Shown: positions 1-64,000 of the stretch, in pieces
Layout of the letters: every line of letters starts with the position of its first letter
How positions within the stretch are numbered: the stretch's first letter is position 1
Assembly (NCBI GenBank): GCA_029262235.1
Contig: JAJCZU010000006.1
Location: 136,934-200,933, forward strand
DNA length: 64,000 bases
Source: Candidatus Eiseniibacteriota bacterium
Lineage (GTDB): Bacteria; Orphanbacterota; Orphanbacteria; Orphanbacterales; Orphanbacteraceae
Reading direction: 5' to 3'
Notes under the pieces: generated by a model
The model's database searches: none
Told to the model about the DNA's origin: nothing
Seen by the model: only the letters and a program-made list of their open reading frames with translations
Program-made: the position numbers and the translations under genes

Positions 1-1
1 C

Positions 2-1057
2 AACGAGGCCGTGCGCCTCGCGCGGAGGCGAGGGGGCGAAAGCGCTTCGCGCTTCACGAATGCGATTCTGCGCCGCTACCTGCGCGAGGGGATTCCGGCC
101 GGGATTCCGACGCTCGAAGACGACCCGGTGGGGCATCTGGTCGCCGAAGAGTCGTGTCCGCGCTGGCTCGCCGGGCGCTGGGTGAAGCGCCTCGGCCCCG
201 AAACCGCTCACGCGCGCATGGTCGCAAGCAATCGCACGCCGCCACTCGCGCTGCGCATACTGGCCAAGGGGGCGCGCGATGCGCTGGGGGTGCGTGATGC
301 GCTGGAGGAAGAGCTTCGCGCCCGCGAGATCAGTTTCGAGCAGAGTGAACTGCATCGCGACGTGCTTCTTCTTCCCGGGGGCCCCGATCCGCGCACGCTC
401 GAGGCGTTCACGCGCGGCGACATCATCGTGCAGGATCCGTCCGCGGCGCTCGTCACGTCGATGGCCGATCCCCCGGAGCGCACGACCTCGCTGCTCGATC
501 TCTGCGCCGCGCCGGGCGGGAAGCTGATCGCGCTCGCATCGCAGGCGCAGATGACCGGAATCATGGTCGGCGCGGACCGCTCGCCCTCGCGCCTCGCGCG
601 CCTGCTCGAGAACCGGGCGCGCGCGGAACTCGGGCGCGTGCATGTGCTCGCGATGGATGCGCTTCAGCCCGCGCTCAATCGCCGTTTTCAGACCGTGCTC
701 CTTGACGCTCCGTGCACCGGCCTCGGCACCCTGGCCCGCCACGCGGATCTGCGATGGCGCCTCCAGCCCGAAGACAGCGCGCGTCTCGGGCGGCTCGCGG
801 GCACTCTTCTCGCAAGCGCTGCCGAACTCGTTGAGGACGGCGGCCTCCTTCTCTATAGTACCTGTACGACCGAGCCCGAAGAGAACGACGACGTGATCAG
901 CGCGTTCCTCACGAAGCGCGCGGACTTCGCGCGCGAACGGCCGGTGCGGCCGCTCCCCGAGGGGACGGTCGAGGAAAACGGGACCCTGCGACTCCTTCCC
1001 GAGGTGCACCCCGGTGACGGCGCTTTTGCCGTCCGACTGCGAAAGAGAATCGAATGA
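2..1057 (+). CDS. rsmB: 16S rRNA (cytosine-C5) methyltransferase, RsmB/Sun family (5'-truncated by window edge)
   Basis: Makes m5C in 16S rRNA (C967 in E. coli) using SAM. The frame is open to the window edge, so the start lies upstream; the visible part opens in the NusB-like N-terminal domain (NEAVRLARRRGG, then FTNAILRRYL). The Rossmann methyltransferase domain follows, with SAM-binding motif LDLCAAPGGK at about residue 165, motif IV DAPCTGLGTLARH at about 235 and the catalytic-Cys motif YSTCTTEPEEND at about 285. Both cysteines expected of RNA m5C methyltransferases are present. About 351 residues are visible, against about 430 for full-length RsmB. Its stop overlaps the next start by 4 bp (ATGA), so it is probably translationally coupled to the PASTA gene. 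Confidence 0.93.
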   Translation, partial: NEAVRLARRRGGESASRFTNAILRRYLREGIPAGIPTLEDDPVGHLVAEESCPRWLAGRWVKRLGPETAHARMVASNRTPPLALRILAKGARDALGVRDALEEELRAREISFEQSELHRDVLLLPGGPDPRTLEAFTRGDIIVQDPSAALVTSMADPPERTTSLLDLCAAPGGKLIALASQAQMTGIMVGADRSPSRLARLLENRARAELGRVHVLAMDALQPALNRRFQTVLLDAPCTGLGTLARHADLRWRLQPEDSARLGRLAGTLLASAAELVEDGGLLLYSTCTTEPEENDDVISAFLTKRADFARERPVRPLPEGTVEENGTLRLLPEVHPGDGAFAVRLRKRIE

Positions 1058-1779
1058 AGTTTTTGAAAGCGCTCGGAAAAATCGCCCTCGTTGCGCTCCT
1101 CTCGTTCCTCGGCGGCGCGCTCGTGTTCGACTTCGCGATGCGGCATCTGACGGGGCAGGGCGATGAAGTCATGGTTCCGTCGATCGTCGGCATCCATCGA
1201 GCGGATGCCCACAAGTTGCTCGAGCGCGAAGGACTCTACCTCATCGTGGAGAACACGGTGTACGACGCCGTCAGCGATTCGGGCATCGTCATCACGCAGC
1301 GTCCCGAGGCGGACGAGCGCGTGAAGAAGGGGCGGCGCATCCAGGTCACGATCTCCGAAGGCGTCGAACGCATGCTCGTCCCGGAAGTGGGGGGGCAGGG
1401 AGTGCGCGAAGCGCGTATCGTGCTGAACCGCTCCGGCCTCAAGGCCGAAACCGTCATCAGCGTGCCCCACGACGATGTTCCGCGCGACAAAGTGATCGCG
1501 ACCGATCCCGTGGCGGGCACCGATGTCCGGTCGGGCGCCGACGTGCATCTGCTCGTCAGCCTCGGCCCCGAAAACTCCGCGTTCCTGATGCCGAACCTGC
1601 GCGGGCGCAAAGAGTACGATGTGCGCCGGCATCTCGATCTCTTCGGAATCGGCCTCGCGCGCGTTACCTACAAAGACCTCGAAGGCGCGGAGCGAAACGT
1701 CGTCGTCGGGCAGACGCCGCCGCCCGGGACGCGCATTGCCCGCGGGACGAGCGTGGAAGTGGAAGTGACGTCGCCATGA
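1054..1779 (+). CDS. Membrane-anchored PASTA-domain protein (no kinase domain)
   Basis: The 241-aa protein has a short cytoplasmic N-terminus, one transmembrane helix at about residues 8-28 and then three PASTA-like repeats at about 38-102, 103-172 and 173-241. These carry the usual VPSIVG / VPEVGG / MPNLRG openings and GTRIARGTSVEVEV-type ends. PASTA domains typically bind muropeptides or lipid II outside the membrane, so a periplasmic cell-wall sensing or binding role is inferred. There is no Ser/Thr kinase domain. In Firmicutes the rsmB-to-rpe interval usually holds a PASTA kinase and its phosphatase; here only the sensor part sits between rsmB and rpe. It is coupled by ATGA overlaps to both neighbours. 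Confidence 0.85.
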   Translation: MKFLKALGKIALVALLSFLGGALVFDFAMRHLTGQGDEVMVPSIVGIHRADAHKLLEREGLYLIVENTVYDAVSDSGIVITQRPEADERVKKGRRIQVTISEGVERMLVPEVGGQGVREARIVLNRSGLKAETVISVPHDDVPRDKVIATDPVAGTDVRSGADVHLLVSLGPENSAFLMPNLRGRKEYDVRRHLDLFGIGLARVTYKDLEGAERNVVVGQTPPPGTRIARGTSVEVEVTSP

Positions 1780-2444
1780 GTCAGTTCGGGATTCAAGTAT
1801 TGCCGTCCGTTCTTTCCGCGGACTTTTCGAAGCTCGAAGAAGAGATTCGCTCTGTCGAGGCCGGGCCGCTCGAGATTCTGCACCTCGATGTCATGGACGG
1901 CCGGTTCGTGCCGAACCTCACCTTCGGCCCGTTCATCGTGAGCGCGATCGACAAGCTCAGCGATCGTATTCTCGATACGCATCTCATGGTGCGCGAGCCC
2001 GCCCATCTCATTCCCGCGTTCGCCAAAGCCGGCAGCGACTGGATCACCGTGCATGTGGAAGCGTGCGAGGATCTCGGCGCCACGCTCGATGTCATTCGCG
2101 CGTCCGGCGCGAAGCCCGGCATCGCGATCAACCCCGACACGCCGCTCGCCCGCGTCGAACCGTACCTCGGCGACATTCATCTTCTGTTGCTGATGACGGT
2201 TTTTCCCGGCTTCGGGGGGCAGGCGTTCATGGCCGAAGTCGTCCCGAAGATCGAGCAGGCCGCGGCGATGCGCGCGAAGCGCGGGTACGATTACGTAATC
2301 GAAGTCGATGGAGGAATTGCGCCGGCCACGGCCGGTGTCGTGGCGCGCGCCGGCGCCGAACTACTCGTTGCGGGGTCTGCTGTCTACAATCACGAGGACC
2401 GGCCGGCGGCCATGCGCTCGATCCTCGACGCAGCGGGCGCGTAG
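1776..2444 (+). CDS. rpe: Ribulose-phosphate 3-epimerase
   Basis: Interconverts ribulose-5-phosphate and xylulose-5-phosphate in the pentose phosphate pathway. The 222-aa TIM-barrel sequence shows the family signatures in order: LPSVLSADFSKLEEEI near the N-terminus, LHLDVMDGRFVPNLTFGP (metal-binding His and Asp), DTHLMVREP, MTVFPGFGGQAF and the phosphate-binding IEVDGGI segment. Length is normal. The ATG overlaps the stop of the PASTA gene (ATGA), making rsmB-PASTA-rpe one operon. Confidence 0.96.
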   Translation: MSQFGIQVLPSVLSADFSKLEEEIRSVEAGPLEILHLDVMDGRFVPNLTFGPFIVSAIDKLSDRILDTHLMVREPAHLIPAFAKAGSDWITVHVEACEDLGATLDVIRASGAKPGIAINPDTPLARVEPYLGDIHLLLLMTVFPGFGGQAFMAEVVPKIEQAAAMRAKRGYDYVIEVDGGIAPATAGVVARAGAELLVAGSAVYNHEDRPAAMRSILDAAGA

Positions 2445-2545
2445 AGGGCTTGACCTGGCCCTCGATGGAGTAGCCGGGGGCGGATCGCTACCCGGCATCC
2501 CCCCGATTCCAGCCCCTCTCCGATCAGGACCTCATTCGCAGTCTC

Positions 2546-3664
2546 GTGAACCTGGTGCGATTGGAACGAGCGATCTCGCTTCGCGTCGTTCAGTTGCTGG
2601 TCGAGGTGGAACGCCGGCGACTGTTTCGCGAACTGGGCTACTCCTCGATGCACGATTACGTAACACGCGGCCTCGGCTACTCTGACTCTGCGGCATTTCG
2701 CCGGATCCGGGCCGCCCGCGCTGTGGCACTATACACGGAAATTTCCGGGATGATCGAGCGGGGCGAACTTTCGCTCTGTGCGGTGGCGAAGATCTCCGGC
2801 GCCCTCACTCCCGGGAACCGGGTCGAACTCCTTCGAAGGGTGACCGGGAAGAGACTGCGTGAGATCGACGCCATTCTCGCCGAGAACACTCCGGCAATTC
2901 TGGTTCGCGATAAGTTGAAGCCTATAGGAATTGTGGGCAGGAAAAGACGGCCTGCCGAATCAGACGCTCTTTTCGACACTGACCCGGCGCGGCCAGTTTC
3001 TGACCGCCGAAATGGCGGTCGAGAAGTTACCACCCCGAGCGCACACGCCACGCCGCCTGAAGTTACCACCCCAGGGGAATCGCGCGAGCCTTCGGACAAT
3101 GCCGCGGGTCGTTATAGAATCGAGTTCTCTGTGAGCGCTGAATTCGCCCAGCAGTTCGCGCGGGTGCGGGCGCTGGTATCGAACGGGATCGCGGGGCAAA
3201 GCTACGAAGGAGTCTTCGGTAAGCTGATCTCCGAGTATCTCGCACGCCACGACCCGGCGAGGAGGCAGGCGCGAAGAGAGAAACGAAATGAGCGTACTCT
3301 TGAGAGGCGCGGGAGCAAGTCGATGCCTGAACCGGCCGGCGATTGTCATGGTCTCGCTCGCGGGGCCCTGGTAGAGCCGGGCGGCGCTTCGATGCGCGAT
3401 AGGGTTCTAGGACAGTGCCGTTCCCGCCACATTCCTGCTGCGCTGCGCGACGAGATCATGCTGCGCGACGGACGTCGATGCACTTTCATTGCCCGGGATG
3501 GAACGCGCTGCAATGCGACAAGGCATCTGCAGATCGACCACATCACTCCGTTTGCTCTGGGGGGAAGGCATGAGGCGTCGAACCTGCGACTGCTTTGCGG
3601 CGCACATAATCGACTGGAAGCGGAGCGGGCGGGACTCGAACGGCCGGAGCGCCGCTCGGAATAG
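2546..3664 (+). CDS. HNH endonuclease-signature protein with N-terminal helical domain
   Basis: The 372-aa protein belongs to the multi-copy bacterial family with an N-terminal helical domain (RLERAISLRVVQLL, then GYSSMHDYVTRGLGYSDSAAFRRIRAAR), a variable low-complexity middle and a C-terminal HNH nuclease domain. The HNH core is complete: RRCTFIARDGTRCNATRHLQ, DHITPFALGG, then NLRLLCGAHN. The biological role of this family is unclear. The GTG start given here may be too short: similarity to the family seems to continue upstream (LSDQDLIRSLV) back to an in-frame TAG at 2471-2473, with no ATG/GTG/TTG in between. The gene may therefore have lost its start or use a weak one. It converges on the LysM-like gene. 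Confidence 0.75.
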   Translation: MNLVRLERAISLRVVQLLVEVERRRLFRELGYSSMHDYVTRGLGYSDSAAFRRIRAARAVALYTEISGMIERGELSLCAVAKISGALTPGNRVELLRRVTGKRLREIDAILAENTPAILVRDKLKPIGIVGRKRRPAESDALFDTDPARPVSDRRNGGREVTTPSAHATPPEVTTPGESREPSDNAAGRYRIEFSVSAEFAQQFARVRALVSNGIAGQSYEGVFGKLISEYLARHDPARRQARREKRNERTLERRGSKSMPEPAGDCHGLARGALVEPGGASMRDRVLGQCRSRHIPAALRDEIMLRDGRRCTFIARDGTRCNATRHLQIDHITPFALGGRHEASNLRLLCGAHNRLEAERAGLERPERRSE

Positions 3665-3791
3665 TGGTGGGGTGTCGACCTGCGCGGCGGCGGTGCTTCC
3701 GATCGGAACAGGGGAGGCGATGATGGGAAGGCCGTCACAGACATTGGTGGAATCGCGGGGAACACGTTGGCTGGGAAGTGAGATCGCACAC

Positions 3792-3826
3792 GCTTACCCG
3801 CCCCGCTATCGCACGGGCGCGTAAGC
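3792..3826. terminator. Hairpin between convergent genes
   Basis: Arms GCTTACCCGCCC (3792-3803) and GGGCGCGTAAGC (3815-3826) pair over 12 positions with one C/C mismatch, leaving an 11-nt loop. It sits between the end of the HNH gene and the stop of the LysM-like gene on the other strand, a typical place for a bidirectional terminator. No U-tract follows on either strand, so it is not a textbook intrinsic terminator. Confidence 0.5.
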
Positions 3827-3827
3827 T

Positions 3828-4535
3828 CTACTGATAAGCCCTGTATCCGTTCCGCGCCCAGATGATCTCGTTGCAGATCGCCCACGCGATTTTCTGATGC
3901 ACCACATCGAGATCGAATCCCTGTTCGTCCAGGCTTCCGTACGAAATTCTGCGCAGGTCGAACGAGACTCCCTTGAGCTGGCCGATCGAACGGTTCGGCA
4001 CGACTTCGACTTCCGGTTTCGGCACACGAAATCCCATCGCGACGTCCCACATCATCTGTGACGCCGCCTGCAGTTTCAGCTGGACGTCTTCGGGCACCTG
4101 CACGTAGCCGTTGTCCGCGGTTCTGGCGAGCGAGTAGAGCTGATCTTCCACTTCCATGAACGACGCGCGCGCTTCGAGCATCGCGTGCGTTTCCATCGGG
4201 AAGAGTGCCGACACCCCTTCTTCGGCCAGAATCGCGTCGAGCCGCGGGGTCCGGAGCTTCGTACCCGGCTTCAGCTTCTCCCGTTTCCCGAGCGAGTTCA
4301 CGAGTTCGATGACGCGCCCGTAATGCGGGTTCCCGTAGTACGATTGCCCCAGCAGGTCGATGGAGTCGCCGACCCGGACGTAGTGCACATAGGGGTTCGA
4401 AGCGACGGCCTGAGTCGCGCCCGGCACTGCCGGCGCCATCCCCGCTCCGTCGCCGGACGAGCTCGCAGGAAGGCCGGGAGATACCGCCGCCAACGCCCCG
4501 ATCAGGGTGATTCGCAAAAAGTGCATGGTTCGCAT
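3828..4535 (-). CDS. Secreted LysM-like domain protein
   Basis: About 235 aa. The N-terminus (MRTMHFLRITLIGALAAV, then a small-residue stretch) looks like a signal peptide. A Ser/Ala/Gly/Pro-rich linker leads to a LysM-like segment (YVRVGDSIDLLGQSYYGNP, ending KLKPGTKLRTP) at about residues 50-100. LysM modules usually bind peptidoglycan, which suggests a periplasmic protein. The remaining 130 residues are unrecognised, with several aromatic and acidic stretches. The start is taken at the first Met before the hydrophobic segment; a second Met at 4526 is equally possible. It stands alone on the minus strand. Confidence 0.65.
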   Translation of the reverse strand: MRTMHFLRITLIGALAAVSPGLPASSSGDGAGMAPAVPGATQAVASNPYVHYVRVGDSIDLLGQSYYGNPHYGRVIELVNSLGKREKLKPGTKLRTPRLDAILAEEGVSALFPMETHAMLEARASFMEVEDQLYSLARTADNGYVQVPEDVQLKLQAASQMMWDVAMGFRVPKPEVEVVPNRSIGQLKGVSFDLRRISYGSLDEQGFDLDVVHQKIAWAICNEIIWARNGYRAYQ

Positions 4536-4625
4536 ACCCTTACTTAGCGAACCGAGCGGCCCCAAAGCAAGGCATTTCCGGGCCAGGAACCGTAATACAC
4601 GCCCCCGTTCCAGATTCCGGCTCCT

Positions 4626-4665
4626 GCTCCGGTCCTGATTCCGGTCCAGCTCCGGTCCTGATTCC
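4626..4665. repeat. Exact 17-bp direct repeat in a degenerate repeat tract
   Basis: GCTCCGGTCCTGATTCC occurs at 4626-4642 and again at 4649-4665 (23-bp period). The tract extends with weaker copies of CCGGTCC/GATTCC from about 4615 to 4710. No gene is visible in 4566-4986. Besides this tract, that interval holds the palindrome at 4782-4835 and the probable ffh promoter. Confidence 0.7.
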
Positions 4666-4781
4666 TGTCCGGCTTCGGTCCTTCTCCGCTCCTGTCCCGT
4701 TCCGCCTCTTTATTCCCCCCCGCCGCGCCCACGGGCTTCCCGAGGGGCTTTCCGGGGGAAATGCGACCCCACGGCGGGTGG

Positions 4782-4835
4782 CGCGCCCGACGGGGACCCC
4801 TGCCGAGCCTGTCGAGGCAGGGGTGGCCGGGCGCG
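4782..4835. repeat. Long two-stage palindrome upstream of ffh
   Basis: The inner arms are ACCCCTGCC (4796-4804) and GGCAGGGGT (4816-4824) around an 11-nt loop. The outer arms are CGCGCCCG (4782-4789) and CGGGCGCG (4828-4835), separated from the inner arms by 6 and 3 unpaired bases. All 17 arm positions pair. It resembles a REP-type extragenic palindrome or a decayed terminator, but no U-tract follows. No further copy was noticed in this window. Confidence 0.6.
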
Positions 4836-4897
4836 ACAGGGTGTGGCGGGGAGCCACAGGACCCGCCGATTTACGCTCGTTTCCGCCCGAAAACCCC

Positions 4898-4928
4898 TTG
4901 GCGAAACCCGTAACCCCCGTGGTAGTAT
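4898..4928 (+). promoter_or_regulatory. Possible ffh operon promoter
   Basis: TTGGCG (4898-4903) and TAGTAT (4923-4928) are separated by 19 bp, about 60 nt before the ffh start, in the only gap before this long operon. The spacing is longer than ideal, so this is a weak call. Confidence 0.35.
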
Positions 4929-4986
4929 TCTAAATTCGCCCGCAGCGCGCCCGGGCCATCGTACGTCCGGGCATGGAGAGAATGGT

Positions 4987-6312
4987 TTGTTCGAAGAGAT
5001 CAGCTCGAAACTCGACGCCGCATTCAAGAAACTCCGCGGCCGGGGCAAGCTGAACGAGAAAGACGTCACCGCGGGACTCCGCGAAATTCGTCTCGCTCTT
5101 CTGGAAGCCGACGTACACTTCAAGGTCGTCAAAGAATTTCTGGCGAACGTGAAGGAACGCGCGGTCGGGCAGGAAGTGCTCGACAGCATTTCTCCGGGGC
5201 AGCAGCTCGTCAAGATCGTGAACGACGAGCTCGTGAAACTGCTGGGCGGTCAGCGTGCGCCGATCAGGCTCGCGTCGCAGCCGCCTACGGTCGTGCTGCT
5301 TGCGGGGCTGCAAGGTTCGGGGAAGACGACGTTCGCGGCGAAACTCGCGCAGCGCTACATCAAGCGTGACAAGCGGGTGCATCTCGTGGCCGGCGACATC
5401 TATCGCCCGGCGGCGGCGGACCAGCTCGAGCAGCTGGCGAAACAGATCGGCGCTTCGATCACGCGCGGTGAAGAGGGGGAACTCCCCGACTCGATCGCGG
5501 CGCGCGCGATTAAGAAAGCGGCGGGTGACCTGCAGGATCTCGTGATCGTCGACACGGCCGGCCGGCTGCATGTCGACGAAGATCTCATGAAAGAGATCGA
5601 GCGGGTGCACGCGGTGGCGAAACCGGACGAGACCCTCCTCGTCGTGGATGGAATGACGGGCCAGGACGCGGTGAACGTGGCGACGTCGTTTCAGGAACGC
5701 ATTGCGATCGACGGGTTCGTGCTGACGAAGATGGACGGAGACGCGCGCGGTGGCGCCGCCCTTTCGATTCGTCACGTGACGGGCAAGCCGATCAAGTTCG
5801 TGGGTACGGGCGAAGGGGTGGATGCCCTCGAGGATTTCCACCCGGACCGTATGGCGAACCGCATTCTCGGCATGGGCGACGTGGTCGGCCTCGTCGAGAA
5901 GGCCGCGCAATCGGTTGATATGGAAAAGGCCGCGCATCTGGCCGATCGCATGAGGCGTCAGCAGTTCACGCTGGACGACTTTGCTGACCAGCTTTCGCAG
6001 CTGAAGAAGATGGGGCCCCTCGATCAGATCATGGGGATGATTCCCGGCGCGGCGAAGATGCCGAAGGGAATGAAAGTAGACGACAAGGCGATGGGTCGAA
6101 CGGAAGCGATCATCTCGTCGATGACGCCGCTCGAAAGATCGGAACCCGTGATTTTGAACGGGAGTCGTCGCAAGAGGATCGCGCGCGGGAGCGGCACTTC
6201 GGTACAGGAAGTGAACCAGCTTCTGAAGCAGTTCGACATGATCAAGAAAATGATGAAAAAGATGGGTGGCAAGCGCGGCAAGAAAGGTCGCATGACCCCC
6301 CGATTCCAATGA
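4987..6312 (+). CDS. ffh: Signal recognition particle protein Ffh
   Basis: GTPase subunit of SRP that binds signal sequences and the SRP RNA for co-translational targeting. It has an N domain (LFEEISSKLDAAFKKLRGRG), a G domain with GLQGSGKTTFAAKLA (about residue 106), DTAGR (about 189) and TKMDG (about 248), and a Met-rich M domain ending in a basic KKMGGKRGKKGR tail. The start is a TTG: a GGAGAG Shine-Dalgarno at 4975-4980 lies 6 nt upstream, and translation from it gives the canonical MFEEISSKL N-terminus. The resulting 441 aa matches the family. It is the first gene of a conserved ribosome-biogenesis operon; SRP RNA itself is not in this window. Confidence 0.96.
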   Translation: MFEEISSKLDAAFKKLRGRGKLNEKDVTAGLREIRLALLEADVHFKVVKEFLANVKERAVGQEVLDSISPGQQLVKIVNDELVKLLGGQRAPIRLASQPPTVVLLAGLQGSGKTTFAAKLAQRYIKRDKRVHLVAGDIYRPAAADQLEQLAKQIGASITRGEEGELPDSIAARAIKKAAGDLQDLVIVDTAGRLHVDEDLMKEIERVHAVAKPDETLLVVDGMTGQDAVNVATSFQERIAIDGFVLTKMDGDARGGAALSIRHVTGKPIKFVGTGEGVDALEDFHPDRMANRILGMGDVVGLVEKAAQSVDMEKAAHLADRMRRQQFTLDDFADQLSQLKKMGPLDQIMGMIPGAAKMPKGMKVDDKAMGRTEAIISSMTPLERSEPVILNGSRRKRIARGSGTSVQEVNQLLKQFDMIKKMMKKMGGKRGKKGRMTPRFQ

Positions 6313-6334
6313 CAGGTTACAAGGAGAGAAAAGA

Positions 6335-6889
6335 GTGTCTGTAAAAATTCGACTCGCCCGGCACGGGCGGAAAAAACGCCCCTTCTATCGCCTCGTGGTC
6401 GCGGACAGCCGCTCCGCGCGCGACGGGCGCTTCGTCGACATCGTCGGTACGTACAATCCGCTCGCGAACCCGACGCGTGTTTCGATCAATCAGGAAAAGG
6501 CGTTGCACTGGCTCGGCGAAGGCGTCGAAATGACCGAAACGGCGAAGAGCATTCTCGATCGCTCGGGCGTCATGGCTCGCTATCGTGACGCGAAAGCCGG
6601 CAACGCGCTGACCGAAGAAGAATTCAAAATCTCGGTCGACCTGTTCAAGCACGAGCTCGATGCGGCCGGTTCGAAGCGCAAGGGCAAGCGCAAGGTCGTT
6701 TCGGGACCGTCCGAAGAAGTCGCCGCAGCCGCGGGTGGCGCCGTTGCCACCGATGCGCCGAAGGAAGACGCGCCGAAGGAAGACGCTCCGGCCGAAGCTG
6801 CCGCGGAAGCGCCTGCTGAAGCACCCGCAGCACCCGCAGAAGCCGCACCGGCGGCGGAAGAACCGGAAACGCCGAAAGCCGATGAGTGA
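6335..6889 (+). CDS. rpsP: 30S ribosomal protein S16 with long Ala/Glu/Pro tail
   Basis: Ribosomal protein S16 of the small subunit. The first 85 residues are typical (VKIRLARHGRKKRPFYRLVV, then DGRFVDIVGTYNP). The GTG start follows an AAGGAGAG Shine-Dalgarno at 6321-6328. S16 is usually 80-100 aa; here the chain runs to 184 aa. A Lys/Arg-rich stretch is followed by a low-complexity tail of about 70 residues made almost only of Ala, Glu, Pro and Lys. The tail contains no recognisable domain and is presumably disordered. The 3' end overlaps the possible upstream start of the KH-protein gene. Confidence 0.95.
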   Translation: MSVKIRLARHGRKKRPFYRLVVADSRSARDGRFVDIVGTYNPLANPTRVSINQEKALHWLGEGVEMTETAKSILDRSGVMARYRDAKAGNALTEEEFKISVDLFKHELDAAGSKRKGKRKVVSGPSEEVAAAAGGAVATDAPKEDAPKEDAPAEAAAEAPAEAPAAPAEAAPAAEEPETPKADE

Positions 6890-6896
6890 TTCACCC

Positions 6897-7127
6897 ATGA
6901 AAGACCTCATCGTGCATGTCGCGAAACTGCTGGTCGACGAGCCGAAGGACGTTCGCGTGGAAGAGAAGCAGAAGGACCAGACCACGGTCTTCGAACTTCG
7001 CGTTCACAAGGAAGATCTCGGCAAGGTGATCGGCAAGAACGGGCGCACGGCACACGCCATGCGTTCGCTGCTCGGTGTGCTCTCGGCCCGCGAGGGTCGG
7101 CGCGCCATTCTCGAAATCGTCGAGTAG
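6897..7127 (+). CDS. khpA: KH-domain RNA-binding protein KhpA
   Basis: Small (76 aa) KH-domain protein, the KhpA/YlqC family found between rpsP and rimM in many bacteria. The GKVIGKNGRTAHAMRSLL segment carries the KH GxxG loop. KhpA proteins bind RNA, often together with KhpB, and affect cell-wall and division genes in Firmicutes. The ATG at 6897 gives the usual MKDLIVHVAKLLVDEP start. An earlier in-frame ATG at 6882 overlaps the rpsP stop and would add five residues. Confidence 0.9.
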   Translation: MKDLIVHVAKLLVDEPKDVRVEEKQKDQTTVFELRVHKEDLGKVIGKNGRTAHAMRSLLGVLSAREGRRAILEIVE

Positions 7128-7131
7128 AGCG

Positions 7132-7650
7132 TTGAGCACTCCCGAGTGGATCGAGCTCGGGACGATCGGGCGCCCGCACGGCCTTCGCGGGGAAGTGACG
7201 CTGCTCGTCCCCGCGCGCTATCAGGAGGCGTTCGCCGCACTCGATACGGTCTATTGGAACAAGGCGAAGGCGACCGCGCCGATCGAATCCATGCGGTTTC
7301 ACAAGGGTCACTTCCTCGTGCAGTTCCGCAAGGTGAATGACCGGGACGCCGCGGAGAGCGTGCGTGGCACCGTCGTGTTTGCGAAGGTCGAAGATCTGCG
7401 CGAAGCCGGTTTCGACGCCACGTTTCCGGACGAACTGATCGGCTTCACGGTCGTGACGGAAGCGGGGGAGATGATCGGGGTCGTGGAAGACGTGCTCGAC
7501 TATCCCGCGGGCGAACTCGTCCAGGTACGGAACGGGGCGCGCGAGCATCTGATCCCGAACGTGCCGGAGATCGTAATCGCGGTGGAGCCGGAAGCGGACC
7601 GCATGATCGTTCGCCCCACGCCCGGCCTTCTCGATCTCAACAACGACTGA
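7132..7650 (+). CDS. rimM: Ribosome maturation factor RimM
   Basis: 16S rRNA processing factor that binds S19 during 30S assembly. The 172 aa show the N-terminal barrel signature (ELGTIGRPHGLRGEVTL) and the PRC-barrel C-terminal half (ELIGFTVVTEAG, then GELVQVRNG and the LIPNVPEIV strand). The start is a TTG at 7132, four bases after the khpA stop; no ATG or GTG is available before the conserved N-terminus. It lies in the conserved khpA-rimM-trmD order. Confidence 0.94.
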   Translation: MSTPEWIELGTIGRPHGLRGEVTLLVPARYQEAFAALDTVYWNKAKATAPIESMRFHKGHFLVQFRKVNDRDAAESVRGTVVFAKVEDLREAGFDATFPDELIGFTVVTEAGEMIGVVEDVLDYPAGELVQVRNGAREHLIPNVPEIVIAVEPEADRMIVRPTPGLLDLNND

Positions 7651-7651
7651 C

Positions 7652-8356
7652 ATGCGTTTTTACGTCATTACGATTTTCCCCGGCCTTTTCCCCGGGCCTC
7701 TTGCCGCCGGCGTGACCGGCAAGGCGATCGAGGCGGGCAAGGTCGAGATCATCCCGGTCGATCTGCGGGACTTCGCGCACGACCGTCATCGCACGGTCGA
7801 CGATATCCCGTACGGCGGTGGACCGGGCATGGTGATGAAGCCGGAGCCGCTGTTCGAAGCGGTCGAGTCGATTCGCGAAGAGGCCGGCAAGCGCGTTCCC
7901 GTAGTCTTCCTGACGCCCAAGGGGAAACCGTTCGCGCAGTCCGATGCGCGCGCGCTCTGCGAGGAGAACGACTCCTGGATCCTCGTGTGCGGCCGCTACC
8001 GTGGCGTGGACGAGAGATTTCGCGAGACGCTGGTCGACCGCGAGTATTCGATCGGCGACTTCGTCATGAGCGGGGGCGAAATCCCGGCGCACGCGATCAT
8101 GGACGCGGCCATCAGGCTGCTCCCGGGAGTGCTCGGAAACGACGAATCGACCGGGAAGGATTCCTTTTCGCGCAGCGGGCTGGACGGGGTCTACTACACG
8201 CGCCCGCAGGAATATCGGGGGCTCACGGTGCCCGATGTGCTGCTTTCCGGGCATCACAGCGAGATCGGAAAATGGCGCGAAAGCCGCTCACGGGCCGAAA
8301 CGGAGCGGGTTCGGCCGGATCTGGTCGAGGGGCGTGAAGAGCCGGCCGGGGACTGA
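7652..8356 (+). CDS. trmD: tRNA (guanine37-N1)-methyltransferase TrmD
   Basis: Methylates G37 of tRNAs with G at position 36, preventing +1 frameshifting. The 234-aa SPOUT enzyme shows the trefoil-knot and catalytic motifs: DDIPYGGGPGMVMKPEP, VCGRYRGVDERF and EYSIGDFVMSGGE. The C-terminal domain (LLSGHHSEIGKWR) is complete, and the tail is slightly shorter than that of E. coli (255 aa). It starts 1 nt after the rimM stop. Confidence 0.96.
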   Translation: MRFYVITIFPGLFPGPLAAGVTGKAIEAGKVEIIPVDLRDFAHDRHRTVDDIPYGGGPGMVMKPEPLFEAVESIREEAGKRVPVVFLTPKGKPFAQSDARALCEENDSWILVCGRYRGVDERFRETLVDREYSIGDFVMSGGEIPAHAIMDAAIRLLPGVLGNDESTGKDSFSRSGLDGVYYTRPQEYRGLTVPDVLLSGHHSEIGKWRESRSRAETERVRPDLVEGREEPAGD

Positions 8357-8363
8357 AATGGGA

Positions 8364-8391
8364 TTGACAAGGCACGAGGCTTTGCTACACT
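8364..8391 (+). promoter_or_regulatory. Promoter for rplS (TTGACA-N16-TACACT)
   Basis: A perfect -35 box TTGACA (8364-8369) is followed after 16 bp by TACACT (8386-8391), which also carries the TGC extension of an extended -10. It lies between trmD and rplS, so rplS can be transcribed independently of the upstream operon. The same -10 hexamer recurs before recD2 and trxA. Confidence 0.8.
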
Positions 8392-8445
8392 GAAACATTC
8401 GCGCGGGCAAATCTGCCGCGCTTTCATAACCTGAGGAATGATGAA

Positions 8446-8790
8446 ATGGACACTTTAAGACAACTCGAATCGGATCAGCTGCGTTCCGATCTTCCGGACT
8501 TCGCTCCGGGCGATCAGGTGCGTGTCGACGTGCGCGTCCGCGAAGGTGACAAAACGCGAATTCAGGCGTTTCAGGGCATCGTGCTGCAGCGCCGCGGATC
8601 CGGTTACTCGGAAACATTCACGGTTCGCAAGATGAGCGGTGGCGTCGGCGTGGAACGCGTGTTCCCGCTTCAGTCGCCTTCCGTCTCCGGCATCGAAGTC
8701 ATGCGCAAAGGCCTCGTCCGCCGCGCCCGCCTCTTCTATCTCCGCGATCGCGTCGGAAAAGCCGCGCGCGTGAAAGAGAAGCGCACGTAA
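8446..8790 (+). CDS. rplS: 50S ribosomal protein L19
   Basis: L19 lies at the 30S-50S interface of the large subunit. The 114-aa sequence shows family hallmarks: [52 protein letters not shown] and [28 protein letters not shown] Shine-Dalgarno precedes the ATG. It has its own promoter, and a terminator-like hairpin lies about 120 nt downstream. Confidence 0.97.
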
Positions 8791-8791
8791 G

Positions 8792-9568
8792 GTGCACGCC
8801 CCGCACTCCCTTCCCCGGGACCTGATCGCACTGGCCGTACAGGGGATCGAAAGGGAGGGAAGGCTGTTGCCCGCACCGCGAACGAATCGTAAGAGCGACA
8901 AGAAACGAAGACCCCCACGCCTCGAGGATCAACTCAGGCGCCGGGGGTCTTTTTTCGTTCTGGGAGTCGATGAAGCGGGCCGCGGTCCGCTGGCGGGGCC
9001 CGTTGTCGCGGCCGCTGTCGAGCTCCCCGTTGCCACCGAGATCCCGGGCCTCGACGACTCCAAAGTTCTCACGCCTGAAAAGCGGCGCTACCTCTTTCCC
9101 CGTATACTCGACGCGGCGACGCGCTTCGGGATCGGGCTCGTGACGTCGGCCGGCATCGACCGCTGGAACATTCGCGAGGCTACGAAGCGGGCGATGCTGC
9201 GCGCCGTCGAAGAGGCGTCACAGGGCTACCGGCCCGACTGGGTACTCGTCGATGGCTTGCGCTGGGAGGCGTTTCCGCATCGTCAGATCGCGGTCGTCAA
9301 AGGCGACCGCCACGTGCCGTCCATCGCCGCGGCGTCGATCCTCGCGAAGGAAGTGCGCGACCGCCTGATGCTCGCGTACGATCGCATCTACCCCATGTAT
9401 TCGTTTTCGCAGAACAAGGGATACCCCACGGGCGAACACGCGGACGCGGTGTTCGTTTACGGCTACAGTGCCGTGCATCGCCGGACCTTTCACACTTCTT
9501 CGGGAGGTGATTTATGGACCGGACAGAGATTGGAAGAAGAGGGGAAGAACGCGCCGCTCGATATTTGA
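8792..9568 (+). CDS. rnhB: Ribonuclease HII
   Basis: Cleaves RNA in RNA-DNA hybrids, including single ribonucleotides. The acidic active site is seen in GVDEAGRGPLAGPVVAAA (about residue 57) and in the later DGLRW and VKGDRHVPSIAAASILAK segments (D, then D/S motif); the SAVHRRTF element closes the core. The 258 aa include an unusual N-terminal extension of about 50 residues from the GTG. The segment LEDQLRRRG just before the core resembles the normal family start, so at least that part is translated. A strong intrinsic-terminator hairpin lies inside this extension. The last 18 codons overlap yraN. Confidence 0.9.
   Translation: MHAPHSLPRDLIALAVQGIEREGRLLPAPRTNRKSDKKRRPPRLEDQLRRRGSFFVLGVDEAGRGPLAGPVVAAAVELPVATEIPGLDDSKVLTPEKRRYLFPRILDAATRFGIGLVTSAGIDRWNIREATKRAMLRAVEEASQGYRPDWVLVDGLRWEAFPHRQIAVVKGDRHVPSIAAASILAKEVRDRLMLAYDRIYPMYSFSQNKGYPTGEHADAVFVYGYSAVHRRTFHTSSGGDLWTGQRLEEEGKNAPLDI
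8909..8955 (+). terminator. Intrinsic terminator inside the rnhB 5' coding region
   Basis: AGACCCCC (8909-8916) pairs perfectly with GGGGGTCT (8943-8950). Inside it, CGCCT (8918-8922) pairs with AGGCG (8936-8940). Six T residues follow at 8950-8955. This is a textbook Rho-independent terminator, about 120 nt after the rplS stop but within the rnhB reading frame. Confidence 0.8.
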
Positions 9569-9882
9569 TCAGTCAAGGATTTCGCGTGATCGACAGAAAC
9601 GTGGGCGCGCGCGTCGGCGAAATCGATCTCATCGCCGTGGATGAAGATGACACGCTCGTGTTCGTGGAAGTGCGCTACCGCAGATCGGAATCGTTCGGCT
9701 CCCCGGGGGAAACCGTTACATGGCAGAAACGACGCAAGCTGAATCGAATCGCGCTGCTCTACCTGAAGCGGAAGGGGTGGTCCGATCGCGCGTGCAGGTG
9801 GGACGTGATCGGCATCTCGGGCGAAACGGGACGCGTGGTGCATCTGCGGAACGCGTTCGACGGCGAGGGAAACACATGGTAG
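9514..9882 (+). CDS. yraN: UPF0102 family protein YraN (endonuclease-like fold)
   Basis: The 122-aa protein belongs to UPF0102/YraN, which has a restriction-endonuclease-like fold and is usually linked to rnhB. Visible motifs are IGRRGEERAARYLISQGF and the core ARVGEIDLIAVDEDDTLVFVEVRYR, with the E-x-D ... E-V-R pattern of a nuclease-like active site. Cellular role is not firmly known. Its start lies inside rnhB but is fixed by a near-perfect GGAGGTGA Shine-Dalgarno at 9503-9510. Confidence 0.9.
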   Translation: MDRTEIGRRGEERAARYLISQGFRVIDRNVGARVGEIDLIAVDEDDTLVFVEVRYRRSESFGSPGETVTWQKRRKLNRIALLYLKRKGWSDRACRWDVIGISGETGRVVHLRNAFDGEGNTW

Positions 9883-11006
9883 GCGTCGCGGGCACCGCAG
9901 CCACTGCACGCAACGCGGCTCCGGCCCGGCCCGCGCGCGCGATGCCGCTGGTCGCCCTCGCGCTTCTCGTTGCCCTGCCGTGTGCGGCGGGACAGTTCGG
10001 CGATTTCCGGCACGACTACCTGAGGCCGGATCAGAGAGACGAACGGATCGAGTTTTACGGATCCCTTTCGCTCGACTACCAGATGGCGGAGGAAGAAGAG
10101 GCGGGCTCGCGCGAATGGAAGCACCGCTTTGGTGATCGCTCCCGGGCGACGCTCTGGATCGCGGGCGTGCCGTTCGCGCCGGGCACGGCGTTCAGCTACT
10201 TCGCGGAGGGCTCGTTCGACGGCGGCGAAGAGAAACTCGTTGCCGGGCAGATCCGCGGAGACATCGCTCTTCACTCTTCCCTCCGTATCCGTGCCGGGCA
10301 TTTCTGGTTTCCGAGCGGCATCGAAATGCGTGCGGCCCCCGACCGGGTAAACCGTTTTCTCTCGCGGCCGCCGGCTTGGACGAGGCTCGGAAACGGGGCT
10401 GCCGTGATGGGCGACCTGTTCGACGAACGAATCCAGTACTTCTTCGCGTTTCAGGACGACTTTGCGGGAGCGCTTGCGGATTCGCTCGACGGAATCGTCG
10501 ATTCGCTCCAGGGCGAGGCGACGGAGCCGGCGGTCGGGGGGCGTGTCGCATTCTCGCCGCGCGCCGGGCTCGAAGTGGGCGGGTCGGTCGCCTGGGAAGA
10601 ACGCGACGGCGGGCGCGAGTCGGCCCGCATCCTGGGCGCCGACTTCTCGATCCACGACGGCCCTCTGCATGTGCAGGCCGAAGCGATGCGTCTCGTACGC
10701 GTCCGGTATTCGCCGCTCGCCGAGCCGCTCGCCCCTGAAGTAACGGCGACCATCTTCTACGGGCGAATCGCGTACCGGATTATCGAAGATACGGCGCGTT
10801 TCGATCATGTGGAGGTGATGCTCGGCGCTTCGGTGACGGACCCCGACGCCGATCAGAGTGACGATCGCACGACAACGTTCTCCGGCGCGCTGGCGGTTGC
10901 TCCCTGGTACGGCGTTTCGTTCCGTGTCGAGTATCAGGCGGTGCGCGAACAGACGAACGAAGTCGGAAACGATCGGGTTCTCGCCGGACTTTTGCTGTTC
11001 TGGTAA
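9876..11006 (+). CDS. Outer-membrane beta-barrel (porin-like) protein
   Basis: About 376 aa. A hydrophobic signal (MPLVALALLVALPCAAGQ) starts about 22 codons after the ATG that overlaps the yraN stop; an ATG at 9942 directly before it is an alternative start. The mature part alternates polar and hydrophobic residues in many short strands (for example HSSLRIRAGHFWFPSGIEMR) with acidic turns. It ends in ...LLLFW, a terminal aromatic residue typical of BAM-assembled barrels. It resembles phosphate-selective-porin-like proteins in overall style, but no specific substrate can be named. Confidence 0.7.
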   Translation: MVGVAGTAATARNAAPARPARAMPLVALALLVALPCAAGQFGDFRHDYLRPDQRDERIEFYGSLSLDYQMAEEEEAGSREWKHRFGDRSRATLWIAGVPFAPGTAFSYFAEGSFDGGEEKLVAGQIRGDIALHSSLRIRAGHFWFPSGIEMRAAPDRVNRFLSRPPAWTRLGNGAAVMGDLFDERIQYFFAFQDDFAGALADSLDGIVDSLQGEATEPAVGGRVAFSPRAGLEVGGSVAWEERDGGRESARILGADFSIHDGPLHVQAEAMRLVRVRYSPLAEPLAPEVTATIFYGRIAYRIIEDTARFDHVEVMLGASVTDPDADQSDDRTTTFSGALAVAPWYGVSFRVEYQAVREQTNEVGNDRVLAGLLLFW

Positions 11007-11065
11007 AATGCGGGGCGGCCCTGGGCCGATAAGATGACGGGGGTCGGTACGCGCCATTCGGCTTA

Positions 11066-11074
11066 TGTTATAAT
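11066..11074 (+). promoter_or_regulatory. Extended -10 promoter element
   Basis: TGT followed by a perfect TATAAT (11069-11074) lies 40 nt before the lipoprotein start. No good -35 hexamer is present at the right distance, as is usual for extended -10 promoters. Confidence 0.6.
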
Positions 11075-11113
11075 GAAGGTCGCTTCGTTCCCAACCCCCA
11101 GACAGACTGACTC

Positions 11114-11839
11114 ATGAAACGGCATCAAATGATAAGAAACGTTCTTGTTTGCCTCGCCCTGTGCGCGATGTCCTGTTCTCAGGCTCCACCTGAGGATGGT
11201 GACGGTGGCGGCGGCGGAGGAGGCGGCACGGTTCGCAACGCGGCCTATTTCACGGATCTGGCGTGGGAAGCGTTCGACGAGGGCGACTATACGACTGCCC
11301 GGAACCGCTTTACTTCGGCGCTCGGGAAGGACCGGCATTACGTTCCGGCCCGTACCGGACGCGCCTGGTCGAACATCGAACTCGGATTCACGGGGCTCGC
11401 GCTCTCCGAGTTCGAACAGGCCGTAAATGGCGATTCGATCATCACGGTGAACGGCGAAACCCAGGTCGCCGACACGACCGTGATCAACGGCGACAGCACC
11501 CACGTGCCGGCCTGGTACGGAATCGCGTTTGCCGCGCATGCGCAGGGCGTCGGTTCGCCATCCTCGTTCGAAGATCAGATGCTGCGAACGATCAATGCCG
11601 GAAACCAGGCGCTGGTCCGCGGCGGCGACGGCTATACCTACGAACGAATGAGCCTCATCACTTCGCGCCGGTTGCGGGCCGTGCTGGCCGCCGCCTACTT
11701 TTCCATCGCGGATTACGAGGCGTCTCTTAACCAGGTCGACGTCGTACGCCCCACGAACGAGATCAACCCGAGCGATGTCAACTTCATCGCCGAACTTCTG
11801 CGCGAAATCGAAATCCTGATGATCGGAATGGAACAATGA
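11114..11839 (+). CDS. TPR-like lipoprotein
   Basis: The 241-aa protein begins with a lipoprotein signal (LVCLALCAMSCSQ; the lipobox Cys is at about residue 21). A Gly-rich linker follows, then TPR-like helices (NAAYFTDLAWEAFDEGDYTTARNRF; ARTGRAWSNIELG; AVLAAAYFSIADYEASLNQV). It is probably anchored in the outer membrane facing the periplasm. The stop overlaps the next start (ATGA), coupling it to the large LVIVD secreted protein, so the two may act together at the envelope. Confidence 0.75.
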   Translation: MKRHQMIRNVLVCLALCAMSCSQAPPEDGDGGGGGGGGTVRNAAYFTDLAWEAFDEGDYTTARNRFTSALGKDRHYVPARTGRAWSNIELGFTGLALSEFEQAVNGDSIITVNGETQVADTTVINGDSTHVPAWYGIAFAAHAQGVGSPSSFEDQMLRTINAGNQALVRGGDGYTYERMSLITSRRLRAVLAAAYFSIADYEASLNQVDVVRPTNEINPSDVNFIAELLREIEILMIGMEQ

Positions 11840-14800
11840 GGAGGATGGCGACCGCACTTGGCGTGCTCCTTCTCGTGCTCGCAGCTGCCGGTCCGGCGCG
11901 CGCTCAGGTTCCGGATACGCTGAGTTTCCTGGCGACGGATCTCCTGTCGGGCCCCGTCGATATCACGTCGAACGAGACGCTGCTCTTCGCGATCTACCCG
12001 ACAGGGTTCACGATTTTTGACAACCCGGATTCGAACAGCCCGGACTCACTCTATGAAGACGGTTTCAACGGGGAAGGGCACGCTGTCGAAACGATCGGCG
12101 ATTACATGTACCTTGCTGTCGGCACCGGCGGGCTCCTTGTTTACGACGTTTCCAATCCGGGTTCTCCCGTTGCGGTCGACACCATCATGCCCGACTCCAG
12201 CTTCCAGCGCATGGCGCTCTGGCAGCAGCGGCTCTTCGTAATCGATCAGGGAATCGGACTCGTATCGTTCGACCTCCGCACCCCGGCAAGCCCGGTTCTC
12301 ATTCATCTGGAGCCTGTTCCCGATGAGATGTACGACGTGGTCGTGAACGACAGCACGGCTTACGTTTCGACCGAATCGGGCGGCGTACGCATTTACGACG
12401 TCACGAATTTCCGCTTCACTTTCACCGGCAGTATTACCGTTGATGCTCCGAAGTGGCTCGCCACGTCCGGAGACTATCTGCTGATTTCGCGCGGTCCCGG
12501 CGGCGTTCGTCGGTACGATGTGACGAACCCCGCGGCGCCGTTCCCTTCCGGTTCGTATGCGCCGGGCGAGCTCATCGAGAACGTGGCTTTCGTCGACACG
12601 TTTGTCGCGGCTTATCTAGTCGACGACCTGAGCATCCTGCTGTTCGAACCGAACCGTCTGAATGCCGGGCCGATCTTCGCGCTCGGAGTCCCCGACGGCG
12701 TGCGCGCGATGTACGCGGTGGATGAGAAGATGTACGTCGGCACGGCGGAAGCCGGAATCCGCATCGTCGACATCGTACTCCCGCAGTCGACCGCGCTTCT
12801 CGGCTATCTCGAGGCGAACAATCAGCGATTCCAGGCAACGAAACTGCGCAACGACACCGCCTTCGTCGCGCTGGCCGTCGACGGCGTGGCACTGGTGGAT
12901 CTCTCGCAGCCGGGCGCCCCTCACGTGCTGACTTCGTTTCAAACGACGAACAACGCGTTTCTGGCCCAGCCATTTCGCGATCGGGCCGTGGTCAGCGAGT
13001 TCGGGGCCGGGATCGCCGTGTACGACTTTTCCGGAAACGAAACGGCCCGCATTCAGCTGACGAACGGGATCATCAACGAAACGTTTATCGACGGTACGAT
13101 CCTGTACGCCGCGGCCGGGCGCGTCGGTATCGTCTCGATCGATCTTTCGAACCCCGATGCGCCCGTCGTTCTCGATACGATTCCTCCGCTGCCGACAGGG
13201 GCGGGCGCTTCCAGCCTCGACATCGAGGGTGAATTGATGGCGATCGCCGAAGGCGCCACGATTCGTCTGGTCGACATCACGAACCCCTCCGCCATGGTGC
13301 TTCTCGGACAGCACAGGACGAACGAATCCGTGTTCGACGTGGAGGTGAAGGGGAGCGCGGTGTACGGGCTGAAGCAGACCCAGGGGCTCCTGGTACTGGA
13401 CGCTGCCGATCCCGCCGCCCCGGACTCGTTCGCCTCGGTGACGATGGAGAAGCCGGTGGACCAGATCTGGTGGAAGATGGAGCGTGAAGGCGATCTTCTC
13501 TACGTGATTCGGCGTGCGACGTTCCTCGACGCTCCCGGCGCGCTCAACATTCTGCAGGTCGGGAACTCGCTCGAACCCGTGCTGCTGCAATCGATCGCCA
13601 CGAGAGGGCGCGGCGGAATCTTCGACGTCGACCAGGGGTTGATCGCGCTCGGCGAGGAGCGCGACGGGCTGGAAGTGTTCACGAGCCTCGAGCAGCATGC
13701 GCTCGGCGTTGTCGGCTTCGCCGCCACGCGTTCGCGTGTGAGCGCCATGCATGTGTCCGGCGACGTCATGCTCGTCGGCGATTATGACGGGAATCTGTAT
13801 TCGTACGCGATCTTCGCGGGGGATTCTCTCGCGCGGCAGTCGAGTTTCTTTCTCGGGGACAGGATTTTCAACATCGTGGCGCGCGGCAATCTGGTCTACG
13901 TGAACCTGAACCGCGAGAGCGTGATCGAGTTCGAAATTCAGCCGGACGGTTCGCTCGATCTGCAGAATCGCGCCGTTTCCAATCTGCTCCAGCCGCGCGG
14001 CCTGGCATTTGACGGCAGGTACCTCTATGTCGGAGCGGCCGACGAAGGGCTGCACGTCTATGATGTAACGGCGGATGCGTTGCGCATCGTAGAGGTCGGT
14101 TCCTACACGACGAACGGAACGACGGAGGGCAATCTCGCGCTGGCCGAGGCCGACGCGATCTATCTCGACGAAGAAAGCAACCTCGTTTACGTGCTCGCCA
14201 TTCGCCGCCAGGCCGATGCTCACTTCTTTACGATTGCCGTGAATGATCCGGAATCGCCGCAGTTCATTTCCAGTTTCTCGACAGAAGCCACGACTTCCGG
14301 AGGACGCTACTTCGATTGTATCGTGGCGAACGGCTTCGCATACCTGACGAAGCGCATCAACGGGCTCGATGTTCTCGATGTCAGGAACCCGCTCGAGCCG
14401 AAGCTGCACCGCGAGTTCACTCTGACGGGCGCCACGGATCTCGCGTATGCGGCTGGTTTTCTTTTCGTCGCGCGCGGCTTGAGCGGCTATCAGGTTCTCG
14501 ACGTGCGCAACAGCGAACAGATTCAGACACTGTTCGTGAAGCCCCCCGCCGGTAACATTCAGAACATCGACCTCGTCGGGGCCCGGCTGCTTCTCGACAA
14601 TGAGAGCGGCATTTCGCTGTTCGGCCAGAAGATTGCCAACGTGGACGAGATTGCGCCTTTCCTTACGGTCGGCGTGATTCCCAGTCCGTGGATTACTTCG
14701 TACCTCGATATTGTTGTCGTGGCGTCCGAGCAGCTGACGGCGAAGCCGCGTGTCACGTTTGAAATGGGAGAGATCGATTCGACGCTCGTCGTTCTTACGC

Positions 14801-15618
14801 AGGACCTCACGAACGCGGTTTATCATTCGACGCTGCGACTCGATCAGGTCGGAGTCGGGAACATCCGTGCAACCGGGGAAGACCTCGCCGGGAACAAATC
14901 GGAGTCGCTCAAGGGGTTCGTGGTGCGCAAGGCACGCGGCGCGCGCGGAGGAACGATCGACTCCGACACGGGAAGCGTGCAGGTGAAGATCCCCCCGGGA
15001 GCCCCGACGCCGGAATCGTACGTTTATCTCATGTCGGTGGACGCGAGGGACCCGAAAGCGCCGCGGCCCCCCGACGGCGGCGACGGCATGGTCGGACGCA
15101 TGCAGCAGCTCTGGCTCGGGCCGCTCGAACGCGCGGTCGAAGTCGAGGCGTGGGACCTGCTTCCGGATGAGAACCCGGATCACGAGGACCAGGTGCCGGT
15201 CGCGCACTACTGGACCGGAACCGACTGGCGTTCCGTGCCGACGTTCTGGGATCGCGATACGGGCCGTGCCCGTGCGACGATTCCCGGCAGCGGCGTGTTC
15301 GCGATCGCCTGGAAGGACGGCGGCCCGGCGATCCCCGCGCCCCGGGTCGAGTGGCACGGAAACCGGCCCAATCCGTTCAATCCGAGTACGCGCCTTCTCT
15401 TCACGCTGCCGGAGCGCGGCCATGTCTCGCTCGAGGTCTACGACATCGCGGGCCGCCGCGTCCGGACGCTCGCCGCGGGCGCCTATCCGGCCGGGAATCA
15501 CGCCATCGACTGGGACGGCACCGACGAAAGCGGTCGCCCGATCGCCTCGGGAGTCTACTTTGCCCGGTTCGCGAGCGGGGCGGTCGAACGGTCGTCACGG
15601 ATGGTGCTTGTCCGCTGA
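11836..15618 (+). CDS. Large secreted LVIVD-repeat protein with FlgD-like Ig C-terminal domain
   Basis: The 1260-aa exported protein has a signal peptide ending at about ARAQ (residue 24). Most of the chain is a propeller-like array of LVIVD-type repeats, seen as recurrent GGVRIYDVTN, GIRIVDIVLP, VALVDLSQPGAPHVL and GIVSIDLSNPDAPVVLDT units with about 40-residue spacing. Residues about 1175-1260 form the FlgD-like Ig / sorting tail: NRPNPFNPSTRLLFTLPE, then LEVYDIAGRRVRTL, WDGTDESGRPIASGVYF and a basic end. Such tails in FCB bacteria mark proteins for secretion or surface attachment. It is coupled to the preceding lipoprotein gene. Binding target unknown. Confidence 0.88.
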   Translation: MRRMATALGVLLLVLAAAGPARAQVPDTLSFLATDLLSGPVDITSNETLLFAIYPTGFTIFDNPDSNSPDSLYEDGFNGEGHAVETIGDYMYLAVGTGGLLVYDVSNPGSPVAVDTIMPDSSFQRMALWQQRLFVIDQGIGLVSFDLRTPASPVLIHLEPVPDEMYDVVVNDSTAYVSTESGGVRIYDVTNFRFTFTGSITVDAPKWLATSGDYLLISRGPGGVRRYDVTNPAAPFPSGSYAPGELIENVAFVDTFVAAYLVDDLSILLFEPNRLNAGPIFALGVPDGVRAMYAVDEKMYVGTAEAGIRIVDIVLPQSTALLGYLEANNQRFQATKLRNDTAFVALAVDGVALVDLSQPGAPHVLTSFQTTNNAFLAQPFRDRAVVSEFGAGIAVYDFSGNETARIQLTNGIINETFIDGTILYAAAGRVGIVSIDLSNPDAPVVLDTIPPLPTGAGASSLDIEGELMAIAEGATIRLVDITNPSAMVLLGQHRTNESVFDVEVKGSAVYGLKQTQGLLVLDAADPAAPDSFASVTMEKPVDQIWWKMEREGDLLYVIRRATFLDAPGALNILQVGNSLEPVLLQSIATRGRGGIFDVDQGLIALGEERDGLEVFTSLEQHALGVVGFAATRSRVSAMHVSGDVMLVGDYDGNLYSYAIFAGDSLARQSSFFLGDRIFNIVARGNLVYVNLNRESVIEFEIQPDGSLDLQNRAVSNLLQPRGLAFDGRYLYVGAADEGLHVYDVTADALRIVEVGSYTTNGTTEGNLALAEADAIYLDEESNLVYVLAIRRQADAHFFTIAVNDPESPQFISSFSTEATTSGGRYFDCIVANGFAYLTKRINGLDVLDVRNPLEPKLHREFTLTGATDLAYAAGFLFVARGLSGYQVLDVRNSEQIQTLFVKPPAGNIQNIDLVGARLLLDNESGISLFGQKIANVDEIAPFLTVGVIPSPWITSYLDIVVVASEQLTAKPRVTFEMGEIDSTLVVLTQDLTNAVYHSTLRLDQVGVGNIRATGEDLAGNKSESLKGFVVRKARGARGGTIDSDTGSVQVKIPPGAPTPESYVYLMSVDARDPKAPRPPDGGDGMVGRMQQLWLGPLERAVEVEAWDLLPDENPDHEDQVPVAHYWTGTDWRSVPTFWDRDTGRARATIPGSGVFAIAWKDGGPAIPAPRVEWHGNRPNPFNPSTRLLFTLPERGHVSLEVYDIAGRRVRTLAAGAYPAGNHAIDWDGTDESGRPIASGVYFARFASGAVERSSRMVLVR

Positions 15619-15667
15619 GACGATGCAGTCTCTTCAATCGGTGCTGTCGCGATCCGGTACCTTTTGT

Positions 15668-15695
15668 TTGCGCCCTCGGAAATAACTGCTACACT
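15668..15695 (+). promoter_or_regulatory. Probable recD2 promoter (TTGCGC-N16-TACACT)
   Basis: TTGCGC (15668-15673) and TACACT (15690-15695) are separated by 16 bp, and TGC directly precedes the -10. The element lies 48 nt before the recD2 GTG and shares its -10 with the rplS and trxA promoters. Confidence 0.55.
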
Positions 15696-15742
15696 TCTTC
15701 CGTTCGTGCCTCGTCCCTTTTCCTCTTACCCCCGAACGTGCC

Positions 15743-17914
15743 GTGCAAGTAATCGAAGGAACACTCGAACGCATCGTCTTTCAGAACGAAGAAAATTCGT
15801 GGACTGTCGCGCGCATTCGAGAAGACCGCACGGACCGGATCCGCACCGTGGTCGGCAAGCTCCCCGGGATTCACGTCGGCGAGTCGATCCGTATCGAAGG
15901 CGAACTCATCCAGAACGCCAAGTACGGCGAACAGGTCCAGGTAAAGTCGTACGAAATTCGCGCGCCGCACTCGGAAGGCGGCATCGAAAAGTACCTCGCT
16001 TCGGGCATGATCCAGGGCGTCGGGCCGGAGATGGCGCGACGCATCGTGGAGCGCTTCGGCGAAGAGACGCTCGAGATCATCGATCACCATCCTGAAAAGC
16101 TGCTGCGCGTCGAGGGGATCGGGGCGAAGCGCCTGAAGATGATCCGTGCCGCGTGGCAGGAGCAGCGTGGCGTCCGTGAAACGATGGTCTTTCTCTCGGA
16201 TCTTCCGATCGGGTCCGCCATCGCGACCCGCATTCTGCAGACATATAAGGAAAGAACGATCGAGATCGTCCGCTCGGATCCGTACCGGCTCGCCGAGGAC
16301 GTGTTCCTCGTCGGCTTTCAGACGGCCGACCGGATCGCCCAGGCGCTCGGGATCGAACCGGAATCGGGACGACGCGCCGAAGCCGGGATCCTGCATCTGC
16401 TCAGCAGGATGTCGCAGCAGGGGCACTGCTGCTATCCGCGTCCGGAACTCGTGATGCGCGCGGCGGAATTCCTGAGCGTGGACGAGCAGATTGTCGACGA
16501 CGCCCTGGACCGTCTGCGCGAGTCGCAGAGCCTGACGCAGGAAGAACTGTTCCCCGACATGGAAGCCGTGTATCGCGCGGAGATGGCGCTCGCCGAGCGC
16601 GAGACGGCCGAGATGATCTGCGAGCTTCGCGACGCGCCGAATCCGCCGAGTGCGATCGACAGCTGGGACGCGCTGGGCTGGGCCGAGGAAGAACTCGGTC
16701 TCGCGCTCGGGAATATGCAGAAAGAAGCCGTGGAAGCGGCAATCGAGTCGCGCGTTGCGATTATCACGGGCGGTCCCGGTACGGGAAAGACGACGCTCGT
16801 TCGTTCCCTGCTCGCGATTCTTCGTCGCACGGGTGACGAGGTGCTGCTTGCCGCGCCGACAGGGCGCGCCGCAAAGAAGATGGAAGAGGCGACGGGGCAG
16901 CCGGCCCGCACCATTCACAGGCTGCTCGAATTCGACCCCCGCACGGGTGCGTTTCAGCGAAACGAAGCGAATCCCCTTACGGCTTCGACCATCATTCTCG
17001 ACGAAGTTTCGATGGTCGACATTCAACTCATGCACGCGTTCCTGCTCGCGGTCGCGCCATACACGCGCGTCGTGCTCGTGGGCGACGTCGATCAGCTCCC
17101 GTCGGTCGGGCCGGGCAACGTGCTGCGCGATCTGATTCAATCGGATCAGGTGCGCACGGTGCGATTGACGGAGATCTACCGCCAGGCGCGCGAGTCGCAG
17201 ATCATCGTGAACGCGCACCGGATCAACCGCGGGGAAATGCCGAACCTGCGCGCGGATCGCGGTGACTTCCTGTTCATACGCGTCGATACGCCGGACCAGG
17301 CGCTCGACAAGATCAAGCGTCTCATGGCGAGCGAGATTCAGAACACCTACGGAATCGAAGCGCGCCGCGAGGTGCAGGTGCTTTCGCCGATGAACAAGGG
17401 AATCGTGGGCGTCAGGAATCTGAACCGCGAACTGCAGCGGCTGCTGAATCCCATGGGCCCCGAGACGCGCCGCGACGAGAAGGTGCTGCGGCTTCGCGAT
17501 CGCGTCATGCAGCTTCGCAATAACTACGACAAGGATGTGTACAACGGTGACATGGGGCGCATCGTCGAGATCGACGCGGAACGAAGCATCGTGCAGGTGC
17601 AGTTCTCGGGATTTCGCGCGGTGGAATACTCGTTTCATCAGCTCGACGAGATCACGCTTTCGTACGCGGTTTCGGTGCACAAGTCCCAGGGCAGCGAATA
17701 CCGGGGCGTCATCGTACCGCTCTTGAGCGAACACTTTCCGATGCTGCAGCGCAATTTACTTTATACGGCAATCACGCGCGGCCGCGAGCTCGTGATCGTT
17801 CTCGGTACGGAGAAAACACTGGCGATGGCGGTTCGGAACGATCGTATCGCACAGCGCTACTCTTTTCTCGGCGAACGCATGCGGCTGCTGGGCCGTACGA
17901 AAGCGCCGTCGTGA
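15743..17914 (+). CDS. recD2: RecD2-type ATP-dependent DNA helicase
   Basis: 5'-3' superfamily 1B helicase of the RecD2/TraA type that works without RecBC. The 723-aa chain has the RecD2-specific N-terminal OB/HhH region (EGTLERIVFQNEENSWTVARI; HhH around LLRVEGIGAKRLKMI). Helicase motifs follow: Walker A ITGGPGTGKTTLV (about residue 341), DEVSM, GDVDQLPSVGPG and the C-terminal SYAVSVHKSQGSEY. The GTG start gives the conserved MQVIEGTLERI start. It overlaps the next gene by 4 bp (GTGA). An AddAB pair occurs elsewhere in the window, consistent with a RecBCD-independent role. Confidence 0.93.
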   Translation: MQVIEGTLERIVFQNEENSWTVARIREDRTDRIRTVVGKLPGIHVGESIRIEGELIQNAKYGEQVQVKSYEIRAPHSEGGIEKYLASGMIQGVGPEMARRIVERFGEETLEIIDHHPEKLLRVEGIGAKRLKMIRAAWQEQRGVRETMVFLSDLPIGSAIATRILQTYKERTIEIVRSDPYRLAEDVFLVGFQTADRIAQALGIEPESGRRAEAGILHLLSRMSQQGHCCYPRPELVMRAAEFLSVDEQIVDDALDRLRESQSLTQEELFPDMEAVYRAEMALAERETAEMICELRDAPNPPSAIDSWDALGWAEEELGLALGNMQKEAVEAAIESRVAIITGGPGTGKTTLVRSLLAILRRTGDEVLLAAPTGRAAKKMEEATGQPARTIHRLLEFDPRTGAFQRNEANPLTASTIILDEVSMVDIQLMHAFLLAVAPYTRVVLVGDVDQLPSVGPGNVLRDLIQSDQVRTVRLTEIYRQARESQIIVNAHRINRGEMPNLRADRGDFLFIRVDTPDQALDKIKRLMASEIQNTYGIEARREVQVLSPMNKGIVGVRNLNRELQRLLNPMGPETRRDEKVLRLRDRVMQLRNNYDKDVYNGDMGRIVEIDAERSIVQVQFSGFRAVEYSFHQLDEITLSYAVSVHKSQGSEYRGVIVPLLSEHFPMLQRNLLYTAITRGRELVIVLGTEKTLAMAVRNDRIAQRYSFLGERMRLLGRTKAPS

Positions 17915-19260
17915 TTGGAGCGCTCGGCCGCCTCGCCACCGCGGGCACGCAGCGCTACCTGCCCGACCCGTTTACTCTCGCCCTGCTTCTTACTCTCGTC
18001 TCGTTTCTCCTCGGGTGGGGGCTTACCGACACGTCTCCCTGGGGGATGGCGCAGCACTGGTACGACGGCTTCTGGAACCTGCTTGCGTTCTCGATGCAGA
18101 TGGCGCTGATCCTCGTAACGGGCCACGCGCTCGCGATCACGCCGCCGATCCAGCGCACTCTTGCTCGCGTGGCGCGTGTCGTGACTTCGACCAGGAGCGC
18201 GGTCGTTCTCGTTGCTTTCGTTTCCATGCTGGCGGCCATGGTGAACTGGGGGCTCGGTCTCATCGTCGGCGCGCTGCTGGCGCGTGAGGTGGCGATCGCC
18301 GCTGCCAGGCGCGGCATCGATCTCCACTACCCGATCGTCGTGGCCGCGGGGTACACGGGGCTCCTCGTCTGGCATGGCGGGCTCTCAGGGAGCGCCCCCC
18401 TTACGGTTGCCCAGTCCGGGCACTTTCTGGAAGCGACCGTGGGCGTGCTCCCCGTAACGGGCACGCTTTTCTCGCCGATGAACGGTGCCATGTTTCTCCT
18501 GTTTCTTGTCTTTGTTCCGTTGATTCTGGTGGCCATGATTCCGCGGGACGGCTGGATTGCGCCTCCCGCTTTTGCCGCAGCGGAGTCGTCGGAGGGCGCA
18601 CGGCCGCGGACCCCGGCAGCGGCGCTCGACCGAAGCGCGCTTCTCGCGCGCGGCATCGCTCTCGCGGGGATCGCGGTTCTCGTTACGCGCTTCCTTGCGG
18701 GAGGCTTCGCGAGCCTGGGTCTCAACACGATGAACTTCCTGTTTCTCTTTCTGGGACTCCTGCTGCACGGATCGGCGAAACGGTACGGCGCGGCTCTCGG
18801 GGAAGGGGTGCGCGGCGCCGGGGGAATTATTCTCCAGTTTCCGTTCTATGCCGGCATCATGGGGATGGTCTCACAGTCCGGACTCGTGACGGTGCTTGCG
18901 GACGCGTTCGTTTCGATGAGCGCGGGCGGCGGAGCCGTCGGACTCACCGAAGCGAAACTGCTTCCGTTTCTTTCTTTTCTCTCGGCCGGGATCGTGAACG
19001 TGTTCGTGCCGTCGGGGGGCGGGCAATGGGCCGTGCAGGGGCCGGTCATGCTCGAGGCCGCCGCCCGCATCGGGGTCCCGGCGGAGAAAATCGTCATGGC
19101 AGTGGCCTACGGCGATGAGTGGACCAACATGCTGCAACCGTTCTGGGCGCTTCCGCTGCTCGGCATCACGCGCGTGCGGGCGCAGGACATGATCGGCTAC
19201 ACGGCCGCGCTCATGATTCTCGTTCTCCCCGTTATCGCCGTCGTGCTCTTCGTATTCTGA
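17911..19260 (+). CDS. Short-chain fatty acid transporter, AtoE family
   Basis: The 449-aa polytopic inner-membrane protein has about 11-12 hydrophobic segments. The AtoE family signature is clear: RYLPDPFTLALLLTLVSF at the start, MVNWGLGLIVGALLAREV, HGGLSGSAPLTVAQ, LQFPFYAGIMGM and VFVPSGGGQWAVQGPV near the end. Members are thought to import short-chain fatty acids such as acetoacetate or butyrate. No ato catabolic genes are adjacent, so the substrate is inferred from the family only. It starts with GTG inside the recD2 stop. Confidence 0.88.
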   Translation: MIGALGRLATAGTQRYLPDPFTLALLLTLVSFLLGWGLTDTSPWGMAQHWYDGFWNLLAFSMQMALILVTGHALAITPPIQRTLARVARVVTSTRSAVVLVAFVSMLAAMVNWGLGLIVGALLAREVAIAAARRGIDLHYPIVVAAGYTGLLVWHGGLSGSAPLTVAQSGHFLEATVGVLPVTGTLFSPMNGAMFLLFLVFVPLILVAMIPRDGWIAPPAFAAAESSEGARPRTPAAALDRSALLARGIALAGIAVLVTRFLAGGFASLGLNTMNFLFLFLGLLLHGSAKRYGAALGEGVRGAGGIILQFPFYAGIMGMVSQSGLVTVLADAFVSMSAGGGAVGLTEAKLLPFLSFLSAGIVNVFVPSGGGQWAVQGPVMLEAAARIGVPAEKIVMAVAYGDEWTNMLQPFWALPLLGITRVRAQDMIGYTAALMILVLPVIAVVLFVF

Positions 19261-20825
19261 TGGAACGTCGCGTTTTCCTGATACTGATCGTGCTCGTGAT
19301 CGCTCTTCGCCTCGTCACGCTTGGCGAGTCCCCGCTGTTCGACAAGACCGAGGGGCGCTATGCGGAGGTCGGGCGCGAGATGATCGAGTCCGGTAACTGG
19401 ATCACGCCCACGCTGCATGGTGGCGAGCCGTTCTGGGGAAAGCCGCCGCTGCATTTCTGGATGACAGCCGTTTCGATGGCGATGTTCGGGCAGAACGAGT
19501 GGGGCGCGCGCATGCCGGGGTTCTTCTCGTACGTGCTCATGCTTCTGCTCTTCTACCGCGCCGTCCGCCAGTGGGACGGGGCCCGTACCGCGCGGCTCGC
19601 GACGCTCGTGCTCGCCTCGGCGGCGCTTCCGTTCATTGTGGCAGGCCAGGTCCTGCTCGATGCCACGTTCACCCTTGCCGTGACGGGCGCTCTGATCGCG
19701 TATGGCGATCTGCTCGACCGCGGAGCCGGCCGGTACGCGTTCTGGATCTGGATCGGTCTCATACTGCTCGCCAAGGGACCGGTCGGGGTCGTGCTCGTGA
19801 TCGGGGCCGTCGTGATTCACGCGGTTCTGCGACGCGAAATCCGCGGCATCGCAAAACTCATGCGTCCGGTCGTACTCCTGCCCGGCCTGCTGCTGGCCAT
19901 CGTGATCGCGGCGCCCTGGTACCTGCTCGCGGAGAGGGCGACGCCCGGTTTCTCTTACTACTTCTTCTGGCAGGAACACGTGCTGCGTTATGTGATGAAG
20001 GATTACGGCGACCTGTACGGCCACGGCCATGTCGCGCCTTACGGACTCATCTGGGCGATCACGCTTGGCGGGCTTCTGCCGTGGACGGTTTCGCTCATCG
20101 CGACCCTGCGTGCGCGGATCGCAGGCGCGGCGTCGCGCAAGCTCGCCTCGGGTGACGCCTGGGCGCTCGGATGGGCTCTCTCGCCGCTTCTCTTCTTCAC
20201 TCTCTCGCGTTCGCTTTCGATGCCGTATGCGTTTCCGGCGTTCGGAGGGATCGCGTGGCTGTTCGCACGCTCGGCCGAGCGCTCCGGGATCCGCGCACTT
20301 TCCCCATCCTCGCTCGTCGCCCTCGTCATCCTGCTTGCCGGCGGATGGTTCGGCGCGCGTGACATCGACCTTCCGCCGTTTCAGACGGCAGCGATTCTCG
20401 TGCCCGTGGCGATCGCCCTCGCTTTCGTGATTCTTCGACTGCGATGGTTGAAGAGTCAATCGATTGCATCTGTCGCGATCGCCGCGCTTCTGTTCCCGAT
20501 CACGGGAACGCTCCTTACGTTTTTCGCGCTCGATACCGTGGGTGAGGAGAAGTCGGCGCGCGTCCTGCGCCGCGCCATTCCGGTCGACGACGGGAGGCCG
20601 GTCTTTTTCTTCGACGGCGTTCCGCTCTCGGCGGAATTCTACTTCAGAGGGAAGGCAGTCGACCTGCAGGGTGAGCCTGACCGGGTCGCCGCGCTCATGG
20701 CCGAAGAGGGGGAGGAGATTCTGATTGTCCGCAGATCGAAAGAGCAGTATCTTCCGCAAAACGTTGCGCAGGCTGCTCGCCCGCTGGCTGAAACCCTGAA
20801 ATACCGGATTTACATTACCCCATGA
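19260..20825 (+). CDS. ArnT/PMT-like membrane glycosyltransferase
   Basis: The 521-aa polytopic protein is of the GT-C class, related to ArnT and protein O-mannosyltransferases. The first periplasmic loop carries the catalytic-type acidic motif (SPLFDKTEGRYAEVGREMI) and HGGEPFWGKPPLHFWM, matching the ArnT DEARYAE...KPPL pattern. About 11 membrane segments follow and a soluble C-terminal domain closes the chain. It should transfer a sugar from a polyprenyl-phosphate donor to lipid A or another envelope acceptor. The ATG overlaps the previous stop, and it is followed by a coupled PAP2-type gene, a plausible partner in lipid-carrier handling. Confidence 0.87.
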   Translation: MERRVFLILIVLVIALRLVTLGESPLFDKTEGRYAEVGREMIESGNWITPTLHGGEPFWGKPPLHFWMTAVSMAMFGQNEWGARMPGFFSYVLMLLLFYRAVRQWDGARTARLATLVLASAALPFIVAGQVLLDATFTLAVTGALIAYGDLLDRGAGRYAFWIWIGLILLAKGPVGVVLVIGAVVIHAVLRREIRGIAKLMRPVVLLPGLLLAIVIAAPWYLLAERATPGFSYYFFWQEHVLRYVMKDYGDLYGHGHVAPYGLIWAITLGGLLPWTVSLIATLRARIAGAASRKLASGDAWALGWALSPLLFFTLSRSLSMPYAFPAFGGIAWLFARSAERSGIRALSPSSLVALVILLAGGWFGARDIDLPPFQTAAILVPVAIALAFVILRLRWLKSQSIASVAIAALLFPITGTLLTFFALDTVGEEKSARVLRRAIPVDDGRPVFFFDGVPLSAEFYFRGKAVDLQGEPDRVAALMAEEGEEILIVRRSKEQYLPQNVAQAARPLAETLKYRIYITP

Positions 20826-21832
20826 GCGAAATCGCAGGTACAGTCGAATCGTCACCGTCGTCCGACGGGAAGCCGATGATCTGGAGAAGAATCCGCAAGC
20901 TCCGCACGGAGGAATTTCTCTTTCTGCTTCTGTTCATTCCGTCGATGATCGTCACGGTCTGGGCAAACTACGACCTGATCGAGGCGGGGATTCGCTCGCG
21001 CAAGATTCGCGGCGGACTGCTTCGACTCATCATCGTCATGATCGTCGCGGGGATCATTCCGCTGCTGGACCGCTTTCGTGGAGGCATCAAAAACCGCATC
21101 GGGCGCAGCACGGCCGACTTCTTCCGCACGTTTCTTCCGTTCGCGGTGTGCAGCGCCGTCTATACGAACCTGCATGACACGGTGCGGTTCATCAATCCGC
21201 ACGACATTCACGACAAGCTCATGGCGATCGAACAGTGGATGTTCGGGTTTCAACCGGTCGTGTGGGCCGAGCAGTTCATCACACCCGGCCGCACCGAGTT
21301 CTTTGCGTTCTTCTATACGAATTTCTTCGTGCTCACGGTCGTGGTTTCGGCCGTCCTCTGGATCCAGGGCAAGCGCCAGGAAGCCCGTCTCACGATGCTC
21401 GGAATCATTATTTGTTTCTATACCGGGTATATATTTTATGTGATATTTCCGGCGGCTCCGCCCCGGCTCTATTACGAGTCGCTCGGGATGTTCTCGATCA
21501 CGCTGACCGGGGGCGAGATCAACAATTTTCAGAACGCCCTGATCGAAATGATGCCCAATCACGCCTCCCGGGCCGCCTTCCCGAGCCTCCACACAGGGGT
21601 TTCCCTGACCGTACTGGCCTTTGCGTGGCGCTACGTGCGCTGGCTCTTCTGGGTGCTCCTGATCTTCGTAATCGGCCTCCTGGCGTCCACGGTGTACCTG
21701 CGCCACCACTATGTGATCGATCTGCTCGCGGGCGCGCTCCTGATCCCGTGGGTCCTCTGGGTCACTCCCCGGATCGACAGGTGGTGGAAGGGCGACAACG
21801 AGCCCTACGATCTGGGCACCCCGTCGCGTTGA
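20822..21832 (+). CDS. PAP2-superfamily membrane protein (inositolphosphotransferase-like)
   Basis: The 336-aa polytopic protein has PAP2-type active-site elements in its C-terminal half: AAFPSLHTGVSLTV (the PSxH motif) and STVYLRHHYVIDLLAG (the SRx5Hx3D-like motif, with the Arg-His and Asp kept). The first motif (KxxxxxxRP) is replaced by a PPRLYYES-type segment, as in the AUR1/inositolphosphotransferase branch. It may hydrolyse or exchange a lipid phosphate, for example a polyprenyl carrier or lipid A substituent. It is coupled (ATGA) to the ArnT-like gene. Confidence 0.82.
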   Translation: MSEIAGTVESSPSSDGKPMIWRRIRKLRTEEFLFLLLFIPSMIVTVWANYDLIEAGIRSRKIRGGLLRLIIVMIVAGIIPLLDRFRGGIKNRIGRSTADFFRTFLPFAVCSAVYTNLHDTVRFINPHDIHDKLMAIEQWMFGFQPVVWAEQFITPGRTEFFAFFYTNFFVLTVVVSAVLWIQGKRQEARLTMLGIIICFYTGYIFYVIFPAAPPRLYYESLGMFSITLTGGEINNFQNALIEMMPNHASRAAFPSLHTGVSLTVLAFAWRYVRWLFWVLLIFVIGLLASTVYLRHHYVIDLLAGALLIPWVLWVTPRIDRWWKGDNEPYDLGTPSR

Positions 21833-21857
21833 CAACCGGCATCGGGAACCTTACACT
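21829..21857 (+). promoter_or_regulatory. trxA promoter (TTGACA-N17-TACACT)
   Basis: A perfect -35 TTGACA (21829-21834) lies 17 bp before TACACT (21852-21857). Transcription should start near 21864, giving a leader of about 78 nt before the trxA ATG. Confidence 0.82.
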
Positions 21858-21870
21858 TTGCTTGACTGTT

Positions 21871-21921
21871 GTAGCCGCAAGGCAACGAACCGAACCCCCG
21901 GGGTAAGCGCCGGGCTGCTAC
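21871..21921 (+). promoter_or_regulatory. Foldable 5' leader of trxA
   Basis: Arms GTAGCCGC (21871-21878) and GCTGCTAC (21914-21921) pair at 7 of 8 positions and enclose a GC-rich stretch with further self-complementarity (CCCCGGGG). This occupies most of the predicted leader just before the AAGGAG Shine-Dalgarno. It could be regulatory; no known riboswitch class was recognised. Confidence 0.35.
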
Positions 21922-21941
21922 ATCTTGAAAAGGAGACAATC

Positions 21942-22274
21942 ATGGCCGGTGAGCATGTAATAAATGTTACGGACGATACCTTCCAGGCCCAGGTGGTCGG
22001 AAGCTCCGTTCCCGTAATTGCCGACTTCTGGGCGGAATGGTGCGGACCGTGCAAGCGGATCGCGCCCCTGCTCGACGAAGTGGCGACCGAGTACGACGGC
22101 AAAGTCAAAATCGCGAAAGTCGACGTCGATTCCAATCCGCAGATCGCGTCCAGCTTCGGCATCCGTTCGATCCCGACCCTCCTGTTCTTTCATAACGGGG
22201 AAGTGGTCGACCAGGTCATCGGAATCGTGCCGAAGGATCAGATCACGGACAAGGTCGACAAGATGATCGCCTGA
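21942..22274 (+). CDS. trxA: Thioredoxin
   Basis: General cytoplasmic disulfide reductase. The 110-aa sequence carries the canonical VIADFWAEWCGPCKRIAPLLDE active site (WCGPC at about residue 31), the DVDSNPQIASSFGIRSIPT segment with the conserved cis-Pro and the LLFFHNGEVVDQVIG strand. The ATG at 21942 follows an AAGGAG Shine-Dalgarno. It has its own strong promoter and a hairpin downstream, so it is probably monocistronic. Confidence 0.97.
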   Translation: MAGEHVINVTDDTFQAQVVGSSVPVIADFWAEWCGPCKRIAPLLDEVATEYDGKVKIAKVDVDSNPQIASSFGIRSIPTLLFFHNGEVVDQVIGIVPKDQITDKVDKMIA

Positions 22275-22311
22275 TCCGTGCGCTTTCGCGGAACACGTTG
22301 ATCGATGTTTG

Positions 22312-22340
22312 AGGCGCCTGGCTCCTGGAGTCGGGCGCCT
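22312..22340 (+). terminator. Hairpin after trxA
   Basis: AGGCGCC (22312-22318) pairs with GGCGCCT (22334-22340) around a 15-nt loop, 38 nt after the trxA stop. A weak T-rich stretch (TCGTCTTTC) follows. It probably terminates trxA, and it argues that the next gene begins downstream of it. Confidence 0.5.
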
Positions 22341-22383
22341 TCGTCTTTCGACCGCCGAGGCCGACGGGAAAGGCACCCCGCTC

Positions 22384-25300
22384 GTGGGCACAAACTGGAA
22401 AATCCCCCGCGGATACGAACTGAAGCGCGTGCTGCAGGAGTCGCGCACGCAGCTCGTACAGCACGTGATGCTTGCGTCTGATGAATCCCACTGGGTTCTG
22501 AAGATGCTCGCGCCGTCGGCCGACCATGCCGTTCGGGAGCGCTTCGAAACGGATGCGCGCATTCGCGCCGAGCATGAGCACGAGGGAATCGCGCCCGCTT
22601 CCGATTACAGGCGGAACCGGCACGGCCAGCTCTATCATCTGACTCCTTTCGTCCGTTGTATGGGGCCGTCCCGCTGGATCGCGCGCGACCCCGGGCCCCG
22701 TTTTCGCCTGTTCGCCGTCCGCCTTCTCGATACGCTCGCGTTTCTGCATGAACGCGGGATCGTCCACGGTGACATCAAGACCGCCAACATTCTCTTCCGT
22801 TCCCATCGCGAAGAAATTCGCGTGCTCCAGTTGACAGACTTCCTACCGCCTTCCCTGGTCCATGCTGTCGGATCCATGTCAGGCACGCTTGCCTATATGG
22901 CCCCCGAAATCCTTCAGGGCGCGCGCGCGGATCACCGGTCCGACTTCTATTCACTCGGGGTGCTGCTTTACGAGGCGCTTTACGACAGGCTCCCGTTCCA
23001 GGAGAAGGGGGAGGCGCTGGCGGCGGCACATCTCGGAAGTCCGCCTCCGTTTCCGTCCGGGAAAGGCGAGGGGGACCCGAAGGCCGTTGCGCTTCTGAAG
23101 ATGCTGCTCGAGAAGAATCCGATGGATCGTCCGCAGTCCGCGGCGGCTGCGCTCACCATTCTCACCGGACGCAAGACATCGAAGCGTGTATCACGCGTCG
23201 CTCCTTCGCCTTCGTTCGTCGGCAGGGAAGATCTTTTTCGTACGGTTCGCGTCTGGCGGGAACGCGACGAGTGGATGCCGTACCTGATTGTCGGCGCTCC
23301 CGGGTTCGGGAAGACGCGGTTTCTGCAGCAGCTTCTCATGAAAGAGAAAGCGCGGGGCGGCACGGTCCTGAGCGTGACTCTCCAGGAACACTGGGATGCG
23401 CCCCTCGGGGGGATCCAGGCGATGCTCGAGGAGGTGGGGGAGGAGCGCTTCGCCGAGAATCTCAAGCGGTATATCGAATCGCGCGAGTCCGGAGGAACGG
23501 ATGTCGCGGAGATCGGAGAGCGAACGTATCATCGTCAGCTGGCGCTTCAGTGGGAAAAGCGTCTGTTCAGGCGCGATCCGCTCGCCGGAAAGAAGCCGCT
23601 CGTGCTGATCGACGACCTGCAGCAGTGGGATCGGTCTTCGCTGCAGTTCCTGCGCCTTCTGCTCACGAGAAATCGTGAGCGCGTGCAGTTCATTCTCGCC
23701 TCGCGCGATGCTTCGGCCGGGCCCACCGGGAGCGCGCTCCGCGCACTCGGAAACGACGCGCGCCTGGAACGCATGAAGCCTCTCGAGGAGGATGAGATCG
23801 CGCCGTTCGTGCAGAGCATGCTCGGCCGCGGAGATCTGACGCCCTCGTTTCACACGCGACTCATGGCGACGACCGGAGGCGTTCCGGGACGGATCGAGCA
23901 GACGCTCCGAGGGGCGCTTCGGGACGGATCGATCGAACGCCGGTTCGGCACCCTTCATCTGCGCAGCGCCCCCGGCCGTCGGCCGGACGAAAGGCCCGCA
24001 CACGTCCCGGAACCCGCGACTTACGACGACTCGGATGGCGCCGCGATTCTGCGCGTGCTGGGGGCCGTGCGCGGTCGCGCGGAACGGGCGCTGATCGCGG
24101 CCGTAATGGGGCGCTCCGAGGAAGAGCTGCGTGAGCCGCTCGCCATGCTCGAACGGGAGGGGATGCTGATACGGCTCGCGTCGGCGGGCAAAGGGGAGGA
24201 CCTCTATCTGCCGGCGTTCGAAGCCGGCCCCGTGCCGCAGGCGCCGTCGGAGCAAACGCGGAATCTGCACGCGCTGCTCCATCGTTACTACGACTCGATC
24301 GACTCGATCGAAGCGAAGCGTTCCGCGGCCAGGCATGCGCTGCTTGCGGGCGACGAAGAGGCGGCCGCCGCGCTCCTCGAACTCGCCGCGCGCGGCCTCC
24401 GGGCGAGACGCGCTTTTCGCGAAGCCGAAGAAATCTATCCGCGCCTCCTTCGTCTCCCTTCGGTTCGCGGCGGCGACCGCGTGCAGGAGTTCCTGTTCGA
24501 ATGGGCCTCGGTAAGCGCCCAGTACGGAGCCGCCCGCCGATCGCAGCGCCTCTACCGAATTCTCAGCAATCATGCGCGAGCGCGATCGGAGACCACGGGC
24601 TGGTCGCGGCGGGCCGAACGCAAACTCGCGTGGGCGCACGCGGACCGGGGACGCTACGGGCGGGCGCGTGCACTCCTCGATCGCCTTCTGGAGGACCCCG
24701 CCCTCGAAGCCGAAGAGCGCGGCGGGATTCTCTGCGACCGCGGGTGGTGCCGCCTCGTGGAACGGGCGTGGGACGAAGCGGAAACCGACCTGCGCGAAGC
24801 GCTGGCGATCGGAGAGCAGATCGCGTCGGACCACCTTCGCGGCGTCGCGCTGAATCGCCTGGGCACGATTCGCTATTACAGTGGAGCCATTGCGGAGGCG
24901 GAAGAATATTACCAGGCGGCACTCAAGGCACTGCGTCGCGATCGCTCGGGAGACAAAGCCGGCGTGCTCGCGAATCTCGCGCTGATCGCGGAATCGCACG
25001 GTCGCTTCAAAGAGGCGTCGCAGCGGCTGAACGACGCGATCACCGCGGCGGCCCATGCCGGGATCCCGTCCCGCGGCGCTCATTATCGCCGTGAACTCGG
25101 CCGGCTTCTGATTCAGATCGGCAACTGGGACGAGGCCGATCGTGAACTGACGCGTGCGGAGGAAGTACTCGAAGACTTCAACGACCTCGAATGGCTCGTT
25201 CGGGCCCGGGCGAGCCGGCTTCGCATCGCGCTCCAGCGCGGCCGTCTCGGAACGGCCCTGAACCTCGCGCACGAAGCCGAGAGGATGGCCCGGGACGCGC

Positions 25301-27462
25301 AGGACCCCGGCCTTCTGTTCGAGATCGGCAATCTGCGCGGTCAGGTCCATGTAGCCCGCCGGGAACCGGTCGCGGCGCGTCGCGTGCTCGAGGAACTCGA
25401 GAACCTCGAGAAGGGGGGCATCGGCGACTACGCGCGGTATTTCGTTTCGTATCTGCGCGCCGCGGTCACGTGGCTGTCCGGTGATGTCGAGGGCACGGAT
25501 CGCGCCTTTCTCGACGCGATCGAAGCGGCCACCGCGCTCGGGCAGGAACACCTTCGGTCGCCGACCGTGATCGATCGCGCGCGTTTCCTGATCGAAGCAG
25601 GACGCGTGGATGAGGCGAGGAAGATTGCCGATGCGGAACGAAAGCCGATACGAAGCGCGCGCAATCCCCTCTTTCTCGGCCGCGATCGTTTCGTGCGAGG
25701 CTTGATCGCGTTCGAGGAGGGGCATCTCGATCGCGCACTCCGCCAGTTCCGGGAAGCCGCCGCCTATTTCCGCAAGCTCGACGCGCGTATCGATCTCGCG
25801 ACGACCTGCACCCACATTGCACGCGTGCAGACGCTGGCGAAGTCGCACCGAAGCGCCAGCCGGTACATGGACGACGCGACCCGTCTCTATGAACTGATCG
25901 GGTTTGCGGAACCGCCGCCGTTCTTCCATAAACTGCAGAGCGAGACAGGAAGCGGTTCCCCGGACACGAATGAATCATTCCGTGCGATCTGTCGTGTTTC
26001 CGAGGCGATTAATACGATTTACGACACGGACCGCATTCTCGAAATCGTACTCGACAATGCCGTGGACTACCTCGGTGCGGACCGCGGGCTCGTGTTCGAG
26101 ATTCGCGAGAACGGGCGCCTGGTTCCGAAAGCGGCGCGCTCACTCGACCAGGAATACCTGGAGGATCTGACGAAACTGAGCCGCACGATTCTGCAGACGG
26201 CGCTGAGTTCCGATCGGCCGCTCGTTTCGACGAACGCCGCGGAAGATCCGCGCTTCGCCGGCTCCGACAGCATCGTCGATCTTCACATTCTCTCGGTCAT
26301 CTATGCGCCGATCCAGTTTCGCGGGGAGGCGATCGGCGTGATCTATCTCGACAACATGCAGAGGACCAGCGTGTTTCAGGAGAGCGATCGCGATTTTCTG
26401 CAGGCGCTTGCGAATCAAGCCGCCGTGGCGCTCACGAACGCGCGGCTCATTCATCGCCTGCATACCGAGAAGCAGCGCCTTACGGGTATCGAGAGTGGCG
26501 CCGGGCGCACGCTGATCGGAACGAGCCGCGCGATTCATGCCGTACGCGAAGAGGCGCGTCATGTGGCGCCGAGCGAGATACCGGTGCTCATTCTGGGCGA
26601 GGCGGGTACGGGAAAGGGACTCGTTGCGGAAACCGTGCACGAACTCAGCCTGCGAAGCGACGGCCCGTTCGAGCGCGTGAATCTGGCCGCCACCGCGCCG
26701 CACCGGCTCGAAGCTCTTCTTTTCGGGCGCGCGCGCACGGGTGGTCCCGACGGAGGCGAAGAACGGCCCGGCGTTTTCGACGCGGCCGAAGGGGGGACGC
26801 TGCTGCTCGACGAGATCGCGGACCTTCCGATCGGTCTGCAGCCGAAACTGCTGCGCGTTCTGCAGGACGGTGTCTTCGAACGTCACGGCGGAGTCGAGCC
26901 TGTCAGGCCGAACGTGCGGATCGTATGCGCGACGAACGTGGATCTCGCGGATCGCATGGCGCGCGGTCTTCTCCGCCCGGATCTCTACTTCCGTCTCAAC
27001 GCGTTTCCGATCCGGATGCCGGCCCTGCGGGAGCGGGCCGAGGATCTTCTGCTTCTCTCCGAGCACTTCCTGCACGAGTCGGCGCTCAAGAACGGAAAGA
27101 GCGTCACTTCGTTCTCCCCGGAAGTAATCCGGATCTTCGCGCAATACGACTGGCCAGGCAACGTACGCGAACTCGAGTCCGTCATCGAGAACTGCGTGGT
27201 GCGCGGCACCGGTGCGCGCGTCGAAGTGTCCCTGCTTCCCGATCGATTCCTGCAGAGCTGGGAGGTCACGGATGACCCGTCTGCCGGAGACCGCTTCAGC
27301 CTGAAGGACGAGGTCGCCCGCCTCGAAAAGGGGCACCTGCTGCATGCGCTCCACCGGACGAAGTGGAACTACACGGCAGCCGGAGAACTGCTCGGAATTC
27401 ACGAAAGCACAGTCAGAAAGAAAATTCGCGAGTATAGTCTGTTACAATATAGACCTCATTGA
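22384..27462 (+). CDS. Giant regulator: kinase-AAA ATPase-TPR-GAF-NtrC-type AAA+-Fis HTH
   Basis: About 1692 aa. Order: a Ser/Thr-kinase-like domain (about 10-265) with catalytic loop HGDIKTANILF at about 128 and a GTLAYMAPEIL segment, but no Gly-rich loop and DFL in place of DFG; an AAA16/STAND-like ATPase with GAPGFGKTR (about 304) and VLIDDLQQWD (about 410); a TPR array (about 600-1170); a GAF domain (about 1198-1360); and an NtrC-type AAA+ domain with LGEAGTGKG (about 1405), LLLDEIADLP (about 1474), RPDLYFRLN and WPGNVREL. The chain ends in a Fis-type HTH. The sigma54-contact GAFTGA motif is replaced by RARTGGPDGG, so classical sigma54 activation is doubtful. GTG 22384 is chosen because the trxA hairpin lies upstream; a TTG at 22309 is possible. 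It probably controls the genes that follow. Confidence 0.85.
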   Translation: MGTNWKIPRGYELKRVLQESRTQLVQHVMLASDESHWVLKMLAPSADHAVRERFETDARIRAEHEHEGIAPASDYRRNRHGQLYHLTPFVRCMGPSRWIARDPGPRFRLFAVRLLDTLAFLHERGIVHGDIKTANILFRSHREEIRVLQLTDFLPPSLVHAVGSMSGTLAYMAPEILQGARADHRSDFYSLGVLLYEALYDRLPFQEKGEALAAAHLGSPPPFPSGKGEGDPKAVALLKMLLEKNPMDRPQSAAAALTILTGRKTSKRVSRVAPSPSFVGREDLFRTVRVWRERDEWMPYLIVGAPGFGKTRFLQQLLMKEKARGGTVLSVTLQEHWDAPLGGIQAMLEEVGEERFAENLKRYIESRESGGTDVAEIGERTYHRQLALQWEKRLFRRDPLAGKKPLVLIDDLQQWDRSSLQFLRLLLTRNRERVQFILASRDASAGPTGSALRALGNDARLERMKPLEEDEIAPFVQSMLGRGDLTPSFHTRLMATTGGVPGRIEQTLRGALRDGSIERRFGTLHLRSAPGRRPDERPAHVPEPATYDDSDGAAILRVLGAVRGRAERALIAAVMGRSEEELREPLAMLEREGMLIRLASAGKGEDLYLPAFEAGPVPQAPSEQTRNLHALLHRYYDSIDSIEAKRSAARHALLAGDEEAAAALLELAARGLRARRAFREAEEIYPRLLRLPSVRGGDRVQEFLFEWASVSAQYGAARRSQRLYRILSNHARARSETTGWSRRAERKLAWAHADRGRYGRARALLDRLLEDPALEAEERGGILCDRGWCRLVERAWDEAETDLREALAIGEQIASDHLRGVALNRLGTIRYYSGAIAEAEEYYQAALKALRRDRSGDKAGVLANLALIAESHGRFKEASQRLNDAITAAAHAGIPSRGAHYRRELGRLLIQIGNWDEADRELTRAEEVLEDFNDLEWLVRARASRLRIALQRGRLGTALNLAHEAERMARDAQDPGLLFEIGNLRGQVHVARREPVAARRVLEELENLEKGGIGDYARYFVSYLRAAVTWLSGDVEGTDRAFLDAIEAATALGQEHLRSPTVIDRARFLIEAGRVDEARKIADAERKPIRSARNPLFLGRDRFVRGLIAFEEGHLDRALRQFREAAAYFRKLDARIDLATTCTHIARVQTLAKSHRSASRYMDDATRLYELIGFAEPPPFFHKLQSETGSGSPDTNESFRAICRVSEAINTIYDTDRILEIVLDNAVDYLGADRGLVFEIRENGRLVPKAARSLDQEYLEDLTKLSRTILQTALSSDRPLVSTNAAEDPRFAGSDSIVDLHILSVIYAPIQFRGEAIGVIYLDNMQRTSVFQESDRDFLQALANQAAVALTNARLIHRLHTEKQRLTGIESGAGRTLIGTSRAIHAVREEARHVAPSEIPVLILGEAGTGKGLVAETVHELSLRSDGPFERVNLAATAPHRLEALLFGRARTGGPDGGEERPGVFDAAEGGTLLLDEIADLPIGLQPKLLRVLQDGVFERHGGVEPVRPNVRIVCATNVDLADRMARGLLRPDLYFRLNAFPIRMPALRERAEDLLLLSEHFLHESALKNGKSVTSFSPEVIRIFAQYDWPGNVRELESVIENCVVRGTGARVEVSLLPDRFLQSWEVTDDPSAGDRFSLKDEVARLEKGHLLHALHRTKWNYTAAGELLGIHESTVRKKIREYSLLQYRPH

Positions 27463-27463
27463 G

Positions 27464-27481
27464 TTCGTATCTGCATACGAC
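27464..27481. promoter_or_regulatory. Operator-like dyad, copy 1 (TTCGTA-N6-TACGAC)
   Basis: TTCGTA (27464-27469), a 6-bp spacer and TACGAC (27476-27481), starting 2 bp after the regulator's stop codon. It has the same half-sites and spacer length as the dyad 120 bp downstream. It is a candidate binding site for the Fis-type HTH of the giant regulator (inference). Confidence 0.5.
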
Positions 27482-27583
27482 TCACGCTTCTGTAAGAATT
27501 GCCGTACAAGGGTTTGTTTGGGGCTTAACTCTACCGAAAACAACATGTTACTACCATTCTGGCGGTTGAGTTTCCTGGTTGCA

Positions 27584-27601
27584 TTCGTATGAACGTACGA
27601 A
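27584..27601. promoter_or_regulatory. Operator-like dyad, copy 2 (TTCGTA-N6-TACGAA)
   Basis: A perfect 6-6-6 palindrome: TTCGTA (27584-27589), TGAACG, TACGAA (27596-27601). Outer bases GC (27581-27582) and GC (27603-27604) also pair. It lies in the AT-richer 297-bp gap before the 76-aa gene; apart from the two dyads and some AT-rich -10-like stretches (for example 27645-27650), nothing else was recognised there. Confidence 0.55.
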
Positions 27602-27759
27602 CGCGGGAATTCCCTGAATTAACTTCTTGTTGAGCCTGTAAATCTATATTAAGAATCAAGTTAGAAGATCTGACAGTTCTTGGATCTGTTTGGGTCCTTG
27701 TAAGTGGTTGAATTCCGGTGGACGGGAGTTCGGTGCCCCACGATCAAGGAGATTCAAAA

Positions 27760-27990
27760 ATGCAGGAACTGAAGTCCGTTCATCCGAAGACAGGAAAAGC
27801 ACCCTGGCGTTCGCTCGCGCTTGCATTCATGGTGCTTCCTTTTCTGACGGTCTCGGAACTGATCGCCGACATCGCCGATCTCTTCACGTCCGGAACAACC
27901 GTCACCGCGGTGGTGGAGGCGGAAGAGCCGGCCGCTCCGCTGGGCGGCGGCGAAGGCGACAACGGCGACCCGGGTACGCCGCATCCGTAA
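27760..27990 (+). CDS. Small membrane-anchored or secreted protein, 76 aa
   Basis: The product is unrecognised. A polar, basic N-terminus (MQELKSVHPKTGKAPWR) is followed by a hydrophobic segment at about residues 18-40 (SLALAFMVLPFLTVSELIAD), a Thr/Val-rich stretch and a low-complexity acidic Gly/Asp/Pro tail ending in PGTPHP. The AAGGAG Shine-Dalgarno at 27746-27751 lies 8 nt before the ATG, so translation is likely. The layout suits a small exported or membrane peptide. Its place between a giant regulator and a regulator-like fragment suggests a signal or target of that system; this is inference only. Confidence 0.6.
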   Translation: MQELKSVHPKTGKAPWRSLALAFMVLPFLTVSELIADIADLFTSGTTVTAVVEAEEPAAPLGGGEGDNGDPGTPHP

Positions 27991-28018
27991 ACCAGGCGAC
28001 CCAGGGGAGGCATTTTCG

Positions 28019-28615
28019 ATGGAAACATGGCAAGGCGTCAGTGCGCTCGCGCGTCCCATGCCGGTCGGGCCGGGGTGGTTACGGAGTCCGGGCCATTGCG
28101 CCGCACAAAAGCGTACCGCCGATTTCGAGAAGGTGATTCGTCGCGCCCTCTTCAGCAGCGCCAACGTGCTGCTGCATGGCGATGCGGATCAGGCGGAGTC
28201 GTACCTGCTTTCGGTGCTCGAAACGCGCTTCGTTACGATGAATGGCGGGGAACACTCCCCGGATCATATCGCGAACGTTGCGTACGGGACCGCGCCGACA
28301 GGAATGACAACCGTACTCGTAAAGAACGTGGACCGCATACATATGAATGAACAGTTCGGGCTGCTCGACCTGCTGGAAGGCGATGGGAATCGCCGTTCCG
28401 CGGTGCCGCGCCGCATCCGGCTGATCAGCACGGCGAAGAACGATCTCGAACGCGCGACTGCCCGCGCCGCGTTTCTGCCGTCTCTTCTCCTGCGCATCGG
28501 CACGATCTCGCTTCGCGTGCCGACTGACTTCTTCGAGGTCATGAGCAATCGACACGGAAGATTCTCCATGAGAACGAATGTGTCGAGCTCGAGATGGGAG
28601 GGCGCGCGGGCTTGA
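28019..28615 (+). CDS. Degenerate NtrC-type AAA+ domain protein
   Basis: The 198-aa protein aligns by eye with the AAA+ core of sigma54 activators: FEKVIRRALFSSANVLLHGD replaces the Walker A region but lacks GxxGxGK; VLVKNVDRIHMNEQFGLLDL corresponds to Walker B (DE lost); and IRLISTAKNDLERATARAAF followed by LLLRIGTISLRVP matches the ATNRDL...RLNV segment. It should not bind or hydrolyse ATP. It may be a regulatory pseudo-enzyme or a decaying gene. The frame ends soon after the AAA+ similarity, and the next gene continues in another frame, so a frameshift is possible. A GGGGAGG Shine-Dalgarno precedes the ATG. Confidence 0.55.
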   Translation: METWQGVSALARPMPVGPGWLRSPGHCAAQKRTADFEKVIRRALFSSANVLLHGDADQAESYLLSVLETRFVTMNGGEHSPDHIANVAYGTAPTGMTTVLVKNVDRIHMNEQFGLLDLLEGDGNRRSAVPRRIRLISTAKNDLERATARAAFLPSLLLRIGTISLRVPTDFFEVMSNRHGRFSMRTNVSSSRWEGARA

Positions 28616-29583
28616 CCGTCAGGGGGTTCAATCGCATGTTGGCCGCGAGGGAGGATTGCCGCTGGGTCGCGGAGTCGCTCGTCGACACCGTTGTGCGTTA
28701 CGAAGACAAGGGATGGGTTACTCCCGTCGAAAACGCGAATCAGATTCGGGAGCGCATCCATCGATGCGAAAACCCGTACTTCGACTTTCTCGCGAAAGCG
28801 GAAGGGCGAGTGATCCGGTTCGTGATCGTAACGGAGGGGCGGCACGCAATGAACTGGCTGGAGGACCGCGTCAAAGACGCGGAACGTGCCGGTACGTTCG
28901 TAGTCGTGTTCGTTCCTTCTCACTGGCACGACGCAGCCTGGATACGGCTCTCCGGGTTGCGCACTCCCCCGGCCGTTCTGCCGATATTCCTTCGTATGCA
29001 AAGGAATGGGACGCCGGGGCGCATGCGATACGATCTGTATTTCCGCTCGAACTGGGACTCACCCGAGGTTCACCTCGTCGGCGCGCGCGATTTGCTCCGT
29101 GACAATAGTGCGGAGGATCGCGTGGCTGCGTTCCTGCCCGCAACGCGCCAGCAGACCGGCTCCGCCGTATTGCGAGCCATCGGCGGACGCCGGATGCTGA
29201 CACGGTGCGTCACCTGGCGTGCCGGCGACGGCGAGATACGGTTCGCGTACGACCTCTGGCGGAACTGGGAGGGTCCGTACCCTTCCCTGCATCGTGAGGA
29301 CGCGCCGCCGAATCGGCACTTCAGGAAGTTCAAACGCTACGTTCTGTCCGACGAAGGCGTGGCCCGGATCGCGAAGGAGGACCTGCCGAAGCTGGCGACG
29401 CAGGAACTCGAAGCGCACCCGGACGCCGACCAGGTCATCGTCGGGTTCGAAGAGCGGGAACGCCTCTGCGAAATGCTCTGCAATCCGCGCAAGGACCGCA
29501 CGCTCGTGCGGGAGATGCAGCGGGACGACGCGGGGTTCATCACACACACGAGCGTGCAGAGCTGGAAAGGGCCGCCTGCCTGA
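28594..29583 (+). CDS. Unrecognised protein, possibly the C-terminal part of the preceding AAA+ protein
   Basis: 329 aa with no family I recognise. The N-terminal 40 residues (LTVRGFNRMLAARED...) could be the tail of an NtrC-like AAA+ domain. In-frame codons upstream of the ATG (28528-28593) also read like coding sequence (KILHENECVELEMGG), without a start. The rest is a mixed alpha/beta soluble protein with strands such as IRFVIVTEG and TFVVVFVPSHW and many charged residues; no catalytic motif is evident. It overlaps the previous gene by 22 bp. It could be translated separately by coupling, or form one protein with the preceding gene after a 1-nt shift. Confidence 0.5.
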   Translation: MGGRAGLTVRGFNRMLAAREDCRWVAESLVDTVVRYEDKGWVTPVENANQIRERIHRCENPYFDFLAKAEGRVIRFVIVTEGRHAMNWLEDRVKDAERAGTFVVVFVPSHWHDAAWIRLSGLRTPPAVLPIFLRMQRNGTPGRMRYDLYFRSNWDSPEVHLVGARDLLRDNSAEDRVAAFLPATRQQTGSAVLRAIGGRRMLTRCVTWRAGDGEIRFAYDLWRNWEGPYPSLHREDAPPNRHFRKFKRYVLSDEGVARIAKEDLPKLATQELEAHPDADQVIVGFEERERLCEMLCNPRKDRTLVREMQRDDAGFITHTSVQSWKGPPA

Positions 29584-29635
29584 CCGCCTCCTGACCGCCT
29601 GCCTGACGCCACACCTGACTCCGCGCCTGACTCTG
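29581..29635. repeat. Short degenerate CCTGAC repeats after the regulatory island
   Basis: CTGAC/CCTGAC recurs five times in about 55 bp (for example TCCTGACCGCCTGCCTGACG), with irregular 8-16 bp spacing. The stretch starts at the stop of the unrecognised gene and fills much of the 126-bp gap before the uracil-DNA glycosylase. It may be slippage-derived. Confidence 0.5.
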
Positions 29636-29709
29636 TGGCGCAAGCCGAATCGCCGCCCGCTCGATCGCACTGGACGAGGCCCGGCCGGGGTCGTATCGTC
29701 CCTCTCATC

Positions 29710-30279
29710 ATGATCACCTTGCAGAAACTCGCCGAAAAAGCTTCCCGGTGCGAACTGTGCGCGCTCTCCGAAACGAGAAACCGCGTCGTGTTCGGCTCCG
29801 GAAATCCGCGCGCGTCCGTATTCCTGATCGGGGAGGCGCCGGGACGCAACGAGGACGAAGGAGGGGAACCGTTCGCCGGCCAGGCGGGGCGGGTGCTGAA
29901 CGAGGCGCTGGCCGCGGCCGGACTCGCGCGCGCCGATCTCTATATCGCCAATGTGCTCAAGTGTCGTCCGCCGAAGAACAGAAATCCGAAGCGTGAGGAA
30001 GTCGCCTCGTGTCACCCCTGGCTCGAACAGCAGCTCGCGCTCGTCGATCCCGTTGTCGTCGTGCCGATGGGGAACTTCGCCCTGCGTCTCTTTTCGAAGG
30101 AATCAATTCCCATCTCGAAGGCGCGCGGGGTGCCATTCGACTCAAACGGAAGGACCGTTCTGCCGATCTTTCATCCAGCGGCCATACTGTACAACCGCTC
30201 GCTCGAAGGGACATTTCGAGAAGATTTCGCAAGAATTGCGAAAATCGGATCATCCCTGAACGAAAATGAAACCGCATAG
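29710..30279 (+). CDS. Uracil-DNA glycosylase, family 4 (4Fe-4S)
   Basis: Removes uracil from DNA in base-excision repair. The 189-aa sequence has the family-4/5 N-terminal Cys pair C14xxC17 (RCELCALSETRNRVVFGSG) and further Cys in LKCRPPKNRNP and ASCHPWLEQQ, together the four [4Fe-4S] ligands. Motif A is GEAPGRNEDEGGEPFAGQAG (catalytic-loop type GEAPG), and the C-terminal FHPAAILYN motif carries the DNA-binding His. The ATG start gives the usual N-terminus. The downstream prepilin peptidase gene follows after 14 nt. Confidence 0.94.
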   Translation: MITLQKLAEKASRCELCALSETRNRVVFGSGNPRASVFLIGEAPGRNEDEGGEPFAGQAGRVLNEALAAAGLARADLYIANVLKCRPPKNRNPKREEVASCHPWLEQQLALVDPVVVVPMGNFALRLFSKESIPISKARGVPFDSNGRTVLPIFHPAAILYNRSLEGTFREDFARIAKIGSSLNENETA

Positions 30280-30293
30280 CGACAGGACGCATC

Positions 30294-31079
30294 GTGAACG
30301 TCTGGGCCCCTCATATGGAATACGTCATCGGATTCTTCGGCCTTCTCGTGGGCAGCTTCCTGAACGTCTGCGTGTATCGGCTCCCTCGCAATCAGTCGGT
30401 CGTGTTCCCGCCTTCGCGTTGCACGCGCTGCAAAAAGACGATCGCCTGGTGGGACAACATTCCTGTCGTGAGCTACCTGCTTCTCGCCGGACGCTGCCGG
30501 CACTGCAGGAAGTCGATTTCTCTCCGCTACCCGCTCGTCGAACTCACGACGGCCGCGATCTTTCTCTGGGTCGCGCTCCGTTTTCCGTTCGACTGGACGC
30601 TGCCGTTCCTTCTCTATTACAGCGCGGTGCTGCTCGTCGTGACGCTGACCGACTACGACCTGCAGCTGATTCCGGACTCGCTGACGCTTCCCGGTATCGT
30701 GATCGGATTTCTATACTTCGGCGTGGCGCAGGGGGAATGGGCGAATTCGCTGCTCGGGATTCTTGCCGGTGGAGGAAGCCTGTTTCTGATCAGCGAAGTC
30801 TATTTGAAAGTGCGGAAGCGCGAAGGGATGGGGGGCGGTGACGTGAAGCTCGCCGCGATGATGGGCGCGTTCCTCGGGTGGAAGGTGATCTTCCTCGTGC
30901 TGTTTCTCTCTTCGCTGGCGGGGGGCGTGTTCGGTATTCTGCTGCTGCTCGTGTCGCGGAAGGGCGGGGGCTACGCGTTTCCGTTCGGCGTCTTTCTCGC
31001 GCCGATCGGCTTTCTCGCCCTGCTCTACGGGAACATCTGGTTCGAATGGTACCTGCGTACCGTGCTCATTCAGCCTTAG
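30294..31079 (+). CDS. pilD: Prepilin peptidase / N-methyltransferase (type IV pili or type II secretion)
   Basis: Membrane aspartic peptidase that cleaves and N-methylates type IV prepilins or pseudopilins. The 261-aa protein shows the N-terminal methyltransferase-region signature GSFLNVCVYRLPR and two zinc CxxC pairs (RCTRCKK, GRCRHCRK). The catalytic Asp motifs follow: TDYDLQLIPDSLTLPG and GGGDVKLAAMMGAFLGW. About eight membrane helices are visible. GTG 30294 is used; an ATG at 30315 would shorten it by seven residues. No pilin genes are adjacent. It converges on rlmE with a 14-bp overlap. Confidence 0.93.
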   Translation: MNVWAPHMEYVIGFFGLLVGSFLNVCVYRLPRNQSVVFPPSRCTRCKKTIAWWDNIPVVSYLLLAGRCRHCRKSISLRYPLVELTTAAIFLWVALRFPFDWTLPFLLYYSAVLLVVTLTDYDLQLIPDSLTLPGIVIGFLYFGVAQGEWANSLLGILAGGGSLFLISEVYLKVRKREGMGGGDVKLAAMMGAFLGWKVIFLVLFLSSLAGGVFGILLLLVSRKGGGYAFPFGVFLAPIGFLALLYGNIWFEWYLRTVLIQP

Positions 31080-31692
31080 GATTCTCGCCCTCGCTGTCGC
31101 CTTCGGGCCGATATCCCGTGCCGACCAGAAACACTTCCACGCTGTGGTCGCGTGAGCTCTTCGGCTTCTGCATCTTGACGGCCGAGAACCGCGCGCGCGC
31201 GTCGGATTGAAGCGCCGGCAGATCCTCACCCTGAAAGACCTTCGCCACCCAGCGGCCGTTTCGCTTCAAGAGCTGCGAGCAGATGTGCAGAGAGTGACGC
31301 ACGAGTTCGATGGACCGCGCCTGATCCGCGAACGGAATCCCCGTCGTGTTCGGCGCCGCATCGGAGAGAATGACGTCGAAGCGGGGGGCGTATTCGCGAA
31401 GCGCGTCGAGGTCGAGTTCGTACATGTCCTGCTGCAAGGTGTGGGCATGAGGCGGGAGCTTGATTTTGACCGCGGTCAGATCGACGCCGACCACGACGCC
31501 GTCCGGCCCGACTTTGCGCGCCGCGTACTGCAGCCATGACCCGGGCGCGCAACCGAGATCGAGCACGGCGTTTCCTTTGCGCAGAATCCCGAGGCGCGCG
31601 TCGATCTCTTCGAGTTTGTAGATCGATCGGGCTGCGAATCCTTCGCGTTTTGCTTTACGAAAATACGAGTCGTTTTTATTGAAGCGGCTCAC
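31066..31692 (-). CDS. rlmE: 23S rRNA 2'-O-ribose methyltransferase RlmE/FtsJ
   Basis: Methylates the 2'-O of U2552 in 23S rRNA late in 50S assembly. The 208-aa protein matches the family length. The start SRFNKNDSYFRKAKREGFAA carries the first catalytic Lys, the SAM motif is LDLGCAPGSW, DVILSDAAPN carries the catalytic Asp and WVAKVFQGED the second Lys. The GTG overlaps the stop of the PtsN-like gene (GTGA); longer upstream frames would only run into that gene. The C-terminus carries an acidic tail (GDSEGENPKAE). Confidence 0.94.
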   Translation of the reverse strand: MSRFNKNDSYFRKAKREGFAARSIYKLEEIDARLGILRKGNAVLDLGCAPGSWLQYAARKVGPDGVVVGVDLTAVKIKLPPHAHTLQQDMYELDLDALREYAPRFDVILSDAAPNTTGIPFADQARSIELVRHSLHICSQLLKRNGRWVAKVFQGEDLPALQSDARARFSAVKMQKPKSSRDHSVEVFLVGTGYRPEGDSEGENPKAE

Positions 31693-32198
31693 TCGTCGTG
31701 GCTCAGCAGAATGCGGTTCAGTTCGTCGACAGTACCGGCCGCAAGCAGCTCCTGCTGCACTTTGTCCTGGCGGAGCAGTCGTGCCACGCGCGCGAGCGCC
31801 TGCACGTGCGACATGTCGGCTTTGAGCGGAGAGAGAAGGACGACCACGAACCGGCACGGCTGTCCGTCTACCGATTCGAACGCGACGCCGTCACGGCAGA
31901 GCGCGAACGCGGCCGAGAGTTCGTCCACGCCTTTCGACCGGCAGTGCGGGATGGCGACACCCTGCCCGAGTCCGGTCCCCTGTTCCGACTCGCGGATCAA
32001 AAGGTCGTCGTACACGCGATCGCGGTCGAGCACGCGGCCCGCCTGCGCGAGCCTGCCTACGAGGTCGCGGAGCAGTTCTTCCTTGGTCCTCGCCCTGGAC
32101 TCCCGGAGAGTCGCTTCGGGCACGAGAATATCCTGTATAGGCAAGAGCTTGTAACTCCTGACGGAATCGTCGATTAGAATTCTGCTACGGTTGTTCAT
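31689..32198 (-). CDS. ptsN: PTS EIIA domain protein, PtsN (EIIA-Ntr)-like
   Basis: The 169-aa protein has a fructose/mannitol-type EIIA domain: LVPEATLRESRARTKEELLRDL, RESEQGTGLGQGVAIPHCRS (His of the active site at about residue 90) and FVVVLLSPLKADMSHVQAL. Without adjacent EIIB/EIIC genes it is most like the regulatory EIIA-Ntr, phosphorylated by PTS-Ntr components. A 25-residue N-terminal extension (MNNRSRILIDDSVRSYKLLP) precedes the domain. It is co-transcribed with rlmE through a 4-bp overlap. Confidence 0.85.
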   Translation of the reverse strand: MNNRSRILIDDSVRSYKLLPIQDILVPEATLRESRARTKEELLRDLVGRLAQAGRVLDRDRVYDDLLIRESEQGTGLGQGVAIPHCRSKGVDELSAAFALCRDGVAFESVDGQPCRFVVVLLSPLKADMSHVQALARVARLLRQDKVQQELLAAGTVDELNRILLSHDE

Positions 32199-32211
32199 CT
32201 TGAGAACGCTC

Positions 32212-32220
32212 TGTTAGAAT
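32212..32220 (+). promoter_or_regulatory. Extended -10 element before the spermidine-synthase-like gene
   Basis: TGT followed by TAGAAT (32215-32220), with TTGTTC (32191-32196) 18 bp upstream as a weak -35. It lies 59 nt before the GTG chosen for the next gene, in the gap between divergent genes. Confidence 0.45.
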
Positions 32221-32278
32221 AGGCCAACTGCAAACCAGAATGGTACGGTCGGAAGTGCAGGGAGGCAAGGAGATTCCC

Positions 32279-35200
32279 GTGGGAAACGGTCACGGAAAGA
32301 GTATCGGATTCGGTGCGGCGGCCGCCCTCTGGTGGGCCGGACTCGGGCTTGTCGCCCGGGCGTCTTTCGGTGCGGATACCGAACCCGCGATCTGGTTCTT
32401 CGCGGCGACGGCGCTCGGAATCGCGTTCGGAATCAGCGGGAAGAAACGCCGTGAAACCGGTCGCTTCGCCCCGATCTTCGGATCGCTGATCGCAGCCGCT
32501 CTCGTGTATGCAACCGGCGGATGGGGCCTCTTCGGAGTCGCGCTTTCGCTGTTCGCTCTCACGGGGGTGGGGGCGATGATCGGGCGCACCGCGCACGGCT
32601 GTCTGCCGGGTACCAGCATCGGCGCCGGACTCGGGATGATCGCCGCGGTACCCCTGATCGGGGCCATCGGGGTTGCGGGATGTCTGCTTGCCGGCGCCTT
32701 GCTGATGGCGCTCTTTCTTCCGGGCGGTTCCACGAAGGGCGCGGGTGCGGTTCCGCATCACGGGAAGGACGACGCTGCGAGGGACCGCGCAAGCACTGCC
32801 GACGTTTCGGTCGGTCGCCGCGAACCGGGGTCGGGGCGGATCGCACTGCTCCTGGCAGGTGCCGGCGCTTCGCTGCTCGCCGTGGGCTGGGGGCGCGTCG
32901 CGGACCTGACGGCCGGCGGCACGATTCCCGTGCAGTTCGATTTCCACGGCTGCCTCGCGATCGCGTTCGGTGCGGGCGCCCTGCTGGCGTTCCGGCGACT
33001 TCGTTTCGTGAGAGCCGGAGCCGGCGCGGCGCTGCTGCTTGCTGCCTCGGGCGCCTGGCTGCTCTACGCACGTCATGGGGGGCTCCCCTGGTTTCATATC
33101 CGTCAGCTGGCCGACTCGGTCGCGCCATATCAACAGAACTGGCAGGAAAATCTACTCTTCGCAGCAGTCGTTGCCGTGCCGTGGGCGTTCTTTCTCGGCA
33201 TCGCCGCGGGCGTCATCCGGCGTCCCGCGGGACTTCGATCCCTCTTTATGGGCGTGGCGGCAGGCGCTTTGCTCGCCGGCCCCGTATTCGCGGGCGGGGG
33301 TTTGAAGGGCACGGTGCTCCTCGGGGCGCAGCTCCTGCTGTTCGGCGGCGTTCTTTTCTGGCTTCGGGCGCCTGGCTTCCTGTGGAAGATCGCGGGTGTG
33401 GCCACCGCAGTTGCGGCGGTTTTCGTGGTCTTTCCTGGCGCGCCCAGCTGGCTCGGTCCCCTTTACGCGACGGCTCCCTACCGCTATGCATCGGTTTACG
33501 CGAATCAGAGCCGGGCGACTTTCGAGTCGGAACACGTGACGATCCCGGCGTTCTACGAGGAGGGGCGTCTCTGGACAGCGAGCGTGACCGCCTACCAGAC
33601 CGGCAGACAGCTTCGCCTCGACGGCGCGATCCGGTGCAATGATCAGTGGACGCCGGCGGTCGAGATGCTGATGGCGCGCATTCCTCTCCTGTTTCGTTCC
33701 GAGTGGGAGAACGGACTGGTGCTCGGCCTCGGCACCGGCACCATCCCGAGCGCGTTCGGCGATCGAGGACCGCAGAAAATCGATGTGGTGGAGCCGGAGC
33801 CGTCGATCGTGGCGGCATCCCGCAGTTTCGGCGCGGGGAACGCGGAGTACTGGAATGACGAGCGGATCACGCTGCACGATGATGATGCCCGCGCATTCAT
33901 TTCACGCGTAAAGAACCGGTACGATCTCATCGTGACGAGCCCGATCGCCCCGTGGGACCGAAGAACCGCACACTGCAGCACACGCGAATTCTTCGAGCGG
34001 ATAGAAGCGGGGCTGCGCAAAGGCGGGGTCTACGTTCACTGGCTGCCGCTCACCGGGGTACCACTCGAGACGCTGCAGTTGCAGGTGCGTACGTTCGCCG
34101 GCGTCTTTCCGCATGTTGTCGGGTTTCGCCCCTCGAACAATCAGGGACTCATTCTCGTCGGCTCCACGGAGGCCCTGCGGATTCCGTGGAAGTACGCGAT
34201 GGAGGCGTGGGAAGATGCGGCCGTTTCGGCGCGCATGCGGACGCTCAACCTGGGCGGTGTTCCCCGTTTGCTCACGCTGCTGCGGCTCGATACGGAGACG
34301 GCCGATGCGTTCGCCGGCGAGGGCCCGCTCAACACGGATCGCCGCCCGCGCGCGGAGTGGGCGGCTTCGTCCGCGCTGCTCGATCTCGAGGGAGACCGGA
34401 TCGACGACCGGCTGCGCGCTCTCCACACGGACGGCCGTGAGCTGTTCGACTTCGAGGGGGCGACAGAGCGGGAGATTACGAATTTCTACCGAACCGTTGC
34501 GCAGGAGTTTCGCGGCGCGCCGTATCCTCTCGGTGGCTATCGCTATGCGCGTGCCGCGTACGAACGTGAAATGTCGATGGATAATCTGATCATGTACGCT
34601 TATTTCGTACGAACACAGGATCACGACTTCGATCGTTCGATCGCGCTCCTGAAGCAGGCATGCGCGCAGAGCCCGGAGAACGTGACCCCTCAGCGCCTCC
34701 TGGGGGAGGAGTATATTCTCGCCGAGCGTTATCCCGCTGCCGAGGCATATGCCGATCGACTGATCGCCGGCGGGATGGATTTCTACTGGCCCTACATGGT
34801 CCGCGGGCAGGCCCGCCTCCAGATGGGGCGTCCGAAGGAAGGGCTCGACGATCTGCTTGCGGCAAGGCAGCGCGACAGGCACCAGGACATGGCAGGCAAC
34901 ATCACGTACAACATCGGCGTCGCGTATTACACGCTCGGTGACTACGAGCAGGCTCTCGCATTCGCGCGCGCCACGATCGGCCGGAACCCCCTGAACCGTC
35001 GGGCCCGGTTGCTCGAAGCCGAAGCGCAGACGCGCCTCGGCACGATGTCGAAAAGTGATTTCCAGCGGGACGTGGAAGCGCCGTTTCACCGCGTGCGCGC
35101 GAGTTCTCTTTTTTCGGCCGCGCAGGATAATTTCTACGAAATCGATTTGCAGAACAATGTGGAGAGGGACCTGGCTGTCATCATCAATTCGACCCCGAAT

Positions 35201-35413
35201 CATATCGGCGCCTACCTGCTTCTCGCCCGCTATTATCACGACCGCGGGAACAAGGAGAAGGAGGGGGAGGTGCTGAGCCGCATGATTGCGCAGTTCGACG
35301 CGAACAAGGCGGTCATGAGCGCGTTCGACGATTATCTGCTGCGCACGGGGGGCCGGGAGAAGTACGAAGAGTATCAGTTCATTCCCGAGCAGCTGCTCGG
35401 ATCAGGCCGGTAG
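32279..35413 (+). CDS. Polytopic membrane protein with spermidine-synthase-like domain and TPR tail
   Basis: About 1044 aa. The first 400 residues form 11-13 membrane helices. A class-I Rossmann domain follows (about 450-660) with LVLGLGTGTIPSAFGDRG, IDVVEPEPSIV and YDLIVTSPIAPW, like PAPT-/spermidine-synthase-family proteins fused to MFS-like membrane parts; whether it makes polyamine is unknown. The last 250 residues are TPR-like (VTPQRLLGEEYILAERYPAA; NITYNIGVAYYTLGDYEQA). The start is GTG at 32279, six nt after an AAGGAG Shine-Dalgarno; an ATG at 32240 is less well placed. It ends convergently, overlapping the PIG-L gene by 12 bp. Confidence 0.82.
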   Translation: MGNGHGKSIGFGAAAALWWAGLGLVARASFGADTEPAIWFFAATALGIAFGISGKKRRETGRFAPIFGSLIAAALVYATGGWGLFGVALSLFALTGVGAMIGRTAHGCLPGTSIGAGLGMIAAVPLIGAIGVAGCLLAGALLMALFLPGGSTKGAGAVPHHGKDDAARDRASTADVSVGRREPGSGRIALLLAGAGASLLAVGWGRVADLTAGGTIPVQFDFHGCLAIAFGAGALLAFRRLRFVRAGAGAALLLAASGAWLLYARHGGLPWFHIRQLADSVAPYQQNWQENLLFAAVVAVPWAFFLGIAAGVIRRPAGLRSLFMGVAAGALLAGPVFAGGGLKGTVLLGAQLLLFGGVLFWLRAPGFLWKIAGVATAVAAVFVVFPGAPSWLGPLYATAPYRYASVYANQSRATFESEHVTIPAFYEEGRLWTASVTAYQTGRQLRLDGAIRCNDQWTPAVEMLMARIPLLFRSEWENGLVLGLGTGTIPSAFGDRGPQKIDVVEPEPSIVAASRSFGAGNAEYWNDERITLHDDDARAFISRVKNRYDLIVTSPIAPWDRRTAHCSTREFFERIEAGLRKGGVYVHWLPLTGVPLETLQLQVRTFAGVFPHVVGFRPSNNQGLILVGSTEALRIPWKYAMEAWEDAAVSARMRTLNLGGVPRLLTLLRLDTETADAFAGEGPLNTDRRPRAEWAASSALLDLEGDRIDDRLRALHTDGRELFDFEGATEREITNFYRTVAQEFRGAPYPLGGYRYARAAYEREMSMDNLIMYAYFVRTQDHDFDRSIALLKQACAQSPENVTPQRLLGEEYILAERYPAAEAYADRLIAGGMDFYWPYMVRGQARLQMGRPKEGLDDLLAARQRDRHQDMAGNITYNIGVAYYTLGDYEQALAFARATIGRNPLNRRARLLEAEAQTRLGTMSKSDFQRDVEAPFHRVRASSLFSAAQDNFYEIDLQNNVERDLAVIINSTPNHIGAYLLLARYYHDRGNKEKEGEVLSRMIAQFDANKAVMSAFDDYLLRTGGREKYEEYQFIPEQLLGSGR

Positions 35414-36142
35414 CCCTGCGAAGAGATCGTCCACGACGGGCTGCGGCTGCGGCACGCGCGAAGCGGCGAGCTCGAAGTATTCCGCGTCGTTCACGGACCG
35501 ATAGTCGCCGAACCATTCCTTGAGCCGATCGAAAAACGTGATCTGCGTCACGTGAGCGTGTATCGATTCGACCTTGCGTTGATACGCTTCCTCGCTGAGC
35601 GGAATCCGCGCCGCGATCTCGTCCTGCGGGATGCTTGCCATGTCGCGCTCCGGCCGCTGCGGCTTGCACAGTTCTTCCAGAATTCCCCAGCCGTATACAC
35701 GCGCCACGGTTTTCACGTCCGTTCGTGCAAACGCCTCCATGACCCAGCCGTATACGGTGGTGTGATCGGGATGGCGGCTCACTCCCTCGCGATGAAACGT
35801 GATGAGCACGTCCGGTTCGTGCAGGCGAAGCGCGTCCCCGACGACGCCAACGCCGTCCTCGAACGGCATCGAGGCAAGGCCGCTGTCGGGCCAGCCCACG
35901 ATTTTCTGCGAGCTGAGTCCGAGCGCTTCGCTCGCCACTTTCAATTCGATCGTGCGCAGGCGCGCGAGTTCGTCCGGTTCGAGCTCTTTCGAAACGCCGA
36001 GAGAGCCCGCTTCGCCCCGCGTGAAAGTGAGCAGATGCACGGCATCCCCCTGCATCGCGTAGTGAGCGAGCGTTCCCCCGGGCCCGTACGCCTCGTCATC
36101 CGGATGGGCGAACACGGCGAGTATGGTTCGTCTTTTTCTCAT
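35402..36142 (-). CDS. PIG-L family N-acetylglucosaminyl deacetylase-like protein
   Basis: Zinc-dependent deacetylase family (LmbE/BshB/MshB-like). The 246-aa sequence has the metal-binding AVFAHPDDEAYGPGGTLA near the N-terminus and HREGVSRHPDHTTVYGWV at about residue 115, both complete. Family members deacetylate GlcNAc-linked metabolites such as bacillithiol or mycothiol precursors, or lipids; the substrate here is unknown. The ATG at 36142 gives MRKRRTILAVF, the usual start. It is divergent from the YhaM-like gene. Confidence 0.9.
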   Translation of the reverse strand: MRKRRTILAVFAHPDDEAYGPGGTLAHYAMQGDAVHLLTFTRGEAGSLGVSKELEPDELARLRTIELKVASEALGLSSQKIVGWPDSGLASMPFEDGVGVVGDALRLHEPDVLITFHREGVSRHPDHTTVYGWVMEAFARTDVKTVARVYGWGILEELCKPQRPERDMASIPQDEIAARIPLSEEAYQRKVESIHAHVTQITFFDRLKEWFGDYRSVNDAEYFELAASRVPQPQPVVDDLFAGLPA

Positions 36143-36211
36143 GACGCCGAACAGCGTACCCGGCTCCCCGCGCACGGTCAACCGCCGCAGAGACGCCATT
36201 CCGGCGATCGG

Positions 36212-36241
36212 TTGACCCCCGTTACGGCGGGCGACTATACT
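36212..36241 (+). promoter_or_regulatory. Promoter of the yhaM-like gene (TTGACC-N18-TATACT)
   Basis: TTGACC (36212-36217) and TATACT (36236-36241) are 18 bp apart. The ATG lies at 36251, only 9 bp after the -10, so the transcript would start within about three bases of the start codon. Confidence 0.7.
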
Positions 36242-36250
36242 CCTTCCACT

Positions 36251-37267
36251 ATGACAACAGCACCCCGGATACATAATGGCCAGTTCATCCAGTCGCTCGC
36301 GGAAGGCGACCAGGTTCTCGAGCACTATCGCGTTGTACGCAAGGTCGTGCGCACCTCCCGGCGCGGCGACCCTTACCTCGATTTCGATCTCGTGGATCGT
36401 ACCGGTCGCATCAATGCCAAAGTATTCGGACAGAACGGCAGCCCGAACGACGTCGTTACCCAGTACAGCGAGGCTTTCGACGCCGGAGACGTCATCCGGG
36501 TCGACGGAGTCGTGGAGGTCTTCAACGGCAAGCTGCAGCTGATCGTAAAGCGTCTGCGCCGGAGTACGGAAGACGAAGTGGATGACCGCCTGTTCGAACG
36601 CGCGAGCGAACGGCCGCTCGAAGACATGGAGCGTGAACTCGCGGACGTGATCGGCTCGCTCGAGAACGACTTCGTGCGGAAGCTCGCCGGTGCCGTATTC
36701 GGCGACGAAGCGTTTTATCAGCGCTTTCTCGTGGCGCCCGCCGCCACGCGTCTTCATCACGCGTATCGAAGCGGCCTCCTCGAACATACGCTCTCGCTCA
36801 TTGCCGCGGCCGACCGGCTGCTGCCCGCCTATCCGGAAATCGATCGCGATATTGTCGTGTCCTCGATCCTGTTCCACGACAGTGGCAAGACCGAGGAACT
36901 CGGCGAGAAAGCCGGCGACGAGTACACTGTGGAAGGAACCATGGTGGGACACGTTTATCTCGGCGCGCGGCGTGTCGAACGTGCGATGGACGCGATCCCC
37001 GACTTCCCGCGCGCGCTTCGCGTTCACATTCTGCACTGTGTCCTGTCGCATCACGGCAGCCGTGAGTACGGGGCGCCCGTCGAGCCGTCGAGCCTCGAAG
37101 CGCTTTTCGTACATCATCTCGATAATCTCGATGCGAAGATCGCGAACGCACGCGGCGCACTGGCGGCGGATGTCGACACGAGGAGCGCGTTTACGGATCC
37201 TTCGCTCGCCGGAGCCGTATTCCAGAGATACTTCAAGGGTGAATCGTTTCTCGACCCGGAGAACTAA
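36251..37267 (+). CDS. yhaM: 3'-5' exoribonuclease YhaM-like (OB-fold plus HD domain)
   Basis: The 338-aa protein has an N-terminal OB-fold nucleic-acid-binding domain (VVRTSRRGDPYLDFDLVDRTGRINAKVF) and a C-terminal HD phosphohydrolase domain. Metal ligands are visible in HHAYRSGLLEHTLSL, SSILFHDSGKTEEL (HD pair), LHCVLSHHGSREYGAP and VHHLDNLDAK, the same layout as B. subtilis YhaM. A 3'-end RNA or DNA trimming role is inferred from the family. The gene is directly followed by addB (GTG immediately after the stop), so the operon joins nucleic-acid processing genes. The predicted mRNA may be leaderless. Confidence 0.9.
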   Translation: MTTAPRIHNGQFIQSLAEGDQVLEHYRVVRKVVRTSRRGDPYLDFDLVDRTGRINAKVFGQNGSPNDVVTQYSEAFDAGDVIRVDGVVEVFNGKLQLIVKRLRRSTEDEVDDRLFERASERPLEDMERELADVIGSLENDFVRKLAGAVFGDEAFYQRFLVAPAATRLHHAYRSGLLEHTLSLIAAADRLLPAYPEIDRDIVVSSILFHDSGKTEELGEKAGDEYTVEGTMVGHVYLGARRVERAMDAIPDFPRALRVHILHCVLSHHGSREYGAPVEPSSLEALFVHHLDNLDAKIANARGALAADVDTRSAFTDPSLAGAVFQRYFKGESFLDPEN

Positions 37268-40222
37268 GTGAAAGAGACACGGAAACTGCTGGTCGGTCCG
37301 GCAGGCTCCGGTAAGACGCGCGCCCTCGTCCGGCGCTTTCTCGATCGTGTTGATCCGGCGCGCCCCGATCGCGTGGTCGTGCTGACTCCGGATCGCGCGG
37401 CGGCCGACCGGTTTCGCGTGTCGGCCTATGGCGAATGCGAACCCGGCAGGCGAGGGTTCCCCGACGCTGCGATCACGACGTTCGAAAGTTTTGCCTCCCG
37501 ACTCCTCGGCCTCAGCGACACGGATTTCATCTCTTCCGAAGAAGAAGCTCTCATTCTGCTCGACCAGGCGGACGAGTTGCCCGATGTGGTGGCGCGTTCC
37601 GTCGGATTTCCCGGCTACCGCGGCGCGCTCTTTCAATGGATGGAAGAGACGACCGAAGCGGGAATCGAGCCGGCCGAACTCCTCGCCTGGCTCGAAGACC
37701 TGCCCCGCCGTTCGAAGAAGCTCGAAGAACTCGCGCGTCTTCTGTCTTCACATCGCGCTCAGCTTCGCGGACGCGGCAAGTATCGAAGGAGCGGACTGCC
37801 CTGGGAAGCCGCGGCCGCGATGCAGGCGGGAGACATCGTACCGCCCGCGATCGAAACGATTCTCGTCGACGGTTTCCATCAGTTCTCGCCCGGCCGCATG
37901 GAGTTTCTGTCGATGCTCGCGGCCCGGGCGCCGGAACTCTGGATTACGCTGCCCTCGATCGACGGGGAAGAAGCGTGGAGCGCCGAGATCGCGGAGGAGA
38001 CGAACTCCCTGCTGGCCGAGCGCTTCCGGTTCGAGCGGATCGACTGTGCCGCGCCCGGCCACATTCCTTCGTATCACTTCCTCGGCGGGGCCACCCGGGA
38101 AGAGGAACTCGAACGCATCGTCAAGGAAATCGAGCGTATTCGTCTGCGCGAGAACGTGCGCTACGACAACTTCCTGGTTTTGTTCCGGGACGTCAGCCCC
38201 TACAGGGAAGCGATGGAGTCGATCGCCGCCCGCTGGGGTACGCCGTTTCGCGGGCGATTTCAGGTGCCGCTCGTTCGCACCGCCGCAGGGCGGGCGCTTC
38301 TCGAACTGATTCATCTGTTGCAGCCCGCGCTTCAGGTCTCCGACTGGGAGAGCATTCTGAAGAACCGCATGTTCGCGGCCGATCCCGACGCGGCCGATCG
38401 CGCGCTCAGCGCCTGGCGCAGAGAGTCTCTCGAGACGGGCCGGGAGCGGGTGGAGGAGCTGCAGGGAATCGATCCCGGCTTCTACGCGGAGCGCGTGGCG
38501 CCACTGCTCGCGTTTCGCGCGGAGACGCTCGCCGCACGCGGCCCGGCGTTTCTGCAGCGCGTGCGTGAATGGTGGGAGGAACTGCTGGACGACGCCCCGA
38601 CCGGGAGCGGAAGCGATTTCGCGGCGCGCGGCGTACGGCCGGGAGTCGAGCGGGCGGCCGATCTTCTCGGCCGCATGGAAGCCGTGGCGCACGGACTCGA
38701 GAACGTGGGGAGATGGAGCGGTCCGCGGATTCTGCCCGTTCTCGAACAGGAGATCCGCCGCGCGCTCGTCTCGTTCACGACGGGCGGGACCGACGCGATC
38801 CTTGTGGACGACATGCGACACGGCCAGAACGTCGCGGCGCGCTACGCGTTTCTCGCCGGGCTCGACGGTGATGCGGTGCCGCGATCGTTTCGAGCCGGCA
38901 CGATCTGGAACGAGGCCGACCGCGAAGTGCTGAACGACACGGGGCAGTTTCGCGTGCGCAATCGCGCCGGGCATCAGGCGGAAGAGCGCTTTCTGTTTCG
39001 ACGCGCGGCCAGTCGCGGAAGCGACCGTGTGTACTTTTCGTTCTCATCCTTCGGCGTCGACGGCCGGGAGCGCGGTGAGTCCCCGTTCCGCAGCGAGTTC
39101 CGGACGGAGCTCGGCGAAGGCGGCTGGCGAGAACACGGCGTCATCGAGCGCTACCAGACGCTCGACTCGCTCGTGATGCGCGAAGACATTCCCGTTTTTC
39201 TCGCCGCCCATGTCGCGCCGGCCGGCCGCGTCGACGCAGAGGCGAAGACCGCCGCCACGCTTCTCGCCGAGTTCGGGCCCGCTGTTCCCGATGCCCCGAT
39301 CGACTTCCGCCGCCCGATCGATCTCGGGAATCACCCGCTTTTTCATGTGTGGGCCGACTCGAAATCCGAGTTCTCGATCTCGGAGCTCGAAGACTACCAG
39401 CTGTGTCCCTATCGCTACGGTTCGCGCCACGTGTTTCGTCTCGGTGAGCCGGATCCCGAAGTGGAGTTCGCGTTTCCGCCCAGCGTCGAGGGAAACGTCA
39501 TCCACAAGACGCTCGAAGAGGTGCTCGGCGGGGGCGAGTTCGACGAAGTCTTTACGCGCGTGTTCGAAGAGGAACGCGGCGAGTACCCCGCCCGGATCGG
39601 GCATGCGCTCGCCGAACAGAATCTGCGGGAGGGCTTGCGCACGCTGATTCGCGAAGACGAAGCGATCCGCAGCCGTTACGGATGGACCGCGGAGTCGCTC
39701 GAGCGCCGCTTCGGTTCCCGCGTGAAGGTGGAAGTGGTGCTCGAAAAGGGAGCGACGCTCTCCGGGCGCATCGACCGGATCGACCGGAACGGAGATCAGA
39801 TCCTCGTGATCGACTACAAGCGCAGTCTGCCCGCCACGCGCACGTTTCAGTTCCAGGTGCGCTCGGGGCGGCAGCTCGCCCTTCCGCTCTACCTGCACGC
39901 CGCGAATACGCTGACCGGCCTCGAGCCCGTCGGCGCGTTCCTGCTCGACGCGCGCAAGGGGCGCAGGCTCGGCTTCGTCAAGAAGGAGCTGGTCACGAAG
40001 CACAAAGTGCGGAATGACTGGCAGAACACGGTTTCGATGACGGAAGACGATTGGAAGAAGACGGCGGGCACGGCGGTCAAGCGCGGCCGTGACGTCGTAA
40101 AGCAGATCCGGAGCGGCGCGTTTCCCGTCGATCCGGAAGACGACAACGTGTGCGCGCGCGTTTCGTGCGCCTATCGCGACATCTGTCGCGTGGTGCTGGC
40201 GGCCAGGGAGTCGAAGTCGTGA
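37268..40222 (+). CDS. addB: AddB-like helicase-nuclease subunit
   Basis: The 984-aa partner of the AddA-type gene in double-strand-break end processing. The N-terminus has a Walker A (LLVGPAGSGKTRALVRRFL). The centre is an inactivated-helicase-like region, and the C-terminus has a RecB-type PD-(D/E)XK nuclease with SGRIDRIDRNG and ILVIDYKRS (about residues 835-852). Cys residues flank the nuclease (YQLCPYRYGSRH at about 713; VCARVSCAYRDIC at about 962-973), the arrangement of a 4Fe-4S-stapled nuclease as in AddB. The GTG start abuts the yhaM stop, and the gene overlaps addA by 4 bp (GTGA). Confidence 0.88.
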   Translation: MKETRKLLVGPAGSGKTRALVRRFLDRVDPARPDRVVVLTPDRAAADRFRVSAYGECEPGRRGFPDAAITTFESFASRLLGLSDTDFISSEEEALILLDQADELPDVVARSVGFPGYRGALFQWMEETTEAGIEPAELLAWLEDLPRRSKKLEELARLLSSHRAQLRGRGKYRRSGLPWEAAAAMQAGDIVPPAIETILVDGFHQFSPGRMEFLSMLAARAPELWITLPSIDGEEAWSAEIAEETNSLLAERFRFERIDCAAPGHIPSYHFLGGATREEELERIVKEIERIRLRENVRYDNFLVLFRDVSPYREAMESIAARWGTPFRGRFQVPLVRTAAGRALLELIHLLQPALQVSDWESILKNRMFAADPDAADRALSAWRRESLETGRERVEELQGIDPGFYAERVAPLLAFRAETLAARGPAFLQRVREWWEELLDDAPTGSGSDFAARGVRPGVERAADLLGRMEAVAHGLENVGRWSGPRILPVLEQEIRRALVSFTTGGTDAILVDDMRHGQNVAARYAFLAGLDGDAVPRSFRAGTIWNEADREVLNDTGQFRVRNRAGHQAEERFLFRRAASRGSDRVYFSFSSFGVDGRERGESPFRSEFRTELGEGGWREHGVIERYQTLDSLVMREDIPVFLAAHVAPAGRVDAEAKTAATLLAEFGPAVPDAPIDFRRPIDLGNHPLFHVWADSKSEFSISELEDYQLCPYRYGSRHVFRLGEPDPEVEFAFPPSVEGNVIHKTLEEVLGGGEFDEVFTRVFEEERGEYPARIGHALAEQNLREGLRTLIREDEAIRSRYGWTAESLERRFGSRVKVEVVLEKGATLSGRIDRIDRNGDQILVIDYKRSLPATRTFQFQVRSGRQLALPLYLHAANTLTGLEPVGAFLLDARKGRRLGFVKKELVTKHKVRNDWQNTVSMTEDDWKKTAGTAVKRGRDVVKQIRSGAFPVDPEDDNVCARVSCAYRDICRVVLAARESKS

Positions 40223-43200
40223 GCACGATCGAACTCACGCCCACGCAGAAGGACGCCGCGTACGCGGGCTATCAGAACGTGTGGCTCACGGCGGGCGCCG
40301 GTTCGGGAAAAACGCGGGTGCTCACCGAGCGCATTCTCTTTCTCCACCTCGAGAAGGGGATGCCGCTCCATCGCATTCTGGCCATCACCTTTACGGAGAA
40401 AGCCGCCGAAGAAATGCGTGTTCGCATCGCTTCGCGCCTGGCCGAGATCGGCGCGCGCGACTCGCTTCGTGCGGTTCCCGAAGCCGCGATCACTACGATC
40501 GACGCGTTCTGCATGCGCCTGATTCAGGAATACGGTGACCGGGTCGGAGTCGATCCCCAGTTTCGCATTCTCGATCCCGTCGAATCCGTCGAGTGGGAGG
40601 CCGAAGTGTGGGCCGAAGTTCTCGATCGGTGGTGGCGCGAGCGCCGCGACGACGCGATGACCCTCTTCGGCGCGCTGCCGCTCACGATCGGTCCGGCTCA
40701 CCCGGGGGGAGTCGACGGGAGCGTGTTCTGGTCGCTCCTTCGCAAGATCCACACGGCGGGCGCGGATCTGAACGAAGTCGATTTCACGACGCCCGATCTC
40801 GACGCCATGGCGGCCAGCCTGTGGGTGGGGGTGCACGCGAACGCCGGGCGCGCGGCGGGCAAGATGCGCGGCACTCCGGCAAAGACGATGGAGAAGCTGC
40901 AGGAAATCGCGCGCCTTGCCGGTGCCCGTGATCTGCCGGAGCCTGAGCGATGGGCGCTGCTTGCCGAGGTGCGCGGCCGGATCAAGGGGAGCGTGGCGAA
41001 AAGCGTCAAGGACTTCATCGACGAAACGGCCGAGTGGATCGACGCGCTCAAGGGGATCGGATTCGAGTCGCGGCACCAGAGTATTCGCGAGTTGCTCGGC
41101 GCATTCGTGCGCGAGCTCGACGAGACGTTCTTCGCGCGCAAACGCGATCGAAGCGCGCTCGATTTTATCGATCTGGAAGAGCTCGCGGTTCGCCTGCTCG
41201 CCATCGAAAAAGTGGCGAGAGAGACGAAACAGCGCTACCGGTACCTGCTGCTCGACGAATGCCAGGACACGAACGGGCTGCAGCTCTCGCTGATGCGCCT
41301 TCTCTGGAACGAAGGCCGCTTCCTGGCGGTCGGCGACCCGAAACAGTCGATCTATCATTTTCGCGACGCGGACATTCAGGCGTATCTGTCGCTCGGTCGC
41401 GAGTTCGAGTCGAAAGATTCGATCGCGCTCACTTTAAGCGAGAATTTTCGAAGCCGTCCTGAAGTCATTTCATTCGTGAACGGATTCTTTCGAACCGTAT
41501 GGGACGGGAACGAAGCGCTCGGCGTTCCGTACGAATCGCTTGCCGTCGGAAAAACGGGGAAGCCCGCGCGCGACCCCCGCATCGAATTTCTCTCCGTGCG
41601 CCACGAGGACGTGAAGGACGCGAGGTCACTCGAGGCGGCTCTGCTCGCGGACCGGCTATGCGCGATCAACGCCGAGCATGGCACGAGCTTCGGCGAGATG
41701 GCGATTCTGTTTCGCGCCAGCACGGACATGCCGCTCTACGAGCGGGCGCTGTCGAAGAGAAATGTCCCGGTCGTGACGGCCGCCGGGCGCGGCTTCTTTC
41801 AGGCGAAGGAAGTGTCCGACCTTCTCGTGGGACTCAAGATGATCGACGACCCCTACGACGACCGTACGGTCTCGGCCGTGCTGCGATCCCCGCTGGTCGG
41901 CCTCGGAGACGACGATTTCGCCACGATTCATCTCTCCCGCGGACGGGACGCCACCCCGCTCTGGAGCTGGATCCGGCAGGACGAGGTGCTGGCGGCGCTC
42001 TCGCCTGACGGAGTAGAACGAATCCATCGCTTCGTCGACCGTTTCACGAAGCTGCGGAACGAGCGCGGCCGCTGGCCCGGGCATCAACTGCTCGACGCGC
42101 TGCTTCGGGATACGCGCTACCTCGACTCGATGCTTCTGATGACGTTTCCGCTCCGCAGGAGGGCGAACGTCCGCAAGCTCGTTTCTCTGACGCGTGAGAT
42201 CGACCGCCGGTCCGATCTCAGCATTCACCAGACAATCCGTGCGCTTTCCGATTATCGGTATACGCGCCTGCGCGAGCCCGAGTCGCTGCCGAGCGATGAA
42301 CTGCAGGCGGTCAAGCTGCTGACGGTGCACGGAGCGAAAGGGATGGAGTTTCCGCTCGTCGCCATCGCGGACATGGGGCGCCCGATCCGCATGGGCGATT
42401 CGGACGCGCTTCTGTTTCACAAGGAACTCGGCGTCGGCCTGCGGACGGGCGCGGATGACGGCGTCATCTATCAGAAAATTCGCGAACAGGAGAAAAGCGA
42501 GACGGAAGCCGAAGAGATGCGCCTCCTCTATGTGGCGATGACGCGCGCGGAGGAGCGCCTGATTCTGACCGGCTCGAGCAAGGGGAAGTCCGCAGGCTGG
42601 CTGAAGAGCGTCGAAGCGTATCTCACGCCGCCCGAAGAGCCGGGTGTGGGGAGAGTGGGAGACGTCAGTGTTCTTTTTCTGAACCCGGAGCCCGTCGGCG
42701 AACGGCGGGGAAAGCGCGTCGACGTTGCGGAGGTCTGGAGCGAACCGGAGCGCTACGGGATCGAAACGGAAACCCTCGAGATGGAGGGAATTCGATCGCT
42801 GCTGCGCGGCGCACCTGTCGCGCACGCGCCGTCACCGTCCGGGCGCACGGTTTCGCAGGTGGCGAGTTCCTTTGCGTGCCCGCGGCGGGCTTTTCTCGCG
42901 AGCCGCTATCCGGCGCCGCGCCGCCTCGCCCACGAAGAAGAGGACGCTCTCGCGCCCGTGAAACACGCGCCGGGGGGAGCCGCGATCGGGACGGCGTTCC
43001 ATCGCGCCATGGAGTCGATCTGGCGCGGCGCGGATCCCGCGGTTGTGCTCGCTGACCTGCCCGCGGAAGTGCAGACATGGGCCGGCGCACTCCTGGCCGA
43101 CGAAACCCTGCGCGACTGGATCCGCGACACGCCACCGCTTCCCGAATACTCGCTGTTCGCCGAAGCGGAGGGGCGACCCCTTCGTGGCGCGATCGATCTC

Positions 43201-43557
43201 GTCATCCCGCGCGGGGACGCCTGGTACTGCATCGACTACAAGACGGATCGGGCCGACGCTGCCGAACTGGCCGAACGGTACAGCCTCAGTCTCAACCTCT
43301 ATCGCCTGGCGCTTGCGCGCGTGCTCCCACCGGAGACACAGATCCGCACATTTCTCTATGCGGTACGTTCCGGCGCCTGGGTCGAAGTGTCTGACGAAGC
43401 CGCGGAACGGGCGCGCATGGCGCTCCGCGATTGGGACGATCACGAAAACGAATCGGAACGGGAGGGAAGACCCTCGGCATTGTGCGAAGGCTGCGCATTT
43501 CAAATTGATTGCCCGGCGCTTCTGGTCGGGGAATCCGGTATTTTTTCTCCAGAGTGA
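40219..43557 (+). CDS. addA: AddA-like UvrD/RecB helicase-nuclease
   Basis: The 1112-aa SF1A helicase plus nuclease of an AddAB-type recombination machine. Helicase motifs: Q-motif and Walker A (LTPTQKDAAY; WLTAGAGSGKTRVLTERIL), TFTEKAAEEM, LLLDECQDTN (about 344), GDPKQSIYHFRDADI (about 372) and LLYVAMTRAEERL. The C-terminal nuclease shows RGAIDLVIPRG and CIDYKTDRAD (about 1007). Unusually for AddA, Cys residues flank the nuclease (ACPRRAF at about 887; CEGCAFQIDC near the end), suggesting a second Fe-S cluster. The GTG start lies in the addB stop. Confidence 0.9.
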   Translation: MSTIELTPTQKDAAYAGYQNVWLTAGAGSGKTRVLTERILFLHLEKGMPLHRILAITFTEKAAEEMRVRIASRLAEIGARDSLRAVPEAAITTIDAFCMRLIQEYGDRVGVDPQFRILDPVESVEWEAEVWAEVLDRWWRERRDDAMTLFGALPLTIGPAHPGGVDGSVFWSLLRKIHTAGADLNEVDFTTPDLDAMAASLWVGVHANAGRAAGKMRGTPAKTMEKLQEIARLAGARDLPEPERWALLAEVRGRIKGSVAKSVKDFIDETAEWIDALKGIGFESRHQSIRELLGAFVRELDETFFARKRDRSALDFIDLEELAVRLLAIEKVARETKQRYRYLLLDECQDTNGLQLSLMRLLWNEGRFLAVGDPKQSIYHFRDADIQAYLSLGREFESKDSIALTLSENFRSRPEVISFVNGFFRTVWDGNEALGVPYESLAVGKTGKPARDPRIEFLSVRHEDVKDARSLEAALLADRLCAINAEHGTSFGEMAILFRASTDMPLYERALSKRNVPVVTAAGRGFFQAKEVSDLLVGLKMIDDPYDDRTVSAVLRSPLVGLGDDDFATIHLSRGRDATPLWSWIRQDEVLAALSPDGVERIHRFVDRFTKLRNERGRWPGHQLLDALLRDTRYLDSMLLMTFPLRRRANVRKLVSLTREIDRRSDLSIHQTIRALSDYRYTRLREPESLPSDELQAVKLLTVHGAKGMEFPLVAIADMGRPIRMGDSDALLFHKELGVGLRTGADDGVIYQKIREQEKSETEAEEMRLLYVAMTRAEERLILTGSSKGKSAGWLKSVEAYLTPPEEPGVGRVGDVSVLFLNPEPVGERRGKRVDVAEVWSEPERYGIETETLEMEGIRSLLRGAPVAHAPSPSGRTVSQVASSFACPRRAFLASRYPAPRRLAHEEEDALAPVKHAPGGAAIGTAFHRAMESIWRGADPAVVLADLPAEVQTWAGALLADETLRDWIRDTPPLPEYSLFAEAEGRPLRGAIDLVIPRGDAWYCIDYKTDRADAAELAERYSLSLNLYRLALARVLPPETQIRTFLYAVRSGAWVEVSDEAAERARMALRDWDDHENESEREGRPSALCEGCAFQIDCPALLVGESGIFSPE

Positions 43558-43578
43558 ACCATCTTCGGATTATTGAAG

Positions 43579-43584
43579 TATAAT
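43579..43584 (+). promoter_or_regulatory. TATAAT -10 element
   Basis: A perfect TATAAT lies 45 nt before the start of the 206-aa unknown gene. No clear -35 is seen. An AGGAGGGAG Shine-Dalgarno follows just before that gene. Confidence 0.5.
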
Positions 43585-43628
43585 GGGAAAGGCAAGACGC
43601 TCCCTGATTCAAAGTTAGGAGGGAGACC

Positions 43629-44249
43629 ATGCTGGCTCATTCGTTCGGACTCCGTACGGAGCAGCTCATTCGAAACCACCTTTGGAGACACTCCCTTTCC
43701 CTTGGAGATCAAGATCAGGATCGGGCGACAGTTCTGAACCTTCTGGTTCATGGCCTGTCCGATTTCAACGAACAGAAACTGAAAGCGTATGTTCTTGTTC
43801 CCGAAGCGACAGTGGATCGCGCGTTTCTGCATGCGATCGAGCGTGCCGAATGTGCCCGTTATCCGATGTTCGGTTCATTCGGAACGCAGGACGGCGAAAC
43901 CTGGAGAAATCTTCCGTTTACGTTTGAAGTAAGAGAGAGGGCCGCGATCGCCGCGCTCCTCGAGCACTGGGGCAAGAACGCGTTCTCGATCGTTTTCTCC
44001 CCGCTCGGGCCGGGCGAGTTCTTCGAATTCGTGAGGAAGATGCCGATCCTGCGGAGCCTCGACGAGTATCTGCAGTGGGCCCCGTTCTGGTATCCGGAGT
44101 CGTTTGAAACCGTGCTTTGCGAGGCGAATTCCCGTCAGGTTTCGGCTCTGTTTCGGCACATCGGGTACTACATGCGCGAATGCGAAGGGGGCCGTTCTCT
44201 GAGGATTTACTGCCGCGACAGGCCGGAATGTCGTCTGGAAGGGGAGTAA
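43629..44249 (+). CDS. Unrecognised 206-aa protein
   Basis: No known family was recognised. It is probably cytoplasmic (no signal or membrane segment), rich in aromatic residues and hydrophobic helices, with stretches such as KLKAYVLVPEATVDRAFLHA, GEFFEFVRKMPILRSLDEYL and QWAPFWYPESF. Four Cys residues are scattered and form no cluster motif. The start is supported by a strong AGGAGGGAG Shine-Dalgarno about 4 nt upstream and by a TATAAT box. It stands alone between addA and a structured inverted repeat. Confidence 0.65.
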   Translation: MLAHSFGLRTEQLIRNHLWRHSLSLGDQDQDRATVLNLLVHGLSDFNEQKLKAYVLVPEATVDRAFLHAIERAECARYPMFGSFGTQDGETWRNLPFTFEVRERAAIAALLEHWGKNAFSIVFSPLGPGEFFEFVRKMPILRSLDEYLQWAPFWYPESFETVLCEANSRQVSALFRHIGYYMRECEGGRSLRIYCRDRPECRLEGE

Positions 44250-44282
44250 AGCGGGCGAGAGCCTGCCAATGGCAAAGAAAAA

Positions 44283-44379
44283 GGGTGGGAGACATCAGGA
44301 AATCGGCCAGCCTCGAGTCCTGCAGTCCCCGAAGGGAAAATCTCGAAGTGAGTCGTTCCTATGATGTGACCTCCCACCC
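44283..44379 (+). ncRNA. Candidate structured RNA or inverted-repeat element (97 nt)
   Basis: Left arm 44283-44301 (GGGTGGGAG, ACATCA, GGAA) pairs completely, 19 of 19 positions, with right-arm segments TTCC (44356-44359), TGATGT (44362-44367) and CTCCCACCC (44371-44379). Only 2- and 3-nt bulges interrupt it on the right strand. Within the loop, TCGAG can pair with CTCGA, and TCCC-CGAA-GGGA forms a small tetraloop hairpin. No U-tract follows. It lies in the 267-bp gap 44250-44516, which has no gene. No known RNA family was recognised; a decayed mobile inverted repeat is the alternative. Confidence 0.45.
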
Positions 44380-44498
44380 CGTGGTGGTTCCGATATCTTA
44401 GTCCTTCCTGAATCGGGTTCGCAATGAAAAAAGCGAAAGATCGATCCCGAATTCCTGCGGTTTCATTCAACGTGTTGAAAGGGAATCGGTTGCGACTG

Positions 44499-44507
44499 TG
44501 CTAAAAT
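44499..44507 (+). promoter_or_regulatory. Extended -10 element (TGC TAAAAT)
   Basis: TGC followed by TAAAAT (44502-44507) lies 9 bp before the ATG of the methyltransferase-like gene, again leaving almost no 5' leader. TTGAAA (44475-44480) is 21 bp upstream, which is too far for a good -35. Confidence 0.4.
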
Positions 44508-44516
44508 GCGCCGGTC

Positions 44517-45509
44517 ATGGCCGAACACCCGCATCTACCCGATCCGACGACGCCCCGGCAATGGTTTTACCACCTGGCCGGCGGCGTGATCCTGCCCCTG
44601 AACAAGGTGCGTCACGCGCTGGCGGGCTATCGCACGCCTCGCACATTCCCTCTCGAGGATATCCGCAGGGCTGTCGCCTATGATGCCCACATCGTGAGCC
44701 GGTGGGAGGAGATGGGGCGCGCGGGATTCCACGGCCGGCACGACTGGGAGGGGGCGTCCGTGCTCGAACTCGGGCCCGGGGACAATCTGGGGACCGGGCT
44801 CATGCTGATCGCGCGCGGCGCGCGCTCGTACACGGCCGTGGACGCCCACGCGCTCGCCGAGGGCGCTCCGGCCGCGTTCTATGACGCCGTGCTCGCCGGG
44901 ATCGCGGGTGACGGGCAGGAGCGCGCGCGTGCGGCCTGGGAGGAATTCGTGGCGGGGGGCGCGCGCCCGGAGCCTGCGACGGGAGGCGGGGGCCGCGAAA
45001 GCGCGTCCCTTCGCTATCTGATCGATTCCCGCTTCGACCTGGCCGGCCTCGCCGGGAGCGGTTTCGACCGGGTCGTGAGCCAGGCGGCTTTCGAGCACTT
45101 CGACGACGTCGCGCGTACGATCCGGGGCGTCACGGCGGCTTCTGCCCCCGGCGCCCGCTTCATCGCGGAGATCGATCTCAAGACCCACACGCGCTGGATC
45201 CGTGACGTCGATCCGCTGAACATCTATCGCTATCCTGACTGGTATTACGATCTGTGGAAGTTTTCCGGCTCGCCGAATCGTCGCCGGCCGGGCGACTACG
45301 TGAACGCGCTTCGCGAGAACGGATGGGTCGATATCAGCGTAGTCGCCTCGGAAAGCGTCCCGGCGAAGTACGCCGCCTCCGCGGGTGCGAAGATGGCGCC
45401 GCGATTCCGCACGAAGGACGCGGCCCTCGAGATGCTCGTCGTCGTCGTTACTGCTCGTCTGCCTGACTCTGCAGAAACTCCAGAAGCTCCCGCGCGTCCG
45501 CGAACGTAG
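44517..45509 (+). CDS. SAM-dependent methyltransferase-like protein
   Basis: The 330-aa class-I methyltransferase fold shows motif I as VLELGPGDNLGTGLML (about residues 80-95), an acidic strand end (TAVDAHAL) and, after an insert rich in Gly/Arg/Pro, a motif IV-like FDRVVSQAAFEHFDD. The N-terminal 75 residues and C-terminal 100 residues are unlike common enzymes. The substrate is unknown. Its 3' end overlaps the convergent TMTC-like gene by 62 bp, so the C-terminal 20 residues are encoded opposite that gene's C-terminus. Confidence 0.75.
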   Translation: MAEHPHLPDPTTPRQWFYHLAGGVILPLNKVRHALAGYRTPRTFPLEDIRRAVAYDAHIVSRWEEMGRAGFHGRHDWEGASVLELGPGDNLGTGLMLIARGARSYTAVDAHALAEGAPAAFYDAVLAGIAGDGQERARAAWEEFVAGGARPEPATGGGGRESASLRYLIDSRFDLAGLAGSGFDRVVSQAAFEHFDDVARTIRGVTAASAPGARFIAEIDLKTHTRWIRDVDPLNIYRYPDWYYDLWKFSGSPNRRRPGDYVNALRENGWVDISVVASESVPAKYAASAGAKMAPRFRTKDAALEMLVVVVTARLPDSAETPEAPARPRT

Positions 45510-47373
45510 AGTCGAGCGCGAGCGCGTCGGTCAGCGCCTGCATTGCCGGCGCGGACTGCCCGTTTCGCGCGTAGAGAAGCCCCACGTTGAAATGAAGCTT
45601 CGGGTCCATCGCATCCTGATGGAGCGCCGCGTGATACGCCGCGAGGGCCTCTTCTCCACGGCCCATCTGGGCCAGTACGGATCCCAGGTTCGTGTGCGCC
45701 TCTTTCCGGGACGGGTTGATGGCGAGCACGTTTCGATAGCACTCTTCCGCCCGCGCAAGCGAATCCATTGACTCATAAACGATCCCGAGGTTGTAGTGCG
45801 CGTCTTCGTGCTCGGGAATCCGTGTCAGAACGGATCGGTAGATCGCGATCGCCTGGTCGGGTTCCCCGAGATTCTGCCGGGCGAGCGCGAGTCCGAACTC
45901 GGCGCGCTCCATGTTGGGGAAGATCTGAATCGCGCGCTGAAACGCGCGAGCCGCTGACGCGGAATCGCCGAGCTTTTGAAACGCGTATCCGAGGTTCGCG
46001 AGCGCCCACGGTGTCGGGAGGAACGCGATCGCGTTCGGGTCGATGCGCAGACTCTCGGAGAAGTGCTGCACGGCTTCCGGGTAGTTCCCTTTCTGATACG
46101 CATCGTAGCCGAGCATGTAGCGCGCCTCCGGCGCATACGGGCTCTTGCGGATCGTGTCTTCGAACAGCGTGCGGTCGTTCTTCCAGACCGGATTGCGCGC
46201 GACCGTCATGCCACCCAGAACCAGAGCCAGAACGCCCCCGGCGAGCACCGAAGACGGCACGCGTCCGAAACCCGGGCTTCCCGCAAGGCGTGGCACCCAG
46301 CGATCGAGCGCGGCGGCAATCACGATCACGAATCCGATCGAGGGCAGATAGAGAAGTCGCTCCGCGCGAAAGTGCAGCAGCGGAACGAGGTTCAGAAACG
46401 GCAGAAGAGCCACTCCGGTCCAGAGCAGACCGAGCACGACCGTGCGACGCTCGCCCCCGTATTTCAGGGCGGACCACACGAAGCCCGCGATCGCCGCAAG
46501 GCTGAAGAAAGCACGCGGGTCGAAGACGGACGGCGACAGAAACACGGCGTCGTTCGTGTGAAGCCCGATCGGAAGAAGCAGAAGCCGGAGGTAGCCCCCG
46601 AGCACGCGCAGCATCGTGGGAACCAGCGTGGCAGGCGGGATCGAGACCGCGCTACCCGTGCCGATTCCCCCGAGCGCCCACTGCCGATAAAAAATATACA
46701 CGGCCGTCAGCACCACAAAAGGGATCAGGCGCTTGTAAGGAACGAGCGAGATCCGTCCGCATTTCGCCCAGACGAGAAGAAACAGCAGAAGGGGGGTAAG
46801 AACGGCGCTCTCCTTCGCCCCGAGACCGAACGCAAAGAAAAGCAGACTGAGCCCAAAGAAACCGGGCCTTCGTTCCGATTCTAAGAAGAAGAAGAGAGAG
46901 GCGCAGATGCCCAGCGCCGCAAGCAATCCCGTGCGCCCCGAAATCCAGGCAACCGCCTCGGTGTGCACGGGATGAGTCGCGAAAAGAAGCGCCGCGATCA
47001 GCGCGACCGGAAGCGACGGGAGCGCGCGCGCGAGCGCCAGGAACAGGAAAAGAGAGATGAAGGCGTGGAGCAGAACGTTCGTCAGATGATAGCCGAAGGG
47101 ATTCATTCCCCAGATGGCGTGGTCGATCGTGTAGCTCGCCGCCGCGATGGGGCGGAAGTAGCCGCCGGGGGAATCGGAGCCGGTGAAATCCCAGAGCGGC
47201 TGCGTAAACGCCCGCGTCCAGTCGGAGGCCGAACCGAGAATGGCCCTCCCGTCACCGATCACCGTGTGGTCGGCCCAGACGAATCCGCCTCCGAGGCTGT
47301 TCGCATAAACGAGCAGCGCCAGGGCGATCACGGCAAACGCGCCGTTTCGAATGTTCAGAATCGAGTTCGACAA
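45448..47373 (-). CDS. TMTC-like polytopic TPR protein (putative GT-C glycosyltransferase)
   Basis: 641 aa. About 11 membrane helices at residues 10-420 are followed by TPR units (VQHFSESLRIDPNAIAFLPT; HYNLGIVYESMDSLARAEEC; HFNVGLLYARNGQSAPAMQA). Early-loop motifs YFRPIAAASYTIDHAIWG and THPVHTEAVAWISGRTGLLA are those of the TMTC/GT-C family, O-mannosyltransferases in animals. A role in glycosylating exported proteins is inferred. It starts with TTG. A good promoter lies upstream, and it is divergent from the beta-helix lipoprotein gene. Confidence 0.83.
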   Translation of the reverse strand: MSNSILNIRNGAFAVIALALLVYANSLGGGFVWADHTVIGDGRAILGSASDWTRAFTQPLWDFTGSDSPGGYFRPIAAASYTIDHAIWGMNPFGYHLTNVLLHAFISLFLFLALARALPSLPVALIAALLFATHPVHTEAVAWISGRTGLLAALGICASLFFFLESERRPGFFGLSLLFFAFGLGAKESAVLTPLLLFLLVWAKCGRISLVPYKRLIPFVVLTAVYIFYRQWALGGIGTGSAVSIPPATLVPTMLRVLGGYLRLLLLPIGLHTNDAVFLSPSVFDPRAFFSLAAIAGFVWSALKYGGERRTVVLGLLWTGVALLPFLNLVPLLHFRAERLLYLPSIGFVIVIAAALDRWVPRLAGSPGFGRVPSSVLAGGVLALVLGGMTVARNPVWKNDRTLFEDTIRKSPYAPEARYMLGYDAYQKGNYPEAVQHFSESLRIDPNAIAFLPTPWALANLGYAFQKLGDSASAARAFQRAIQIFPNMERAEFGLALARQNLGEPDQAIAIYRSVLTRIPEHEDAHYNLGIVYESMDSLARAEECYRNVLAINPSRKEAHTNLGSVLAQMGRGEEALAAYHAALHQDAMDPKLHFNVGLLYARNGQSAPAMQALTDALALDSTFADARELLEFLQSQADEQ

Positions 47374-47404
47374 ACTGTTACGCTCCCATCAGACCGGTCG
47401 CCGC

Positions 47405-47434
47405 ATTGTAGCCTTGCGATCAGGCGCGGAGCAA
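47405..47434 (-). promoter_or_regulatory. Promoter of the TMTC-like gene (TTGCTC-N18-TACAAT)
   Basis: On the minus strand, TTGCTC (47434-47429) and TACAAT (47410-47405) are 18 bp apart, 32 nt before the TTG start. It lies in the 71-bp gap shared with the divergent beta-helix gene. Confidence 0.55.
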
Positions 47435-47444
47435 GGAGGGAACG

Positions 47445-48731
47445 ATGATCCGGCGAATGGCCATTCTATTGCTGCTCACGACGACGGCATGCACGACCAG
47501 TCAGATCAACATGGGTACGCCCGTAAAGACCAACACCGCCTCGTCGCCTGACGGCGCCCGCGTCATTCGCGCGAATCCCGCCAACTTCACGAAGAAGTGG
47601 AACGCGACCAGGGGCGCGCAGGCGAACGTGCGCTGGGAGCTCGCTCCCGGCGTATACAACCTGCGTCCGCAAGCCTACAGCGACCCGAGTTGCGGCAATT
47701 GCGAGAACGCGAACACGCCCGTACAGGGAACAGTGGGATTGCGGGTCAAGGGACGCAACGTCACGATCGCGGGCACGGGCGCCCGGCCGAACGACGTCGT
47801 CTTTCAGACGCGCTCCGGGTACGGCATTCTGTTCGAGGACTGCACGGACTGCACGCTCGAGAACGTGACCGTTACGGGGGGCGCGCGCGATCGCGACGAG
47901 AACGCGACGAACAGCGCCGTCGTGGCGCGCGGCGGCAAAGTGACGATCGAGAACTGTTCACTGATGGATAACATCGGCGATCCGGGTACGGTCGCGGCGA
48001 CCATGGTGGGGATCTGCGGCATCGTCGGGCGCGAGGGATCCGACCTCGTGATCCGTGGCAATCAGATCGTGCGAAACTCGTGGGACGGCATCGCGCTCTA
48101 TCGCGGCGCGCGTGCCGAAATCGAAGGCAACGTGATTGATGGGGTCGATATGGCACGCGGACGCCAGGCGGGCGGCGGACGCGGCGTCGGGATCGGTGTC
48201 ACGTGGGACGCGGAAGCCACGATCGTACGGAACCGGGTGACGCGTTACTGGAAGGGGATCGGGCTCTTCGTCGACGCGAAGGCATCCGTTCGCGAGAACG
48301 TAGTGGAAGACATCCTGACGTGGGGCATCGCGTACTGGGACGCCGACAAGGGGAACCCGGTCGTCGATATCCGTGACAACGTCGTCTACAACACCGGCGC
48401 CTGCGGCATCTCGCTCACCGTCGCCGAAGACCAGGCCGGCGTTCGTGCCGGGAGCTGCCGCGGAAACCTGGTCGTGAAAACGGGACAGAACCCCGACTAC
48501 GACGCATCGGACTCGTACTGCTACCAGATGCCGATTGCCGTCGAGTCGATTCCAAATGACTTCGATTTAGGCGGAAACTATTTCTACGATAACAGACGTC
48601 CGAAGCATACGCTGCTGAACGACGATTTCGACCTGATGCGCTTCAAGAACACGGCGAAGCCGCTCATGTCGACGCTCTCGAGCGTGCCGTCGCTTCGCGG
48701 TTCGGAGTTCCTCGCGACGATCGCACGTTAG
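47445..48731 (+). CDS. Right-handed beta-helix (pectate-lyase-like) lipoprotein
   Basis: The 428-aa protein has a lipoprotein signal (MAILLLLTTTACTTS, lipobox Cys at about residue 16). Most of the rest is a parallel beta-helix with repeated turns: GLRVKGRNVTIAGTGARPND, YGILFEDCTDCTLENVTVTG, KVTIENCSLMDN, DLVIRGNQIVRNSWDGIALY, ATIVRNRVTRYWKGIGLFVD. The fold is that of polysaccharide lyases and parallel beta-helix repeat proteins; a polysaccharide-binding or lyase role is inferred, and no catalytic residues could be assigned. A GGAGGGA Shine-Dalgarno precedes the ATG. It converges with the next gene (4-bp overlap). Confidence 0.85.
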   Translation: MIRRMAILLLLTTTACTTSQINMGTPVKTNTASSPDGARVIRANPANFTKKWNATRGAQANVRWELAPGVYNLRPQAYSDPSCGNCENANTPVQGTVGLRVKGRNVTIAGTGARPNDVVFQTRSGYGILFEDCTDCTLENVTVTGGARDRDENATNSAVVARGGKVTIENCSLMDNIGDPGTVAATMVGICGIVGREGSDLVIRGNQIVRNSWDGIALYRGARAEIEGNVIDGVDMARGRQAGGGRGVGIGVTWDAEATIVRNRVTRYWKGIGLFVDAKASVRENVVEDILTWGIAYWDADKGNPVVDIRDNVVYNTGACGISLTVAEDQAGVRAGSCRGNLVVKTGQNPDYDASDSYCYQMPIAVESIPNDFDLGGNYFYDNRRPKHTLLNDDFDLMRFKNTAKPLMSTLSSVPSLRGSEFLATIAR

Positions 48732-49534
48732 GTCCGCAGCGCCCGGCCGGCGCAATGCCGGGCATAGCGAAAAGCCGCTTCGAAAAAGCCGTTCCGGGAG
48801 CCTGCCGCCACGGCACGTCCCCGGGCGGCTTCTTCACGTGCGGCCGAGGGCGTGTACGTCGATGCGCTGAGCGCGGGGAAGCGGGTGGCGAAACGGCCGC
48901 CCATACGCTCGTCACCGCGGGCGGGCAGCGGATCCGTACCGTAGAGAAACGGCGCGCCGCGGTCCCCGGCGGCGCGATGCACGCGGGTGACGGGCGCGAG
49001 CGCCGGCCGGAGCGCGATCTCTCCGAGAAGAATGCGTCCCTTTTCCCGGCTCGCCAGCGCTTCGTTGATCGATCGCCCGCGTTTCGCGGTCCAGCGCCCC
49101 GGGGACCACGGAATGACGGCCACGCATCCCGCGCCCTCGATCGACGCGAGGATTTTCGAGAGGGGGGCGGGCGCAGCCGGTGCGGTCATATCGCCAAGCG
49201 CGATGACTTCGATCCGTTCGGTACTCAGAAACTGTCGTCCGGGAAAGAGCGTGGCCGTGACGCCGTCACACGTACATGTGATCGTTCCGCCGGGCGTTCC
49301 CCGTGCGACGTCCGTCTGCAGCGCGATCCCGTCTCCGCGCAGGGAGTCGCGATTCGCGCGGAGATCCGCAAGCGGGTCCCGGGCATCGACCGCAACGAGA
49401 ACGGCGGCGAGGTCGTCATCAGTCCCCGGCCCCGTTCTACGAAGCGTGTCGAGATTCGCGAGAAGACTCTTCACGGCGACGCTCGCCCGATGGGCGGGGT
49501 GCATGTGATAATGCGTGTCGATCAGAAGCCCCAT
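48728..49534 (-). CDS. Putative metal-dependent hydrolase (amidohydrolase/PHP-like)
   Basis: The 268-aa protein opens with LLIDTHYHMHP, the HxH metal-binding start of amidohydrolase- and PHP-type TIM barrels. Later His/Asp candidates are IALGDMTAP, VIPWSPGRW, LLGEIALRP, RVHRAAGDRGAPFLYGTDP and the GTDPLP segment, which fit a family-like order without an exact match. The last 50 residues are Ala/Arg-rich. No substrate can be named. Confidence 0.55.
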   Translation of the reverse strand: MGLLIDTHYHMHPAHRASVAVKSLLANLDTLRRTGPGTDDDLAAVLVAVDARDPLADLRANRDSLRGDGIALQTDVARGTPGGTITCTCDGVTATLFPGRQFLSTERIEVIALGDMTAPAAPAPLSKILASIEGAGCVAVIPWSPGRWTAKRGRSINEALASREKGRILLGEIALRPALAPVTRVHRAAGDRGAPFLYGTDPLPARGDERMGGRFATRFPALSASTYTPSAAREEAARGRAVAAGSRNGFFEAAFRYARHCAGRALRT

Positions 49535-49599
49535 GGCGGCAATGTAGCACGCCGCGCGGGGGCAGCGCAGGATGTTACGGTGCGGAGGAGGGTTCGCCG

Positions 49600-50301
49600 A
49601 TCTCTTGGTATGACCTGCATACGGCTTCGGATGCCTACGCCGGGCGTTTCACCGGCGCTGTCGGCGCGTGGATGCTCGACCGCCAGTTCGAGCTCGTGCT
49701 TGCGGCGCTTCGTGAGATCGGCGCCGCGACCGTTCTGGAAGTCGGCGGCGGACACGCCCAGCTCGCTCCCCGGCTTGCGGCCGAAGGATTCCGCGTGACG
49801 GTTGCCGCCAGCGGGGAAGAAGCCCTGGGGCGTCTCGAGGGCGCACCGGTTACGACCGTAGTGGCGCCCCTCGGCGATCTCCCGTTCGAAACCGGGGCGT
49901 TCGACGCGGTCATCTGCGTGCGTTTGCTCTGTCATACGGAGGAGTGGCGTGATCTGCTGGGCGAGCTTGCGCGGGTCGCACGATGCGGGCTCATCGTCGA
50001 CTACCCTATTCGCTCGGGATGGCAGCGGGCGGCGCCGCTCCTCTTTTCCTGGAAGCGGCACATCGAGAAGTCCACGCATTCGTGGACGGCATTCACGCAC
50101 GCGGAAATCGAGGAAGCGTGCGGGCATGCGGGGTTCGTGATGAAAAGCCGGGTGGGGCAGTTCGCCCTTCCCATGGTGCTTCACCGCGTGCTGAAAAATG
50201 TGAAGTGGTCTGTTCGTATGGAGAGCGCATGGCGACGCTGGAGTCATGCGCGCGGACAGGCAGGCCCCGTTATCGCTCTCGCGGTTCCGCGGAATCCGTG
50301 A
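49600..50301 (+). CDS. Class-I SAM-dependent methyltransferase (start uncertain)
   Basis: About 233 aa. Methyltransferase_11-like: TVLEVGGGHAQLAPRLA (motif I), then LGDLPFETGAFDAVICVRLL (motif IV region) and an LGELARVARCGLIVDYP segment. The N-terminus should begin close to SWYDLHTASDAYAGRF, but no ATG/GTG/TTG precedes it in frame. An excellent GGAGGAGGG Shine-Dalgarno at 49584-49592 points to an ATC at 49600; the first standard codon is the ATG at 49672. A sequencing error or non-canonical start is possible. The 3' end overlaps the convergent selenoprotein-like gene by 32 bp. Confidence 0.7.
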   Translation: MSWYDLHTASDAYAGRFTGAVGAWMLDRQFELVLAALREIGAATVLEVGGGHAQLAPRLAAEGFRVTVAASGEEALGRLEGAPVTTVVAPLGDLPFETGAFDAVICVRLLCHTEEWRDLLGELARVARCGLIVDYPIRSGWQRAAPLLFSWKRHIEKSTHSWTAFTHAEIEEACGHAGFVMKSRVGQFALPMVLHRVLKNVKWSVRMESAWRRWSHARGQAGPVIALAVPRNP

Positions 50302-50824
50302 AGCGCGGCTCGAGCTCTACGCCGAGTCCGTCGGCAATCCGATTCACAAACGCAAAATATGCCGTGATCGCGCAGATGTCGTGAATGCCGCGATCGTCGA
50401 ACCCGTGCTCGCGGAGCGCTTCGACATCGGCCGCGCTCATGGCGCCGGGCGTCCGCGTCAGCTTTGCCGCATAGTCGAGCATCGCCCGGTCACGGGGCGC
50501 GAGAGGGGCCGTTTCGTATTGTGAGAGCGCGGCAATCAGTCCGCCGGGATCGGCGTGCCCTTCCCGTTCGAGATGCGCACGGAGTCCCGCCCCGTGATGG
50601 ACGAGTCAGTACTCACATTCGTTGATGGCGGACACGACAACGGCGATCATTTCGCGCTGAGCGCCCGTCAGCGGGCCGGGCCTTCGCATCAGCGTCACGT
50701 AAAGTTCGTAATGGTCGCGCATGGAGCGGGGATGAACACGGTGAATGGCGAGGATGTTGTCCTCGTCGGCCACGCGGTAGCGGTCGGGGACCTGATCGGG
50801 CGATTCGTACTTGATGTGCGCCAA
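50270..50824 (-). CDS. AhpD-like peroxidase-related selenoprotein (TGA read as selenocysteine)
   Basis: The carboxymuconolactone-decarboxylase/AhpD-like 'peroxidase-related' protein is 184 aa if the TGA at 50608-50606 is read through. Before it: VTLMRRPGPLTGAQREMIAV and INECEY. After it: LVHHGAGLRAHL, then LDYAAKLTRTPGAMSAADV and AYFAFVNRIADGLGVELE. Family members read ...CxYCLVHHGAAL..., so the TGA sits exactly at the second Cys of the CxxCxxxH redox site, giving CEYU. A SECIS-like hairpin follows the TGA. Both halves are in one frame and cover the family end to end, so random nonsense is unlikely. TTG start, 2 nt after the CYTH stop. It probably reduces hydroperoxides. Confidence 0.85.
50578..50605 (-). 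promoter_or_regulatory. Bacterial SECIS-like element after the in-frame TGA
   Basis: On the minus strand, nine nt after the TGA, CACGGGG (50596-50590) pairs with CTCCGTG (50584-50578) in a 7-bp stem (one G-U pair) around the 5-nt loop CGGGA. The loop has G at its second position and begins 16 nt after the TGA, within the known bacterial SECIS geometry for SelB binding. Confidence 0.65.
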
Positions 50825-50826
50825 GG

Positions 50827-51342
50827 TCAGACGACCCGGGCTGCCAGCAGTTCGAGATAGGAGACGCTCTCGATCGAGGCAGGTTCGATCTGGAAGAGGT
50901 CGGTCAGCCAGTAAATCTTGCCCGCCGCGTCTTCTTCCGTATTCTTTTCGTTCACGAGTGCTTCGAATTCCAGAAACGTGCCGATCCCGTCGACTTCGTC
51001 CATATGAATGCGGACGTCTTTCCAGAGGAACAGCTCGCGGGTCTTGCGCACTTCGCCTTCAAACCCGAGCGTGGAGGAGAGGAGAGATCGCAGGATCTCC
51101 CCTTCCTCCAGCCTCAGAATTTCATAGTCGCTCGGCCGGGCCGAGGCGTCGTTCGATCGATGATAGGCGATGAGCTCCCAGGCGTCGGGAAGCTTACGTA
51201 GTTTGAGGCGTCCTTCGGGCGTCGGAAAGAACGTGTCCCACTGGTCGAAGCGGGAGATTCGCTCGGCCCCCAGCCTGTGCGCGATTTCGCGCGCGGCGTC
51301 GAGATTCTCGACGCGGGCTTTGAGCTCGATGTTCCGACTCAC
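50827..51342 (-). CDS. CYTH-domain protein (class IV adenylyl cyclase / ThTPase-like)
   Basis: The 171-aa protein opens with SRNIELKARVENLDAAREIA, containing the ExExK-type signature of the CYTH triphosphate-tunnel family. FDQWDTFFPTPEGRLKLRKL and later acidic/basic strands (TRELFLWKDVRIHMDEVDG, FLEFEALV) match CyaB-like members. These enzymes act on triphosphates such as ATP, thiamine triphosphate or PPPi; which one here is unknown. It is co-directional with the selenoprotein (2-nt gap) and overlaps the OmpA-like gene by 4 bp. Confidence 0.88.
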   Translation of the reverse strand: MSRNIELKARVENLDAAREIAHRLGAERISRFDQWDTFFPTPEGRLKLRKLPDAWELIAYHRSNDASARPSDYEILRLEEGEILRSLLSSTLGFEGEVRKTRELFLWKDVRIHMDEVDGIGTFLEFEALVNEKNTEEDAAGKIYWLTDLFQIEPASIESVSYLELLAARVV

Positions 51343-52013
51343 GAAAGCGGCTTTTGCATGTCCGACTGCGGCGCCTGATCCGGGGCCGGTGCGCTGTTCA
51401 TGCTCGGACCGATCACGATGACCACGCGGCGGTTCGCGGCGCGCCCTTCGTTCGTTTCGTTCGCGGCGACAGGACGGTACTCTCCATATCCCACGGCAGC
51501 CATACGCGACGGCGGAACCTCCATCTTGTCCTTCAGATAGTGGAGAGCCGAATGGGCGCGCGCACTGCTGAGTTCCCAGTTGGAGTTGTATTTCGAGCGG
51601 AACTGCGCCGCGATCTTGACGTCATCGGTGTGGCCCTCGACCAGCACTTCGCGGTCAGGGTAGAGATCGATGACTTCGCCGATCCGGGTCAGAATATCGC
51701 GCCCCACGTCCGTGAGATTCGTGCTCCCCGAGCGGAAAAGCGCGGCGTCCGAGACAGTCACGATCGACCTCTCGGCGATTCTGTCGAGCAGAACCTGCTC
51801 CTTGCCCGCATAATCGGCCAGGGCCATTTCGAGCTGATTGTTGAGCCGCTCGGCGCGAATCCGTTCCTGCTCGAGCTCACCCTCGAGACCGGTGAGCTGC
51901 GCCTGCAGCGCCGTGATCTCCATTTGCTGATGCGCAATCAATTCCTTGTTATTGGAGCATCCAAATGCTCCGATAGCCAGGACGCCGATCAGCGCCATCT
52001 TCCCGTAATTCAT
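51339..52013 (-). CDS. OmpA/MotB-family peptidoglycan-binding lipoprotein
   Basis: 224 aa. Lipoprotein signal MALIGVLAIGAFGCSNN with lipobox Cys, a coiled-coil stretch (about residues 30-80, QMEITALQAQLTGLEGELEQ) and an OmpA-like domain with VLVEGHTDDVKIA, NWELSSARAHSALHYL and GYGEYRPVAANETNEGRAAN, including the Asp and Arg that bind diaminopimelate. It probably tethers the outer membrane to the wall. The ATG at 52013 follows GGAGG by 8 nt; an in-frame GTG in the Shine-Dalgarno region is rejected as start. Confidence 0.9.
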   Translation of the reverse strand: MNYGKMALIGVLAIGAFGCSNNKELIAHQQMEITALQAQLTGLEGELEQERIRAERLNNQLEMALADYAGKEQVLLDRIAERSIVTVSDAALFRSGSTNLTDVGRDILTRIGEVIDLYPDREVLVEGHTDDVKIAAQFRSKYNSNWELSSARAHSALHYLKDKMEVPPSRMAAVGYGEYRPVAANETNEGRAANRRVVIVIGPSMNSAPAPDQAPQSDMQKPLS

Positions 52014-52137
52014 GACTTTCACCTCCAGAGGTACATCCCTCGTCGTCCTCGCACAGCCTTCGAAAGATAAGCATGACGAGAAGAGCGGTGGTCAGTCAAG
52101 GTCATTCTCCTTATACTCTCTCAAAAGGAGGGGTCCC

Positions 52138-52533
52138 ATGCCGATCCAGTTTACGCCATTTGAAGCCAATCAGACGCTCCCCCTCGTCGAAAGAATCGTC
52201 GCGGATATTCTGGAAACGGGCCGCATTTATGCGGATCGCTTCGAAAAGATCCTCGAAGCAGATGACTATCCCGCGCTGTTCGAGTCGAAAAGAACACTTA
52301 ATGTTTTGCTGAAAGAACTCGATCTAATCGGCTGTGAATACAGCGATTGGAGTTTTGAAAAAGGGTGGGTCGAATTTCCGGCGGAAATGGACGAAAATCG
52401 AATCCTGCTCTGCTGGGAACCGGCCGACGACATGGTCCGCTGGTTCCGTTTCTACGAAGACGGCGGCCGCGTGCGGCGTCCGCTCCCGCGTGAATACCGC
52501 GAGAGCCGCGAGGAAAGTTCGGCCGCGGGTTAG
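52138..52533 (+). CDS. DUF2203 family protein
   Basis: The 131-aa protein matches DUF2203: FTPFEANQTLPLVERIVADI at the start, LKELDLIGCEYSDWSFEKGWVEFP in the middle and ILLCWEPADDMVRWFRFYED before the end. Function unknown; family members are small cytoplasmic proteins. An AGGAGGGG Shine-Dalgarno precedes the ATG, and TATACT at 52112-52117 may be its -10. It stands alone on the plus strand, its stop overlapping the convergent tag gene by 4 bp. Confidence 0.85.
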   Translation: MPIQFTPFEANQTLPLVERIVADILETGRIYADRFEKILEADDYPALFESKRTLNVLLKELDLIGCEYSDWSFEKGWVEFPAEMDENRILLCWEPADDMVRWFRFYEDGGRVRRPLPREYRESREESSAAG

Positions 52534-53147
52534 TCCCGCTTCGCCCTTCTCGCCCTCGCGACGCGCGCATGCCGGAAGCACGAAACGGCGTGGTCGTTGA
52601 CCATGCCAGCCGCCTGCATGTAGGCGTAACAGATCGTGCTGCCCACAAACGAGAACCCTCGCTTCTTCAGGTCCTTGCTCATCGCGTCCGATTCCGCGGT
52701 CCTGGCGGGTACATCGGCCATCGTCTTCCTACGGTTCACGACGGGCTTCCCGCCGACGAACTGCCAGATGTAGGCGTCGAACGAGCCGAATTCCTTCTGC
52801 ACCGCGAGAAACGCCCGCGCGTTCTTCACAGTCGACTCCACCTTCAGGCGGTTCCGCACGATCGAAGGATCGAGCAGCAGCTTCTCGAGACGGGCCGGCG
52901 TGAAGCGCGCGACTTTCGCCGGGTCGAAGTCGGCGAATGCCCTGCGATACCCCTCGCGCTTGTTCAGGATCGTGACCCAGCTGAGTCCGGCCTGCGCGCC
53001 GTCGAGAATGATGTATTCGAAATGCGTGCGGTCGTCGTGGAGCGGCACGCCCCACTCGCGATCGTGATACACGCGCTCGATCTCACTCCCGCGGCACCAT
53101 GCGCAGCGAACTTTCTCCGGCGCCACGTCAGGCTCCCCGCCCGACAC
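52530..53147 (-). CDS. tag: DNA-3-methyladenine glycosylase I
   Basis: Removes 3-methyladenine from DNA. The 205-aa HhH-superfamily protein shows RCAWCRGSEIERVYHDREWGVP (zinc Cys pair start), FEYIILDGAQAGLSWVTILNKR (catalytic-site Glu/Trp region) and the C-terminal FVGSTICYAYMQAAGMVNDH with further zinc ligands (Cys/His). It overlaps the DinB-like gene by 20 bp; the two are co-directional. Confidence 0.95.
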   Translation of the reverse strand: MSGGEPDVAPEKVRCAWCRGSEIERVYHDREWGVPLHDDRTHFEYIILDGAQAGLSWVTILNKREGYRRAFADFDPAKVARFTPARLEKLLLDPSIVRNRLKVESTVKNARAFLAVQKEFGSFDAYIWQFVGGKPVVNRRKTMADVPARTAESDAMSKDLKKRGFSFVGSTICYAYMQAAGMVNDHAVSCFRHARVARARRAKRD

Positions 53148-53661
53148 CGTACCGGTCGCGGAGCACCTGCACGTGATGGACCTCGTGGCCGGCGATTATA
53201 TAAGGAATGGCGCGCGCCGAGAACGGCGCGTCGTTGGCGGTCCCCGTCCTGAGCCACGCCTCGTCCGTGAAGCCGCGGAACAGCGCGAGGTGCGAGCGGC
53301 GGAGCCCGTCCCGCTCTTCGAGCAGGCTCCCGATCGAGCGCTTTCCGAACGCGCCGTTTGCCACGTAGTCATCCTGGTCGAAGCCCGGGAGGTTCGCCTT
53401 GTCGCCACGGGCGATCGCGAGGCAGCGAATTCCGAACACGCGTTCGACGTCGATCATGTGGCCGAGCACTTCGCGCACGGTCCATTTGCCCGGCTCGTAG
53501 CGATGATCGGCTTCCGACCCGGTCACGCACTCCAGCAGCGATGCCGTGCTCGTGCGGAGCGACTCGAGCAGGTCGAGCACGGGCGCGCTCTCCCCCGCGA
53601 CCGCGTCGATGTAGGTCTGATAATAGGGCGCAAACTCATCCGCCTTCGGTCGTTCCAGCAT
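53128..53661 (-). CDS. DinB-like (YfiT/DUF664-type) metal-binding protein
   Basis: The 177-aa four-helix protein has DinB hallmarks: LLESLRTSTASLLECV, the first His in REVLGHMIDVERVF, an LPGFDQDDYVANGAF loop and the His pair of IIAGHEVHHVQVLRDRYG. Such proteins bind a divalent metal through three His and often act as thiol-dependent transferases; the activity here is unknown. The start at 53661 gives MLERPKADEF. The 3' end overlaps tag and the 5' end overlaps lspA. Confidence 0.86.
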   Translation of the reverse strand: MLERPKADEFAPYYQTYIDAVAGESAPVLDLLESLRTSTASLLECVTGSEADHRYEPGKWTVREVLGHMIDVERVFGIRCLAIARGDKANLPGFDQDDYVANGAFGKRSIGSLLEERDGLRRSHLALFRGFTDEAWLRTGTANDAPFSARAIPYIIAGHEVHHVQVLRDRYGVGRGA

Positions 53662-54163
53662 CACCCGTTTCCTCCGGTAAACTCTCAGGCTGTTTTCTGA
53701 AGAAGTGATCCCAAAGCAGCAATCCCGTGCCGAACAGAATCGCCATGTCCGCAATGTTGAATACGCCGGTGCGCAGGGGGCCGACTCCGACGTTCAGGAA
53801 GTCGATCACGTAGCCGCCGTTCGCGATCCGGTCGAACAGGTTGCTCGCCCCGCCCGCCAGGATCAACGTGAAGCCGTACGCCTGTTTCCGGTCGACCGGG
53901 CGCTGCCGGAATCCGATCCACGCGAGCACGGCGAGACCGATCGCGGAGAGGACGACGAACACGAGGAAGCGTGCGGGATGCGAAAAGTCGGCGCCGAAGC
54001 TTAAGAAACCGCCGCGGTTCTCCGCGTACTGCAGGCGGAACATGTCTCCCAGCATGCGGATCGTGGGGCGCGTCATGAGTTCCGCCACCGCGATCTGCTT
54101 CGTCCACTGGTCGATGCCCACGAGGCCCGCGAAAAGCAGTGTGAGCGCGGTCCATCGTTTCAC
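53636..54163 (-). CDS. lspA: Lipoprotein signal peptidase
   Basis: Inner-membrane aspartic peptidase that removes signal peptides from prolipoproteins. The 175-aa sequence has four membrane helices and conserved boxes: VGIDQWTKQIAV, LQYAENRGGFLSF, GGASNLFDRIANGGYVIDF (first catalytic Asp region) and FNIADMAILFG (second catalytic Asp). It serves the several lipoproteins seen in this window. It sits 1 nt after the flippase gene, in the same transcript as the DinB-like and tag genes. Confidence 0.95.
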   Translation of the reverse strand: MKRWTALTLLFAGLVGIDQWTKQIAVAELMTRPTIRMLGDMFRLQYAENRGGFLSFGADFSHPARFLVFVVLSAIGLAVLAWIGFRQRPVDRKQAYGFTLILAGGASNLFDRIANGGYVIDFLNVGVGPLRTGVFNIADMAILFGTGLLLWDHFFRKQPESLPEETGDAGTTEGG

Positions 54164-54164
54164 G

Positions 54165-55652
54165 TCAGTGCTTCCTCCTGCCGGTTACGATGCTCCAGGC
54201 CAGTGAGAGAACGCCCGTTTTGCGCTGCAGATGAATCCAGAGCGGCGCCGTGGCGATCACGAAAAGAAGACCGTGAATCATGCCACGGACCAGATCCTCG
54301 CGCAACGTGCCCGCCGTTACGGGAATGAACACGAAGAGCGCGGCGACGACGGCCGCCACATAAAGGGAGGGGGCGTACGTCCTGAGGACCGACCGGAGCG
54401 TCGACTCCCCTTCGTCGGGAATCAGTCGAAACGTGTACGTCAGCAGAATCGTGCCGTACAGGAACTGGCAGATGGCCGCCCCGAGCGCGACGCCGCGAAT
54501 CCCGAGCCCCGCGTTCACGAGCGCGACGTTCAGCGCCGCTTCGAGTGCCACGATCAGACCGCCGCCGATCAGCAGGACCTTCGTTCGGTTCACGGTGATC
54601 AGAAAGTAGCTCGGCAGCGAGGAGATCGACAGAAACAGCGTGCCGAGAACCAGGATGCGCATCGCGTCGATACCGGGCGCGAACTTCGGCAGGAAATGCA
54701 CGACCGGAATGTGAATCCAGAGATAGACGAGGGCGAGCAGCACGGGGACGAAGATCGAAAACGCGAATGTGGGTTCTTTGAGCGTGCGCGCAAGTGCCCC
54801 GATTTCACCGGTTTTGCCGAACTTCCTCAGAAGTTGCGGGAAGAGAACGAAGCTCGCGGATGACGTGATATAGACGAGCATTCCCGCGACCGTTCCCGCG
54901 ATGCCGTAGTAGCCGAGTTCAATGCGCGGAAGCATGGCGATGATGACGAGTTTGTCCACCTGGCGAAGCAGAAAGCCGAGCCAGAGATACGCGAAAACCG
55001 GGACGCCCCGCTTGAAGAGCTGCCAGACGAGCGCGCCGTCCCATCGCACCCGAAACCGAAACGTGGCGCGCGAGCGAAGAAAGAGCACCGCGGTCAGATT
55101 CGAGACGATCAGGGCGACGATCAGTCCGTAGATTCCCATGCGGTAGACGAGGGCGATCGAGAGGGCGAAGTTCAGCAGCGACTGGATCGTCCAGCTCTGC
55201 GAGATGGGCGTGAAGTTCTGGTCGGCCATGAAGACCTGGTTGTAGAGAAACGTCTGGATCTGGAGAACGAGCGCGGCGCCGATCAGGGGAAGCGCGACCC
55301 GCGTCAGGGTGTCGTAGGAGCCGCGGCCGAGAAACGAGATCAGGCAGAGTATGAGAAAGATGAGCGTGGTCGTTCCGATGATGGCCGTGTAGCCGGCGTT
55401 TCGGAACTGTTTCGCTTTCTCTTCTTCCCCTTTGCCGAGCAGGAACGGCACTTCGCGCTCCATGCCGTTCAGGATGCCGAGATGAGCGAAGCCGCCCTGA
55501 TCGTAGATCTGAAGCAGCGCCGTCCAGCCGCCGTACGCTTCGGGGCCGAGCAGCCGCGCTACGATGAATCCTCGAATGATGGCTGCGAAGCGCGCGACGT
55601 ACTGGCTCGAAGCGTAGCCGCCCCAGTCTTTGAGAGTCTTGACGACGCTCAT
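54165..55652 (-). CDS. Wzx-like lipopolysaccharide/oligosaccharide flippase
   Basis: The 495-aa MOP-superfamily protein has about 12-14 membrane helices. It starts SVVKTLKDWGGYASSQYVAR with FIVARLLGPEAYGGWTALLQ, the polysaccharide-biosynthesis flippase signature, and keeps the family's two-lobe layout. It likely flips undecaprenyl- or other lipid-linked sugars. The ATG overlaps the ferredoxin stop (ATGA). No glycosyltransferase cluster surrounds it. Confidence 0.88.
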   Translation of the reverse strand: MSVVKTLKDWGGYASSQYVARFAAIIRGFIVARLLGPEAYGGWTALLQIYDQGGFAHLGILNGMEREVPFLLGKGEEEKAKQFRNAGYTAIIGTTTLIFLILCLISFLGRGSYDTLTRVALPLIGAALVLQIQTFLYNQVFMADQNFTPISQSWTIQSLLNFALSIALVYRMGIYGLIVALIVSNLTAVLFLRSRATFRFRVRWDGALVWQLFKRGVPVFAYLWLGFLLRQVDKLVIIAMLPRIELGYYGIAGTVAGMLVYITSSASFVLFPQLLRKFGKTGEIGALARTLKEPTFAFSIFVPVLLALVYLWIHIPVVHFLPKFAPGIDAMRILVLGTLFLSISSLPSYFLITVNRTKVLLIGGGLIVALEAALNVALVNAGLGIRGVALGAAICQFLYGTILLTYTFRLIPDEGESTLRSVLRTYAPSLYVAAVVAALFVFIPVTAGTLREDLVRGMIHGLLFVIATAPLWIHLQRKTGVLSLAWSIVTGRRKH

Positions 55653-55891
55653 TCGAGATCCTTGTAGTAGCGACCGCGCGTCGGAACGACGGCCGCCGTG
55701 GGGCAGACGCGAAAGCACTCGACGCAGCTGATGCAGGTCTCCGCCTCGAATTTGAGATCGAGGCCTTCGAGCTGCAGCGAGATCGGTTCGCAGACGGCGA
55801 CGCACGCGCCGCAACCGATGCATTTCTCATGCAGGATCTCGAGGAACGGCTGCTTCCTGCGATTGGGCGGCGCGCTCAAAAGATCGCCCAC
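55649..55891 (-). CDS. 2[4Fe-4S] ferredoxin-type protein
   Basis: The 80-aa protein carries two bacterial ferredoxin motifs, CIGCGACVAVCEP and CISCVECFRVCPTAA, so it binds two [4Fe-4S] clusters. It overlaps the FAD-dependent geranylgeranyl-reductase-like gene by 16 bp at its 5' end and the flippase at its 3' end. It is the obvious electron donor for that reductase. Confidence 0.92.
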   Translation of the reverse strand: MGDLLSAPPNRRKQPFLEILHEKCIGCGACVAVCEPISLQLEGLDLKFEAETCISCVECFRVCPTAAVVPTRGRYYKDLE

Positions 55892-57099
55892 CGGTTGACG
55901 GGAATGATACGAAGACTCGCGAGCACGAAGTCTCTCGGCAGCGAAAGGAGGTCGCGCAGGAACAGGAGGGGGCGGACGCGTCCGCTCTGATGATCGAGGA
56001 GCGACGCGATCCGTTCGCAGAGGTGGTCGAGCTGGTCATCCGAATAGCGATACACGAGCTCGGCCATGCGATAGTAGACGTCGTTCACGCGTCCCACGTT
56101 CCGGTGCCACTCCTTCTGATAGCGCGCGAGTTCCGGCGTCAGATTCCCGGATCGCAGACCCGCGGCCGCGCATTCCCCCGCGATCGCCGCGGCTTCCATG
56201 GCGTTCATGATGCCGCCGCCGGTCAGCGGGTTGGGTTGATGCGCGGCATCGCCGACGAGCACGATGCCCTCGCCGTAAATTTTCGCGAGAGAAGGCGATT
56301 TGCAGGCCGCGCCGCCGAGCCATTCGATCTTCTCACAGTCAGGGTCGAAGCGGTCGATCAGGCGTTCTGCGAACGGGCCCGCGGGCACGCGCCCGGAGCG
56401 CGTGGCGTCGATGCCGACGCCTACGTTCCAGATCGGGCCCCCGCCGGGGAACGCCCAGCCGTATCCGCCCGGCGCGACGTCGTTCCCGAAGTAGAACTCG
56501 AGCACGCCGTCCCCTTCGCGCCTGCTCTTTACTTTCGCTTCGAGGCAGCTGAATATCTGGGTCGATTTCCAGAGTGTGGGGAGGCCGGCCCAGCGGCCGA
56601 TGAGCGACTCGACGCCGTCCGCGCCGACAACGAGTCGGGCGCGCAGGGCGATGTCGGGCGCCGTCTTTGCGTGGTTGTCGCGTACCGTGACGCCCGTGAC
56701 GCGCTCGCCGTCGCGCAGCAGTCCCGTGACTTCGATACCCGTGCGCACCTCGGCGCCTTTCGCGGCGGCGGCTGCGGCGAGGCCCGCGTCGAAGCGCGTG
56801 CGGTCGAGCATGACGCCGACGCCGGGAAACGACTTCTCGAACATCCGACCGCCGGGGCTGATGAGGCGCGCGCCGTCTATCGTGTCGGTGATCCATTCGT
56901 CGGGAACGTCGACGAAGCGTTCCAGTTCGGCGCGCGATCCTGTCGCTTCCGCGCAGCGCACGGGGATTCCGATTTCGTCGCGCTTCTCGAGCAGCAGAAC
57001 GTCGAGACCGGCGTCGGCAAGCACGAGCGCCATGATCGATCCCGCCGGACCGGCGCCTGCTACGATCGCATCGTATTCCTGCTTCTGCAAATGCGGCAT
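55876..57099 (-). CDS. Geranylgeranyl reductase family FAD-dependent oxidoreductase
   Basis: The 407-aa flavoprotein has the FAD Rossmann motif AIVAGAGPAGSIMALVLADAG, a second FAD site VLVGDAAHQPNPLTGGGIMN and the family element GGYGWAFPGG. A catalytic-site-type EIGIPVRCAEATG Cys region is also present. It reduces double bonds of isoprenoid chains; archaeal relatives saturate ether-lipid chains, bacterial and plant ones act on chlorophyll or quinone side chains. Paired with a ferredoxin, as in archaea. The actual substrate is not shown by the sequence. Confidence 0.88.
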   Translation of the reverse strand: MPHLQKQEYDAIVAGAGPAGSIMALVLADAGLDVLLLEKRDEIGIPVRCAEATGSRAELERFVDVPDEWITDTIDGARLISPGGRMFEKSFPGVGVMLDRTRFDAGLAAAAAAKGAEVRTGIEVTGLLRDGERVTGVTVRDNHAKTAPDIALRARLVVGADGVESLIGRWAGLPTLWKSTQIFSCLEAKVKSRREGDGVLEFYFGNDVAPGGYGWAFPGGGPIWNVGVGIDATRSGRVPAGPFAERLIDRFDPDCEKIEWLGGAACKSPSLAKIYGEGIVLVGDAAHQPNPLTGGGIMNAMEAAAIAGECAAAGLRSGNLTPELARYQKEWHRNVGRVNDVYYRMAELVYRYSDDQLDHLCERIASLLDHQSGRVRPLLFLRDLLSLPRDFVLASLRIIPVNRWAIF

Positions 57100-57124
57100 G
57101 ATCGTCGTCGTTCCGAAAAAGGGG

Positions 57125-57152
57125 TTGACAGCAAAACGGTCTTTCGTAATCT
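57125..57152 (+). promoter_or_regulatory. Promoter of the GldA-like operon (TTGACA-N16-TAATCT)
   Basis: A perfect -35 TTGACA (57125-57130) and TAATCT (57147-57152) are 16 bp apart, about 118 bp before the ABC ATPase start, in the 170-bp gap between divergent genes. Confidence 0.55.
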
Positions 57153-57269
57153 TTTCAATCCGAACTGGAGTCTAACGGCTGCCGTTCGTTACGGCAACCG
57201 GGCCCCGTCGGGCGCTCTGGAATGTGCCACGCGGGCCGCAGTCTCCTACCGAACCAAAATTGAGAAACG

Positions 57270-58214
57270 ATGATAGAAGTCAGGGATCTCACGAAACATT
57301 TCGGGACGACCCACGCCGTCAAAGGGATCTCCTTCGACGTGGCGCGCGGCGAAGTCCTGGGCTTTCTCGGGCCGAACGGCGCCGGGAAGTCGACCACGAT
57401 GCGCATGATCACGGGGTATATCCCGCCGACGGCCGGGTCCGCCCGGATCGCGGGGATCGACCTCGCCGAGAACTCGCTCGAAGTGCGCCGCCGCATCGGG
57501 TACCTCCCCGAAAGCGCCCCCCTTTACGGCGACATGGAAGTTGTCGACTTTCTGCGCTTCATCGGCACCGTCCGCGGCATCCCGCAGTCGGAACTCGGGC
57601 CGCGCATGAAACGCATGATCGAGAGATGCGGTCTCGAGAAGGTGGTCGGCCGCGCCATTCATCATCTTTCGAAGGGGTACCGGCAGCGCGTCGGCATCGC
57701 GCAGGCGATGATTCACGATCCCGACCTTCTGATCCTCGACGAACCGACGAGCGGGCTCGACCCGAACCAGATCGTCGAGATTCGCGAGCTCATCAAAGAG
57801 CTCGGCCGTGAAAAGACCGTGATCCTTTCGACACACATTCTGCCCGAGGTCTCCGCGACTTGCGGGCGCGTCATCATTATTAATGAAGGAACGATCGTCG
57901 GGTCGGGGACGCCGCAGGAACTCTCGGCCGGTTCCGACGGGAAAGCCGTCGTGCACGCTTCGATCCGCGCCGGGTCGGAGAAAGTCATCGCCGAGAAACT
58001 GCTGCTCGAAGACTTCATCGAGGAAGCGCGCTGGGAAGGGACGACGCAGGAAGGGCTGCACCGCTTCTCGATTACGGCCACGGACGCGGACCGGGCGGGG
58101 GAGATGCTGTTCGCCGTCATCGTGAAACACGGCTGGACGCTCGGTGAAATGCGCACGGAGAGCGTGTCGCTCGAAGACGTGTTTCGCAAGCTCACACGCG
58201 GAGAAGCGGCATGA
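57270..58214 (+). CDS. ABC transporter ATP-binding protein, GldA-like
   Basis: The 314-aa ABC-2-type ATPase shows Walker A GFLGPNGAGKSTTMRMI, Q-loop region YLPESAPLYGDM, signature HHLSKGYRQRVGIAQAM, Walker B LLILDEPTSGLDPNQ and the H-loop STHIL. The C-terminal 90 residues form the accessory domain common in GldA/CcmA-like proteins. It works with the next two genes as an export-type ABC system. In Bacteroidetes the GldA/F/G transporter is tied to gliding; here it is inferred to serve envelope export. The stop overlaps the permease start (ATGA). Confidence 0.92.
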   Translation: MIEVRDLTKHFGTTHAVKGISFDVARGEVLGFLGPNGAGKSTTMRMITGYIPPTAGSARIAGIDLAENSLEVRRRIGYLPESAPLYGDMEVVDFLRFIGTVRGIPQSELGPRMKRMIERCGLEKVVGRAIHHLSKGYRQRVGIAQAMIHDPDLLILDEPTSGLDPNQIVEIRELIKELGREKTVILSTHILPEVSATCGRVIIINEGTIVGSGTPQELSAGSDGKAVVHASIRAGSEKVIAEKLLLEDFIEEARWEGTTQEGLHRFSITATDADRAGEMLFAVIVKHGWTLGEMRTESVSLEDVFRKLTRGEAA

Positions 58215-58927
58215 GAAACATATTCGCCGTCATGCGCAAGGAGTTCCGGGGCTACTTCGACTCCCCGGTCGCCTATATCTACATCACGTTCTTTACCGTG
58301 CTTTCGACCTGGCTCTTCATGCGGAGTTTCTTCCTCGTCAGCCAGGCGACGATGCGCGGTTACTTCGGCATTCTGCCCTGGCTCCTGCTCTTCTTCATTC
58401 CCGCCGTCACGATGCGCCTCTGGGCCGAAGAGAAGAAGCTCGGGACGATCGAACTGCTCATGACGCTGCCGCTCAAGGACGTGGAAGTGGTGCTCGGTAA
58501 ATTTTTCGCGAGCTTCCTGTTTCTGGCGGTCACGCTCGTGCTCTCGCTCGCGCTCCCGATCATGGTGTCGATGCTCGGCGAGCCGGATCTCGGGTCGATC
58601 GCGGGCGGGTATCTGGGCGCGATTCTGCTCGGGGGCGCGTACCTCGCGATCGGGCTTTTCGTGTCGTCGCTCACCGAGAATCAGATCATCGCGTTCATCA
58701 TCGGCGTCACGATTACGTTCTTGCTGTTCGTGATAGGGGAGGAGTTCGTCGTCTACAACGCGCCGGACGCGATCGTGCCGATGCTCAAGTTCCTGGGAAT
58801 GGGCGCGCACTTCGACTCCATCGGCCGCGGCGTGGTCGACTCGCGCGACGTGATCTACTACCTGTCGCTCATCGGCTTCTTTCTCTTCCTGAACGTGCGC
58901 TCTGTCGAGAGCCGGAAGTGGAAGTGA
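58211..58927 (+). CDS. ABC-2 permease, GldF-like
   Basis: The 238-aa polytopic protein has six membrane helices. It opens RNIFAVMRKEFRGYFDSPVAY, the start of GldF-type permeases, and carries TMRLWAEEKKLGTIELLMTLPL, the ABC-2 signature segment. It is coupled by ATGA to the ATPase and followed after 7 nt by the GldG-like gene. Confidence 0.9.
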   Translation: MRNIFAVMRKEFRGYFDSPVAYIYITFFTVLSTWLFMRSFFLVSQATMRGYFGILPWLLLFFIPAVTMRLWAEEKKLGTIELLMTLPLKDVEVVLGKFFASFLFLAVTLVLSLALPIMVSMLGEPDLGSIAGGYLGAILLGGAYLAIGLFVSSLTENQIIAFIIGVTITFLLFVIGEEFVVYNAPDAIVPMLKFLGMGAHFDSIGRGVVDSRDVIYYLSLIGFFLFLNVRSVESRKWK

Positions 58928-58934
58928 GGACGCC

Positions 58935-60518
58935 ATGAGCAGAAGAACCACGGCCGGTACGAATTCGTTTCTGCTGATTTCGGTGCTGCTGGCGGCGCTC
59001 GTGCTGCTGAACCTGATCGCGCAGAAGAAGTTTTTCCGGATCGATCTCACCGAAGACAAGCAGTACACGCTGACCGACGCGACGCGCGGGCGGCTTGCGG
59101 CTCTCGACGATGTCGTGAACATCGACGTGTATTTCTCGAACGATCTCCCGACCTATCTCGTGACGCTCACGCAGCAGGTCGAGGACCTGCTCGAAGAGTA
59201 CGGGGCGTACGGACGGGAGAATCTCGCGATCGAATGGCAGGACCCGGCGAGCGATCCGGAAGTCGAACGGCGGTGCCGCGCGCTCGGCATTCCGCAGGTG
59301 CAGCTCAACATCATCGAAAAGGACAAGGCCCAGGTCGCGAACGCGTATCTCGGGATCGCGATCCAGTACGAAGACCGCAGCGAAGTGATCCCGATCGTGC
59401 AGAACGTCGACAACCTCGAGTACGAACTGACGGCCGCGATCATCAAGGTGTACCAGCGGGAGCCGAAGACGGTGGCCCTCGTCGGCGGAAGTCCGGATGT
59501 GACGCACGAAACCGGGCTCAGCGTCGCAAAGAGGGAGCTCGAGCGCCAGTACGAAGTAGTCACCGCGGATCTCGAGTCCGGCGCGATCGACCCGGACGTG
59601 CATACGCTCGTCCTCGTGCAGCCCGACGGACTCGGCCCGAACGCGCGTTACGCGATCGATCAGTTCGTGATGCGGGGCGGCGCGGTTCTGGCCTACGTCG
59701 ATGCGATCAAGCTCGCGGAAGGGCTCGTGGCCGCGTCACCGCGTGAGAGCGGGATCGGCGATCTGCTCCAGCATTACGGCGTGGACGTCGGGGCGAACCT
59801 CGTGCTCGACCGTACGAACGAAAGCGCCGCATTCAATCAGGGCTTCATCACGTTCAGCGTTCCGTATCCGTTCTGGCCGAAGATTACGCGCGCGGGCATG
59901 AATCAGAATAACCCGATGGTGAACCAGCTCGAAGGGCTCGTGATGCCGTGGGTTTCATCCGTTGCCGCGGCGCCCGATGCGCCCGGGTCGATCACGATCG
60001 ACACGCTCGTTTCGTCGTCGCCGTTCGCATGGCGGATGACCGACCGGTTCGATCTCAACCCGCAGCAGCGCTTCCCGGATGCGCCGCGTGATCCGCAGAG
60101 CGCGATCCCGCTCGCCGTCGTGGCGTCAGGCGCGTTCCCGAGCTTCTACGATGAAGCATCGCTTGCCGCGGAAGGGCGGGACGACGCGAACTTCATCGCG
60201 ACCGGGGCCGAAACGCGCGTCGTGGTCGTGGGAACCGCGAACGCCGTTCTCGACGAAATGATCCAGCAGTTCCCCGTGAACACATTGCTTCTGCAGAACG
60301 CCGTCGACTGGCTCACGCTCGGGAACGATCTCATCTCGATTCGCTCGCGCGGCGCCACCGACCGGCCGCTGAAAGAAGTGAGTGAGAAGGGGAAGACGTG
60401 GATCCGCTTCCTCGTGACGTTCGGTGTGCCGCTGCTCGTGGTTCTTCTCGGGCTCATTCGCTGGGGCCAGATCCGCAAGCGTCGCGCGGCCGGAATCGGA
60501 GGAGTCAAGCTGTCATGA
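58935..60518 (+). CDS. GldG-like ABC transporter auxiliary protein
   Basis: The 527-aa protein has an N-terminal membrane helix (about 13-33), a large periplasmic-type region and a C-terminal helix (about 497-515). It matches the GldG/ABC-transporter auxiliary family: FFRIDLTEDKQYTLTDATR, EYELTAAIIKVYQREPKTVA and VNTLLLQNAVDWLTLGNDL. It joins the GldA/F-type ATPase and permease as third component; the exported substrate is unknown. The stop overlaps the next start (ATGA). Confidence 0.9.
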   Translation: MSRRTTAGTNSFLLISVLLAALVLLNLIAQKKFFRIDLTEDKQYTLTDATRGRLAALDDVVNIDVYFSNDLPTYLVTLTQQVEDLLEEYGAYGRENLAIEWQDPASDPEVERRCRALGIPQVQLNIIEKDKAQVANAYLGIAIQYEDRSEVIPIVQNVDNLEYELTAAIIKVYQREPKTVALVGGSPDVTHETGLSVAKRELERQYEVVTADLESGAIDPDVHTLVLVQPDGLGPNARYAIDQFVMRGGAVLAYVDAIKLAEGLVAASPRESGIGDLLQHYGVDVGANLVLDRTNESAAFNQGFITFSVPYPFWPKITRAGMNQNNPMVNQLEGLVMPWVSSVAAAPDAPGSITIDTLVSSSPFAWRMTDRFDLNPQQRFPDAPRDPQSAIPLAVVASGAFPSFYDEASLAAEGRDDANFIATGAETRVVVVGTANAVLDEMIQQFPVNTLLLQNAVDWLTLGNDLISIRSRGATDRPLKEVSEKGKTWIRFLVTFGVPLLVVLLGLIRWGQIRKRRAAGIGGVKLS

Positions 60519-61516
60519 CACGCAACCCGCTCGCGCTCGCGGCGCTCCTGATCCTGCTCGTCGCCGGCATCTACTTCATGATTCGCCCGGCACCCGAAAC
60601 AGAAACGACCGGACAGGCGCGCCTCTACCCGGACCTCGATACGGCCGCGGTCGACGCGATCGCGGTCACGGGCAGGACCGACCATGCGGAGCTGACGCGC
60701 GGGGAGGACGGCTGGGTCGTCGCCACGGAAGGCGGTTTTCCTGCCGAGCGCACGGGTGTCGATCGCATTCTTCGCGAGCTCGTGCACCTGGATGCCGGAG
60801 AAGTCGTGTCGCGGCGGGCTGAGAAGTATGAGCGTTTCGAGGTCGATACGGTCGCCGGCGTTCGTGTCACCGTCGGCGCTGCCGGGAACGACGTTGCGCA
60901 GTTCGTGATCGGGAAGCGCGGCCCGGACATGACGAGCACTTATGTGCGTGACATGGCGCGCCCGGAAGTGTTTCTGCAGCCGAACGCGTTGTCGTCGCTT
61001 TTCGATCGCAGCGGCAAGACATGGAAAGAGAAAGAGATTTTCAATATCGAAATGAGCGATATGCAGACCCTCACGGTAACGCGCGGCGACGAGCGACTCG
61101 TGTTTTCGCAGCGCGACGGCGACTGGTTCGTCGAGGAGCCCGCGGGATATGTGAAAACGGGGCCGCTGCTCGTCGCGATGGCGCGCGTCATGACGCGCCT
61201 GACGGCGATCGACTTTCCGCCGGAAGCGGAGCGGGCGCTGGCCGGATTCGACGCACCGGAAGCACGGGTGGAAGTGGGCTTGCGCGATGGCGCGAGCCGT
61301 GTTCTCCTGATCGGGGCCGAACGCGAAGGGAACGCCGGTCGACTTGTCCGGCGCGGGAGCGACGACGTGCTTTTCTCCGTGCAGTCTTCGCGGCTCACGA
61401 ACTTCCTTCGCCCGACCGAAGAGCTCATCAAGCCGGCACCGGAGCCCGAATCCCCGGAAACGGCCACGGACGCGCCGGCAGCGACCGATGCGCCTGCTGC
61501 GTCAGAAGCGAGATAG
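60515..61516 (+). CDS. DUF4340-domain membrane-anchored protein
   Basis: The 333-aa protein has one N-terminal membrane helix (about 4-22). Two related DUF4340-type modules follow, each beta-rich (DAIAVTGRTDHAELTRGEDG; TLTVTRGDERLVFSQRDGDW), and a Pro/Glu/Ala-rich end. DUF4340 proteins usually follow gldF/gldG-like genes, and this one is coupled to GldG by an ATGA overlap, which supports a shared complex. Function unknown. Confidence 0.88.
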   Translation: MTRNPLALAALLILLVAGIYFMIRPAPETETTGQARLYPDLDTAAVDAIAVTGRTDHAELTRGEDGWVVATEGGFPAERTGVDRILRELVHLDAGEVVSRRAEKYERFEVDTVAGVRVTVGAAGNDVAQFVIGKRGPDMTSTYVRDMARPEVFLQPNALSSLFDRSGKTWKEKEIFNIEMSDMQTLTVTRGDERLVFSQRDGDWFVEEPAGYVKTGPLLVAMARVMTRLTAIDFPPEAERALAGFDAPEARVEVGLRDGASRVLLIGAEREGNAGRLVRRGSDDVLFSVQSSRLTNFLRPTEELIKPAPEPESPETATDAPAATDAPAASEAR

Positions 61517-61519
61517 CGC

Positions 61520-61951
61520 GTGTCGCGACCCACATTTCCCGAAATCTACATGAAGATGGCGTTCGAGCTTTCGAAGCGGAGCACGTGTCAGAGATTGCAG
61601 GTCGGCACCGTGATCGCGTCTGTCGACTACCGCCGTATTCTGGCTGTGGGATATAACGGGAACGCGTCGGGCCTCGCCAACACGTGTGACCGGACCGAGC
61701 CCGGGAACTGCGGCTGCCTGCACAGCGAAGAGAATGCCGTCATCAACTGCGTGGAACCGCGCGAGACGCCGAAGATCGTGCTCGTCACGCATCTGCCGTG
61801 TTCGCAATGCGCCAAACGCCTGATCAACCTGGGCGGCGTGAAGCGTATCTATTACGCGCACGAATATCGTTCGAAGTCTTCGCTCCCCCTGCTCGAACAG
61901 ACCGGCGTCGAGATCGAGCATCTGCCGGGCGACTGGCCCGCGGAAGCGTAG
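61520..61951 (+). CDS. dCMP deaminase family protein (ComEB-like)
   Basis: Zinc deaminase that would turn dCMP into dUMP for thymidylate synthesis. The 143-aa sequence has the catalytic CLHSEENAV (H-x-E with Ser for Ala) and zinc PCSQCAKRLINLGGVKRIYY. A Cys/Gly-rich insert (CDRTEPGNCGCLHS) matches the family's second metal site. The GTG start is 3 nt after the DUF4340 stop, so it is probably in the same operon. It could alternatively be a related competence-type deaminase. Confidence 0.92.
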   Translation: MSRPTFPEIYMKMAFELSKRSTCQRLQVGTVIASVDYRRILAVGYNGNASGLANTCDRTEPGNCGCLHSEENAVINCVEPRETPKIVLVTHLPCSQCAKRLINLGGVKRIYYAHEYRSKSSLPLLEQTGVEIEHLPGDWPAEA

Positions 61952-61952
61952 C

Positions 61953-63725
61953 TCAGCGCACGAAGCGAATCGCGCGACTCACCCGCTCACTCCCGCTCGT
62001 GACCACGAAGAAGTACAGCCCGGTCGGCACGAAGCGGCCGTCGTCATCCCGTCCGTCCCAGAGCGCTCCGAAATCCGTGGCAGGCAGTGTGCGCATGCGG
62101 CGACCGTTGATCGCGTACACGGCGATCTCGTCGGGCCGGGCCCCGGCCGCAAGACTCCAGCGCGCGGTCGTTTCGGCCCCGCTGCGGATCACGTTCGGAT
62201 ACACGCTCAGAGCGCCCGCGTTCGAAGACGCCGGCGGGAGAGTCGTCGGCGTCGCGCCGTTGTAAAAGACGTAGAGCGAGTCGGCGGTCTCGTCGACGAC
62301 CGAGAGATCGAGGTCGCCGTCGCCGTCGAGGTCGTGCGCCCATGTGTACGACCCGGTCTGCGCGACCGTCAGGCTCGTGTCGAGATTGATCATACCCGTC
62401 CCGTCATTCAGAAAGACGTCGACGCCGCGGCCGCTGTAACACGAAGCCATGGCGTCGATGTCGCCGTCGCCGTCGATGTCGGCCGCGAAGACGCCGAGCG
62501 GAAAATCGCGCGTCAGGCGCGTGTTGCGAACGGGGAAGACTCCCGTCCCGTCGTTCAGCAGCACGTGAATGCGGTCGTTCCACGAAGACACGGACACGAA
62601 GTCGAAATCGCCGTCTCCGTCGAAGTCGTTGCCGTTCAGGCACCACGGGCCGCGGCCGATCCGGTAGTGCCCCGTCGTCAGAAACGTCCCGTCTCCCTGA
62701 TTCTCGAGCACCACGAGGCTGTCGATGTCGTGACACGCCACACCGATGTCGAGATGCCCGTCCCCGTTCAGGTCGCCCGTGCGGATCGCGAAGGGCCCCG
62801 TCAGCACGTCCGTGTACTGCGTCACGGTCGGGAAGAGGCCGGTGCCGTCGTTGTAGAACAGGTAGACGCGGTTCTGCGAGCGTGACGTCACGCAAAGGTC
62901 GATGTCGTTGTCCCCGTCGAAGTCGCCGCCGTGAATCTGGCGCGTCTGCACGCCGGCCGGGTAGGTGCCGTTTGCCGTGAACGTGCCGGTGCCGTCGTTC
63001 GCGAGTACGGACATGGTGCCGCCGTTGATGTCGGCCGTCGCCACATCCTGATCTCCGTCGTTGTCGAAGTCGTCCCCGTAGATCGAAGACGGGAGCAGGC
63101 CGACGCCATAGTCGGCACGCGCGTCGAAGATCCCGTCACCGCCGTCGTTCAGGAACACCGAGACGTTGTTCGTCCCTTCGTTGGGCACGGCGAGGTCCGG
63201 GGTGCCGTCGTTATCGAGATCCCCGCCGTGGATGAAGTACGGGATGTTCGCCGCCGGATACGTCTTCACGGTCTTCCACTCCGCCGTCGCGGGCGCCGAC
63301 GCGATCGTGAACGCGAAGAAGTGCCCGCCCGGCAGGCTGTCGGTCGGCGAGGATCGGAGCGCGCGGTGCAGGTTGATGCTGACGAGATCCCCCGGCAGCC
63401 ACGCTTTCGGCCCGTTCGTGAACACGATCGTGTCGCCCGCGAGCGCGACGTTCCCCGTGTGCAGTCCCGACATCGTCGCCGCCACGCGCACCATGTCCGG
63501 CGCGAGGTTCGTCGGCGTCGCGTCGAGCACGACGCGGATCTCGGAGAGCGCGGGCGAAACTGCAAGCGCATAGCGTGAGGGCGACGTGTCCGTCACGCCG
63601 AGGGCCCGGGCGTCTCCCGGGGTCAGAAGCGCCAGCACGGTCAGCAGCGCGGGCAGCGCAGGCAGCGCGAAAACGAGCGCGCGCCTTGCGGTCCGCCCGA
63701 TTCGTGTGAGGGACGTCATTCCCAT
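61953..63725 (-). CDS. Secreted FG-GAP/VCBS-repeat protein with FlgD-like C-terminal domain
   Basis: About 590 aa. A long signal region (LVFALPALPALLTVLALLTP, cleavage near DARA) is followed by a Big-like/Ig domain and six or seven FG-GAP-type repeats with calcium-binding DxDxDG loops (GGDLDNDGTPDLAVPNEG; GDDFDNDGDQDVATADI; GDLNGDGHLDIGVACHDIDS; AADIDGDGDIDAMASCYSG). The C-terminus has the FCB sorting-tail style (VYAINGRRMRTLPA; WDGRDDDGRFVPTGLYFF). It is probably a surface or secreted adhesin-like protein. The ATG at 63725 follows an AGGAGAAGGA Shine-Dalgarno; the start overlaps the AmrS-like gene by 10 bp. Confidence 0.87.
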   Translation of the reverse strand: MGMTSLTRIGRTARRALVFALPALPALLTVLALLTPGDARALGVTDTSPSRYALAVSPALSEIRVVLDATPTNLAPDMVRVAATMSGLHTGNVALAGDTIVFTNGPKAWLPGDLVSINLHRALRSSPTDSLPGGHFFAFTIASAPATAEWKTVKTYPAANIPYFIHGGDLDNDGTPDLAVPNEGTNNVSVFLNDGGDGIFDARADYGVGLLPSSIYGDDFDNDGDQDVATADINGGTMSVLANDGTGTFTANGTYPAGVQTRQIHGGDFDGDNDIDLCVTSRSQNRVYLFYNDGTGLFPTVTQYTDVLTGPFAIRTGDLNGDGHLDIGVACHDIDSLVVLENQGDGTFLTTGHYRIGRGPWCLNGNDFDGDGDFDFVSVSSWNDRIHVLLNDGTGVFPVRNTRLTRDFPLGVFAADIDGDGDIDAMASCYSGRGVDVFLNDGTGMINLDTSLTVAQTGSYTWAHDLDGDGDLDLSVVDETADSLYVFYNGATPTTLPPASSNAGALSVYPNVIRSGAETTARWSLAAGARPDEIAVYAINGRRMRTLPATDFGALWDGRDDDGRFVPTGLYFFVVTSGSERVSRAIRFVR

Positions 63726-64000
63726 GATTCCTTCTCCTGTCGTTGAAATGAAACTCTGCGGGGAAGACCCGGGGATGAAGGTCCGTTTCGCGTATCGTGG
63801 AATACTCCGGGAACCGTGTGGCCGCAGTGGCCGCACTTTCCGTTGACAATATTATTGGCGAGAATCGAGTGCCAGCTTCTTTCGATGATCGCGCGTGCAC
63901 ACGACGGGCAGTACGTGGTCTGTCCCTCCGGATCGTGAATGTTTCCTACATAAACGAACTGGAGCCCTGCTTCGCGTGCGATAGTGCGCGCGCGGTGCAG
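63716..64000 (-). CDS. amrS: AmmeMemoRadiSam radical SAM protein, C-terminal part (truncated by window edge)
   Basis: The frame is open from the window edge to a TGA at 63718-63716, giving 94 visible residues. It reads LHRARTIAREAGLQFVYVGN, IHDPEGQTTYCPSCARAIIE and then CGHCGHTVPGVF, the C-terminal zinc-type CxxC...CxxC region of the radical SAM protein of the AMMECR1-MEMO1-radical SAM system. The radical SAM core and partner genes lie outside the window. The stop falls inside the start of the FG-GAP gene (10-bp overlap), an unusual link between an enzyme and a secreted protein. Confidence 0.8.
   Translation of the reverse strand: MHRARTIAREAGLQFVYVGNIHDPEGQTTYCPSCARAIIERSWHSILANNIVNGKCGHCGHTVPGVFHDTRNGPSSPGLPRRVSFQRQEKESWE

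Follow-up and report, generated by a model that had tools for sequence, protein, structure and literature searches.

Is the in-frame TGA at positions 50608-50606 of this stretch a stop codon, or does it encode selenocysteine (Sec)? The window analysed here, 64,000 nucleotides from a Candidatus Eiseniibacteriota bacterium, carries on its minus strand (50824-50270) one frame of 184 residues whose sole interruption is this TGA. Translation with TGA read as U confirmed the single frame that the first-pass annotation had described and gave AINECEY-U-LVHHGAGLRAHL around the site, which we refer to as U73 (50606..50608, minus strand). The gene (50270..50824) ends with TAA at 50272-50270 and likely starts with TTG at 50824-50822, and many homologues have ATG, GTG or TTG at the corresponding place, 72 codons ahead of the TGA. 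When the window was scanned for TGA codons with Cys-like context and open flanks, 54 mechanical hits were obtained, of which only the U73 site had recognisable family context by eye.

We found that the read-through protein belongs to the AhpD/CMD peroxidase-related proteins, as had been claimed from the letters alone. It scored 125.4 bits against the NCBIfam family TIGR01926 ("peroxidase-related"; curated cut-off 81.8), and its score for Pfam CMD (PF02627; cut-off 23) was 44.6 bits. The active site reads C70-E-Y-U73-L-V-H-H77, with the TGA exactly at the second active-site Cys. The earlier proposal that this TGA stands in for the second redox Cys is also supported. Homologues without TGA have a Cys codon (TGC or TGT) at the aligned position and the best-matching solved structure, 2pfx, has Cys there as well, its YCLVAHGA aligning with Y-U-LVHHGA of the window protein. 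In an alignment of 33 sequences, E58, C70, Y72, C/U73 and H77 were invariant. These residues match in spacing the five-residue proton relay of the AhpD-like protein PA0269, which consists of Glu36, Cys48, Tyr50, Cys51 and His55 (PMC3141380). The Glu58 codon (50651..50653, minus strand) corresponds to the proton-relay residue Glu118 of M. tuberculosis AhpD and Glu36 of PA0269, and the His77 codon, a CAC at 50594..50596 on the same strand, to His137 and His55, respectively. Within the C-x-x-U redox pair, Cys70 (50615..50617, minus strand) is predicted to be the resolving residue. Furthermore, the AlphaFold model of the protein had a pLDDT of 95.9, and its top PDB match by Foldseek was 2prr (TM-score 0.83, E 7e-12), with 2pfx, 3c1l, 6k40 and 2oyo in the same group. 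The fold, as modelled, is all-helical and of the AhpD type, matching solved peroxidase-related proteins.

We then compared the TGA codon across homologues in public genomes, taking one genome per species and keeping the best 80 of 138 relatives. The search pattern over the active site had been written with Cys and was biased against TGA forms. All 80 of these best homologues had TGA at the aligned codon. The AhpD-like gene was also present in two of six other genomes of the host family, with TGA in both. The TGA is therefore neither a chance occurrence nor a base error. Over 108 loci, the aligned codon was TGA in 95, TGC in 10 and TGT in 3; TGG, TAA and TAG were found in none of them, so that the variation between Trp and stop codons for which relatives had to be checked did not appear. 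Of the 107 sequences in a maximum-likelihood tree, 86 with Sec grouped together to the exclusion of every Cys sequence (support 95/71), and 84 of them, including the window gene, formed an inner group with support of 97/99. Because the tree sample comprised the best 80 hits and relatives, the absence of Cys members is bounded by that sample. Over the whole tree, exchange between Sec and Cys needs at least four changes. The Sec clade spans about 11 phyla: Gemmatimonadota, Acidobacteriota, Chloroflexota, Planctomycetota, Fidelibacterota, Calditrichota, Actinomycetota, Synergistota, Zixiibacteriota, Eiseniibacteriota and KSB1. The multi-phylum clade that holds the window gene is thus apparently Sec-only, as judged from the sampled sequences. 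Plasmid records yielded only matches below 60% identity, with about 37-39% among the ten listed. One Candidatus Neomarinimicrobiota locus (L052) has an in-frame TAG 66 codons past the TGA in an otherwise conserved protein, which is intact in its close relative L053; this TAG may reflect a sequencing error or decay.

A Sec codon implies Sec machinery in the host, as the first-pass annotation had pointed out, and a genome search recovered selA, selB, selD and tRNA-Sec. The same 4.47 Mb assembly encodes SelA (538 bits), SelB (370 bits, an intact 641-aa ORF) and a tRNA-Sec with anticodon TCA (70.7 bits). Two SelD proteins were detected. The single-domain SelD (349 bits; L018:1501-2424, G000:C3:455857-456780) itself has a TGA in frame where the active-site Sec usually lies, RTCG-U-AAK, and is a probable selenoprotein. 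The second one is a Cys-type fusion of 833 aa to an NADH-dehydrogenase-like domain (Ndh-SelD, 276 bits), encoded on the minus strand at L019:1348-3849 (around G000:C3:267519-268475). With a TGA in SelD in addition to that of the AhpD-like gene, the selenoproteins of the host genome therefore probably number two or more. In the relatives compared, every one of the 12 genomes with TGA forms had selA together with a strong tRNA-Sec (at least 68 bits), and selA was present in 7 of 12 genomes with Cys forms only. A search of a congener (G001; 82% complete, 830 contigs) found no selA, strong tRNA-Sec or AhpD-like gene, which may reflect loss of the Sec trait or an assembly gap.

Just downstream of the TGA we identified a predicted bacterial SECIS hairpin, CACGGGG-CGGGA-CUCCGUG (50578..50596, minus strand), whose stem and loop are composed of the H-G-A-G-L-R codons, the His77 codon lying on the 5' side of the stem. 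The published bSECIS model asks for an apical loop of 3-9 nt with a G at position 1 or 2, a stem of 4-16 bp, a distance of 16-37 nt from the UGA and an energy of at most -7.5 kcal/mol (PMC13188914). The hairpin fits this model with a 7-bp stem, the loop CGGGA with G at position 2, 16 nt from the TGA to the apical loop and an energy in the window gene of -9.0 to -9.5 kcal/mol. A scan of the region against Rfam returned no credible family. The minimum-energy fold of the isolated 54-nt RNA after the TGA is a different, non-conserved hairpin that starts at the UGA. When the first 9 nt were masked, mimicking bases held open in the ribosome channel, the family hairpin dominated, with probabilities of 0.95-0.97 for two upper-stem pairs and 0.52 for an outer pair. 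In some of the homologues (L055 and L066) the family hairpin is not the favoured fold.

Conservation and codon bias, assessed over 95 Sec and 13 Cys loci, bear on whether this hairpin is real. In 64 homologues with the HHGxGLR motif, the second His codon was CAC in 64 of 64 (background in the same genes 0.71), the first Gly codon GGA or GGG in 62 (0.41), the Leu codon CTC in 62 (0.36) and the Arg codon CGT in 55 (0.12). Among synonymous codons, those that keep the stem paired are strongly favoured. By synonymous resampling, the hairpins of Sec loci had a mean energy of -7.0 kcal/mol against an expected -3.9, whereas the 13 Cys loci showed no such effect (-2.35 against -2.21 kcal/mol). At one place in the stem the G-C pair has become A-U, along with a Gly-to-Glu replacement, in L066, L068 and L096, and the same pair becomes C-G in the HAEFLR group (L030, L033 and L049); these double changes are compensatory. 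A slid-column control reached at most 48% pairing compared with 87.5% for the hairpin. However, double-change counts were not lower in the control, and covariation alone is therefore moderate evidence, codon choice being the stronger test. The codon-level evidence for the reality of the family SECIS hairpin is strong. An Anaerolineae/Chloroflexota Sec subgroup whose motif is HHARNLR instead of HHGAGLR (L103, L105, L107, L111, L114, L122, L124, L126, L129 and L130) is without the family stem and must therefore use a different hairpin.

Taken together with the frame, these observations bear on two readings in which the TGA is not Sec. One takes it for a genuine stop or for a nonsense mutation, leaving a pseudogene or two separate ORFs. 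TGA does serve as an ordinary stop in this genome, where the upstream CYTH and OmpA genes end in it. The codons past the TGA are nevertheless conserved at roughly 50-64% identity over about 11 phyla in which the TGA is fixed, and the downstream synonymous sites are under strong constraint. A decaying gene, moreover, would be expected to collect further stops or frameshifts, and a TGA shared by independent assemblies would not be expected. We regard this reading as very improbable. Reassignment of TGA to Trp or another amino acid (code 4 or 25) would by itself produce a read-through frame that looks alike, and we found no support for it. It has to contend with genes in the genome that end properly in TGA, with homologues that, where TGA is missing, always have Cys (TGC or TGT) and never Trp, and with a full set of Sec machinery, and it appears to us less probable still. 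Codon 73 is very probably selenocysteine. With high confidence we conclude that the gene encodes an AhpD/CMD selenoprotein (TIGR01926, COG2128) that is made by ordinary bacterial Sec decoding and is predicted to act as an AhpD-type peroxidase or thiol-disulfide reductase.

The TTG start lies two bases downstream of the stop of a CYTH-domain gene (CyaB/thiamine-triphosphatase-like; 50827..51342, minus strand; PF01928, 56.9 bits), and this is overlapped in turn by an OmpA-domain gene (51339..52022, minus strand; PF00691), assigned by profile and synteny. The CYTH gene is also directly upstream in the family relatives G002/L060 and G005; the AhpD-like homologue of G002 is identical to that of the Candidatus Eisenbacteria MAG L060, an identity that by itself would most likely place the window in that phylum. 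The order OmpA-CYTH-AhpD-like is conserved in the host family, where the CYTH gene is the operon partner. A comparison of gene neighbours across lineages revealed no shared partner of the AhpD-like gene. Neighbours in other groups were named from the first residues of their translations: the Sec gene stands beside tryptophan-biosynthesis-like genes in L054, L071, L073, L077 and other Gemmatimonadota loci, and beside histidine-degradation-like (hut-like) genes in L110 and other Gemmatimonadales loci.

We infer the following course of Sec insertion and catalysis. The UGA would be decoded by a tRNA-Sec that SelB delivers, with the hairpin that begins about 9 nt past the UGA as guide. Sec73 corresponds to Cys133 of M. 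tuberculosis AhpD, and its selenolate would attack a peroxide with the assistance of the Glu58/Tyr72/His77 proton relay. Cys70 would then resolve the selenenic acid to a selenenyl-sulfide, and a cellular thiol or thioredoxin-like partner would reduce this bond as the putative electron donor. An alternative is that the selenoprotein has the same fold and is not a hydroperoxidase, being instead an adaptor in thiol-disulfide exchange, an enzyme resembling reductive dehalogenases or a sestrin-like protein. The debrominase Bmp8 and Sestrin2 match the structure, though more weakly, which is consistent with this. AhpD proteins also serve AhpC as adaptors, and the peroxidase activity of PA0269 is only weak (PMC3141380). 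The neighbours, which vary by lineage (trp-like or hut-like in Gemmatimonadota groups, CYTH-OmpA in the host family), indicate no single substrate. All five residues of the AhpD relay are however present with exact spacing, and the protein is most closely related to the peroxidase-related group. We judge a role outside hydroperoxide reduction unlikely, if far less so than either non-Sec reading of the codon, and prefer the AhpD-type peroxidase or thiol-disulfide reductase described above.

The findings extend a catalogued selenoprotein family of putative function to a poorly known phylum. The new elements are the host lineage, Candidatus Eiseniibacteriota, the apparently Sec-only multi-phylum clade and the family-wide SECIS hairpin. 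As a tentative proposal, which we hold at a little short of evenly balanced, Sec may be fixed in this clade, with no Cys in its 86 sequences, which come from about 11 phyla, and in most members the SECIS hairpin may be written into the HHGAGLR codons in such a way that the catalytic motif and the RNA signal are under mutual constraint. With the hairpin and the clade together, the question of why some enzymes retain selenocysteine could be put to a concrete test. Automatic annotation pipelines would cut genes of this sort short at the TGA.

Several known systems can be set beside the window protein. The Cys-type structures 2pfx, 2prr, 3c1l, 2oyo and 6k40 share its fold (TM-score 0.77-0.86) and active-site positions, but have Cys for Sec and typically HGA where the Sec clade has HHGAG. 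PA0269 and M. tuberculosis AhpD share the five-residue relay in the same spacing, E-x11-C-x-[YH]-C-x3-H; they too have Cys for Sec, and in M. tuberculosis AhpD the motif is in another region of the chain. NF041238 (AhpD_rel_CFYUT) and NF041047, a distant AhpD homologue, are likewise AhpD-related with CxxU. Both are different subfamilies: the window protein scored 56.3 bits against the NF041238 cut-off of 175, and NF041047 was not among its profile matches.

The closest comparison is with the published AhpD-like CxxU family, and here the first-pass annotation, which had taken the arrangement of Cys first and Sec second for a new-looking selenoprotein subfamily, has to be revised. An "AhpD-like protein" with CXXU, 27 genes and a predicted SECIS goes back to the first report, in 2005, on the Sargasso Sea set (PMC1088965). 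By 2006, two AhpD-like (COG2128) selenoproteins were known in sequenced genomes (PMC1794560), and in 2008 "AhpD-like 1" ranked fourth in abundance among the selenoprotein families of GOS, with 299 genes (PMC2398784). Reviews of 2022 and 2026 list the family as "COG2128 (YciW), CxxU" (PMC9312934) and "AhpD-like protein, TIGR01926, CxxU" (PMC13188914), respectively. None of the papers searched mentioned both "Eisenbacteria" and selenocysteine. The window gene is a well-supported new member of this known selenoprotein family and not a new kind. With the published family, whose representative is MCB9421940.1, it has in common the NCBIfam assignment, the C-x-x-U motif with Sec at the second Cys, and a predicted SECIS just downstream, whereas it differs in its Candidatus Eiseniibacteriota host and its CYTH-OmpA context.
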